Below, piece after piece: positions 1 to 64,000 of a stretch of DNA of 64,000 bases (the first letter of the stretch is position 1; every line of letters begins with the position of its first letter). Where the stretch lies: NCBI RefSeq assembly GCF_000189635.1, contig NW_002476186.1, positions 372,001 to 436,000 on the forward strand. Reading direction: 5' to 3'. The notes beneath the pieces were generated by a model. That model was not told the origin of the DNA, made no database searches, and worked only from the letters and a program-made list of their open reading frames with translations. The translations under genes and the position numbers were made by a program. The stretch comes from Tetrahymena thermophila SB210 (taxonomy: Eukaryota; Ciliophora; Oligohymenophorea; Hymenostomatida; Tetrahymenidae).

Positions 1-1125
1 TTCTGCCAGAAATAATTAATTTCGTCCAGATATATTATCTTTCAACTTATTTTAGCAGATTCAATAAAATCAGCATAATCAAAAATAAAATCATCAAAAG
101 AACTTATAAAAGCAGCAAGAGCACTCATAATTCAATGATTTAGTTGGAATAAATAGTAATCTAATTAAATAAAACTACTCATTACAAAACAATAAAGTAG
201 GTTTATCACTTAAAAATAAGTTTTAAAACAAAAATACTAATATCTCTTCACTAAGTTCTAAATTATTTACCTAAATTAAAGAAAGAATTTTTATGAGTTG
301 ATTTAAAGAAAGAAATTAATCATTTCTCAACAATTATAATAAAATTTATAAAAATGAAAATATTGATTAAATACATTATTTTGTAAATATAAAAATCATC
401 AATTTATTTTAATTTACTTCTTTACTAACTTATTACTTCAAAAATAAAATTTTTTATTAAAAATTTTACTAAAATCTCTTCAAAATTAAAATAATAATTT
501 TTCTTGTTTTAATTTGAAAATTTTTGAATATGAAAGTTAAGTTATATTGATATTCAATCGCATTTTGCATTTTAACTTCTAATAAAAATATTAAAATTAA
601 TATTTTATGTTCATTTTAAAATGTTTTTTTTTCTCTCAAAAGACTTTACAAATTAACAAGGTTTAACGATAGCTAAATAAATATTTCTTTAATATTATAG
701 ATTTTGCTATTTATTAAATTTTATATAAAATAATATTGAAGCACTTTTTTTTTAGTTGGAGAAATATCTTTACAAATTATATATGAATTATTATTTAATA
801 ATTCAGTTTATAATATAAAATAATTTAATAGCCAAACAAGATATTTTAAAAAAATAGAAGTGTAAATAAATGTTTAGTGATTAAACTTACTCAAGCTTAT
901 TTAAAGATAGAATATATTTATTTAAATTTATAAGTCCTCATTTGTATTATTTTTTTATTTATTAACAATATTTCATAACTGTTCTTCTTTAATTAAAACT
1001 ATCAAAAATCTTTTAAAGGATTTTTAATTTATTTATAATCATTTAGTTAATATAATTAAAAGCAGCAGCATAAATAGTATTAGCTAGCATTAAAATAAAG
1101 TGATAAATTTAAGCAATTATTTAAG
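1..1125. other. AT-rich region without a supported gene
   Basis: Very AT-rich sequence with poly-A/T tracts. A short minus-strand frame begins at 128 and runs for about 28 codons to a TGA; it could be the first exon of a gene continuing off the left edge, but nothing else supports it. The remainder is taken as spacer plus the promoter of the enolase-like gene starting at 1126. Confidence 0.5.
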
Positions 1126-3321
1126 ATGTCTTCTTCTCCTTATCTAAGCTAAGAGCTTAAGGATTACATGAAATAAAATAATGTATAAAAATAAATAATA
1201 TAAATATAGTAGAATATGAAATAAAAAATTTGTTTCTAAATTAATGCAATATTAAATCATAAAATAAGATCGAGGAAACTTTGTCAAAGATCGTTAATCA
1301 GCTTCTTCGTGGAAAGTACTCCGACCCTTACGCATTTATGATGAACGAATTTGGAAAGGTTTTTCATTTTTAAGAATGTTATGATAAATATAAAAATATA
1401 TATTAAATGGTTAATAGCTTGCAAAAAATGATATCACTATTCTCTCAGTTGTCCCATACCAGACATTAAATATAAATAGTTTACCTTCAATAAAAGTAAT
1501 TTGATATGTTTTATAGAGCTTTTTTAGAAAACTTTGTTTGTGAATAAAAATAGTTATAATACACAGTAGAGTATAAGTAAAAAGAATACAAAATAGAAAC
1601 ATCTTTTTAGTTTGGCTAAGCTTCAGAAACAGTAGTACCTTTATAGTAAACTATAAAATTTATAAACGTACATAAATTTTATGCAATTTTTAAATATTTA
1701 TTTAGTGACAACATAAATGAAGTAGATAGTGGAAAAGGTGTTAGTAATGCTTTAGAATTTATTAAAAGGTAAAAAACATGCTACTTCTATAAGCAATTTA
1801 ATGTTTAATTGTATTTATAAATAGTAAGATAAACCCAATTTTGAATAAGAAAAGTGCCAGAGATTAAAAATAAATAGATGAATAATTAACATAGCTATAT
1901 GAAGCTAATGAAAAAGTAAAAATTAAGACTAATATATTATTTCACACAAATTATTTTCTTAATAGAAAGGTATCAATGCTATTCAAACAGTCTCTTATAG
2001 TTTAAATTAGGTTATTGCTTAAATAGAAAAAATTTAACCTTATGAAGTTATAAGATAATTAAGTGGGTTTGAAGGTGAATTCTAGCACCCTAAAATTATG
2101 GTTAATCTTTTATAAGGAAGCAAATTAGTTGGAGTTAAATGTAAGATTTACAAGTTCTTACTTATTGTAGATAAATACGAAAATGGAAAATAGTTACTTG
2201 ATATAGTTAGTCAGATTACAGGTAATATTAAGAAGACTATAACTAGTGGTAAATTGGGAGAAGCTGCCTTGAAGTATCACACTGATGGAACTTTTATTGT
2301 AACTGTAGATTCAATAAATGACAATATGAAGATGATAGAAGAGGCAATTAATAAAACTCCATACAAAGATAATGTCTATGTTGGTTTGAATCTTATGGCA
2401 GATAACCTCTACCTTCCAGATAAAAAATTATATGAGTTAGAAAATCCAAAGCAACTCATGGATCCTACTTAACTAGTAAAATTATTTTTTTATTTTGATC
2501 TAAAGTCACAAAAATTTTATTAAATAGGCTGACTTTTTGTTAAAGTTGTGCACTGATAAGCCAAGTAATTTTAAAAATATAAATAAATAAATATTTCTGA
2601 GCATTTTAATAATTAATAGTAATAAAGTATATTTAAGATCCTATAAAGAACGATGATTTAGAAGGGTGGAGTAAGTTTATGGTAAGATTCATAAAGTTTA
2701 ATTCATTTATTAAAGCAAATTTTATAAATTAAGGCTAAGTTTTAAGGAAAAAATATCTAGATTGCCAGTAGCTTTTTATACTCAACAATCAATAGGATTA
2801 AAGAAGCTAGTATAGAGTCTGATAAAGATTCTAATCCATGTAATAAATTTTATTTAAACTATATATAGTTTTATATTTAATTTTGAATAATTAAGAAATG
2901 TCTGAAAATGAAATAAATTCAGCAAATGCTAAAAAATTTGACCTGCATTGTGCTCACTATAGACCATTTGAATATCCGACACTCAGCAACTTCTTAGAAA
3001 TAGCCAAAATGTCTCTTAACAAAGTACTTTTTATAAAATATTTCTATATATTTATTCATTCATTTTAATAACTTTTTTTCCATAGAAAAATAGTACTGCA
3101 GTTATCATTTAAGAAAATTTAGAAGAATTCACTGACACCACTATAGTAGATTTGGCTGTAAAAAATATTTCCCAAAATAATGAAATAAATTCTTTTTTTA
3201 AATAATATTTAGTTTGGGTTGAAGAATTGTTGGTTGAATCTAGTGTCTCCTTTTAAGTTAGAGAGACTATTAAAATATAATAGGATTATCGAAATTTTAG
3301 AATTAGAAAAAATAAAGCATG
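1126..3321 (+). CDS. ENO4: Enolase-superfamily protein, ENO4-like, probably catalytically altered
   Basis: Spliced gene of about ten short exons. Exon 1 is 1126-1182 (19 codons) and exon 2 is 1269-1358. The N-terminus carries a DPYAFMMNEFGK segment resembling a dimerisation/docking motif. Enolase-like blocks follow in order: SGKGVSNALEFI; INPILNKKSARDQKQID; KLGEAALKYHTDGTF; YLPDKKLYELENPKQL; KYIQDPIKNDDLEGWSKFM, which matches the enolase (V)SIEDPFDQDDWEAWSKF block and keeps the acidic metal-site region; and a last exon with TAVIIQENLEEFTDTTIVDLA. That last block sits where enolases have SHRSGETEDTFIADL, so the active-site His is lost, and the KVNQIG lysine block is not recognisable either. 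The long form and these losses fit ENO4, a sperm/flagellar enolase-like protein, rather than a glycolytic enzyme. Exon ends in 1419-1760 and 2690-3080 are approximate. The stop is TGA at 3319-3321. Confidence 0.72.
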
Positions 3322-3432
3322 ATTCTAGTTGAATTAAAAATATATTTATATTTATTTTATTGATTTGCAAATCTTTTTTGTTGTTGTTTCTCTAAGCGTT
3401 TAATAATTAACTTTTTAAAAATTAATTAATTC

Positions 3433-3451
3433 CATTCATTCATTCATTCAT
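3433..3451. repeat. (CATT)n microsatellite
   Basis: Short run of CATT repeats in the spacer after the enolase-like gene; the same motif recurs at about 4087-4134. Confidence 0.8.
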
Positions 3452-4086
3452 GTCAACTTTCAAAATGATTTTTCTGAAAATTTTAATAAAATAATATCCT
3501 TATAAAAATATTTTTTATTTTTTTGAATGAAAAAAATCTTCAAAATTAAATAATCAAGTAAAAAATTGGATTAAATTTTGTATATAAATAGTTGGTTAAT
3601 TAATTTAACAGTTTTGAATTGAAATATTTTATAAAAAAATAAAAATTGTTTTGGTTTAGATTAACTTGGCATATAAATTTTACTATTGAGTAATAGCTAG
3701 ATAGCTAGCTTATAGACTAAATAATTAATGATATAACAAATCTTATTAATACTTAACTAGAATATATAAATTAAAATCTAAAATATTATAATAAATAATT
3801 CTTGTGAATATTTAAAAATAAATAAAATTAAAAATAAAATCTAATATATTATTATAAATAATTCTTTTTAAATAATTAATATTTGTTCATCAATAAAAAA
3901 CAATTCGATTTATTTTTCTGATAAATTAGTATTCACCATTATATAAATTTACAACATTTTTGTAAAAAGAATTTATTATAAGAATTATTTATAATAAAAT
4001 ATTAACATAATAATTTTTTCTTTCATTTTTATTTTAAGGCTTTATTACTTGAGAGGGACAATTAATTATATTTTTCATAACAATGG

Positions 4087-4134
4087 CATTCATTCGTTCA
4101 TTCATTCATTCATTCATTCATTCATTCATTCATT
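4087..4134. repeat. (CATT)n microsatellite, about 12 units
   Basis: Nearly pure CATT tetranucleotide array with one CGTT variant, in non-coding spacer about 410 bases upstream of the P2 start codon. Confidence 0.9.
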
Positions 4135-4545
4135 TATTTGAATTAATTTTTTTATTTGTGATGCAATAATTAAAATGAGACATAGAAATGCCATTTAATT
4201 TATATTAAGTTGGAAATATGAATGGATTGGATCCTATGTCTAAATTGCTAGCAAGCAGCTTGGCAATTTGGATATATATATATATATAAATGAAGGAAGA
4301 GGAAGAAAGAGAAGATGGGAAAGAAAAGAAATGTAAAACTATCAAAGATAAATAAGAAAAAGAATGTGAAAAAATAACAAAAATAAGGCAAACAGGTTTA
4401 AAGTTAAGGGATTAAAAATTTAGTACTGCGGAATTTAGAGAGGATAAACAATCGGAAGTATAAAGATATTAATTAAAACTTAGATAATTAAATTCAGAAA
4501 AGAATCCTTAATACAAGAAAAAAACATATAACAAAATTATCAAAA

Positions 4546-5994
4546 ATGAAATACGTCGCTGCTTACGCTCTCCTCGCCCTCAACGGAAGCCAACCCTGTA
4601 AGAATTAATTTCAATTTAACTTGATTTCATTTAATGAAGCACATCTAAGATAAGGCAAAAAATTGATGCAGCTCTGCATATATGGGTGATTTGAGACATT
4701 TTGCTAAAAGCTTTTTGTCAATCATTCATTCTATTTGTGGGAGAATTGCATCTAAAAGAAATTTCAAATTAAGAGATGACTCAAAAAGAGTTGAAATTTA
4801 CCAAATAAATTAGAGTAAAAAATAAAATAAATCTAGTTTATTTTAATACCAAATTTGATGAAGGATTGAAAATATCATCAAAACAAACACTTAAAAGAAG
4901 TCAATAATTTATTAATTATCACATTGGTTTGATTATTTTTGGCAGGTGATTAGTTTAACGCAATTAAAGTTATATAAATGAAAGTGAAAATAGATAGATT
5001 TAGTTAAAAGATAGATGATATTTGTAATAACTTAGGGTATATTATTGTATATTTAAAAGAACTGACTAGCAAGACTTAAATAATTCTTCTAATAATAACT
5101 AACTTATTCATACATTTTGATTCATTCAATAAATCATACATAATAATATTAAAATTTTCAAATTCTTAGGTATTTGAAAATATAATATCTAATAATTACT
5201 AATTGAAGAAGCAAAAGCTAAAATAAGTAAAAATAGTCATTCAATTAATAAAGAAAGAAATAATGCTAGAGATCCAAATTATTTTAATATGAAAATAATT
5301 AAATAAGCAACTGATAGTAATAAAAGGTATTCACAAGCGAATTCAGAAATTTCAAGTATTTTAAAATATTTGAATAATAAAAAATCTATGCTTAAAATCT
5401 ATCTTTGAATTTCTCTATCTTGCTCACTTTTAAAATGCCAGCCAACATAAAATAAATATCAACTAAATGTAAAAGATAAAAAATATTATTAATAAATAAT
5501 TTATTGCTTCTCACTTCTACTCTAAAATCCTAATAAGAATAATTTAAAAAAATAATAATAAAATTTGGTGCAATAATTTTATTGGTAAAATTCAAACACT
5601 CTTTTTGCGAGTCTCTTTTTTGAGCATAGAATATAGAAATAAGTGCATATAAATATTTTCAATTTTTGAAATAAGATAGTTTTAATCCGAATATTAAATT
5701 ATTTCGTTTAAATTAATAGCCGAAGCTGATGTCAAGGCCCTCATCGAATCCGTTAACGGTACCGTTGATGCCACCAAGTTATCCTCTTTCATGAACGTCA
5801 TCAAGGGTAAGAACATCGAAGATGTCATCAAGGCTGGTTTATCCAAGGTTGGTAACATCGGTGGTGCTGCCCCCGCTGCTGCCCCCGCTGCCGCCACTAA
5901 GGCCCCTGAAGCCAAGAAGGAAGAACCTAAGAAGGAAGAACCCAAGAAGGAAGAAGATGACTTCGAAGGTGCTGGTGATCTTTTCGACTTCTGA
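4546..5994 (+). CDS. RPLP2: 60S acidic ribosomal protein P2
   Basis: Two exons, 4546-4597 and 5720-5994, join in frame to a 108-residue protein, the normal P2 length. The N-terminus MKYVAAYALLALNGSQPSEA is the P2 dimerisation start. The join across the 1122-base GT...AG intron restores the conserved SEADVKALIES stretch. An Ala/Pro hinge (GGAAPAAAPAAATKAP) and a charged Lys/Glu segment follow. P2 forms the ribosomal stalk with P0 and P1 and recruits translation GTPases. The C-terminus is EDDFEGAGDLFDF, a divergent version of the usual acidic (M)GFGLFD tail. Codon use is strongly biased to C-ending codons (GCC, CTC, AAC, AAG, GGT), unlike its AT-ending neighbours, as expected for a very highly expressed gene. 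Only the intron size is unusual. Confidence 0.96.
4598..5719 (+). other. Large intron of the P2 gene
   Basis: Starts GTAAGAATT and ends TTAATAG, splitting a proline-serine junction after the first base of the Ser codon. At 1122 bases it is far longer than most introns in this window (about 35-90, longest others about 370-440). Around 5190-5409 it holds a frame of about 73 codons open in the ciliate code with protein-like composition (for example IEEAKAKISKN, SQANSEISSILKYL) ending in TGA. It has no good start codon, so it is not called as a gene. Confidence 0.85.
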
Positions 5995-7102
5995 GTTGTG
6001 TCATTTATTTACACCTAATATAAAACTTTATTACTATATCAGATATAGTAACAATAAATTAATATATTATATATGTAAAATGAGAAATATATATGTTTTA
6101 TATTCATATTTAAACTCAAAAATTCCTTTTGAAGATAAATACTATCTCTCAAGCTTTCAAAAATCCCTTCTTTAATATAAAAACTATACCTTTGTTATAT
6201 AATACATCTTATAAGTCAGACAGGCGATTCTGTTCGAATAATAAATACTTTAAATTGGATTAATTTATACCTTAAATTTTAAAAAGAAAGTAGACAAATT
6301 AAATAAAATTAAGAAAATTTCTGTTTAAAATAGAATTAGCAGGCCATTTTATTTTTTTAACTTTTAAAAACAATTTTGAGTCTGTCTTGAATACAATTTG
6401 AAGAGTAAATTAATTATTGATATTGATAGAAGCATAAATTTAATCTTTATTGAAATAATGAATTATTTATTAATATATTTACAAACTTTCAAAAAACAAT
6501 TTAGTTTTTTATTTAAAATTATTTTAAATTTATTATTAAAATGTTTTTGTTTAGTTTTTCTATTTTATTTAATGCTAAAATAATTATCTCTCTAAAATTG
6601 TTTTTTAAATATGAAATAAAAAAGGAAAAGAGATAAAATTAAGCTAAAAATTAATTAAAAATATGTTGTAAAAAAATAATTTGCAAATTAAAAAAAAATC
6701 AAATTTAATTATTTATTAATAGAAAGATTTATTTAAACATCAATTAAAGGATATAAAAATGTGTAAATTATTTCAAAATTAAAAATAATTATTTTTAAAA
6801 TAAATAAAAAAATAAATAAAATTCTTATCCATTTTCAAAATAGAATTATAAAATTCTTAAGGATACAAATTTGAAAATAAAAAACTAAAATATCTGATAA
6901 TTTATCTATCTATCTATCTATCTATTTATTTATTTATTTGCTTATCTATTAATAATATATTAATCAATTAATTAATTTTATATTTAATTTATTTTGATAA
7001 ACCTATTTTAAATTAAACTAAATTATTAGCTTAGTTTAAATGATATTAATAAAAAATAGGCATTATGATTAATTAATAAACAAGGTATTTATTATTTTTA
7101 GA
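5995..7102. other. Intergenic spacer between convergent genes
   Basis: Contains the 3' region of the P2 gene and then AT-rich sequence down to the 3' end of the minus-strand gene. Short frames here (for example 6398-6583) are what chance gives when TGA is the only stop. A tetranucleotide repeat lies at 6903-6939. Confidence 0.6.
6903..6939. repeat. (TATC)n/(TATT)n microsatellite
   Basis: About five TATC units followed by about four TATT units, in non-coding spacer. Confidence 0.85.
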
Positions 7103-10100
7103 TCACTTTTCATCTTATTAGGTCTGAGTATTTAATTTAATATCAAGCTATGATGAAAGGATTTGATTATTAAGTCCATCGTCATTTGAAAAAAAACTTT
7201 ATTGGTCATCGTTATACTACTAGTTTTGTTTTTACTTCATTGTTCCCAAAGCATATAATTACTTTTTACCATTTGTATTAGTGTTTGGAACATATGAAGG
7301 AGAGTGGGTTGATATAAATGTTCCTTTTTTGCTTATTATTGATTATCTAAGCTCTGAGCTAGTAAACTATTTTATATTAAATCCCTAAACATTGTGCTGA
7401 CCTAACTATGTGCTATTATTGTGGAAATGATTTGTTCCGTTAATATTATGAGTGCCTCCATTTAATTCTATTCCTGCAACTTATTTGTTTCTTAGTTCAT
7501 AACTTATATCAACTCCATTTTCTAAATAAGTACTTATATCGCCAGGCTGATTTTTTTCTAAATGACCTGCATTTCTAGCTTCTAAAATTTAAGCCTGATT
7601 ATATTAAAGATTGTTATTACTCATTACTTAGCTATTTTATATCTGAATACTGTTTGCTCCAAATTAATCTAAATTCTTAGCGCCATTAGGTTATTAAGTT
7701 GTTTAATTGTTTGTGCTACTATTGTTGTTGCTATGATTTATGTAGTTGTTTTAGTTTTGACTATTTTTTGATTTGATGTGCTCTAAAATGACATCTTTAA
7801 ATTCAGGAATACATTCATCGTTTTCTGTATTAACATAGTGTGTTTGGGGATGCTTACTAAATTGTTGGCTGAAGTCTTTTTTATTTTACAGATAGAATTC
7901 ATCTTTTTTCTTATCACGTTTATATTCTAAAATATTAGAGATAGACCTAATTCTTGTGATTCGCTTTTGCTACATCTAATAACCGATTCCTCCATTCTAT
8001 TTTATTTTTGTAATAACTCTACGAGATAATATCATATTCTTACTATTCTATAAAGATTTATAGAATTCATCAGCTAGATTTTTTAGGAATTGCTTGCATT
8101 CACGTACATTCCATTATGGCTCTACTTCTTCCTCATCGTTGAGTGTGGGTATATTTATGTGATCTACTGAGTTATTCAATATAGTATCAAGTTTAGTTTT
8201 TGTTCTAATTTTGCTGTTTTCATTTGTTTATGCTTCCTACTTCTTTTTATGTTCGCCCTGTTGATGCTTATTATTGTTCTATCCTTTTGATTTTGTAGAT
8301 TATGGAAGCTATTTTAAAATTTTGGTGAAAGAAATATCATTAAAAGAATTGCTGGAAGTTATGAGATTAATAGGCTGCTATTGGCTTATTTTATTTGACT
8401 TGATTTTACTTTGCATATTTACAATTTTTTTATGATATTCTTTGTAGAAATTGATATTTTATTGTAATTTTTCAATTTAAGTTTAATGAATTTAATTGGA
8501 ATTCAAAATTAAATCATTTGTAAGAAGAAGCTATTAATTATAAGTTTCAAGCTAAGTAATTTAGTCTGATAAAACTCTTTCATTAATTAATTCTTTATCA
8601 AAGCTTTTTCTAGCTCTGTCCCATTCCTCATCTATTTTCTTTTTCTATTTTAAATAAGAAGATATTTTTAATTTTGAATAGTTATTTTTAGTCATCAGTA
8701 ATTTTATAACATTTAATTACATTAATTTGCTAAGGTTATTGGCTACTGTTTTGCTATGGTACTTTAAAAATCTTCTATTTTTATAAAATAAATTTGTCAT
8801 ATTTTTATTTATTATCAATTAAATATTACGCTTCTTAGCTTTTACTCATTTTACACTCTCTGATTATCATTTAGTTCTGCTGAAAATACTAGATTTTCAT
8901 ATTCTCTGCTTTAGTTGACTTTTAATGCTAGTGATTCTTTATAAATAAAATAATTATTATCATTATGAAGTAAGTTTTTTCTTCTTCTAATTTTACATTT
9001 TATTTTATGAAGATTTGATGGGTTTCTAATTGCATTTTTTAACTTTATTAATTCAAAGCTTGCAAACTATTTGTTTTTAGATAGACAAAACGTTATGAGT
9101 TAATTTATTAATTAAATACATTTATTTTAATTACTTCGTTTTCTATTTCATATTTTTTATTTATTTCACTAAGATATTCGTTTTACTTCTTTAGAATCTA
9201 AACCGCATTATTGTAACTCTCATTCAAATTTTATAACTTGCTTAATTGCTCAGTTGGGGTGACTATCTGTGTTATTTTAAATAATAAATTGAGTCATATT
9301 TATGATTTAGCTAAAATAGTACTAAATAGCATTTTTTATGATTTTATCTTTTTATTTTTAAACAAAATTAAATATTTATTACATCTCTATATTTGATAAT
9401 AACTCCTGCAGGACCCATTTGCGATTTTTATTTTTCAAATTCTTGAATTGTATATTCTTTATCTTAAACTATTCTCCTTAATTCCAACAATTAGTCTTCT
9501 TATTCCTATATAATATCTTGCTAAAAGTTTTCCATTTCCTCAGCTACTTACTGACTAATTAACACCTTTTGAATTATAATTAAGTTTTAAATATTTAATA
9601 GTTTAGTGATATCTAAATTTTAATTTTTTATAGGCAAAATATATGATTTTTGAACCACTATATTAGTCTTTATCATTGCTAGATATATAAATTTTTAAAT
9701 CTCATTGATTGTTGCATTTTTAAACATTAAAAATATCAAAAAAGCATTTAAATACTATAGCTCACTGATAATAAAAAAAACATTATTACTTTGCTTTAAG
9801 CATTATTTCTTTCCTAATTAACTATTTTAAAAGAAGCTAAAAGCTGCTGATTTTCTTTAAACAGCTATGCTAAAATCTCTTCTCTGTCTTCTAGTAATTT
9901 TTAAGGAGTAGAACCTATTATTTTTTTTAAAGTTAATAATTAAGATTTAAAAATCCAATCAAAAAAATGAACTAAATTTTATTTGAAATTTAAAATATGA
10001 ATGGATTTATTTATATCAATAAAGTAAAATTAGTATGTAAAAAATATTTCTATTATTAATGGTATTATTCGTTTACCATTTTAATTGTTATCCTGCTTAG

Positions 10101-10269
10101 CGTTTTTAGAATTAAGTATCTCAAGAGATTTCTTTTTAATTTGTGAGATATCCTTCAACTGCGAGTTGAAGTTTTAATACTAATTGATTTCGTGCTACAA
10201 AAACTAAATTTTTGCATTATTTCTATTCTAAATGTACTCGTTGAAGTCACTCCTTAAAATGTTGTTCAT
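7103..10269 (-). CDS. Hypothetical coiled-coil protein, C-terminal half Asn/Gln-rich
   Basis: Read on the minus strand from an ATG at 10269 (MNNILRSDFNEYIQNRNN) to TGA at 7105-7103, with short introns. Two introns are clear: about 9925-10080, after a QDNNQNG segment, and about 9755-9815, after KIVNQERNNAQSK. The first third is charged and helical, with coiled-coil character (for example EDREEILAQLFKENQQLL, QQVAEEMENFQQDIIQEQED). The C-terminal third is basic and then Asn/Gln/Ser-rich, for example WNVRECKQFLKNLADEFY and a late NNQTTQQPNG stretch. No catalytic motif, membrane segment or signal peptide was seen and I do not recognise the family. Exon borders in the middle (8200-9700) were not all resolved, so this could be two genes, although the coding style is continuous. 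The frame stays open upstream of the chosen ATG but has no earlier ATG before a TGA. Confidence 0.6.
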
Positions 10270-11100
10270 TACAGTAACTGCTTTCTTCAACTAAATTTAA
10301 ACAACTACACAAAGAGATTCTTATTTGATTCTTTCTTTATAGTGTGAGTTTTCAAAGTTATCTAATTAATTTTAAGAAAATGAAATGTTTAATTATCAGA
10401 TTAATATATTGATCATTAATAATTTTAATTAAAAAGAAATAAACAAAAAAAGAAAGAAAGTAAAGCAAAAAAACTTGCAAAAACTCAAATAAAAATAACA
10501 CTCAAATACACGCACTTGATAAATTTTGTTAATAACTCAATTTATTTTTGAATATTTTTATTTTATTTCCTTTTATTTTTATAATTTAATAAGTATTATT
10601 ATTTTGAAATGCCTAATTCATTATCTAATATTGTTGTAGTATGTTTTTAAATGTTTAAATTCTAACTCTAAATACAAATCATAAAAGTTAAATTCATTTA
10701 ATTTTATCTTCAACTAATTTTAAATATCAACAGTTTTTAATTCAACTTCTGATTCTTATTCAAACAAAATAAAAAACATTTAATTTAGTAAATTCTTTTG
10801 TTAACAAATTCAAATAGTTATTTGATTTAAATAGTGAAAGTTCTTTTATAAAAAATTAGAATTTTATTTCAGTTTAAATCTCCAAGCAATTATTAAATTA
10901 TATTAATTATTCTATTTAATATTTAAATATTTTTAATAAATTCTTTTTTAGTTCTAAGTGGTATTCCCATAAAAAAAACTTTTTTTTATTTCATAAATTC
11001 AATTCATTTTTACTTTTCGATAAAATATTTAAAAAAATACTTTTTATTATAAAGCAACATAAAAAAATGTAAAGTTATTGAATGATTAATTTGTAAATAA
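10270..11100. other. Intergenic spacer
   Basis: AT-rich sequence between the 5' end of the coiled-coil gene and the tandem repeats at 11101. No coding signal seen. Confidence 0.6.
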
Positions 11101-11501
11101 AATAATTATTATGCTAATAAATTTAATAAAAAAAATTAAATCATATTATTGAGTAGTTATAATTATAAGTAATAAATAGTAGAAAAGCCTTAAACAATTT
11201 AAGTTCACTAATCATTACTATTATTGTTATCACTGTCATCAAATTATTATTTATGCTCATAAATTTAATAAAAAAATTCAACTATATAAATTATATGTTG
11301 AATATTTATAATTATAAACAATACTAGAAAAACCTTAAATAAACTTAAGTTCACTAATCATTACTATCATTATTAAAAAAAAATTCAGCAATTTAATTAA
11401 TTATGTCATACTGTTGAAGATTTATAATTAATTATAAACAACAGAGAAAACCTTAAACAAACTTAAGTTCACTAATCATTATTATCATTGTTATCACTGT
11501 C
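11101..11501. repeat. Three imperfect tandem copies of about 135 bases including a gene's last codons
   Basis: Copies lie at roughly 11101-11241, 11242-11370 and 11371-11501. Each holds a run of AATTTAATAAAAAAA type, TTATAATTATAA, then CCTTAAA(C/T)AA(A)(C)TTAAGTTCACTAATCATTA and a GTTATCACTGTCATC-like end. The third copy overlaps the real 3' end of the minus-strand dsRBD-like gene. The other two repeat its last codons, stop codon and 3' flank: on the minus strand copy 1 still reads DDSDNNNSNDQ-stop, against DDSDNNDNNDQ-stop in the gene. Confidence 0.85.
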
Positions 11502-12686
11502 ATCTCTATTTCTTCTTTTATAGGATTTTTTTGGTCTTTCGTTAAATTCATGATAATATGATCCATTTAGTTCATAAAAATACTTTTTAATATCTTTTAG
11601 TAACTTAAAGTAAGCTATCTCTTTTGCCATTTTTTAGCCTAATCCAAAGCCTTAAGATGTTAATTTTTTTACTGGATCCATAAAAATTGCTGTACACAGT
11701 GTATTTCCATTATCTTATCTAGAAAAATCTTCTTTGACATAATATAAAACTGATGGATTTGCTTGCTTTTATAAGATTTCTTAGACATCACTGACAGTAT
11801 TTATTCCTTCATCTTAAATTTACTAATATATAAAGAAATCATCTAATTACTTTTGATAAAATTCATCTTCACACATCTACTCTTCTTATTTTTCTTTTTC
11901 ACTATAGGAATATCTTTAATATGGTTCTCTATATCTATCGAAAAATTTTATGTGAGGATATAATAATCTAGCAGCTTAAGTTTTAGCTTGTTATTTAGTA
12001 TCTAATGGCTTTGAGATAAAAGGTTGTATTTCCATTCCAATACATTTATATTGGTATTAATATTGCATTTAAGAATTAAAATTTGATTGAAAAGGTTTGC
12101 AATCTTCATCTACTTTCAAGTATGAGTATTTCAATAAAATTTAGCTAACTTCTGAGATGGGATTAGGTATTTACTTTTTTTCCTCATCTAATAATTCGAA
12201 GTATTTCTCTTTATCTATTTCACTATCTTCATATTATTAATGTTCTTATGAGTTGTTTATTTTAAGTTATTTATCTTAATCATAGTTTTTAATCTCTAGA
12301 TCATTGATGTTTTAATTTTAATCGATAGACATTTCTTAAACCTAAAAAGCTATCTTTCCTTCTAAAAAATTTTATATCATCTAGCTATTAAGTAATTCTA
12401 GAAGATTTTGTTCGAAAGGATCTTTTTTATTCTAGAAATATAAGAAAGAAAGAAATCTCTTAAGGTTATTCACATCTGTAATGCAAGTATTCCACTTTTA
12501 TTTAATTTCATTTATCACATATTAAAGAAAGTTATTAGATATTAGCTAATTTAAATTTTCTTGGTACAGCATATTCATCTCTTCAAGCTTATCACAAATT
12601 ATGATACTTAAAATACTCAATCCATGGCTTTTTTAGTAAATATTGGCATCTTATACCTTTTGAAAGTATTAGTATATATTATTCAT
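11469..12686 (-). CDS. Protein with two dsRNA-binding-like domains
   Basis: Single exon of 406 codons (405 residues) from ATG at 12686 to TGA at 11471-11469. Two segments resemble double-stranded RNA-binding domains. The first, about residues 172-245, begins IPNPISEVSQILLKYSYLK and ends TKQQAKTQAARLLYPHI, the alpha-2 signature (K..AK..AA..LL). The second, about 306-366, contains NTLCTAIFMDP and GFGLGQKMAKEIAYFKLLKDI, like the G.G.SKK.AK..A...L signature. The N-terminal half is helical and rich in Leu, Asn and Gln with no motif I know. The C-terminus is basic (PKKSYKRRNR) and then acidic (DDSDNNDNNDQ). The likely role is RNA binding; partner and process are unknown. The domain calls are by eye, and the second is weaker. 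The 3' end lies in the third copy of a tandem repeat. Confidence 0.75.
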
Positions 12687-12816
12687 TTTTTGTTATATTA
12701 ACTTTTATTTTTGTAAATAATTTATTAAATTTGACTAAATAGTGAGAATATAAGTACATAAATAGAAATATACTAACATCTACTAGAAAATAATGTGCAA
12801 AAATTAAACAAATTTT

Positions 12817-12906
12817 CTCGAAAAAAAATAAAAGTATTTTCTCTAAAAAAAATAAAAGTATTTTCTCTAAAAAAAATAAAAGTATTTTCTCTGAAAAAAA
12901 TATAAT
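12817..12906. repeat. 24-base tandem repeat, 3.7 units
   Basis: Units start at 12817, 12841, 12865 and 12889 with consensus CTCTAAAAAAAATAAAAGTA plus TTTT. Units 2 and 3 are identical, unit 1 has CTCG, and the fourth is partial and diverged. It lies about 130 bases upstream of the minus-strand dsRBD-like gene's start. Confidence 0.92.
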
Positions 12907-13649
12907 AAAAAATTGTTTTATAATTAATTATTAGAGCCTATTAAAAATAGAAAAAATATACATTTGTAATAAGTAAATTTTAAAAATATTGTAAATCTAA
13001 GATTTATAAACTCATAAATAATATAACATAATAGAATTCTTTGATTTAGAATAAATATATCTATCATAATGCAATCAAACCAATAAGAACTCTAACTATA
13101 AATAATTAATTTAGTCAAATTGTTTTCGATTTATTTATTTTTTAATTTATAAAATATTACTAAATTATGAGATAATTTTTGTTTGCATAATCAAATTATG
13201 GATAAAAAATTAAACTATTTCTTTCTAAAAATAAACAAAAACTTTAAATACATCTTTATTTAAATTAAAAACACTAAAGTAATTAAAAATTACAATAGAT
13301 AAAATTTTATATTAAATAAGAAAAATACATTAACATTTAAAAATAAAAGCAAAAATGTATATTTTTACAAAAAAATCAGTAAAAATAATAATATTTTTAA
13401 AAATCTAATTATGAAATAATAAACAATTTAAAAGTTATGATTAGACTTATTTATCCTAAATATATTTGAGTCATTTCTTGCTATATATAGAATCTATACT
13501 GTATACTTTTTTTATATCATACAAAAAATGAAGTTTTATTAATTTATAGCTTATTTTCACTAACTTATTGTTATATGTGGCAGAAAAAATGTTTAATGTG
13601 ATATTAAAAAAGAAGTTTGAAAAACAATTTTTTAAGTTAATTTATTTAA

Positions 13650-13960
13650 TTTAGATTTTTAGTTTACCTGATATAGAAGATAATTTTTTTAAATGTAGCT
13701 TAACTTATATAAAATAATTATGCTATTTATCCTTTTTAATGTAAACTTAATATAATCTTATTAAATTAAAATAAAAAATATCTAATATTACTTTTAAAAT
13801 TATGTTCAATTAAGATTGTAAAAATTATGAAAAATTATTTCTGTGCACTTACCATACTTTTTCAGCCTATTTTTGAAATAGTTTCTTTGCTAAAGATTTT
13901 ATAATAAGATTAATTAACTAAATAATTAATTTGAGTAACATAATTAATTTATAAATTATA
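13650..13960 (+). pseudogene. Degenerate copy of the promoter and signal-peptide end of the next gene
   Basis: This block resembles about 14020-14330, about 365-376 bases downstream. Shared stretches include TTATGCTATTTAT(C/T)... then TTTTTAAT and, from the ATG at 13827, ATGAAAAATTATTTCTGTGC against ATGAAAAAAAAGTATATTTG. Translated, the copy gives MKNYFCALTILFQPIFEIVS, clearly related to the real start MKKKYICAYIIHFQTIFEIV. No continuing reading frame follows, so it looks like a leftover of a tandem duplication. Confidence 0.7.
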
Positions 13961-14191
13961 TTCATAAGACTATTATTAAATATGTTAAAAATGAAATAAA
14001 AAAATATATTAAAATTTAATTAATTTAGATTTCTGATAGATGTAAAAGAATTATTTTTTTGATGTACATTCCTAATCAACCTTTATAAAAGAATTATGCT
14101 ATTTATTATTTTTAATCTAAAATTAATATTAACTTGATTAAATTAATCTAAATATAAAATAAACATTGATTTTACAATTAAAAACTGGCAA

Positions 14192-17100
14192 ATGAAAAAA
14201 AAGTATATTTGTGCCTATATCATACATTTTCAAACTATTTTTGAAATAGTTTTTAGTTAAGGATATTATTAATAGCTTAATTAACTAAATATTCCATTTT
14301 AGTAATATAAAAGTAACGTTATGACAATCAAAGATTGCACTTCACCAATAAAAAACCAGCTTGATTAGTAAAATATTAGTTATACTTGTGAAGAAAGTTT
14401 TATCACTATTTAAGATTAGGACTAAATAGACGTAAGTTTAGTATTAAACTAGTTTTATGCTAAAGAGCCTTTGATAAAATTTAACTAAATATAACATTTG
14501 ACCTTAAGTTTATAGTTTTATTAAATAGTAATAGACGGTTAATTTTACAGTTAATAAGATTTGATTTTGGTTAGTGATTGTTAAAATGTTATTGTTATCA
14601 ATTTTACTGTTGAGCAATATACAAGGAAAAGTAAACACTTAATTTTGGCAAAATTTGTTTAAATAGATAATCTAATTATAAAAAATATGATTTTGACAGA
14701 TAGCTTGGTATATATTGATTAAAATGGTTCTAATACAATAGATATTTTATTTTAATAAATTAATAACTTGTCTTAAGATAATTTTATTATTTGCTCTTTT
14801 AACGCAGAAATCTTTTTGTAAGCAGTTACTTTCTAACTTAATTATCTAAACATAAATTCTAACTTAAACTAAGACCACACATTTATTTTGGGTATTAATG
14901 CTGTAAATGGAAGTGTTTAAAACATACTGTTAAATGATAATCTATAAAATGATGTTTAACCTAATATTTAAATAGCTAGAATAATCCAATTTTACCCTAT
15001 GGGCTGCTTCACAGTTAACAAAATATTAATATAATCTCTAAATTATTAGGTTTAGTAGTTTACAAAGATTTCTATATTAACTTAAAATCTATATTATACA
15101 AATGGAAATTTCGCTTTGCAGGAAATAACTTATGATGGAATTTAACAAGGCAGCATCCCTTCTAATACTGTTAATTTATATATTTTCTGCAAAATGGTGT
15201 AAGTAGTAAGAATTATGTAGACTAATTTTTAACTAATCCCTTTTAACTAGTTCTTAATGACTTTTATGTAGGGTGGATAGCTTAGTCTAGAAAATATTGC
15301 ATTAAGAAACATTATGAAAAGTTTAATATTCATTCAAATAATTTAATTCAATGATTTAGAGCTACGTTATTTCTCAATTGACTATCAAAGCTTATAATTT
15401 ATCTATTAAAGTTTGTTTATACTCGATTCTGTCTACAACCTTTATCTATATGAATTGTAAATTCCAATAGATCCTTCATAAGAAAACGAGACATTTTTTA
15501 GTAGAAATGGTCCACCCTTAATTATGTATAATCCTGGAAGTTAAAATGAATAGGAATATTTTTTTAATATGTTTAATTCAAATATCAATTTAAAAAATTT
15601 AGATATATACTTTGCTAATTTTTAAAATATTATTATTTCATCCTTTAATTTTAAATAAACCACCATTTCTAACATATATTCACCACCAGGCTAAAATGGA
15701 GGCTGTCTGAACTTTTCTAATGCTTCTACTTACTTATATTTAAGTTAAACAATTATTGAATACTGTGGAACTTCATAATTAGGTGGTGGCATTTATGGTG
15801 GATAGATATGGGATGCTTAAGATACTGTAATTAGAAATTGTTTTAGTAAAATTTCTGGTGGAGGTGTTGTTTTAAGCAAAAATTAAGATATTAGCATTTT
15901 AAAAAATATTATTAAATTCCAAAACAATAAAGCTGTATACTCAAATGATGATTATCTACTTGGCTTCAGCAGTATTCAGATTGATAGTATATACGAATAC
16001 AATTAGAATCTATAAAAAACAGATTTTGAAATGAAATAAATTTAATTTGACACTTAAAAAAACAATTTCATTATGTATTCTGGTTTAATTTATGTAATTT
16101 TTCTTAAATTAGATCTTAATTATCCATAATATGGAAGCTTTAGAATTCCAATAAACTATTTATCTATTTTTTAAACAAATATTACCTAACTCTAGCCATA
16201 TGTTATTCCAAAATTAGATTAGCCTTATTTGGTGTACTACTAAAATCCAAATAATATAGCTCCAATCTCACAATTTAAATTAACACTAGTAGATGATTAC
16301 ATTATAAATGCTTAATTTATGCCATTTAAAGAAGCATGTGGATAAGGCATGCAAATGGTACTAATATAAGATTCATATATAATGTGTAAATATTGTAATT
16401 TTGGTTCTGCAAGCTATTCTTAAGAAATTACCTAATTTAATAATATCAATTAAATAAAAGATATATAATAAAGAGATATAATGACTATTAATGAGGATTA
16501 GTGTTAACAATGTAATATGAAAGTATTTAATTAATGCTATGCTAATTATTCTAGTGTAAAAAATGGCTATTGGAGATCTAATTATACAGTAAACTAGGAC
16601 CAAATTTATAAATGCAAGATTTCTTCTTAAAGTTGTGAAGGAGGAAGTCTCTTCGGAGACCATCTATGTGCATAAGGATCTGTAGGTGTAGAGTGCATGG
16701 ATTGTGATTTAAGAGGCTCTTTTTGGGGTGAAAGTTATGGTTCTTATGGAATATTTTAATGCAAAAAATGTGGAAGTCGTATAAAAAATAACATATTGAT
16801 AGCCGTATCAATATTTATACTATTTATAGTAGTGCTTGCTCTAATACAAAGTAATTTCAAGAGTTTAAAAAACATCCATTATGCCAAATATTTGTCAAAG
16901 CTAAACATTATTTATTTTGGAGCAAGCTTGAATTAGAAAAGCTAGACTTCTGTCTTAATTAAATTGATTTCATTTAACTTAGTTATCTTTGAAGTTTCTA
17001 ATTTAGTTTCCTAAAATAGCATAATTAGTTTTATAGGAATTTTTTAAGCTAACCCCTTACAGACTTAATTAATTTCTGTTGATTGCTTTTTATCTGATAT

Positions 17101-18136
17101 TCTACCATCAGACTTCAGTATTGGCTATAGCAAACTTATTTTGAGCATTTTGTTTCCTTTTATAGCTCTGGTTTTGTTGGTTTTAATATTAACTATTTAT
17201 ATTTTTATTAAGAAAAGAAAATTCTAGCTTCTAAAGAATATAAGCATAATGACTTATATTTATCTTTTCATTTTCAACTTCTACTCTTATATTCTAGGAT
17301 ACTCAGTTTAGTCACTAATTTGCTTTAACTAAGACTCTACTTAATCTTATTCAATGATTGATTTAAGTCTATCTTGTCAACAATCAAATTAACTACCTAA
17401 AATCAGAATTACAGGGGCAGCCATATTAAGTATAATATGTATAGTTTCTCCTTGCTTTTTCTTCATTAATCTAATCTTAAAAAGAAGATAGCTATATAAA
17501 ATTTAGGTTTTGCTTAGATATGGTTTTGTTTATAGAGAATACAAATAGTAATTTTTCTTATGGGAACTCTTTAGATTTATTTTCAAAACATCTTTAGTTG
17601 TAGTCAAAGTTAGCTTTATTGGCTAATTAAATATTTTGTCAAATATTTTTTCGATTCTTCTAGTTTTTTATCTAATTATTTTTATAATATGCAAACCTTA
17701 CATTTTTAATAAGTTTAATAAATTTGAAATAGCATCTATGGTGATCGCCATCATAAGTAACTTTGGCTCATCTCTTTACAATTAGTAAGTTAGCTAAAAT
17801 GAGGATTCTGATTCATTTAATATGTATAGCTTGCTTTTATATGCAACTTAAATTATTTAGGTGGCATTGTTAATATTTTTGAGTATTCTTGCTGTCATAT
17901 CCTTTTTTACAAAAAGTTTAACAAAATTATCAAATTATAGACATTTTTATTGGCTTCAAAAATATTTCCCTAAATATTCATAAAGGCTCTAATTAAATTT
18001 TAGAAAATTAAGAACATAAATAAAAAACATAAGATTAATTAATAACGAAACTAATTTTAACTTAAATAAATTAAATGAGTTGAGCTACTAAGAATTAAAT
18101 ACATTTAACAATTTAACTTTATAAAACTCTTAGTGA
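14192..18136 (+). CDS. Large secreted/membrane protein with Cys-bearing ectodomain and multi-pass C-terminus
   Basis: Intronless frame of 1315 codons (1314 residues). I chose the ATG at 14192 over 14321 because it gives a signal-peptide-like start: MKKKY followed by a hydrophobic run to VFSQ. Residues about 25-860 form a repetitive ectodomain rich in Ile/Asn/Gln and Gly. It includes blocks such as SGGGVVLSKNQDISILKN and GGGIYGG that look like parallel beta-helix turns, then a Cys-rich patch at about 710-855 with CKYC, CQQC and CMDC pairs. From about 866 several hydrophobic spans follow (NNILIAVSIFILFIVVLALI, FPFIALVLLVLILTIYIFI, GAAILSIICIVSPCFFFINL and others), and then a cytoplasmic tail ending LNTFNNLTLQNSQ. 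This is the layout of a family of big ciliate surface/membrane proteins; ligand and function are unknown. Confidence 0.85.
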
Positions 18137-18761
18137 AAAAACTAATGAAATTATATAAATTCATTAATTAAATTAAAATTTATTTTACTGTATTTTTTTT
18201 AAAAGATAAATATAATATAAAAATAATTATAAGTTGTACTTTAAATTCTCATTAACATTGGATCTCAATTTTTTTTTTTTGTTATTCAAAACTTTAAATT
18301 GTAATTTTTAAAAAAAATTTGGTTATTAATACAAATCACCATTAATTAAGGAGAACGTATTGTATATGATATATTTTTGTAAAATTGTTTAAAAATTTTT
18401 GTAGAATACTTTTAAAACTTAAAATATTTAAAGTCTGAGATTATTACTACAAAAAATAGCTATTGTTAATATATTTATTTATTATTGTATTAGACTAAAA
18501 TAGAAAATTTAATATAGTTTATCTTGCTTTGTCTATCAAATTAACTAATCTTAAAGCTGAAGATAACATGTGTTATTTATTAATTTTTATATTTATCTAT
18601 TTTTTGTGTTAAAATAGATCCATCGAATCCTTCTAGAAAAAATATTGGAATTATTTATATTCAGAATTTTATTTTATTTGAACAATAATTTAAGTGAGAT
18701 ATCTTTTCTTAGATTTGTATATTTTAATATTTTTAACTATAAATACAAATTTCATATTAAA
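18137..18761. other. Intergenic spacer
   Basis: AT-rich 3' flank of the large membrane gene and promoter of the next. A frame starting at 18645 overlaps the start of the next gene in another phase and looks like chance. Confidence 0.6.
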
Positions 18762-19586
18762 ATGAAACATTTTTTACTTAGTTTAGCTTTAGTAACAGGA
18801 TTAGCCTCTTACGCTTTAAAAAACTTTTCTGATTATGAACTCTATTTTCCAATAGCAATCTTTTAGATTTCATATGCATTTAACATCTACTACAATTATG
18901 CAATTAGAGTAGAAAATTAAAATATGAATTAAGGGGTTTTTATATTGATCTGCATGCTCAAGAGATATAATAAATTTGTCTTCTTTAGTTTACTCTACTT
19001 TTAGACATTTATCAGAGATGTAAATATATTTTTCTCTATCTTCAACTATATGAGTATTGTTGGAATAGTCTTCATTTCAGTTCCTCTCAACACTTGGAAG
19101 TATTTGTATCAAAAAGTATATCTATTCAGATTCTTTTTGATTGTCGCTGATACTGAATTTATAGCTGGCGATATTTAATTTATGTGGACTTAGACTATTT
19201 AAAACCCACAAAAGTTAGTTCTATTCAGCAAACCTGAATACGAATTTATTTTCATTAGTCACTTTATGGGAATCATGACTTATTTACAAGACTGCCTGAT
19301 ATAATTTATCCGCAGAGATAAATTTATGACTGCTTACTCTGGTATTAAATCATTTTTCTAGTGGGGAATTGGTGGTTTATTAGGATATCTTGGATTTATT
19401 TACTTCAATCAATTATAGACATAATTTGGCTAATAAGTGATTCTCAATAGTTAAGACGCTTTTCTATTCACAAGAAAGGTCTTTTTCTTATATTATCTAT
19501 ATCTTGGAGCTTATAATGTGAGAGCTAGTTAAAGTGTTAAAGTTAACTAATAACCTCTAACAAAAAGTGATAAAAAATAACAATGA
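18762..19586 (+). CDS. Multi-pass membrane protein of unknown function
   Basis: Intronless frame of 275 codons (274 residues), TGA at 19584-19586. The start MKHFLLSLALVTGLASYAL is hydrophobic (signal anchor or first span). Further hydrophobic stretches are LYFPIAIFQISYAFNIYY, FILICML/FVFFSLLYFQTFI, YMSIVGIVFISVPL, YEFIFISHFMGIMTYLQ, WGIGGLLGYLGFIYF and KVFFLYYLYLGAY, giving about six or seven spans. Charged loops such as IRRDKF and LKRYNKF separate them, and the tail is polar (NQQPLTKSDKKQQ). No transporter or enzyme signature was recognised. Codon use and the Gln codons TAA/TAG match the neighbours. It may belong to a ciliate-specific family. Confidence 0.85.
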
Positions 19587-20355
19587 AATTTTATAAATAA
19601 TTAAGTTTATTACTTAGTATTCATCAATCATAAAAAATAAAAATCATTTTATATATATATTTTTTTTTTGAAAAATAATCTTTTTAAATTTAAAATAGAA
19701 ACTAGATTTAAATTTTATTATTTATTTTATAATTAAATAAAAATAAAAATAATTTTTATTTTCTCTCAATAAAACAAAATAATTTACTCTAAAAATATTT
19801 TTATTGTTTGTTTTATTTTAAAGTGAGATTTTGATTAGCTTCAAAAAATTATAAAATTATACATTTATCTAATAAATTCAACTTTTAAAAAGAGTGCGTT
19901 CTCTTGCTGACTTTTTTTATTTTTGTTATACTTTGAGTGGTAAATGTGAAATTCTTTAATAATTATATTTCATACACACTTTTGTAATGAAAAGTTAAGT
20001 TAGGACAGTGAAATTAGTTTTTAGATTTAGTTTTATAAATTTTTATTTATTGAAGTAATAAATAATATTTTAAAAAATGAAGATTATGTATAAATATGTG
20101 TAAATGAATAATTTTTAATGGCGAAAAGAATTATTTATTTATTTATTTTATTATATTATATTTTAGTAAAAGTGATAATATTTATTAACCAGATATCTAT
20201 TGTTAGTTGATTTTAACCAAACAAAAATATATAATTAGTTTGGAAGTATTTCTTCTTTATTAATAGTTTATTTTGTAATAATAACCATATCAAGAAAAAA
20301 TTTGCTTACTTTTGATATATATAAAGTGATTGTTTCCAGTGTAAAATTAATCAAA
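19587..20355. other. Intergenic spacer
   Basis: AT-rich; no coding signal. It carries the promoter and 5' leader of the carboxypeptidase gene; the ATG at 20356 is preceded by A-rich sequence (ATCAAA). Confidence 0.6.
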
Positions 20356-23300
20356 ATGTAGGCAGGATAAATAAAGTCATAATTTGTTAGTGCCAATGCA
20401 AGTACTCATCGATCAGAATCTGATGATATTAATGCTGAACATTCTTATAGGAAAGAAAGAACATATAATACTAATTTATCTATTTAGATAAAGCAAGAAC
20501 AAGTTAGTCAATAGCAAGATTAACCATGTAATTAGAGTTAACTTTAAATAAATAAAAAAATATTTGAGAAGCTGCCTGAAGCTAATTAGTTGCTTCCAAA
20601 AATGAGAGAACCAGTAGAAAAAGCAAAATTAGCTTTATGTATTCCAATTATGAACTTACCTTCATTTAATGGTGCAGCACCTTAGCGCGAAGAGCTACAT
20701 AGGAGTAAATCAGAAGATTGCATTAAGCAATAGTACAGCATCAGTAAGGGAAAAAGCAGCTTGAAAAAAACGGGTTTAAAAAGCAAATAAAAAAATTCAT
20801 CACAATAAAGCTAATTAATATTTTAAAATTCATCATAAGATTAAATCAATAATAAACAAGATGACATATAGAAAATGCAAAATAATAATAATTTAAGAGT
20901 AAAGCATATTTCATTGCATTAATAAGCATCAGATTAAGATGATAATTCTAAAGTAAATTTAAAAAAAAGAGGCTTTAGCAATGATCAAAAAGAATCAATA
21001 AAAAAGATATCATTTAAAATTCAAAGTTCTGGCAATAAGCTGAGAGAAAATGAGACGAACATTCAGAGATATTTCCTTAAATTAAACGTCATTTATAAAA
21101 AGTATACAGAAATTCATTATCCTGCATATAACTCTCCTACTAATAAAGTGAATACAGAGGAGAGCGAAAAATAAAAAACAGAAGAGGATGAAGATTTTTC
21201 AAGTAAAAGCAAGAACAAATCAAAAAATAAATAAAAGAAAGAGGCACTATACTTGTCTAATGTTGTGCAATTTAACACTGTCTACTGTGATTTGAGGAGG
21301 CTAATTAAATCTTAAAATTAGTCAAAACTAAATATAAGTTCTAATAGTACTAATTAAAGTATAGTAAATGATAGATATATAAAAGTGTAAACTCCATTAA
21401 GCGGTACCAATCCAGTCAAAAAGCTATTGATCAATTAAGATAATACAAGTAGCTAGCTGTAAACTTCTAAAAATTAGGATAACGCTAGTAATCCTCAAAT
21501 TCATGAATTGGAGCCTTATTATAAAAAAAAGAATCAAGCAGATAGAACTTTAATTTTTGAAAGCAGGTTTGAAAGTGGAAATTTATCTATTGCTGCAAAA
21601 ATTAGTGATGAAGAATATGATCTTCTATTATAAAATGATATTAACACTCATGGCCACACTCAATGGTTCTTTTTTAAAGTAAAAAATACATTCAGTGGAA
21701 GTCGTGTAAAATTTAACATATTGAATTTTTGTAAGAGTGATTCTTTATTTAATTAAGGAATGAAAGTACTAGTTTATTCCAAAATCCAAGCTATTTCTCA
21801 AAATAAAGGATGGCATCGCTCAGGTGAAAACATCAGCTATTACAAAAACAATTTTATAAGGAAACAAAACTGCTAACCGCCAACTTCTACGACAACATAT
21901 TTCGCTGAAACAAAAGGCTAATCTTTTCAAAATAAAAATTTTTAAAAGCAGTAAAATTATTATAGCCTCAGTTTTACATACTTATTTGAAAATACTGAAG
22001 ATGAGGTGTATTTTGCTTACAATTATCCTTACACTTACTCAGAATTGTAAGAATATTTAGACGAGCAAGAAAGTATTAAATCAGATATCCTAAATAGACG
22101 AGTTTTATGTAGAACGCTTGCTGGAAATAGAATTGATCTTCTTACTATAACTTCAAAAAGTGATTAGTATAAGAAATAGGGTAATTTTACATTAGAGTTA
22201 CATAAAATTTGCTAATTAAAAGCATTAATTAAATTTATTACTTTAATTTAGGTTATACGAGAAAGGTTTAATTAACTAATTAGTCAAATATTGACAATTT
22301 TAATTAAAGTGTGTAATTAGAACCAATACATATTCATTCTTATCATCACTAAGAAAAATAATTAATTTTCATATTCATCAAAAGAAGATATTTTTAATAG
22401 AAAATAATCGATTTATTTTCAGCAACTAGCTCTAAATCAAAAATATGAAAATTTAATATACACACTGAAATTTAATTTTAATTATTCAGTTAAATATTAT
22501 CAAAATAGAAATATACTAATGGTTTTTTAATTGATAAATTATAAAAATAAAAGGTATTATTTTAAGTGCTAGAGTTCATCCAGGTGAAACAGTATCTTCT
22601 TTTGTTATGAAGGGAATTATTGATAATTTGTTAAGTGATACAGAAGAAGCACAGTCATTAAGAGAAAGATTTGTTTTTAAAATAATTCCTATGCTAAATC
22701 CTGATGGAGTAGTGCACGGAAATTATAGATGCAGTCTTTCTGGTTGTGACTTAAATAGAAGATGGAAAACTCCTCTTAAAACACTTCACCCAGAAATATA
22801 TCATTTTAAATAGATGATATACAATTTCTCTAACCATATCAAATTAGCATTATTTTGCGATTTGCATGGACACTCTATGAAAAAAAATATTTTTATTTAT
22901 GGATGCCATGATAAGCAATAACCTCTTGCCTGCAGAGAGTTACCATTTTTAATGTCTAAACTTTATGAGCCTTTTTCTTTTAGTGACTGCAATTTTATGG
23001 TTTAAAAAAGTAAGGAAGGCACTGCTAGAGTAGCCTTATGGGAAGGGTTAAGAATTCCAAATATTTTCACTCTGGAATCCTCTTTTTGTGGTCCTTCTTA
23101 CGATGATATTCATTTCCAATAAAGTGATCTTGAAAAAATGGGTGCTAGAATGTGTCAAGCATTTTTAATTTATTTTAGACCTCAAATAAAAGTTGAAACC
23201 GAAAGTGATTCTTACCATTAAAAAACTGAAATTGTGAAGGATAAAACTCTTTATTCAATACCAAATAGGACTTCTTCGGAATCTCTGTATTCTCCAACTA

Positions 23301-26128
23301 GCAAAACAGAATAGGCATACAGAGGAAATAACAATAAATTTGATTCCATAAAAAGCTAGCAAAAATCAGTCAATGTTTAAGAGGCTGCTATAACACACAG
23401 CTATACACCAACAAAGCAAATTAGAAGTATTTCGTTAGACGATAGAAATATGAATAATACTTAAATGCATTTGGAAGATTTGAGAAAGCAATATTTAAAT
23501 GAACTTTGGTCAAAAAGTGTTAGTGAAATAGAGAAATTAGGCATGAATGAATCTGATGAGTCTGATTCTTGCCCTTCAGATGATAATTTAGATGATAAAG
23601 AAATCAGTAAGATATTTGACAAGACATTAAATTCTTACTAAAAGCTGACAAGTTAAAGAAAACGTAATATAAACAATAAAGGCAATAAAAAGCAAAGTTT
23701 TTTAAATGGAAGTTTTATGAATAACTCTTAATCTTAAAGCACTTCTCCTTCTAATGGTTTAAATAATTAATCATAAATAATTATGAATGAGGAATGTTCA
23801 CCCTTTAAAAAGAAAGAAGCAGGATGGAATTCTTACTTTGGGAGAGGAAACAGCAGTTTGATGTAAAAAAAATTTTCCATCTCTGAAGAAAAGCTTTAAG
23901 CTTAACAAAAAATAAACAAATAATCTGAATTAAGTTGTGAAAATTCAAATTAGAATAGCTAAAAAAAGAACATTTAGCAATCTTAAATAACTCTTGCTGC
24001 AGTCAAAAATAAGGCTTTCAATTTTTAGTGTGCCTCTCCTTAAGTACCTACTACTAGATAGAGTCCATTAAATAGATATGATGAACTTGCAAGTGTAAGT
24101 CCTAAAAAAATATTATACTATCAGCAGGTAAATTCAAGATAACTTCCTTCTTTACAAAAGACGAACTGCGGAACTTCGGCTATCGAAAATGAAAATTGGA
24201 TTGACAAAAGACGTATTAAGAATTTGAAATAACAAAAATCAGATGATCAATAGCCATTTATTGCAAATACACTTTCTAAACAGATAAAATACCTTTAGCC
24301 TAACTAATAACTTCAATAGTAGCTAATATAGAATTAGTAAGATTTTTAGTAAAAATAAAAATTAATGAATTCATAATTCATAGATAATTAGTAAAGTGAA
24401 TTTTACAAGGTATTCTAAGACAAAAATAGCATAGTTAAACCTTAATACCTCAATTAAAATTAACAAATAAATTAAAACCCAATTCCATACAATTAAATAC
24501 AAACTATGAATCAGTAAATTTAACAATACAATCACTAACGCTTAAGTCCTTATAAAAGGAAGTACCATAAAAATCAAACTGGATGTAATTAAAAATCTAA
24601 TAACAATAAGTTTGCTTAATTTGATTCAAGTTACTTAGGAAATTCTTACTTAGTTGATATGGATAAAACGGATTAAAATGCTTCTAATAATTATAAAAAT
24701 AACTTATCTAATATTGAATTTAGAGATGAAAACGAAGATTTAAATCTTTTCTCAAATCTCTAAAACTAAAGAAATTTTCTTAATTAGTCTATGCTTCCTT
24801 CACTTTACACATATGAAAGTAATGAAACAAAGCATTAGTTCACAGAAATTTAAAACGATTACTTGAATGCAGATTTATCTGACTAAAACTCCTACTAAAG
24901 AGCAAATAATTTGTAACATTCAATATCGCCTAAGCAAGGAAAAAATGCTTAGAATAACATTATCTCAGCTGTTTAAAATTAAATAAAAAGGAAAACTTAA
25001 AAAGATTTTGCTGTTTATATTCATTAAGATAAATCATAGCTTCAAAATCAGTAGACTTAATTTTAAAATCAGTCTGTTGAGGATTCCGTTATAAGTACAA
25101 TGAGATACGAATAATCTAAAAGCACCTATTTTGATCCATTAAAATCTTCTAATTAACCAAGCCAAATTTAATTAAGCAAAAACCACAATATTCACTATTA
25201 AGAGTATGTAAAATTTAAAAATAAAAATAATCCAAATGTTGGAAACCAAAATGCTTTTAATCAAACTTTGTCTTAACAATCTTATTATGAGAATCAATAG
25301 GCTTAAAAAGTAGACAAGTAAACTTTATGTACAAGCAGCTAAGATTATAATAATAACAAACTAGATTCTTTGCTAAATATAATATCTGATATTCCAATAA
25401 AAATAAAATTAAATAAAAGTAATTATAATGGCTTCAATCAAATAACATCCTAGATAAATTAAAACAGTTAATTCTTAAATGGAGATAAAATTACTTAACA
25501 AAATATTGAAGAATAATATCAAAATGAATATAATAACAAACTTTTAAGCTAAAAAACCCATTTTTCTCTTGGAGTGCCATCTATTTCAGAAAATCAAGCT
25601 TAATTTAGTTTAAAGAAGAAAAAGAAGGCAGTTGAGTAAATGATGAAAAAAGATTTGTAAAATTAAATATTTAATTAAAGAACTATTACAATAATCAACA
25701 CTTAAAATAATTAGCCTAATTAAAGTTCATAAAAAGATATTTTAGCTTAAAGTTCTATTGTCAATAGCATTTTAGATAACAATTAAGTAACTCTAGAATA
25801 ATAAACAAGTCTTTTTGAAATTTAAAATAATTTATAAAGAAAATATGATTTTTAAGTTCAAAATAATTCTATGATAAATTTACCTGATAATACATAGTAA
25901 TATAATTATTCACAGGATAAAACTGATAAATTAGCTTAATTATAAAATACAATTTCGACCAATATTTAAAATTACAATTCTTCAAAAAATATTAGATCCC
26001 AAAGCTGCACTAAATAGTAGAAAGCAGCTAAATTCTAAAATAAATAGCAGCAAAATAATAACGAAATTAATGCAAAAAAACTAATTTTTTATAGCATAAA
26101 TGACTAAAATTTAAAATAAATAGTATGA
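20356..26128 (+). CDS. Cytosolic carboxypeptidase, CCP2/CCP3 (AGBL2/3) type, with very long Q/N-rich tail
   Basis: Two exons, 20356-22180 and 22554-26128, join in frame to 1799 residues. The 373-base GT...AG intron splits the Gly codon before [11 protein letters not shown]. An N-terminal CCP domain ([29 protein letters not shown]) comes before the M14D metallopeptidase domain. Zinc ligands are H617 and E620 (HPGE) and H713 (DLHGH). Substrate-binding blocks are [19 protein letters not shown] and DLNRRW, and the catalytic Glu is E783 (FTLESSFCG). KKNIFIYGC and [18 protein letters not shown] are close to human AGBL2/3. These enzymes trim glutamates from tubulin tails in cilia. Residues from about 860 to 1799 form a low-complexity Asn/Gln/Ser tail absent from animal homologues; its role is unknown. 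The first 430 residues are also low complexity. Confidence 0.93.
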
Positions 26129-27266
26129 GCAATCTGAATATAAACATTACTATAAAAATTTTCTTATATAAAATAATTAATAAAAATATTTAACAAAACT
26201 TATTAAAAATTTGAAGCACATTTCGATTTTATTTAAATTTTTATATTATTTCCTAAATTAATAGACAGACATTTAAACTACATTTAAAAAACCAATTAAA
26301 TGTTATTTTTATTATTTAAATTTAAACTTTTCAAGCTCACATTATGTATTATACAACTTAAAAATGTTTAAAATAATTTATTTATTAATTATGATAATCT
26401 AGAAATATTAATACATATAAAATAAAATTGGTATGTTTTTGGTAATTTAATTATGCATAAAAATTAAAATCTAAATTAATCTAAAAATTTATAAAAAGAA
26501 ATAAATTTTGTTTAAATTTTATATGGATTTACTTAATCAAATTAATTTTTAATTTATTTTTTTATAAAGGTGTTATAAATATACTTTCAAATAATTTCTT
26601 TTCATCTAATAGAATATTTCTCATGAATACAATAAATTCTTAGTTGATTCATTAAAGAAAGAGTCAGATAAAGTGCTAGTTTAAAATAGTGTAGTTTATA
26701 TAACTTAATACTAAAGTAATTAAAATAAAATTATATAATCATAACTCAAATTTCTATAAATTTATAGGAAATCAATGAAAAATAATTTAACTTATTTGGC
26801 TAATATTTTAAAAAAATAAAATGAAAATTAATGATTAAAATTTTGTTAATATTGAATAAAAAATAACATTAATTAATAAAGTAAACAAATGAATTATGAA
26901 TTTAAAATAAATTTAATTAGATACTTTGTTTAATTGATCTACAATTGAAAAGATATAATAACTTGGTTTTTGAAAAAGAGAATAATAAACAATACCATAA
27001 ATTTATAATTAATTATTTTAATTTATTTTTTAATATATTGAAATAAATAGTATTTTTTTAATATTAATGTATCTATTTTAATTTATATATGCACTCAATC
27101 ATTGTAATAAATGATTTTATTGATTGGTGGATGGAAGAATTTATTAATAATCTTACTGTTTACTGAAAATATTTATCAATGTCATGTTTGTTAAACTTTT
27201 TAGGTTTTTTAAATTTATAAATTTCATTTTTTTTTTTTGTAGCAAAGTGAAATAAAAGATTTTGTA
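26129..27266. other. Intergenic spacer between convergent genes
   Basis: AT-rich sequence between two gene 3' ends. The only coding-like signal is the small frame at 26523-26834, listed separately. Confidence 0.55.
26523..26834 (+). CDS. Possible small ORF, 103 residues
   Basis: Frame of 104 codons from MDLLNQINFQFIF to TGA at 26832-26834. The second half has a protein-like mix of residues (NISHEYNKFLVDSLKKESDK, QSQLKFLQIYRKSMKNNL). With TGA the only stop, frames this long arise by chance in such DNA, and no homologue is recognised. It could also be an exon of a spliced gene. Confidence 0.25.
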
Positions 27267-30018
27267 TCAAAGCTCCAAGGTTTTTAAATTTTCTGTAGAG
27301 TTGTTTGTTAAAATAAAATTATCCTTTATGAAATTTTCAAAAGAATCACTACTTTCATCTATATAATTATTATTTGTTATAATTTTTTAAGCACCTTCAA
27401 GCTAAAATGATATGTTGTTGTTAGTCCCACTTTAATTGAAAACACTTTCTCTTCTTTTATTCCAATTGCAAAATGAATTATTTACAACGAAATTTGAGAT
27501 ATTGCTACTATTAGTGTTTAGATGTCCAATTTAATTTAGATTATAATTATTGGTTACTAAACCACTATTGCTCATATTGTTGTGGCTAGATTAAGTAGAG
27601 TTTATTGGAATAAAATTTTTTTGCTTTTTTGCAAATTTAGATTCAATTTGTTTAGATTCTGTATAGTTACTTGAACTATGCTACTAACTACCAATATTAA
27701 AGCTATTTGATCTATTGTGTCTCTAGCTTTTCTTTTATTCTATTATTTTCTTATCAATTTCACTTTCTTCAGTTCTAAATATTATAAATCAAATAAATAT
27801 ATTTGCTAAATGTTAAGAATACTTACTTGTGATTAATAGTTGAGTATCTCCTATCACTTATTTACTATAGAGTTTTCATTTTTTATTTTATGTTTGATCT
27901 CTCTGATGGGTTTTTTTCTAACTTATCTTCAAATTTTTCATAGAAATACTAAATTAGTTTATTTTAATTAGATATACTAGGTGCTCTACTATTTTTCATT
28001 GAAAAATGCTTTAGTCTATTTAAGAGCTATTGCCTATTATTCGGGTTATTTTTTTCTCTTGCAGACTACAACTAGATATATTCTTTGATTTTTTTACTAG
28101 CTTAAATCATTTTTTCTTAAAAGTTTTTAGGCAAATCATTCTAATTCGAATTTTATTTTGTATCTGCTGCTGTTGAGTATTTAGATTCAATGGTTGTTGA
28201 GTACTTAGATTCAAGATTAGAAGGAATATTTCGATTTGATTTGATTTAAATGCTGCTACTATTATTATTGGAAATGGAAGATTAAGCTTATAAATTTGAA
28301 GTATTTTATTTTTCAAAGTTAGGCTACTAATATATTATTTACTACTATGGTTAAAATTGGCCATTATTTTATATGGTGGCTTCTCCATTCATAGTGTCCT
28401 TCTTTTTAATTTTTTAATCATTTACACTCTCTGCTTTTAACAGTGGTGCTTTTTCTTAGATCTGCTTAATTTAGCTTTTCTTTTCATTAAATAATAGGGC
28501 TTATTCTTGATTCCTAATTTATTATTTTTGCTAAGAATCCTGCTATTTTTATTGCTAAATAATTGTCTAAATTTTCTTTTCTGGAGATATTTCTTCCTTG
28601 TTTGATGTCTTAATGCTTTTATATAGAGAAAGATGCATTTGATTAGCCTAAGTTCTAAGCATATTTAAAAATTTTTATTTTTTTTGAATTAAATAAACAA
28701 AATTTGTATACTGATTATTCTCCTTGTCTTCCAGTAAAGATTAGTCGGTATAAACTAAATTATTTGAATCTAGCTGAATGTTTGTAGGAGTATTCAATTT
28801 AATTTTTCTTTGGCTAGAGCTTTCTGTTTGAGATCGTTAATTGCTTAAATTGTTAATCAGCTATTTAGAGTAATAGTGATAATCGTTTTAGATTTTACTT
28901 TTAGGAATATTTTATGCAGATTTTTAGGTTTGGTTTTCTTTTAAGACACTGATTTCTTGCTTTAATTAGCTTATCTAAATCGTCATTTCTTTAATTGTTG
29001 AATCTTTTATCTCTAATTATTATTGCATTTATTCACAAACCTTTTCTAAGAACTATAAAAATAAACTTTATCACTGAATGTTTATTTATTACTTGAGTAA
29101 TAATTAGAATCTAATAAAATTTTTATTATAAATAATAAACTACATCAGTTTGTTGGGCATGAACTTTCTCTAAATTTTTTATTTATTCTTCCTGTTCTTA
29201 GCATTTTATTTGAGATGACTCCAAATATAATTTAAGTTCTTACTAAATCTTGAATTTAAATTAAAAATAATGTTTTTTTAGAAATTCATTTAAATTAAAT
29301 TACTCTGATATGCTCACGAATTTGTGCTTCAAGTCTTTGAAGATTCTTATCATAGCTATCACATTCTTATTCATGCTTTTCCTTTAATTCTTTCTCTGAA
29401 GCCTTAGATTAGATAAAATGGATTTCTATAAGCTGCTTGATGTTTTAGAGTAAATCTTTTTCGTTGAATTGGCAATATTGAGAATCTAAAAATATATCTT
29501 AGAATGTGTCAAATTCATTAAGTATGCTCTATTACAAAAATTTTGTATTAATAATAAATTTATACGGATAAATATACTTTTTCAATATTGGATTTGACAT
29601 AGTTATACAGTTCTATTGCAGCATATTCTTTATCTTTAGTAGAAATATCATATTTTGATTAATAATCTTAATTTTAGAGTTATTTTTATCTCTGATTTGA
29701 TTTTACAGCTCCAGCACAGCTATTTGAGCGAGTTTTACGATTTTGACTAAAGCTTTGATCAACAAAAAAATCATTTATGCAATTATTAATATTTATTTCA
29801 TCATGCTTTTATCCCAAATTTAATGTATTTTAATGGCTTAAATTATTTAAATTGCCCTAACAATTAATTGTATTATAAGAATTATGATTTAGGTGTTTGG
29901 TCACTTTTTACTATTAAATGTTCCTGTCTTTTGATCCTTTTTTAGAAATGTTGTCTGATTGTCTTCTACTTAAATTATTTGACACAATTTAAGTGGCAGA
30001 TTAAAGCTGCTTGCTCAT
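27267..30018 (-). CDS. Hypothetical coiled-coil protein, Ser/Asn-rich ends
   Basis: Minus-strand gene from ATG at 30018 (MSKQLQSATQIVSNNLSRRQ) to TGA at 27269-27267, with several short introns (about 29527-29583, 29100-29180 and others). The N-terminus is basic and Ser/Asn-rich. The middle has clear coiled-coil segments: LLQNIKQLIEIHFIQSKAS, KELKEKHEQECDSYDKNLQR, LYLESSQIKCQEQEEQI, and VCEQMQQQLEIKDSTIKEM. The last part is Lys/Asn/Gln-rich with a duplicated SKYST(T/A) motif and ends SSDSFENFIKD...NLKTLEL. No enzyme motif, membrane span or known domain was seen. It may be a cytoskeletal or basal-body scaffold, but that is inference from composition only. Exon borders are approximate. Confidence 0.65.
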
Positions 30019-31208
30019 AATAATCTCTTTAATACTTAAGTGATTTATTTTATATTTAATCCTCTTATGCTATTTTGAAAGAGAAATTGATATTTATTTA
30101 ATTTTTGAATAGATTCTAAGAAATTTATCAGTATTATTCTTTAATTAGTAAAATAGCAACTAAAAATTATTCATTTCAATTTTACATTCTTTCTAGATAG
30201 ATATTACTGGAGTATTGCTTCTTATCAAAGAATCAATTATCTTATTTACTAATTTTGATTCAACAAATCTGAGAATTCAAAGCTTTTATCATATTAAATA
30301 AATCTATAAAAATCTATATAAAATAATTTATTTTGACAACAACAAAAAAAATAATTTTTTTATTAGAATAAAGTATTTTTCTCAATTGTCATTTAATCAT
30401 AAGTTTATTTGGCGTTAAAAAAATGAAATTTTCTATAGCAAAGAGGAATTTGCTTGAATTAATTTTTATAAGAATTTTTTAAAAACCAATAATTTTAAAA
30501 GAGTTTAGTTTGAATTGATAAATTGCTTTTAAAGTGATGAAATTCAAATTTTCCTTAAGCAAATTAATACTTTTTTAATCAAAAAATTTGAATTTAAATT
30601 GTAAAATAATCAAAATACCTTCAAATTTCATGTTATAATACACTTTTAGAGAATTTTCTAATTAACTTAAGCTATTTTATTTTCCAAAAGTCATTTATTG
30701 TTAATTATTATTATTGGTTGCGATTTTTTATTTTTATTCAAAAATAGAAAATCAAAATATTAAATTTTGTAAAAAAATTTTTATTATGAACATATTTTAG
30801 AAATACAAAGTAATTAAAAAAAAGATTGGTTTAATTATTATATAAAAATTACTTAACTAAAAAATAAACTATTTTTTTTATTGATATATTTCAAAAGAAA
30901 GAAGAAATTTATCTATAATTTTTTTGGTAAAATGTAAATATATTTATATTTATAATTATTAATTTAAAAATTTTAAATGAAATGAACTATAAAATATGCA
31001 ATAAAAATTATAATAATAAATGGAATGATATCGAAATATAAAGATTTATAAGGGTTTAATTTCAAAAATGTTGTATTATTATTATTTTTTAATTTATTAT
31101 AAAATACGAAAAATATAAAAATATTTATTTTAAGAGGATAAGAATGTACATAAGAAAAGCAATAAATAAATAAATTAATTATTATTTCATTTTTTAATTT
31201 AATTAAAA
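30019..31208. other. Intergenic spacer
   Basis: AT-rich sequence between the 5' end of the coiled-coil gene and the 3' end of the ubiquitin protease gene. Minus-strand frame 30973-31212 overlaps the protease stop and looks like chance. Confidence 0.6.
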
Positions 31209-33312
31209 TCATTAGTTGAGCTCATAAAATAGAATATATGCAGATTCTGAACCTATAATTTCTAATTTGGTACTAAAATTAGCATCTTATTTAGATACTT
31301 AATCATCGTTAAATAAATACCAGCTTCTATCTTATTGATTGTATATATTCCTATTTATATTGTATATTTTTATTAGAATTTTTACTAAAAGGTAATTAAT
31401 TAATTACGCAGTGTAGTGACCCTTAAATAGGGTTTCTCCATGATGATCAATTAAACCAGTTAATTTATATTCAGTACTTTTAAATCCTATTTTATTAAAA
31501 AAATTGTAAAATATCAATTAACTTAAAATAAATTTTTGTTTACTTGGCACTTCAGATTTATAAATAAATTCTGAAATATTTAATTTTGATGGTATCTATA
31601 TTTTATTTTACTTTTTATTATTTTAAGCATCAAATCTTACTATTTGTAAGACAAGAATTTTAGGTATTCTTATTAAGCTACTTTTTATTTCCATTCCTTT
31701 ACATTTGCATTTATCACAAACAACTTCTTATAGCAATTCGTCTTTAAATTCAAATCTTAGATAATTTTCTAATTTATCATCTTGGCTTGTTGGGAAAATG
31801 TTGAAATAAGAGTTTCTTCTTTCTAAAGTTGGAATATGCAATTAAATGTCATCAAAAACATCGCATAAGACAGATTAGTTTTTACACAAATAATTTTTGC
31901 AAGTCATGATTTTAAGATATTAGCCTATTTTTTTATTTATTGTTTAAAAGAAATCTATTTAAATAGTTTTACCTCTGAAATAATCAGATATTAAAGATGA
32001 TTCTATTGAATTAACTTGATTCCATTTATCGATTGCTTTTTGAAGAGGAGAAGAATTGGGGTTGCTAGTTTAATTACTTATTTTTTATATTTTTGATTTA
32101 GTTAAATGATGTTTATTTAGACAGTCATGTATGAGCTCTCTTATTTTGCAAAAAAATTCATGAGCGCATTATTAAGCAGTTCCTCTAAAATTAGTGGCAT
32201 ATGTATCCACAATATCCTTAACTTAGCACATTTATTCATAGTTAGCTATTTAATTCTCACAGATATTTTTTGTTAGAGAAAGTAAAAAAATCAACTCATG
32301 AAGTGGATTGAAGATTTCTTCATTTTAAAGGTTTTCTTCTATTTACTTCATTAGTTTACCTCCTGATAAGTGAAATAGACATTATAAAACCGAGTTCCTA
32401 TTTATAAAAAAGCAGTCTTATTTATTGATTTAATTATTTTTATTTATTTATTTACATGTAGCATGTTTGGCCAATGTTTGCTAGTCCATTGCCTAAAGTG
32501 AAACTGCTATTTTTGAATTTAGAATAGTTCATAGGGCTTTCGGATACTTATACCATGCTCTTAAATATTTATTAATTTTTAGGACTGAAGATATTAGACT
32601 AGCTTAGTCTTTTAAAAGTTGAACCAGCTTTATCTATAAAATATAATAAGATAATTTGTTTTTTTTATGAGATAAAGAGCATTTACTCATTGTATTCTAA
32701 GATCCTTAAGATCCTTGGTTGATTATCTCGCTTTTACTGTAATCTCCTATTAAAATGAATAAATATTAATTTAATTTTCATAGAAAGTTTAACAAATAAG
32801 TAATAACTAATTCTAATAAATTATTTATGAATGATTACTTTATTATATAAACTACTATCCATAGGCTTAATTTGAAGTAGTAAAATTATTATAGCTTTAA
32901 TTTTACATTAATTTCTTTATATTCTTTCCTATTGTTATATTACTTGAAATATTTTTCTTTTAATGCTTTTGACAGATATCTTAGACAAAATTTTTAATTA
33001 AAATAAACTATAAAAACCTTAGTGTGCTAAAAGAAAGTTTAAAAGCATAAGAATATTAATCAGATTATTAATTTTTGTTATCAGTAATCAACTATTTATT
33101 AAAAATATTTAGAATATTCAGCATAATGTAGTTGATAGGATTTTTTTAAAAAATATTAATTCAGTATTCTAGATATTTAAATCTACTTATTGAAATAGTA
33201 ATTAAAATAGAAACTTACCCATATTTTAAGGATATCTATTCTCAGAAAATTCAAACCAAATCATTAATTAAATCAATAAAAGTTTTTTAGCATTAATATC
33301 ATTTTTTATCAT
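31209..33312 (-). CDS. Ubiquitin carboxyl-terminal hydrolase (USP family)
   Basis: Minus-strand gene ending TGA at 31211-31209. The USP catalytic Cys box GLANIGQTCYM is split by a 55-base intron, and splicing restores TCYMNSVLQCLFHLSGG. The His box is GLIDHHGETLFKGHYTA and the Asp/end block is WYLFNDDQVSK followed by AYILFYELNQ. A C-x-C-x-x-C zinc-type cluster (CDKCKC, plus CKNYLC) lies in the fingers region, so the catalytic triad looks intact. The family removes ubiquitin from proteins. The N-terminus is spliced: MIKNDINAKKLLLIQLM... starts at 33312, a donor GTAAGT lies at about 33222, and the next exon begins GDYSKSEIINQG near 32752. This roughly 440-base first intron is the least certain part; if it is wrong, the gene starts near 32690. 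Another intron follows SDYFRG. Confidence 0.9.
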
Positions 33313-33518
33313 TTAATTTTGTATTTTACTAATAATCTCTTTTAAGAATTTTTCTGTTATGAAAATTTACAAAATATTCAATTTTGAAAATTACAAACAA
33401 TTAATCTAATAATTCGAATTTATTGATTGATAGATAGATAGATAGAGAGATATTAATTACTTACAACTAAGTTAGCCAAAAGAAAAATATTAATATTTGA
33501 CATATTTATTTATTATAA
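33313..33518. promoter_or_regulatory. Divergent promoter between USP and CEP164-like genes
   Basis: About 206 bases separate the two start codons, so both promoters must lie here or overlap the first exons. It contains a short GATA repeat (33426-33446). No defined binding site can be named. Confidence 0.4.
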
Positions 33519-36500
33519 ATGAATTAAATTTAATCTGAAAACAAATATGAATCTATTGTACTTGAGGAGGAGATAGAAAACTATGAACCTACTGAAGAAG
33601 GTAATTTTTTGAAGAAATTACTTTAACCTAATTATAAAATACATTCAAAAAGAAATATTTGAATATGCCTCCTACCTAGGAATGGATCTTGAAAATGAAA
33701 AAGAATTACTTTGGATCGCGCGAAATGGATTAAAAGCTCCTTTACCTTAAGGTTGGAAACCCTGCCAAACTTAAGATGAGGAAATTTACTATTTCAATTT
33801 TGATACTGGTGAAAGTAGATGGGATCATCCTTGCGATGAATAATTTAGAAAATTATATTTAGAAGAGAAAAATAAATTATATCAAAAAAGGGCTTAGACT
33901 ACCTTTTAATTAAAAGATATTGCAGCTGAACCAATTACAGGTAAATGATAGTTAATGATTTATTATCTTTAATTAAAAATTGTAAATGTACCTAAATAAT
34001 ACTATGTTCATATTTATCTTAGAGGATGATTTTGAAGATGAATTAGAAACATGCGAAAGGAAGAAAGATTACAGAAAGAGCTCTAGAGGAATAAATGGTA
34101 CTCAAAGAAGCTCAAACGAAGGGGAAAAGGTCAATAAAGAATAGATGAAAAAATAAAATGAATAGGGTTAAAATAACAGCTAACTTATTGACAATAAAAG
34201 TTAAAAAGAAAATAATTTGAATAGCAGAAATGAACAATTTTTTTAGAGTGATAAAAAAAATCAAAAAAACCAAAATAATATTCTAAATGAAAGCAAACTT
34301 CACTTAACAAAATCACCAGCTAATTTGACTTCATCTCTTTATGCTTCGACTATTGAAGATCCTAGCTAGATATTTAGTAACAACTAGAGTATTAAATAAA
34401 AGATAAATAACTAAAATGGATAAAAATATTTTAATAGTGTGAAAAAGCAATTAGAAGATGTGAATGAATCTAAAAGCATTTTATTTTAAAATTAAGATCT
34501 TGCATAGGAGGATTCATATATATAGTAAAAATAGTTGTAGATTGACTAAGAAAACAAGTTAAAAATAAATGAAATTTAACAATAATTAGAAAATGATTTT
34601 GCTTAGTTTTAAAAAGATCTTGAAAGAAATTTTGAATCATAAAAACAAGAAATTATTAAAGTTTATAGTGATAGAATAGCTGATAATAAGATTAAATAAG
34701 ATTATTAAAAATAAACTCAAAAAAATAAGATTATTTAGGAGCTTGAGTAATTCAAACACACAGAGATTTTAAACTAACAATAATAGCTTTAAAATAATCT
34801 CTTACATGTTAGAAAAAACTATGAAGAAAACACAAAAATATTTGAAGAAGAAATAGAGTAACTATGTGTCTCTAAATTAGAACAGCTTGAATCTGAAATC
34901 AAAGACTTAAAATAGATAAAAGTATTATTTATATAATTTATTGTTGAAATAATTTTTTTAATTCTATATTATTATATTTTTTTAATTTGTATGCTTAACT
35001 TAAATAGGAGGATTAAGAAAAGGGGATATAAAATATTGAGAAAGATCACTAGGAGATATTGAAATAATTGTCTGAGGATTTTGAAAAGTAGAAAATAGAG
35101 GTAAATTAAAAGGTTGAAGACCAAATAAAAAAAGCAATAGAAAAGGAATAAAAAAACTTCGAAAAAGACTTAGAAAGCTTTTAACTAATATGGGAACAAT
35201 AATTCTAAATATAAGAAATGTCACCTATAGAAGAAGAAGCATATAGATAAACAACTAAGATTGAATTTGAAAAAAAATACAAAGAGTTTTAGATTGATCT
35301 TTTAAGAGAGCAAGAAAATAAAAGGCATCTTGTATTTGATAGAATCAGGAAAGAAGAAATAATTAATTTTGAGAAAAATAAAATGAAGAAAAAAAATGAG
35401 TACGAGATTATTTTAGAAGAAAAAAGACTAGAAATCTAGAAGCTTTTAGCCTCTTAAGAAAATTTGTTTGAAAAAGGTAAATTTAACTCCATAATTATTT
35501 GTAATTAATAAAATTTTTTTATAGAAGTTAGACAATTAGAAAACAAATAAAAGGAAAAGTTTGAAGAGTTTAGCAATGTTCAAGTAAAATAACTAGAAAA
35601 TCAAATTTTAGTAATAATTTCTTCGTTTAAAATTCAAATTATGATTTTAATTTTACTAATTTTATCAATTTTCTTAAAAAAGAACTTAGAGTAACAAAAA
35701 TAGTAACTTATTGAACAAATTTAAAAAGAAGAACCTGTTTTGACAGATATTTAAAACCTTGATATCTAACTTCATTAGATTATTAATAGCTTTTAAAACT
35801 CTATTGATGAGTTAAATGATAGGAAAAATAAATTGTAAGAAGAAATAATTAAGTAAAATAAGACTTTTGAGGATATATAAAAGTAAAAGTAAGAATAGGA
35901 ATCTGTTTTAAATGAAATCAATCTATAAATTTTGAATTAAGAAAATATCAATTAGCAATTAGCTTTCTAAATGAATTTATAATAAAAGAATTTAGAAGAT
36001 GAAAAAAAGGCAGAAGTGAAATTGAGATAAACTTTAGAGTAGTTTAGGTCAAATAATTATTTTAGCTAATAAAACAACTTAAATTTATTTGCAGATGAGT
36101 AAAATAGCTTTGGTTATAAAATCGATGAGTCGAGTATAATTAATAATGAGGATTTATAAAATAACACTGAAATAGATAGACTTCAAAAAGAAGTAGAATA
36201 ATTAAAAAGCTTGATTCAAAAAGAGGACAATCCCTACAGATCTGACTAAAATTACTATTCTAACAAAGAAAATAATGCTATTGATAACATTTCTAGTAAA
36301 ATTAATTTTAATTATATAAATTAACATTTTTTTATCATGAATGAAATAGATTAATAAGAAGCAATTAGAAAAAGAATGGAAAAGAGAAATTATCATTAAA
36401 TTGAGAATTAAAATATCAATTATGCAAACTAATATAAAACTATTTAAAATGATAAAGAATACTATGAATTAATTTAAAAGAGAGATTAACTTTTAAGGGA

Positions 36501-36851
36501 CAGAAAGTAATTTTTATTTATGCAGCAGTAAAATCTGAATTCGGGATAAATTCAAAACGATCCTCTAACTAAAAATATCCTAAATATGATGGATTAGAAA
36601 ATATAAAAAATTAATTTAAAAATTAAACAGTATGAATAAGAATTAAAATATAATTAAAGAAATATTCAAAAAATAAAAGGAACACAATATTCTTCAAAGA
36701 AGAATTATCACAAGCTCTCAAATGTAATTAATTGGCTATATTTACTTAAATATTTTAAATCTAATATTTTTATTTATTATTTAATTTTTAAAAGTAAGAA
36801 GATTTAGAAGAGTAACAAATAAACATGGAAGGATTTTCAAGGATAATGTGA
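33519..36851 (+). CDS. CEP164: CEP164-like WW-domain and coiled-coil protein
   Basis: Spliced gene; exon 1 is 33519-33600 and exon 2 starts at 33653. The N-terminus closely follows the CEP164 family: VLEEEIENYEPTEEEIFEYA, then LLWIARNGLKAPLPQGWKPC and YYFNFDTGESRWDHPCDEQF. This is a WW domain with W62, W84 and P87 preceded by the family's helical leader. After it comes about 850 residues of Lys/Glu/Gln-rich coiled coil (for example LEQLESEIKDLKQIK, EKKYKEFQIDLLREQENKR). The protein ends MEGFSRIM with TGA at 36849-36851. CEP164 sits on distal appendages (transition fibres) of basal bodies, is needed for docking, and recruits TTBK2 in animals. Introns lie near 33943-34024, 34921-35010, 35475-35525, 35610-35680 and 36727-36795. 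Borders are inferred from frame continuity. Confidence 0.88.
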
Positions 36852-37228
36852 TCAATCACAATTTTATTTATTCAAATTTTAATAATTAATATTTTATAAA
36901 AAATTAAAAAAATGTATTGAAAATTACAATGTAATTGCAATAAAATCGTTCAAATAAAAAATTATATAAATTTATTTTATTTATTTTTAATTTTATATAT
37001 TTTATCTTTTTTTAAATATCTTTATAATGTTGCCGTGCTTTTAATGAAAATAACTGATTTTGTTGGGAGATTAACTAAATTTCTAAATAAATAAGCTTAA
37101 ACGAATCCATACATTTTGTATTAATCCCAAGAAACACATTTTAATTAAATTAGTTAGATATTTAGAAACTTATTTGTTTGGAATTTGATTAAGTAAAAAG
37201 TAGAGTTTGTTTATACAAGAATAGTAAA
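36852..37228. other. Intergenic spacer
   Basis: AT-rich 3' flank and promoter. A weak imperfect inverted repeat (core TTTCTAAATA, near 37080 and 37160) lies about 60-150 bases upstream of the next ATG; it may be chance. Confidence 0.45.
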
Positions 37229-40200
37229 ATGAGTTCAGATGTTAAAGATTCAAGTCATTTAGAAAAATAAAATTCATAGGAATATTCCAATTCTAAGCAA
37301 AATGGAGAAATTGATATTATGGAAATGCTCCCTTAAAAGAAAATGTACATAATTGAAAAGCAATTTGATTAAAGCGGAAAGGGATTGAAAATTGATGAAT
37401 TTGTAAGAGTTATGTTAACACATTTAGATTTTGATAAATCTGATGTGTAAAAAGAAGATCAAATAACTTTAGCACTTATAGATTTATTCAAAGAAATTGA
37501 TGTAAATGGTGATGGTAAATAGCTATTAAAATTCATGGATACTTTTTTTGAAGTTATTTAGTGATTAAATTTAATAAACATAAATATAAATTACTATGTG
37601 CATATGAAAAGATTGTTGCAAAAAATCAAAAATGTTTTATTATAAAATAAAAAATAATGCATAAATTTAAGAAAAATGCTGAAATTATTCAATGATTTAA
37701 CTTGATTTAAAATTCTTTATTAATCTTTAAAATTAGGAACTATGGAATGGGAAGAATTTTCAGATCATATTATTAGTTTAGGGCTGCTTAGAAATGATAG
37801 AAGTTTTAAAAACGTTATAAAAAATTATTTTCCTAGTGAGCATATCAAAGATAATTAAAAGCATGAAACCCCAATAGAGAAAATTGTTTATTTCGATAAG
37901 CTAAAGTACTTGGTTGTATTAGAAAAAGACTCCACTCGCTTTAAAGTTTATAATGCAAATACTGCAGAATTATATTACGAAGTAAATGCTCATAAATGCG
38001 CAGTATTAGATGCAGAATATATTCCTGATTAAAATTTAATTGCTACTTCTTCTAATGATTTAACTATCAACTTTTGGGATTCTTCCTTCTTTATTCCTAA
38101 ACAAATTGTTTCAGTTAAAAAATTCACTAACTTAAAAAGTTTTAGTTGATTATAAATATTTAAGAGTTACATTATAAATCTATAAAATAGATGGTAGTAA
38201 TTATTTAAAAATTATTTTTAATATTTTAAAGGTACCAGAAATTTAGCTTTGTATGAGATATGCTAAATGGTCAACTTAAAGCCAACCTACTTATTTATAT
38301 ACAGGAGGGTCAGATAGTATCATTCACATTTATGATACAAAGACCTTGAAGGAAAAAGGTACGATTGGTGGATGGAATCCTTTCTTCAAAAGAGATTCTT
38401 AACAATATGGTCATGCTTCTCCTATTGGAGATATTCTTCCAATTAACATTTAAACTACTTTAGTAACTGCAGGTTTAGATGCAAATATATGCTTGTGGGA
38501 TGCAGCTACTCATCTTCCCAAAAAAGAATTAAGAGGACACGAAAAAGGTGTTTATAGTTTAGATTGGTCTGATTTTTCTCCAATGAATTAATGTTTACTT
38601 AGTGCTGGAGTAAATTTAACAATTTAAAATTTAAATTAATTATTAAAATTTATTTCAGCTTGATCATGAGGCATTTGTGTGGAATACTTATGTAAAAGAA
38701 AAGATCTTTCTTTTGAGAGGGCACAATCATCCTTTGATTGGAGTCAAATGCTTACCTGGTACACCATAAGTTATAACAGCTGATATTAATGGAATGGTAA
38801 AAGTTTGGGATGTAAGAAATTTCTTATGCATGTAAACAATAAATGTACCAACTGATGAATTGAATTCATTTGTGGTGACATCAAATTAGAAAAAAAGAAT
38901 TATTTTTGGAGCTAGAAGACTTTACTATTATGAATACGATGAGCCAAAAGATTAAATGCTAACAGATGAAAAGATGTGCTTAAGAGTTTTATACAATAGC
39001 GTACTCCTTTGTTTAATTACACTTCATCCTGATTGTATCAAGGTATGGGACATTCGTACAGGTAAATTGCAAAGTGTTTATAGAGAATTATCTACTGCTG
39101 AACTTACTGTTTGTGTACTTGATACACGTAAAAGAAAACTATTTGTTGGTGATGCAGACGGCAACATATTTACAGTAAATATCAAAAATGGTGCAAAAAT
39201 GAAAAAATTCGAAAAGCACAACAACAGAATGATCACTGATCTTACTCATTGGACTTCTAAGAAACCTGCTACTATAGAGATAGGAGGTGATGACGATGAT
39301 GAAGATGGAACAGGTGACTCCAGAAGGTATTTATTTTTTATTCAAATAATTGTAAATGATGAGTATTTTTTTCAAATCAACATCAAAAAAATTTCAAAAT
39401 TTAAATCAAAAATTATTTTAGGATTATTAAAAAAATAAAACTAAAAGAGTTAATTAATAATTTTAAGATATTATTTTGTAATGAATACTACCTACTTAAC
39501 AAGACATGGATCTTTATTTATTTTTTATTTCATAATAGAGTAGTTAGTTGTAGTAGAGAAGAGACTGTATTTATTCATGATGAAGATAGTAGTGACCCTT
39601 CCAGAAGTTGTAGATATAAAATGAAGTAGCATAAAAGTAGTGTTAATTCGCTTTCCCTTAAACAAGATTCTGAGTTATTTGCCTCTGCTTCAGATGATGG
39701 TAATATAGTTATAACTAATCTTAATTCCTACAGATAAGAGACTCTACCAAGTACTCAATATCCTTTTGAAAAAAAGAAGGTTATATTCTTGGATCCATAT
39801 AATGCTTTGGTTACATCTGACTCTGAAGGTATATTTATTATGAATATCATTGAAAATTATTTATTTATTTTTGATTCTGTTGTATAAAAAAAGGATATGT
39901 TCATTTTTATTGTGTAAATAATGGTAAAGCAAGAACTAGATATCTTCTTACTAAAAAATACGAAACTACATCTGTGGTTAATAATAAAGTAGATAAATTT
40001 CCAGTTACTCATCTTGCATTTAATTCAGATAACAATATGCTTTTGCTTTCAGATGAATTGGGTAATGTGACAATTTGGGATTTGACTATATTCTTAAAAA
40101 AGCTTGATGAAATTAAGGATGATAATATTTAATAACAAAAAACAAAGTAAGCTTAAACTCCTTTAAAGCAAACTCCTAATAGAGCTAGCAATGGATTCTT

Positions 40201-41239
40201 CCCTACTGAACTTGATGAGCTTAAATAAATTAATGAAAAGCAAATAGTAATTTATCTTAAATTGATTTTTATATTAATCTAATTATTAAAATAAGAGTTT
40301 ATCTCAAATGGATAATCTTGAAAAATACTTCTAAGATAAAGATATAGCTTTTGTCCATTAACTTAAGGGTGCTCATAATGATGGCATAACATGGATTGAA
40401 GTATTGAAGGAGTATAATATGTTTGCAACTAGCTCATTTGATTGTTGTTGTCATCTTTGGTCTTTTAACGATTACAAAAAGATGGGATCCCTTATTTTGG
40501 GACATGATATCATGAATAACAATTGGCAACTAAGGGTTGATGAAGAGAAGAGAAAAGTTGATGCTTAATATTATATGGAGAAGCTTAAAAAAAAACTCAA
40601 TAAAGATGATTAAAGTGATGATGAAGAAAAAAATTCACAAAAGCAAGATGAGAGCATGATGAGTGATAAGAATTTTGATTAAAAAAATTAGAAAAAACCT
40701 AAAAAAACTGAAAAAGGAGAAAAGGGAGAAAAAGCACCAGAAAAACCTTTGCCTGAAAAGAAGAAAGTTCTGACTGCTTAAGAGAAAATGGAATAAAATA
40801 AAAAGCTTAAGAATGAGCTAAAACTAGAATTTGACCCTGCATTGTTAAACTTAAACAGTAACTATAAATTTAAAAATATTTATTTAAATTTAAATTATGT
40901 TTTAATTATCTAGAGAATAAAAAGTAAGTCTTATCAGAAAAGGAATAAATAGAGAAGGCCTCTGAGCTATTAGAAAAGGTTAAAAAGTTTAATGATGTAA
41001 TTGCTAATAAAAATAAAGATAGAAGAAATCCTCTTGAAATTGACTACGATGACTTTTTAAGAGCTTATTAAATGGATGAACAAGTAGATATATATCTTGA
41101 CTAAAACGAAGAAGAAGAGGAGGATAATAACATTTTGTACGACTTAGATGATCCTAAAAATTAATCAATACCAGCAGGAGCTTATACAAGTAAAGGAGCT
41201 TTTAAGTCGAAAAATATAGGCAGAAAAAATAAAATTTGA
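37229..41239 (+). CDS. EF-hand and WD40-repeat protein (WDR49/EFCAB8-like)
   Basis: Spliced gene from [19 protein letters not shown] to TGA at 41237-41239. An EF-hand region comes first: [20 protein letters not shown], then [19 protein letters not shown], where the second loop is restored by splicing between 37516 and about 37738 and has good calcium ligands. Many WD40-type blades follow, for example [58 protein letters not shown] and [10 protein letters not shown]. The last third is acidic/basic and helical (Glu/Lys-rich). Large EF-hand/WD40 proteins of this type are mostly found in organisms with cilia; animal WDR49 and EFCAB8 share the layout. The role is probably structural and calcium-sensing in the axoneme, but that is inference. 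Around eight short introns; some borders are approximate. Confidence 0.85.
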
Positions 41240-42660
41240 ATTTTTAATTAAATTAAATTAAATCTTAATAAAGTTAATTAAATTTTCACTAAAAGTAAAT
41301 TAGTAAACTCTAATAAAATTAATTAAGCGGTAAACAACATAATATCTATTAAAGTAATTTAACTAAATCAATCAAAATAACTTAACTTATATTGTATTTA
41401 ATTCTAATTAACTTTTATTTTTTTATCTCAAATTTATATTTGATTTATTTTAAATATTAATTTTATTTTGCTTAGCAAGTTCAATAAAATATCTAGAAAT
41501 ATTTAGAAAATTAATATTTTTATAAATAAATATACCAAATTGATCAAATTACTTAATATAATAAAATAAGAATGATAAATTATTAAAAAAAAAATTATTA
41601 GAGCTTAAAACTTAGATTATAAAGAATTTTCCAAAAATAAAAAAATGATGTTTTAACAACTATGATTATAAAAAAATTATGAAATGGTTATTTTTTTGTT
41701 TTAAATAAAATTAATTTGATTAAATTTTATTTAATTTCAAGATTTAACCTAAAAATAGAGAATTTAATTAGCTTATTTTAGTAATACCTAAATTTTATAA
41801 AAAGATACAATTTTAATTATTAAAATAGCTTTCAACTCTTTTGAGATTGAAATACTTGAGCTAAAGGATTAAATAAATTCATACTCTATCTATTTTATAA
41901 AAATTATCTAGAGATTAGTTCTTAGTTTATTATACAAATAAAGTTTGATGTGATTTATTTAATAACCAATTATTGATATTTTAGATCAAAAAATTTCTAA
42001 AAAATTTTCTTCTCAAAATAAATTTGAAATCAGATTTTTTTGATAAAAGTATAAAAATAAAGTATTTTGATAAAAAATAAGATTATTGTAGGTCACTAAA
42101 AAATGTTAATTGATTTAATGATTTTTGATAAAAGCGAAAATAAAATTTTGTTTGAGAGAATAAAAGATAGCTATTAAGAAGTAAATAATACATGCGAAAA
42201 TAAATAATTGTTTAATTTCCAATAAATTATCATTTTTTATATTTTTGCAAATTGAAATAATAGTGTAATAGCTGAAGCACAAGTAAATTAATTGTGAAAA
42301 TATGTCATTTCAGCTTACAAATACTGAAACAATTATTACTTCTTATTTTTTTTTCTGTGTTTTAATTAACGAGATAGTGATTTGATTCTATTGATTTTAG
42401 TGTAATATAGAGTATAAAAGAAAATTTTTTGGGTTATGTTTAACAGTTAAGCAAGATAATATTATTAATTGTTTTTATTCATCTATTTCCAATCAAATAA
42501 ATTTGGAGGTCTCAGATTTTTTAATTTGTTAATAATTTAATAATTAAAAATTTTAGAAAAGTAAAAATTAAAAAGCTTAAAAACAAAATTTTTTACTTCG
42601 CTAAAAAAGTTTCATTACTTAATAAAATCATATTATTATAGCAATAACTAAATTTTATAG
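41240..42660. other. Intergenic spacer
   Basis: 1.4 kb of AT-rich sequence with no coding signal; the last part holds the promoter of the lipase-like gene. Confidence 0.6.
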
Positions 42661-44688
42661 ATGAGTGATTTAAATTTAGACTTATTTACAAGATTTAAGA
42701 ATATTTTTATTAATCTTGATTTTGAATTCAAACGTCTTCTTCAGAGTGAAAAATATAATGGCTCAGTCACCCTCAACAAAGAAGTCTGGACGATGAAAGA
42801 AATTTTAGAATGGTTCATTTAAATCACTACTGATAATCTTAAATTAATTAATTAAATTAATCACTAGATTTAAGGTAAGTACGATGATGAAACGGTCTTC
42901 ATCCACTAAGAAATTAAGAATTTAAAAAGAGAAGAACTAAATCTATATTATCTTATCAAGGGTTGCAAACATTTTAATGAAGATTTAATACAAACCCTGG
43001 CAAACGTAAGATTGATTGATAGTGAAAGCGAATTCAAGAAAAGGATCCCTATGATTTATGTAGAAATGAGCCATTACAGACTTATGTTTGACCATAACAT
43101 TTACCATTCTATACTAAGTGCCAGTTAAAACGATATAATGATGCATTTTGATGACAAAGACCATCCAGAATATAAGTTTGTTAAATAGCGCTTGGAGTAC
43201 ATAAATATCTTAGAAAAAGCAGAATATGTTAAAGAAGCACTTGAGAAATTTGGCCATCTAAGTAATTTATCAAACTGTGCATTAGTAAGAACAGTTTCTA
43301 AGGATTCTTCTAAATTAAAGGCTTTGTTAGAAACTTTTTGGATTGTTTTCTACTATCTTTAACCGAAAAAGAGTTTGGAAGAAACAAAAGTCTTTCAAGT
43401 AAATCCTTCAAATGAATTAGTAATTGCTATTTGGAATGTTTTTGAACGCCTATACCCAATGAGATTATTTCTCAAAACTAGTTTACCTAAAGTCACTTAA
43501 CGTTTGAAAATATATGTTCCACCTGTTTATGAGCCTATAACTTTAAAAGAAATAATAGAGAAAAACACATCAAAGACTATGTTTGATCTAAAGGCAGATT
43601 AGCATAAAATTCCATAACCTGTACATTTCAAAAGAGCTGTTGACTCTGTACAAATTTAGGCAATGGAAAACATTAATGCTAGTAATTTACAGGAAAGAAA
43701 TTAAAATGTTTAAACTGAATGGAAAAAGTATAACCTTTTTGATAAAAGTAACAAGCAATCAATCAAAGTTACAATACTTTCTAATATCCCTTTAATTGCT
43801 CGTGAAATAGTGGGAAAATCAAATGAGGAATATTAACCTAAAAAGAATGGCCCTAAACTAATTTAAGATATTGTTTACCATATACATGGAGGTGGGTGGG
43901 TAGGACTAAATACTCTGAGTCATGAGATGTACACTCGTAAATGGGCCAAAGATCTAGGTGACATTCCTATTTTCTCTGTTGAATATTCTAATGCACCAGA
44001 AAACAAATACCCAAAGCCTCTTGATGATTGTTGGTAAGTATATTAATTTCTGCTAAATGGACTTGAAGAATACTTTGAAAATGTTAAAATACGCAAAATA
44101 ATAATTGCTGGTGACTCTGCTGGAGGAAATATGGCTCTTGGAATCTGCCTTTTAGCCCTCTAAAGAGGTATCCGCCGTCCTGATGGATTAATTCTAAGTT
44201 ATCCTGCACTCAATTTAAGAATGGATTTTTTTACGCCTTCATTTATAAATATATTTAAAGAAATAATTATCCCATTCAATTTTTTGAAAGTTAGCTTAGA
44301 TAGCTATATGGATAGAACTAATCCGAACATAGATCCTAACTCTGACCCATTACTTAGTCCTATTTTATTCTCAGATGAAGTTTTATAACAGTTACCTCCA
44401 ATAAGAATGGCTTGTGGTGACAAAGATTTACTAAAAGACGATTGTATTAGATTCCTTTAAAAACTGATAAAGCTTAATCACAACGTGAAATTGCTTCTAT
44501 ATAGAGAATTAACTCATGGTTACTTAAATTTAGACCTACCAATGACTTTACCAGCAACAAAAAAATGTGGCTACGATTGCGTCTTATTTGCAAAGCAACT
44601 GCTCTCAGGTGAAACATTAAAGCCTATAGAGCATTTTAATGAAAGGATTTTGGAATAATAATAACTTTTAGAATAGAAAAATAATTGA
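42661..44688 (+). CDS. Hormone-sensitive-lipase-like alpha/beta hydrolase
   Basis: Intronless frame of 676 codons (675 residues), TGA at 44686-44688. The C-terminal hydrolase domain has the HSL-type oxyanion motif HGGGW (H409), the nucleophile elbow GDSAGGN (S486), DPLLSP and ACGDKDLLKDD in the acid region, and the catalytic His in LTHGYL (H619). The N-terminal 400 residues (for example MSHYRLMFDHNIYHSILSAS, LLETFWIVFYYLQPKKSLEE) match the helical N-terminal domain layout of hormone-sensitive lipase rather than a short bacterial HSL-family esterase. The expected role is hydrolysis of diacylglycerol, steryl or other lipid esters in the cytosol or at lipid droplets. No signal peptide or membrane span was seen. 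The C-terminus ends in a Gln-rich tail. The triad is complete, so the enzyme is probably active. Confidence 0.92.
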
Positions 44689-45810
44689 TAATTAAATAAA
44701 TAAAAAGTATTATTGATTGAGGCAATTGAATTAAAATTAACTATCACACTTATAAAAAAATATATATATATTACTATTATAATTAGTTATAGACATTATA
44801 TACTCCCTAAATAAATCTTAGAAAATTTCATTTATTCATTATTAAATAATAATTATTTAAAAAAATTCAAATAAAGTAACAAAATTTTAATTAATAAAAA
44901 TTAAGCCAACTTTAAATAATTATAATAATTTAAAATTAATAAATTATTTAAATTATATCAAATAAATTTTTTTGTTTGTTTGTTTGTTTGACTATTTATA
45001 TATTCTGAAAATTTTTATATTATTATTGCTTCAACTAAAAAATTTCTATTTTTGAGTTAATTTAATAGTAAATACAATAACATTTGAATTAAATAAAACA
45101 GAAAGTAATAATTTATTTATTTTAAATAATCTTTTGATTAAAATAAACTTCTAAATTTATTATCTGATTTTCAGTTTTATCAAAATCTTATATTTAAAAA
45201 AAATAAATAAATATTGTAATACATAAAAACAGCACAATTGAGGCAGCCAGTTTATCAGAAAAACAAGTTTTTTAAGTAATTTAAAGGTAACAATTTTGAA
45301 AATGTTGTTATTGTCTGAAATTAATCAGAAATCAAACCAAATATTTATTTTTAAAAAATCAAAAAATATTTTAAAAAGGAGAAGAATTTGAGGATATTTA
45401 TTCAAAAATAAAATTGTTTTTGTTAAAATTATAAAAAAATCTTAAACATTATTGAATTATATTTTACAAAGAAAAACTGTAGGTGAATTTCTAGCTTCTA
45501 ACGTATTTAAACTAATTATCAACAAATACAAAAATTTAATTATTTTTATAAAAATATGAACTCTATTTTTTTTACTTTTGATTTATTTTATTTATTAATT
45601 ATTTTAAAATTTTAGTTTCTACAAATTTTATTCTTTTTACAAAATAAAATAGCTAATAAGATGCAATAAATTTACATCTTTTTTCTTTATTATAATATTT
45701 TTTAAAAGTAAATAAAAATTTTCAATTAAAGTATTTAAAAATCTTGGATACAGATTTTTGTTGATAAATAAAAAAATAACTTAGATATTTCAAATAATTT
45801 TATTTAATCA
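44689..45810. other. Intergenic spacer between convergent genes
   Basis: AT-rich with a short TTTG run near 44970-44990. No coding signal seen. Confidence 0.6.
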
Positions 45811-48800
45811 TCAATTAGTTTTTGCTAAGGGAGCTCTGGTTCTAAAGCAATTATGAGTTCTCTATTTACGTTAGCAATCATCTATGCTTTCCTTAATGTA
45901 ACGCTGTAAGAAAACATACTTTTCATTAAGGTTACTTAAAAGGCTTTCAAGTCTTGAAATTAGTTTTGCATAGTCTTCAGTGTTGGGAAGTAAATATTAA
46001 TAGAAATCATTTGCAAATTCTTTGGGTTTGGTATCATAAACATGTAAGATCTTTTCAAAGAATTTTTCAAAATATGGTTCAAGTTCTTCGTGGTTGAAAG
46101 AACTATTGAAACCACTCCAAGAATATTCTAGGTTTCTTACAGAGAGAGTATTTTCAGCGGAGAAGTAGAAATTCCATAATTTTTCTCTTTCTTCAGCATT
46201 AACATCTAAAGCCTTACCTTAATTATTTTAAATTTTAATTTAAAAAACATTTTAATTTTAAAATAGTTACATTTTTATTCGTAATTCTTGGATGTATCAC
46301 TAGGATCTCTTTCAGCCTATTTCTTGAAAAGCTAAGTCTTTTCTTCTCTGGTATATTTTCTACTCTTATGTACGAGGGAAACAATTCTCCATTAAACTGA
46401 TAAACCAACTTCAATGTTTTTAAGATCTTCATCAGTACCGTTATACCAAGCAAGTAACTTAGCAATATGAGCATCAGATCTAGCAAAACCATCAAGTTTG
46501 TCTCTTACTGCAATAATTCTATTTTTATTTTCAGCAGGAATACTCAAAAGATACTTGAGTAAGAAATTGAAAACACGCTCACCTAAAACTAACTTGTATT
46601 ATTCAGGGGTGAAGCTAGAGTAAGCACCTTATAAGTATTAGAGTTAAGAGGTAATAATATCATCAGAAGTTTCATTAGGAATAGCATTTATGAAGATATC
46701 AATATATTCTTCAGAAGAGAGTTTTCCATCTCTGACCATGTCAAAGAAAGCTCTCCAAATAAGGGTTCTTGTAACAATATCTGTAATTTTATGTAAATTT
46801 AATTTAAAGAATTCAATTGAGATGTCATCAAGGAGGACCTTAATAAATCCCCAATCACCATAATTAAGCAAGACAGCCTTGAATTAGGTTTTGCTTGCAT
46901 CGTAATTTAGAACAGTTTCATGAGCTTCATTGAGTAAGACAGGGTAAGTAGTAATATTAGCATTTTCGTCAAAGAAGGCAACTTATAATTTATGTCTTCT
47001 AAGAGTAGGGTGTTGAGGAAGTGCAGGAGTTTAGACAATCTTGAGGGAAGCATTAGCACTTCTATCTTCAGGATTGAATACAGGTTAACATTCGTTCAAA
47101 CCTGCAGTTTAAATCCAAGATTTCTACCATTCATGTAGAGAGAATCCAAGATTTAATTATTTGAATTCTTGATCAAAGAATTCAATCAAATCATCAAGAA
47201 CAGCATTTCTAAATTCGAACTTCTTGAAATATTTCTTTAATGCATCGCTGAAGGGTTTTTCTCCCATTAATGACATTAATTAACGAAGAGTAGCACTACC
47301 TTTAGAGTATGAGATACCATCGAAAATGGAATCAGCAGCTTCAGTATTTTCAACAACACAAGCAATAGGATGTGTTGTATTCAATTAATCAGTGCGGTAA
47401 CTGTTTTTATTGTAAAATTATTTATATTAATTATTAAAAATTTTATCATATGTTTAAATTATCTTACCCCCATGACTTTCTTAAGTTAAATTCAATCCAA
47501 ATGTTTATCAAGGGCTTGTGGCTTACAGTCATCTTAGAGATGATGTAGTGACTAATAAAATCAGCAAAAGATTCGTTTAACCACAAGTCGTTCCACCACT
47601 TCATAGTAACGAGGTTACCGAACCAATGGTGAGAGAGTTCATGAGTAACTGTGTTGAGGAAACTTGTATAAGATGAAGCAGTTTTTTCTTCTCTGAAAAT
47701 ATACAAATCATTGAATGTAACTAAACCTGTGTTTTCTATTTTTTTTAATTAAATTTTAAGTAAATTTCAGTAAAATGCATTTATTATAAAAATAACAAAT
47801 TTTAAATAAATATTTACCCATAGCACCCATGTTATATTCAGGACAAAAGACTGAATCGTATTTGTGGTAAGGATAAGGATAGCCAAATAAGTCTTCGTAG
47901 AGCTTCATAGATTCAATTGTAGAAGCAAATAACCAATCTGACATCTTCTATAAGTGAACCATCAAAGATTGTCTGCAATACAAACTCATAGGAATGTTCT
48001 ATTAATTTAAAAAGTAAGTATTAAATAAGTTTTTAAAATCAGTATCTTTTCTAAATTTATTAAAAAAGAATGTATCTAAATACGTTATAGGTTTCTTGGC
48101 ACTTAATTTCTCCATAGGGACCAGCAACAAAGCCAAAAAGATATGTAGGATAAAGTTGTGTCTTGTTAAATACTGCGTAATGATAATCATTATTTTCAGG
48201 AATATTTCCAAGGATACTGCATGAGTAAGGCATAGTAGGGTTATGGGTCTTGTAGTCCTATTGAGAGAAATGAGCTTCATGAGACTTTAATTCATTTGAA
48301 AGAATAACCCAATCTTTAGGAGCAACTATGGTGGCTTCAAGGGTTGCCTTCAAATCTGGTTGATCAAATGAAGGGAATATACGATTACACCAGTAAGGCT
48401 CGCATTGAGAATAGATATACTATTTACCATCAGTATCAGTAAAACTGTGTAAACCACAACCATCATTGCAATATTCATTTGAGAATACGATTGTTACAAC
48501 GTTTCTGCCATTATTCAAATATTGAGTAGGAAGCTTAACAAAAAGACCATTCCAAATTTAATTCAAATAGGAATCACCTGCTTTTCCAAGTTCAGCTTTG
48601 TTGATAACTACCTTTTCGATAGATGAACCTTAATAATCAATAAAGAGATCTCTACCTGCATTAGTTAAATTGAATTCTACTTCAACAACACCTTGATATT
48701 TTTCACCCTTATCTAATCTTAATTAAAGCTTGTAGTTAATTGAATGTTCAACAAATTGTTGTCTTCTTCTCTCTGCTTAAGCTTAACTTAAAAATCTAGG

Positions 48801-48830
48801 CTTTTCGTTTGAATACTCGTTATATGACAT
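45811..48830 (-). CDS. M1-family aminopeptidase, PepN type
   Basis: Minus-strand gene of five exons from ATG at 48830 ([18 protein letters not shown]) to TGA at 45813-45811. Motifs in order: [38 protein letters not shown], restored by splicing an intron at about 47736-47819 ([13 protein letters not shown]); and the zinc site [24 protein letters not shown] (HExxH plus Glu). Downstream, [44 protein letters not shown] and the C-terminal helical domain resemble the actinobacterial-type PepN more than animal aminopeptidase N, as I recall those families. It releases N-terminal residues from peptides. No signal peptide or anchor was seen, so it is probably cytosolic. Other introns are near 46215-46265, 47405-47467 and 47995-48080. 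All catalytic residues are present. Confidence 0.92.
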
Positions 48831-50477
48831 TGATTTTAATTGGAGTTAAAATTTGTTTTTTTGATTTGTTTTTAATTAATTAATTATTTATTTATATTTT
48901 TCTAAAAAAATATCTTGTATAATATCTTAAAATTATCAAAAATGTATTAGAATAGGATACCTCTCTGATCTTTTAGACATCATTTGGCTTTGTAATCTAA
49001 TTAAATTTAAATGAATATTTATAATATTTGTAAATATAAAACGATAAATCTTCTCAACTCATAAGTAAAAATGATAAATATTCAATATTTATATTTATAA
49101 AGCAAAGCAATAAAATTTCCAACTATTAATAAAATATCAGTTAATTAGTGATAATTTATTTATAAAATCTACTTTTAATTTAATTTTTATTCGAATATAA
49201 ATATTTAATTATTTTTATTAATTTGTTACATTTTTATTTGTTAAATTAATAAAGAATGAAAGTGTACATTATTTAGTATATAATTGATATCTTCAAATTC
49301 ATTAAATAGTATAGTTTAATATTCTTAGCAAATTTAAAATATATAACACAGATATGTATAAAAAATTGATTAATACTGTTAATTTTAATCTAAAAAATAG
49401 ACTTTCAAAATTATTTAAAAAAATAAATAATGTATTAAAATAATATCAAAATTAAGAAATAAAATTTAAAATTAACAAAATTTGTAAAATTACTGAAAAT
49501 GATTTTTAAAATTATTATTTCTATAAAAATATTCATATTTTTAAATTTTGTAGAGGAAAAATAATTTAAATAATAGAGAGATATGATTAATTGATAGAAA
49601 ATAAAAAATAGATAGATAATTATAAAATTTAATAAAATAAATCTATAATTGATTTAATTATTTTTTTATCTTATGTAAGAGTAAAGGTATTAATTAGTTA
49701 GATATATATGATCATCTTAAAATATAAGTTAATTAAAATTAAATTAGGTCATTTTGTTAAATAAATTATCTCTCTCTCTTTTAGTACCTTGTTATTTTAA
49801 TTTCGGTCTATTTAATTATTTGTATTTACGATTTTTTAAAGTAGACAAATTACTTAAGAACTGATAATAAATGAAAGATTAATTAAAGATAGAAAATAAT
49901 AAATAAATTAATAAATGATAATTTTTGGCTAATGGATTTATTAATTTATTTTTAGATTAAGTGATCAATTTGTAAAATTTTATCTATTATTTGATTATTT
50001 ATTTGTAGATATTGAGTGACATTTTTAAGCGATGCAAGCCTTTAACAAAATAACAACAATTAAAAATAAATTTTTATTCCTTATCAAAGAAATAAATTCT
50101 AATTGTAAATGTAATGCAATTAGCTTTCTATAACAACTATATTGAGTCGAATTTGATGTGTTTAGAGTAGATAAAGATAATTATTTTCTCAATATAAGAT
50201 GGCTTCAAAATTCAAAAAATGGTAATTGGATTTCAAAAAATAATAAACAATATTTAGCTATCAAAATGCAAAGTGTGCGAAATTTTTAATGATTTTTATT
50301 TTTTATTAAAAACTAATTTTTGATGGCTTCTATGATATTAAATGCAGATTTAAGGCTCTAACCCTTGTTAATATTTAAAAAAACTAAAAAAATAATATTG
50401 TTTGAATTCTACTTTTAAGAGAGATACTTGTCAAAAAGAATAAAAAAAGAGACAAATAAATACACTTTTTTAAAAAT
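48831..50477. other. Intergenic spacer between divergent genes
   Basis: 1.6 kb AT-rich region holding the promoters of the aminopeptidase and the myristoylated-protein candidate. A 68-codon frame at 50199-50405 (MASKFKKWQLDFKK...) was seen but is within chance for this code. Confidence 0.55.
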
Positions 50478-51665
50478 ATGGGAAATAATTGCAATTGCAT
50501 TGGAAAAACATTTGATGAAAATGTCTGTTAAACATAAGATTCCAATGGAAGTGTTAGAATACAAGCATATCCCAATAGAAAAATATTTGATGATCACTTA
50601 TCTAGTCGTCGCTTTACTTTGGAACCCATCAAGAGTAGTAGTTCTATCGCTCAACTAAGAAGTGAATCAACTAAAAGAAGTGCTAATGTTCATAATCATG
50701 AAAATTTTTCATTAGCTACTGAAGCCGTAACAGTTTAATCTGGACAATAAAACCCTATTACTTTTAGCATATTTTAATCTTCTCCCCCTCGCAGATAAAA
50801 TGAACACACTAAAAGTATAAATAGCAATTGCAGTCCTATTAACTCTAATAGAAAAAGATCAAGCAAAATATTCAGTAATCCTTAATCTACTGCTATTCAA
50901 ACTCCATGCTCTTCTAGAAATTAAACTATACATGAGAATTATACTCCTAATATTCAAACCTAAGATAAAATTCTTTTAGATGTTAATCATAATCATCTTG
51001 CTCCACCTAATTTAGAAAAAGCTGAGTGGAGTCTTAGCCCTGTAATATCTCCAAGAAGTAAATTCTTCTCAAACAAAGCAGCTCCAATTTAAAAAACATT
51101 CGATGGAGTATAATGCGATATGTCAGAGGTGATTGATTTCAAATAACAACAAGCTGATTAGAATGATAACAAATCAAGCTTTACAACAAATGTTTTTGAA
51201 ATAGAGTTTACTTAAAATTCTGAACTTGAAATTGCTTTCAAAGAGCTTGAGAACAAGTAAAAATTTACATTGAATCACTTTGCAAAGATAACAGAATTAA
51301 CTTTAGAAGATGATGAAGAAGATACTTCAAGAGCTAAGGAATAAAAGCTTTACACTTCTACTATAAGAGAATAGACTTCTCTTACCTACAGCGATAGCTC
51401 CATCTGCAATATATCCTCCTTAACACCAGAGTAAATGCAAATTGTAAAAAGCAAATACTAATAATTTGAGAGTAGTAATTCTGATAAATCAACTTAGATA
51501 TTTGATAACTAAAGCTATAATTATGCTATTAAGATCATTAATTCAAGAGATTAAGTTTTTTCTCCATAAAGATTGAGCACAGTTAGAGCATCTGACAGTA
51601 TATTAAGTGAAACAATAAAGAGAAATTCCAATCCTAAAAATAACAGCAATTTAGTAATCGCATGA
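50478..51665 (+). CDS. Orphan protein with probable N-terminal dual acylation (MGNNCNC)
   Basis: Intronless frame of 396 codons (395 residues), TGA at 51663-51665. The ATG at 50478 gives MGNNCNCIGKTF: Gly2 is an N-myristoylation site candidate, and Cys5 and Cys7 are placed for palmitoylation, as in many membrane-tethered signalling proteins. The rest is Ser/Asn/Thr-rich and probably disordered. It has several SP/TP sites (SSPPRR, SLSPVISPRS, VFSPQR) and a more ordered helical segment, FELENKQKFTLNHFAKITEL-like, at about 250-300. No known domain was found. A role as a membrane-anchored, phosphorylated adaptor is inference. An overlapping frame at 50428-50658 is in another phase and is not real. 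Confidence 0.8.
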
Positions 51666-52103
51666 TAATAAAAAAACAATAAAAAACTATTTATATTAAT
51701 ATGATTCAATATTATAATAATATATTCAATCAATATATTAATAAATGCTAATCAAATTATGTAAATCCCATAAATCCAACCAACCCAACAATTAATCAGT
51801 TGCTTAAACAATTTATATATAAATATATTAATTAATTTAATCACTTTATAATATATGTATACAATATATGTTTATTTATAGTAATCAATCTCTCATTTAA
51901 TCATAATATTTATTACAAAATAAACCTCGTTTTTTTATTATTAATTTTATCTTCATTTTATTTACTAAACAAATCATTAAAATAATTATTTTCTGTTTTA
52001 TGTTCAGTCAATATTTAAAATTTAACTTTTTTATTTATTTGTTTAGGATCAAATTATTTTTATTATTTATTTTCTTTTTATTTTAGAAAAATTAAATTTT
52101 ATA
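51666..52103. other. Intergenic spacer between convergent genes
   Basis: AT-rich; no coding signal. The minus-strand frame 51551-51733 overlaps a real gene's 3' end and is discounted. Confidence 0.6.
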
Positions 52104-54255
52104 TCAAAATTAGGAAAAAACTTCTTTGCAGTTTAAGGGAAACTCAGATTTACACTACTCGTGAATAAATTGATCAGTATCTTCTATTGAAATTTAATTA
52201 TTTCTACATACTAGGCAGTTTAGAAGAAACTAATCTTTTTCTAAGCTAGTGTGATTATACTCGTTTACAAAGAAATATAAAGCATGACAATCTTGCTAGT
52301 ATTATTTAAAAGGTTCTATATTGAGGGGACTAAAAAATTACCATTTAAAATGATAGACTATTTAATTTTCTTTTGTTTACTCTAAAAAAATAATTGAGCA
52401 TCCTTTCAAAATTATTGATTAGAGTTTAACAGGGCCTAAACATCTTTTACAGCTAATTATTATAAAATAAAATTAATTTCATTTAAAAATTTAAATATTT
52501 ACTTTAATGTTTTCAAAGTTTGGTCATTAGCAAATTTTATTAAATGATTTCCTAGTCCTTTTTTATAAACTATTTCACTATCTGTGTATTTTTATTTACA
52601 ATACTAGTTAACGCAAGAACAAACAAGATTTATTCCTTCACAATACACATTATTTTCTTCTTCATCACTTTACATCATATTTTTACTGTCTATTTTTTAA
52701 TTAATCCTGTAAAGCATATTTATGCTATTCGACTTTTATGTATCCAGGTTAGAATTTTCAGCAATATGTTTCTATCTTAGACTTTCTTTAAAAATATTTT
52801 CTTCAACAGATATGCGACTTCCAACACATATCTTGTAATCTGTAAGATTTTTCGAGTCTTCAAGTAGCCTTTTAACATTTAAAGAAAAATATTTAAAACT
52901 TTCTAAAATCAATAATTTATTGAAAAGATTTAAATTACGATCCATTAAAATACATAAGTTGGTCAAGACAATCAATTCCAATTTTGTTTTCTAAGATTGT
53001 TTTTAATCCAAAAACTGTCTCTTTAAAATCTATTTTGAGTGGAATACTTTATTTAAGTCTTGTAACAATAACTATTTCCCCTTAATATTAACAAACAGCA
53101 TATAACTTCTTAGTATCTTCAGTAAATATTAGATCTTTAAACAGCATTTTACTTTTTATTTAAGTCCTATTAATATAATTTAAAAATTATAAGCTTAAAC
53201 TTAAATAAAAAATCAATCTGTTACAGATCCATGTAAGCAAAGCAAGAAATATAAGGATTATCTAATATAATTTAAGCTATTCTTCGAATTAAATCAATAG
53301 AATCATTTTCATAGACTTTAATTGAAGTTACCATTTCATAATCTTAAGCATCTTGAGTTAGTAGAGGCTCATTTATTTCATCTTCTTCAATTAAAACTAA
53401 CTAAACCTCATATTATCCAGAAGTAATATCTCTTATAACTAAAATATCTTAATCTTTAATTTATTCCATTTATTCTACTATTTAGTTATTCTAATTTAGC
53501 AATATAAATTAGTTTATAGGCGTATTTAATTTTTCTGTAATTTGCTACTTAAGATTCTAAAATGGATTGAGATAAAAAGTTTTTCTTTCTGAGAAATTTT
53601 TTTAATAACAATTGTATGTATGTCCAGGGTATAAGTAAATCTATATTAGTTGTAATACTCTAACTATATTTTTATTACCTTCACATTTCATTCCTAGATC
53701 TGTTAACAAAGCAGACTCATCTTAAAGTAATCTTAAAAATTTTATTATAAAAATAATTATTTTTTAATAGTTTTAAAAGAGGAAATAATATAATTACCTT
53801 CCTTAATATTACAGCTATATTTTTTATTCATTAAGCTATAAACTTTTTGCAATCATCATTCTCAAATCACTTAATCTTTACTATTTTCCCACTACTAAAT
53901 TAGATGTGTGCATTTTTTAATCCTTCGAAAACTAGTATTAAATATCCAGTCCTTCATGGCGTGGTATTGCTGTGAAGTAGAATGTTTTACTTATTTCTAA
54001 TTCATTTAACTCAGTCTTGTAGTTAAAGAATCCTAAATTATCAAATACATTTTCTATATTAGAATCAATCTTATATATGCTTTGTTAATTTTAATAAAAA
54101 TCCTTAGCTTTTGCACAAAGCCACATTAAACTCTTGGATAAATCGCTATTGCTTATGCTCAATGAAAAACTTTCTTTAGGTATATTCTTACAAATAAAAT
54201 AGTAAGCTATTTATTAATCTTCATGACATTCTAATTCTTCTGCACTATTTGTCAT
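52104..54255 (-). CDS. Multi-ubiquitin-like-domain protein with Cys-rich C-terminus
   Basis: Minus-strand gene of five exons, about 640 residues, ATG at 54255 (MTNSAEELECHEDQQIAYYF), TGA at 52106-52104. Several stretches have the ubiquitin-like pattern (strand-turn-strand, helix, then L..F.G..L.D...L.D..I). The clearest are VVGKQQRLSDLRMMIAKSLQ...LQYQGRLLQDESALLTDLG and IPLKIDFKETVFGLKTILEN...LMYFNGSLLEDSKNLTDYKI; both are completed only by splicing. Three weaker candidates lie at the N-terminus, at FQNLKQQITEKLNTPINQF, and at IKVYENDSIDLIRRIAQIIL. No di-Gly end is seen after any domain, so they are not obviously processed. The C-terminal 200 residues have paired cysteines (CSCVNQYC, CKRC, CLVC, H-x-x-x-C), suggesting zinc binding. 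The function may be ubiquitin-pathway scaffolding, but this is not known. Confidence 0.82.
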
Positions 54256-55468
54256 TTTTTTTTTTTTTGAGCTAAAAGTTAAAGAAAGTAAATTTTTTAT
54301 TTTACGCTAAAGTCTTTTTATTATTGTTAAAAAATAATAATTAATAATTTAATCTAGAAAATATCCTAAAATTTCAAATTTTTTTTAATAAAAATTATAG
54401 AATATTTATTTGCCTCCTCAAAATTCAAAATTATAAAAATGAACAATTTATAATTTAATTATATCCATTAATTGAATAAATCTCAACAAATATTTCTTAT
54501 TTATAAAATAATAATTTTTTAATTGATAATTAAAAAATAATTAGATATTTTAAATTATCTGAAACTAAGAAATTTTAAGACTTTAGAAAACTCAAAAATA
54601 GAATATATAAATAAAAAAAAGTTTAAGTTAAATTTTAATTGAATTAAAAGCACAAAGCGGAAATAACTAATTTATTGGTTTCTAAAGTAAAATTTCTTTA
54701 TAAAATCTATTTACCTTATCTCCTCATACAAAATAATCAATCACTACATTTTAAAATAAATCTATATAAATATTTTTATTAATAAAATAAATGTTTTCAA
54801 TTCTTAACCCTATAATTTATAATTGAATTAAATGGTAAAATAATTAATTGAAAGTTGAAGTAAATTTAATAATTATGTTTTGTTTGAAGATAATTATAAT
54901 TAATAAAAGTTAAAAAATTATTTAAAGTGAATTAATATAGATTTATAATTTTTTATAAAAGAAGTATTTTCAAAATTAAAATTTATGCGTGTTCATTTAT
55001 TGTAAATATTTGATGAATTAATTTTGAAATTTTTTTTAAGACTGACTATTTTTAATATGAAATTTACTAGTGTTTAAAGGGATTTTAACTGAGCAGTAAT
55101 AATAAATAATATTATTATTAAACAATAAAAGCAAACGAAATGTAAAATTAAATTAATTATATAAATGAAACAATATTTTAATGATTTACTTAGATTACTC
55201 CACCTTATTAATAGTTTTAAATGGAATATCAAATATTAAAAATTTTTATTAATTTTTTATACAAAAACGATTTGTTTGCTTTGTTGAGTTTAATTTATTA
55301 TCAATTTAATATCAAACACTCATAAAAATCAAAATAAACTCATAAATAAAGCAGTCAGACAACAATAAATAATTGATAGAATTTTGTTTGTCTCTAAAAT
55401 ATAATTGAAACAAATTTGTAACGTTAATAATCAAATAAAAGTCTTTTAGATAATTTTCCATATATAGC
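54256..55468. other. Intergenic spacer between divergent genes
   Basis: 1.2 kb AT-rich region holding the promoters of the multi-Ubl and phosphodiesterase genes. No coding signal. Confidence 0.6.
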
Positions 55469-57088
55469 ATGAATATGTATGGATAAAAGCTTAATAACTC
55501 GAGTAAATAAGAGAGTCCAAGTAGTAGCTTTCATAGTTCAGATTTTATTAGATTAGTTTAGGATAATATTTTAGAAGATAAAGAAGTAGAAGAAGTAAAA
55601 ATATTAACTTATAACCTCTTTATGAGACCACCTTTTGTTAAAAATAATGAAGATGATTATAAAAATGAAAGATGCAAGCTTATTATTAAAAATGAAATTC
55701 AAAAATTTGATATAATTTGCTTTCAGGAGCTCTTTAGATTGTTTTCTAATCGCAGACATAAAATGGTCTATTCTGCTATTAAAAAGGGATTTTTATATCA
55801 TGTAAGTTCACCTTAGCCTAGCTTTTTTAAAAGTTATTTTGTTGACGCAGGGCTTACTATTTTAAGTAAATATCCTATTGTTGAGTCATGCTTTAGACCT
55901 TTTAGATATGGTATATTAGCTGACGGACTTTGCTAAAAAGGAGTGTTGTATGCAAAAATTAGAGTAAATGAAAGGCATATACATGTTTTAAATACTCACA
56001 CACAAGCAAGCTACAATACAAATGAAAAAGAAATTGTAATATTTTTAAAAAAAACCTAGATAATTTTCTATGAATTGCTATTTTTTTAGATAGTTTAATA
56101 AATAATTTCAATTTTTTAGGTCATTCTAATTTTATTATATTTGATAAGAAATAAACAGTTATAGCTCGGTTAGATTAGTTTGTGGAGATGAGAAAAATAC
56201 TTGAAGATTGCTTGAAGTAATATGGATTTGATAGAGGAGATATTTGCATATTTGCTGGAGATTTTAATGTTGATTCTAATCACCCTATACATCCTATTAG
56301 ATTCTTAAATAAGCAGTAGGATTTAAAGGTAGAAATAATTCATTTTATAAATTTACTTTCTTAAAATTAAAATAAAGCTTTAAATAAAATTAAATTAATA
56401 TTTTAAGGAAATACTTGGCATAAATGATACGTAATAGCATTTTGATGAGTATAAAGGGCTAATTGATATATTATCTTGTAAAGGGAAAGACATAGTTTAT
56501 GATGTTGGAAGAGTATTTGATTAAATTTTTAATTTAATTAAAGTAAAAAATTATTTTTAAAATACTTAAAATAAAATTTTTAGACTTCTAATAGTGGTAA
56601 TCCTCCAATTACATTTGCAGATGTTTATCAAGATTAAAATGGTGAAATCTAACCTTTAGAAACGGCATTAACTCATTAATGCGATTTGAAAAGTTTATAA
56701 TCTTTAGACTATATTATGCACATAATACCTAACGGATTATTAGCAGATTTCCAAAATAAATTAAGCTTTTCAAATAACTAATAAAGAAGTAAATTTGATA
56801 GTAATTTAAATCAAACTTTTAAAGGTGGGTATTCTTACTAACTTAGTAATAACAAACTGATGCAAAATTAATCTAAAAAACTATCAGATGTAATAATTGT
56901 CTTTATTGAATCATTAATTAATTAAGATATTATTATTAAAATTAATTTATTTTATATTTTTAAATTAAAAGAAAAATTTTGTTGTGGACTTTTCTCGTTC
57001 TAAAGTAGAAAAATTTTTTGTATAAGGCCAAAAATTCACATAACTATCAGATCATTATGGAGTATCGTGTGTATTAAAATTCAAGTGA
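55469..57088 (+). CDS. Neutral-sphingomyelinase-like endonuclease/exonuclease/phosphatase-fold enzyme
   Basis: Spliced gene of five exons from MNMYGQKLNNSSKQESPSSS to TGA at 57086-57088. The EEP-fold active-site blocks are all present: ILTYNLFMRPP (Asn), IICFQELF (metal-binding Glu), DAGLTILSKYPI, LNTHTQAS (His), FAGDFNVDSN (Asp/Asn) and LSDHYGVS (catalytic Asp-His). The KGVLYAKI and ADGL context is close to neutral sphingomyelinases, which cleave sphingomyelin to ceramide and phosphocholine; a phosphoinositide phosphatase is less likely. No transmembrane anchor or signal peptide is visible, so it is probably cytosolic or peripheral. Introns are at about 56037-56120, 56330-56406, 56546-56581 and 56891-56970; removing them keeps the frame. 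A second in-frame ATG at 55475 could serve as start. Confidence 0.9.
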
Positions 57089-57435
57089 AAGTAAAAAATA
57101 CTTAAAATAAGATTTACTAAAATAGACTTTTAAGTAATTTTGCTTAAATGAAATAAATATATAGACTTATTATTTAATTTCTACATTACTTAAATTATTA
57201 AAAGGATTCTACTTAAAATAATAATAAATAAATTAATAAAGAATATTCAAATAATTAATAATAATAAAAAAAATATTTACATTATCAAGTATCTTAATCT
57301 AGAAATAAATATTAATAAATAATAAATGGCTAGCCAAGTAGGTTAGTTATTTTATGTATAATAATTTTTTATTAATTTATTTTTTGTTAGATTAATCAAA
57401 AATGTAAGTAAGTAAGTATCTTAACATTCAATTTA
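57089..57435. other. Intergenic spacer between convergent genes
   Basis: Short AT-rich spacer of 347 bases; nothing coding seen. Confidence 0.6.
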
Positions 57436-60400
57436 TCATTTTATAAACTTGTTATCTTCATTTATTGTATCATAATCTTTGAATTTACCAATAAAGTAGT
57501 CATTATTTTCATTTTATTAATGGTTATTAAATGCTTTTTGTTGAATATCAGATCTTGAAAAACTGTCTATTGATTTAGTCTCTCCAGTTTATCCCTAAGA
57601 CATAATATCAAAATTTAGGATGTTTTTTGTCGAATTGTTGTTGTTCTTTAAATATCCTTATTTTATTAGCTTATCATTTATTTATTAAGCTAGTTATACA
57701 GTGTTAATTTTTTTCCTGTTAAATGATTCTTATCTTGACATTTCATTTGACTTTTTACTGTAAATAGATGATATTTAGCTACCGCCAGTCTTAAAATTTG
57801 AATTTGTTGTAGAAGGTCTCATAGAATCAAATTTACTTTAATATAAACTAATACTTTTCTCAAGCTAAATATTTTTTAGGTTTTTTATTTTATCTTAACT
57901 CATTTCTCTCCTCACTATAAGAAAAATAAACAATATTTAAAATCTATAAAAAAAGTAATTTAAATTATTTACTATGGTACATATTGTTAAGTTTTAAGTA
58001 TCCTTAGGATAAATTATGCTAAAATTCCTTTTTAAAAAAGAGAATTCTTTCTTATTTCTATTTTTAAAGATTTCCACTAATTTTCTTGTCATACTAACCA
58101 TCATATTAGCTATCAACTTAAATTTAAAAATATTTTATTAAATTATTCAGTTAAAATAACTTACGTTGATCAATCTTAAAAAGTAAGCTTGATTCTGTTG
58201 CAACTTATTTCACATTTTTAATTTCTTCTATTTAGTATTGATTGTAAGTTTTAGAAATCCTTTCAAATACTTCGATAGGTTTAGATGCAAAGCCTAGCTC
58301 TTTGCTATAGAAGCCTTTCTTTTTGACTCCTTTTTTATTTGCATCATTTCTTAAATCAATATCTTTTTATTTTATATTCTGTCTCTATTCATCTATGTAA
58401 TCCTATATTTTAGATAAAAAAAAATTAAATTTTGTACTCTAAATTAAATTTATACAGAATCATTTTATATCTCGTTCTTCTTATTGCTTGTTTGCTTTTC
58501 TGAAATATTTTAATTTTATGAGCTGCTTTATTTATGAGTTTTTTTTTCTGAAATCTAAGAAATAATCTTAATTATAGTTTGGCTTTTTTATTCTTGCTCT
58601 GTTTGAATCATTTCTTAATTAATTCTTCTTTATTCATTCAACAAATCCATTTTTTCAAACTTCTACAAATAATCCTCTTCATTTGAATTTTAGTAGGACT
58701 AAATTTTATCGATTATTTTTTTACTAGTTTCTTTTATTTGTAGCTTTTATTCATCTTCTGTATTATTTTTTTATTATTCTTAATTGAATCTAACTACTTT
58801 TTGCACTTTTTATTCATTTATACTTCTTTCTTAATCCTAATCACTATCTTTATTTATTATTTACTAAATCACTTTGTAATGTAATTATCCTAATATTAAT
58901 AAAATAAAGATTAAAAAATGTTTATTTCTTAATTTTAAGAAAGTACCTTCCTCTTTACAGTTCTAAATTTATTAATACAATTTTGTGAATCCATCAAGCA
59001 TTTGTCTAAATCTTATTCTTATTTAGAGCTAAGCAGCATATTTTAAATCTTCAAATTGATAAAATTTTTATATAGCTTATTCAGGATTTTAAAAATAAAG
59101 CTACGCAAGTCTTTTTAGTTGACTAGAAACTACATTACTTTAAACAAAGTATTTAAGAAGACTAGATTTTTTTATGTTTTCCAAAAATTCAGTGCTGAGT
59201 TTTCTGAGCTTTTCATCTTAAATATCAGAAATAACATCAACTAATTCTAAATCTTCTATATAAGAAAGGGAGTTTAAACTATTTTTCATCCTGAAATTAG
59301 CTTCTGCAATTTCATCTAAATTTATAGATGGCTGAGATTTTAATAATGAAGATTTTTAAGAGTATGTATCAAGTAAAACGCTTGGATCAATATGTGCTTT
59401 TTCTGTTTTAGGCATAATTTGATTTGGAAGCTTCCCTAATATTAATAAACTAATTTCTTTTAAAACAGAGTTTATTCTAGATGAAAACTTGTCACTACAC
59501 TTATCTTATAAAGTTTAAGTGATGCATATTAGTCTCGTTAAGTATTCTTTTGCACTTAAAAATAGGTGAACAAGAAATGACTATATCCTCTTAACCTTCT
59601 ACTCATGTTTTTCTAGTTTTTATGATTCCTCAGTTGAGAAAATTGTTTAATTAACAGTTTAGTAAAATTGATTTTATTATTATCCATTTTTATTTGGTAT
59701 TTCCTAAAGGCTTTAATTAGGTAAAATAAGCCTCCCAGCGTCCATTGCTATGTCTTGCTCTAAAAAATTATTAATAATAGTATGGTTATTATTTTTATCC
59801 TCCTTATCATCATTATTTTAGTTTTCATTTAAAAATTCATTATTATTTTTTAACTCATTTAATTAGCTTTCAAGCTCAAATAGTTCATGTGTAAGACTAA
59901 TTTTATGTTAAGTTTCTGTTTTATACATTATTTCATTCATTTAATTCTCAAGATCTTTACTGTTATAATCTTTAATTATAGCCTCTGTAATTCTCTCTAT
60001 ATTATACTTAAAGAACAAAACAAATATATCAATTAATACGGTGATGAAAATTACTTAAAAATTTACTTTATCAAAAAATTTTTCTATCTGATTGAGTATT
60101 TCTTTGCGACTTAGCTTAGGAGGGGATTAGTTTATTCTTGAATTATGTTATTAAGATTAAAATTAATCATCTTAATTTTGCAATTTAACTTGATTTTTAT
60201 GAGTACTAAAAACATTAATCAGAGAATTCGACCTGCTTTTGGTTTAGGGAGATTCATTGTTATGTTTAAACTTATTAAGAGGAGTACCTGTCATCATAGA
60301 ATTTCTAGTTCCATAATCTCTTTTATTATTTCTTTATCTTACAACCTAATCATTAAGCTATAAATCTTTCCCAAGCTTTTCTTACTCCAGTTTACTTTAA

Positions 60401-61698
60401 GAATTAAAAAAAAAAAACCACTAAAAAAAACTTGAATAATTAAGTTAATTACTTCAGTATAATCTCTAGAACCCATATATGCTATCCTACTATATAAAAT
60501 TCGTTTTCTCTATCTATTTTTTCTTTCTCTTCAATAATGACTTGCTCTAATTACTTTTTCACTTCTTCATTTTGAATTTTTTTTTCCTAAAATTGAGGTT
60601 TTTATTTTTATTTGAAAAGTTTGAAATCTAAAATTGATTACTTCTAATTTAATGAAGTTATGTTAAAACAAATCTTCTTCCAATACAATCTCTCTTTTAA
60701 GTTCCTTTTGAATTTGTTTCTTCTTTTCTAAAAAAGCATCTCCAATTTACTGTGTTTAAAGTAAATTGTTGTTAGCTTCTAAAACATTCCTCTTTAATTA
60801 TTTCTATATTTAAATAAAATATAACATTTAAATTGTATTTAGAATGAAAATAGTTTATTTATTTATTTTTTAAAATATCAATCAAAATTTTTACTTTGTT
60901 CTCTCCTGCACGAAATTCTATTCTTTCTACATTTGAGTACCTTGATTGAGCAAGCTTTATCATTCGTTTAGTCATAAAAAGCTTTTCCCTAAGCCTTTTC
61001 TATAAATGAGAAAGAAAAGTAAAACACTATATTTAATAATTTAACTATTACATCCTTATCAACAAGCTCTTCTTACATCTTTAAAATTTCCAACTATTTT
61101 TGCTCCTCCTTAAATATTTCTTCAGAAATACATTCGTATTTAGTCTTTACTTCTTCTAGTCTTTAATTTACTGCATCATAATCTTTATTTAAGTGAATAG
61201 AAAAATAATCTGGAATACTATTATTCCTAGAAAAGAATGTATTTTTGCACTGGTAAGAAGTTTGAGGCCTTTAAACAGACTAGCTTTATAGAGCTGTTAA
61301 AGTAAATGTATTTTATCCATTCCAATTTTATTTAAAGTTTTTTCTTAATTTTTCTTTATTATCTTCTACCATTTACTGATAAACGCGCTTTAATTCTACT
61401 AGCTGCTAAACTTTAAGTTAATTTTAATGGCAAATCTAATCTATCTGCTCAATAAACTAAATTTTTAAAAATTTATTATTTTTAATTTCTTAAATAATTT
61501 GAAGAAATTTACTTCGAATTTCTCTTGATCCCCTTATTCTATTTCTAAAAATTTATTGTTCTCCATTTTTTGAAATTCCTATCTAAAATTAATTTTCATC
61601 TGCTTCGCTTACTCTTCAATTTGTCGCTTCCTTGCAACTAACGGATCTTCCTTAGTATCTTTAGCTAAGTTTACTGTTTTCTAGAAAAATAATTTCAT
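57436..61698 (-). CDS. Large coiled-coil protein of unknown function
   Basis: Minus-strand gene from ATG at 61698 (MKLFFQKTVNLAKDTKEDP) to TGA at 57438-57436, with about six or seven short introns (for example at about 61470-61527, after QGDQEKFE). Predicted helical, coiled-coil-prone segments include LVARKRQIEEQAKQMKINFR, QLVELKRVYQQMVEDNKEKL and RLEEVKTKYECISEEIFKEE. The central part (60400-58930) is one long open frame rich in Leu/Glu/Lys/Asn. The C-terminal region is Ser/Asn-rich (SISLYQSKFDSMRPSTTN, KTGGSQISSIYSKKS) and ends YDTINEDNKFIK. No known domain, motif or membrane span was recognised; a cytoskeletal scaffold is a plausible guess only. I treated this as one gene because the coding phase can be followed through most of it, but a split near 60400-60900 cannot be excluded. 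Confidence 0.62.
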
Positions 61699-62261
61699 AT
61701 TTCAATGTTAGTTTTTAAAAACAGTATAATATAATATGTTGTTTAATCTAATTTTTTAGCTTTATAAGTTGATTAAAAATGTTTCTTTTTTATTAAACAA
61801 CAATAAATGCTATATATTTAAATAATATTAATTTTTGATATTGATACAGTTATTAACAATCAATTATTATATGTACATACATTATTATTATTATTATAAT
61901 TAATGAAGAACTTGAAAGATTTACTGTTCAAAAAAAAAAAAAAATAAATATTAATTGTTGTAAAAATATTTTTTAATGTATCAATCAATCTTGAAAATAT
62001 AAATAAATTGTTTCATTTTTTATAAAAATATTTACAATAATTTAAAAATAAATTAAGATATTTTTATTTATTGAAATAAATAATTTTAAATTTGAAAAAA
62101 AGAAATATAAATTAATTATTATTTATAGATTAATATTTGTTATTTTAAAAATTATTTTAATTTATTTTGATTTAATTGTGAATAAATTATTTTATTTTAA
62201 TTTAATTTTATTATTTATTTATTTGTATGTTAACGTTTATTTAAATAACATTAAATAGTAT
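61699..62261. other. Intergenic spacer
   Basis: Extremely AT-rich, with an ATT trinucleotide run near 61883-61899 and an A13 tract near 61931. No coding signal. Confidence 0.6.
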
Positions 62262-63092
62262 TCAATCAGCTGTTTCTGGTTATTATGTTATTTCAGGAAT
62301 TGACTAAACTGGCAAGGTACTAAAATTTTTAGGTAGTTTTTTTGATTTTTTTTTGTTATTATTTATAGCATATTAAGGTATTATCTTTTGGTTATTTAAA
62401 ATTAATTCACTTTTGCTAATAAACTAAAATTAGTTGCTTGAATCTTCAGAGTTTACTTGGATTGTATTATATTTTTTTTGCTTATTTTAAGTTATATTAT
62501 AATCATCGACAGCTTCATTTTTATCTCCTTCAAACCTTAAACTTGAATTAAGCTCATCTTCAGACTATATTTATATTTATTAGGAAGTTTGTTCCTATTG
62601 AGGGTGCTTTTTGTAAGATTATTTGATAACTTATCTTTAATTCTAAAATTGGTTAGACAAAATTCGAGAGCTGTCTATTACTGGAGCAGATTTCTAATAT
62701 GGTTAATCTTTAAGTGATTACAACTTTACGTTGTGTGAATGTCGTTAAATTTCATTTAGCTCATTTTAATTATCATTTTAATCTAAGCATCTACTCAAGT
62801 TTTTATTTGCATCTTCTTTAATTTCAGATTAATCCTATAGACTTTTTAGTGCAAGTGATTAAGAAAGTTGAAAACGCAGCAAGTTAGACACATTAATGGG
62901 TCGTATTTGTACAATAACTTGCTTTTATTTTTTATATTTTCTGAGATAGCACCTAACAATAAGTATTATAACTAAAATAAAGAAAGAAGAGACTAAAAAT
63001 CCTATAATCAACTTTTAGCACGTGTCGAATTTTTAACAATTTTCAGATTTTTTTTATAGAGGAGATTAGTCTTGCTATTATGCTTAAGACAT
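62262..63092 (-). CDS. Small single-span membrane protein with long cytoplasmic tail
   Basis: Intronless minus-strand frame of 277 codons (276 residues), ATG at 63092, TGA at 62264-62262. A short Gln-rich N-terminus with two cysteines (ENCQKFDTCQK) is followed by one strong hydrophobic span, LIIGFLVSSFFILVIILIV (about residues 25-43), and a basic stop-transfer sequence RCYLRKYKKQK. About 225 polar residues follow, rich in Gln, Asn and Ser and probably disordered, ending STLPVQSIPEITQQPETAD. There is no signal peptide, so a signal-anchor topology with a short outside end is likely. No homologue recognised. The layout also resembles the C-terminal end of larger ciliate surface proteins, so an upstream exon beyond 63092 cannot be ruled out. 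Confidence 0.7.
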
Positions 63093-64000
63093 TCAATATA
63101 AAATTTGATTAAATAATAAAAATCTTTGAAAAGTAATATTTTTTTCAAGCAAAGAAATTTTTAGTGCAATTATTTTACTTATTTTTTATATTACTTTGCA
63201 AAAGGTTCAATAAATTTTGAAATTCATGCACAAAAACAATTTTCTTTTTGTTTGTTACTAAGGTATTACTTCTAAATTGTTTTTGTTTTTTCTTTGTTCT
63301 TTCTAATTCAAAGCTTTTACATTTTAAAAGATTTTTTTAGAATGACTCTTAACTCTTGCCTTACAAAAAATCAACCTATAAATATTTATTTTTTCTTTAA
63401 TCTAATGATATTTGTTTTCTGACGTAAAAATCGCTATAATTAAAAGTAGAAATGTGTTTCTGTAAAAGTTTTTATATTGAAAAATTATTATATCTTTATT
63501 TTGTGGAGATTCTCTATTTATCAAAAATGTATAAACGAAACAGCAAATGAAAAAAAGATATTTTACTTTATTTATAAATTTTTAATCTCAAAATAAATTA
63601 ACAGATGATTTAGATTTCTGAAATTTGTTGTTTATTATTGTTTTGTGTTTATTTTAAAATAATCAAATTTTTGGTTTTAATTAAAGTATCTTTTTTTGGA
63701 TTTTGACAAATGCTGTTACCAATTTTCTCTACGTGTAGGAAATTCATTAACTAATGAATAGAGGCTTTAAACTAAATGATCATATGTTATTTTTTTAACA
63801 ATAAAAAATAAATCAGTACTCTTATTTCAAATCTCTTTGACATATTATTCTATAAAAATGACTTTTTGTTTGTATTATCTTTTCCATTAACTCCTGCAAA
63901 ATATTAACTGATTATTTATAATAAAAACAAAGATATTTTTTACAAATGATATAATTTGGGGAATTTTCTGAAAGGAGAATAAATACAACTTAGCTGAACC
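63093..64000. other. AT-rich region without a supported gene
   Basis: No convincing frame on either strand. Holds the likely promoter of the small membrane-protein gene and a perfect 8-base-arm inverted repeat with a 2-base spacer at 63742-63759 (ATTCATTA/TAATGAAT). Possible upstream exons of the membrane protein were looked for and not found. Confidence 0.5.

Follow-up and report, generated by a model that had tools for sequence, protein, structure and literature searches.

RBBP6/Mpe1 proteins carry, in this order, a DWNN ubiquitin-like (Ubl) domain, a zinc knuckle and a RING, and Parkin and HOIL-1L consist of a Ubl plus an RBR. Ubl domains often dock to the proteasome or to other ubiquitin readers, and the RING recruits E2. 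In ciliates, the available text of PMC8616854 describes the BUBL genes of Tetrahymena, which contain several diverged Ubl units and intein-like BIL domains, and cites a reference titled for a non-conjugatable BUBL. Here we analyse a gene located in a stretch of 64,000 nucleotides (hereafter the window) of contig NW_002476186.1 of Tetrahymena thermophila SB210. Its product, the window protein, combines three Ubl segments with an N-terminal domain and a Cys-rich module that are shared with a family of paralogues in the same genome.

Gene model and ubiquitin-like segments

The features of the gene and of its product are given below in window coordinates, with residue numbers of the translated protein.

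52104-54255, minus strand: whole gene in the ciliate code (code 6), 5 exons, 635 aa, based on the splice model, codon score and GC
54255-53798, 53731-53225, 53166-52939, 52868-52503 and 52452-52104, minus strand: the exons
53953-54216, minus strand: block 1, aa 14-101, family N-terminal domain, by sequence not Ubl
53650-53958, minus strand: block 2, aa 100-180, Ubl domain with intron 1 inside
53416-53667, minus strand: block 3, aa 175-258, weak Ubl domain
53088-53427, minus strand: block 4, aa 255-348, previously read as a fourth Ubl domain, without support
52787-53108, minus strand: block 5, aa 342-425, clear Ubl domain with intron 3 inside and without a Gly-Gly end
52362-52642, minus strand: Cys-rich module, aa 474-550, with intron 4 inside
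52107-52226, minus strand: tail at the RING position, aa 596-635, with four of eight ligands (C599, C602, C620 and C628)

The reading frame starts with the ATG at 54255 and ends with the TGA at 52104-52106, TAA and TAG being translated as Gln. All four introns are GT-AG, with lengths of 66, 58, 70 and 50 nt, and their GC content (0.06-0.14) is lower than that of the exons (0.24-0.27). Scored with the codon use of 3544 codons taken from the paralogues, the spliced frame has coding-type scores in all of the exons (+16.5 to +50.2), while both shifted sense frames remain below zero and no antisense frame exceeds +12.4. An earlier, sequence-only reading of this DNA gave the coordinates, strand and splicing correctly. 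Two adjacent reading frames lie on the plus strand, one at 55409-56035 with an endonuclease/exonuclease/phosphatase match of 30.3 bits (cut-off 24.5) and the other, on the opposite side of the gene, at 50481-51665 and without any Pfam match.

As a whole, the window protein matches Pfam ubiquitin with 47 bits (E 2.1e-12; cut-off 25.4 bits) and Pfam Rad60-SLD with 28.4 bits. The sequence-only reading had divided it into five Ubl blocks, two of them following the ubiquitin pattern closely. We scored the blocks and their shuffles with a profile of 16 Ubl domains of the T. thermophila genome, from which a 17th sequence was left out. Block 5 is the clearest, with 34.4 bits (E 1.9e-8) in Pfam ubiquitin as the piece aa 342-427 and 33.1 bits in the own-genome profile, above every one of 500 shuffles (493 scored). 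Block 2, taken as the piece aa 96-183, reaches 20.8 bits in Pfam ubiquitin, which is below the cut-off and nearly equalled by PB1 (19.9); its own-genome score of 19.0 bits exceeds the best shuffle (16.6; 500 shuffles, 497 scored) by a slim margin. Block 3 scores 15.1 bits against a best shuffle of 10.5 (500 shuffles, 499 scored), and 11.3 bits against 7.3 for the best of 500 shuffles when a profile of the second segment of the paralogues is used. The Ubl score of block 1 (1.4 bits) is reached by 114 of its 489 scored shuffles and that of block 4 by 63 of 497, and both blocks were therefore rejected as Ubl by sequence. Pfam scans of the pieces aa 1-100, 177-259 and 254-349 gave no ubiquitin-family match, and block 4 has no Pfam match at all.

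Because only blocks 2, 3 and 5 exceed all of their shuffles, three of the five proposed Ubl blocks are retained; of the two segments regarded as close to ubiquitin, the last one stands and the other is weaker. Segments 2 and 3 of the paralogues score low as well in the own-genome profile (3.9-13.6 and 1.1-2.5 bits). The dipeptide GG is absent from all 635 residues, in agreement with the earlier statements that no Ubl block ends in Gly-Gly and that the protein is not a normal polyubiquitin precursor.

Paralogues in the same genome and the C-terminal RING position

A Pfam ubiquitin search of the 101-Mb genome gave 82 matches. We read 18 loci covering 26 of these matches; the other 56, polyubiquitin-like units on contigs C82, C129, C135, C157 and C169, were left out. 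Of the 82 matches, 42 lie within ~19.4 kb (G000 C169:503875-523260). The genome contains at least six paralogues of the window protein, five of which (L025a, L025b, L030, L031 and L037) come from the loci read and one (L062) from a later search. Their architecture consists of the N-terminal domain, the Cys-rich module and a RING-like C-terminal end, each being encoded by one ORF across its domains, while the window gene has its four introns. Ubiquitin-family domains are present in five of the six, L062 having no such match, and Arg-Gly-Gly is kept in L030, L031, L025a and L025b and absent from L037 and L062. The architecture of the window protein had been called unusual, a description that does not hold for the N-terminal domain and module shared with these paralogues. 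Among the literature matches listed, no paper describes this family by title or abstract start.

A direct search of the genome, with the window protein as query, yielded 16 matches, namely its own five exons and 11 at polyubiquitin loci (C169 and C82), and none of the six paralogues; its C-terminus found only itself. An initial motif scan of 19 loci did not pick up the family either. Since the direct searches missed all six paralogues, the kinship rests on profiles and not on direct similarity, and identity to the four aligned paralogues is 17-22%. Residues 1-110 of the window protein score 25.1 bits against a profile of the six paralogue N-termini, with an alignment covering residues 15-66, and none of 1000 shuffles reaches this score (best 10.2). 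A profile made from L030, L031, L025a and L025b only gives 21.1 bits against a best shuffle of 9.4. Profiles built from five of the paralogue N-termini find the sixth above all shuffles in every case, the weakest matches being those of L037 (15.3 against 10.2) and L062 (22.7 against 16.2).

All six paralogues end in the pattern C-x2-C ... C ... H ... H-x2-C ... C-x2-C, in which eight candidate RING ligands were assigned by eye from the alignment. The gap after the third ligand is C-x-H in L037 and L062 and C-x6-H in L030, L031, L025a and L025b. When short fragments were scanned, two of the six passed a Pfam RING cut-off, L037 with zf-RING_2 (27.6 bits, cut-off 27.3) and L062 with zf-C3HC4 (26.5, cut-off 21) and zf-RING_UBOX (26.4, cut-off 25.2); the fragments of the other four remained below cut-off at 17.8-20.6 bits. 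Scanned at full length, not one of the six paralogues passes (zf-RING_2 20.5 bits in L037 and 20.0 bits in L062), and no RING family is listed for L030, L031, L025a and L025b. The C-terminus of L037 also matches a protein on C282 (E 7.2e-4); this is a clear RING-H2 (zf-RING_2 54.7) and was rejected as a family member because it is an ordinary RING-H2 protein.

In the window protein the four tail cysteines align to C1, C2, C3 and C6 of the RING pattern in this order, and L037 and L062 have the same C3-x7-C6 spacing. Both His and the final Cys pair are missing, which leaves the RING incomplete at four of eight zinc ligands. The tail alone scores 5.8 bits against the RING profile, a value reached by 23 of 1000 composition shuffles and 70 of 1000 Cys-fixed shuffles, and Pfam scans of the whole protein, its pieces and the tail fragment matched no RING family. 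The top Pfam match of the tail is DUF2116, a 'probable treble clef', which is weak (13.9 bits, cut-off 26.8). As the tail alone is not significantly RING-like, the grounds for reading it as a RING remnant are its position and the order of its Cys, which suggest that it may descend from a RING. With four of eight ligands and no RING family match, we consider the window protein as a relative without a RING and not as a full member of the family.

The Cys-rich module in ciliates and bacteria

The final 160 residues of the window protein contain the CxxC pairs C521/C524 and C599/C602 together with C481, C483, C488, C538, C575, C620 and C628, and thus the Cys-rich end with CxxC pairs of the sequence-only reading is present. 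Part of it is a module for which we aligned ten sequences (the window protein, six ciliate and three bacterial). Five Cys, one Gly and one Asn (C483, C488, C521, C524, C538, G476 and N478 in window numbering) are invariant in all ten. The Cys-rich end probably binds zinc.

The window module scores 22.7 bits against a profile of its nine relatives, from which it was left out (best shuffle 3.9, Cys-fixed 13.5), and 17.6 bits against a profile of the bacterial sequences only (best shuffle 11.4), with 1000 composition and 1000 Cys-fixed shuffles in each test, one unscored. Against a C-terminal profile of the six paralogues, the last 166 residues reach 11.8 bits after a large composition-bias correction, the best of 1000 composition shuffles being 5.7 and the best of 1000 Cys-fixed shuffles 8.6. 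All six paralogues are likewise picked up by the profile of bacterial sequences only (E 3.1e-17 to 5.8e-9). No family above cut-off covers the module in Pfam scans of the window protein, the paralogues and the bacterial proteins, or in an NCBIfam scan of one bacterial protein. When the PDB was searched with a profile of the module, no match was significant; the best, a NOT4 RING, had an E of 2.1.

In a scan of GTDB genomes with the module and the region after it, 58 pattern matches came up and one relative was confirmed, a contig of a Parachlamydiaceae MAG (L045), on which three neighbouring ORFs each end in the module:

25-3387, 3245-4132 and 4142-5425 of L045: ORFs in which the Cys-rich module is joined to patatin and ankyrin repeats, to Ubl and to a PARP domain

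The Ubl protein among them matches Pfam ubiquitin with 45.2 bits, and none of the three has a RING match. A search of 232 Chlamydiota genomes with the ten-sequence alignment yielded 7 with a match at E <= 1e-4, a count that includes this MAG, which had itself contributed three copies to the query. The 37 pattern matches in viral contigs (IMG/VR) contained no relative. The proposal that the architecture is ciliate-specific therefore fails for the module, because it is present in the MAG. Ubiquitination-related families in Chlamydiae are the subject of PMC4209131, and the module goes unmentioned in its available text. Because the module accompanies Ubl, PARP and patatin in ORFs of environmental chlamydia, it is a candidate ubiquitin- or ADP-ribosylation-linked zinc domain. 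In a tree of the module, the window copy pairs with one bacterial copy (80/90) on a branch of 3.89; this branch is very long and the tree was therefore set aside for placement. Given this pairing, loss of the RING from a RING-bearing ancestor is unproven.

Possible role and comparison with known systems

Our leading interpretation, which we put forward tentatively, links the window protein to a ciliate Ubl-RING family, of which it would be a diverged paralogue acting as a non-catalytic scaffold or competitor. The paralogues, with their eight candidate ligands, are probably RING E3 ligases whose Ubl segments and module may dock substrates, ubiquitin or proteasome partners, and cleavage or conjugation is conceivable for the Arg-Gly-Gly ubiquitin unit of four of them. 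In the window protein the docking parts appear to be kept, while Gly-Gly and a complete RING are absent. Most likely, then, its role would be non-catalytic: it may serve as a scaffold, or it may compete for the partners of the active paralogues. The earlier suggestion of a scaffold is still reasonable for the window protein, given the ligands missing at its RING position. Evidence against this interpretation includes the whole-protein RING scores of the paralogues, the tail-alone score, the direct searches that missed the paralogues, the module tree and the introns of the window gene. Such a family would point to Ubl-containing, RING-ending proteins having expanded in this ciliate.

It is also possible, though we favour it less, that the protein is an adaptor which never had a RING. 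On this view it would need no more than its Ubl segments and the module, and the tail, although it contains Cys, would be unrelated to a RING. Such an adaptor is consistent with the tail-alone RING score lying within the shuffles, with weak DUF2116 as the best Pfam match of the tail and with the three bacterial proteins that carry the module without a RING match. However, the tail cysteines at the RING position follow the order C1, C2, C3, C6, two paralogues have the same C3-x7-C6 spacing, and all six ciliate paralogues found have a RING-like end. A decaying paralogue, that is a pseudogene in the making without a present role, is improbable; the long module branch, the missing motifs and the low identity to the aligned paralogues would fit, but the frame is uninterrupted, all five exons show coding-type codon use, the four introns are clean and seven of seven invariant module positions are retained. 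That an intact RING is hidden by an error of the gene model or assembly seems very improbable, as the ~450 nt past the stop contain no CxxC in any of the three sense frames. A polyubiquitin-like precursor releasing Ubl units, which several tandem Ubl units might suggest, was ruled out as barely credible because Gly-Gly is absent at the unit ends and the units are diverged and uneven.

There is also a broader proposal, which we regard as unlikely but worth stating. The module might be an undescribed ubiquitin-system zinc domain common to protists and chlamydial symbionts, where it is mixed with Ubl, RING, PARP and patatin, and the window protein a member that is inactive by nature and holds active ligase paralogues in check. 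If this is true, such an inactive protein, present together with active paralogues, would act as a natural regulator.

Among the described systems, RBBP6/Mpe1 is comparable in its domain order, with a Ubl first, then a small zinc domain and then a RING. The window protein differs in having neither a DWNN match in Pfam nor a CCHC knuckle pattern (C..C....H....C), and in its incomplete RING; membership was ruled out on the first two grounds. Parkin and HOIL-1L are similar in holding Ubl and zinc domains within a single protein, and RBR membership was ruled out because no RBR/IBR is among the Pfam matches of the window protein. The BUBL genes, as described in the available text cited above, resemble the window gene in that they too come from a ciliate and encode several diverged Ubl units; the window protein has no BIL (intein-like) Pfam match and was therefore excluded from this group. 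Two other loci of the genome, L026 and L027 (G000 C91, ~841.8 kb and 851.7 kb), each have a long ORF in which Ubl units occur together with intein-like segments; by eye, both look BUBL-like. The C-terminal half of L026 matches ubiquitin with 34.0 bits and ART (ADP-ribosyltransferase) with 27.2 bits (cut-off 22.3), with intein/HINT below cut-off. The chlamydial proteins have the module in common with the window protein, and one of them likewise joins a Ubl to it. The paralogues share with the window protein both the N-terminal domain and the Cys-rich module, whereas the eight-ligand RING-like end belongs to the paralogues only.
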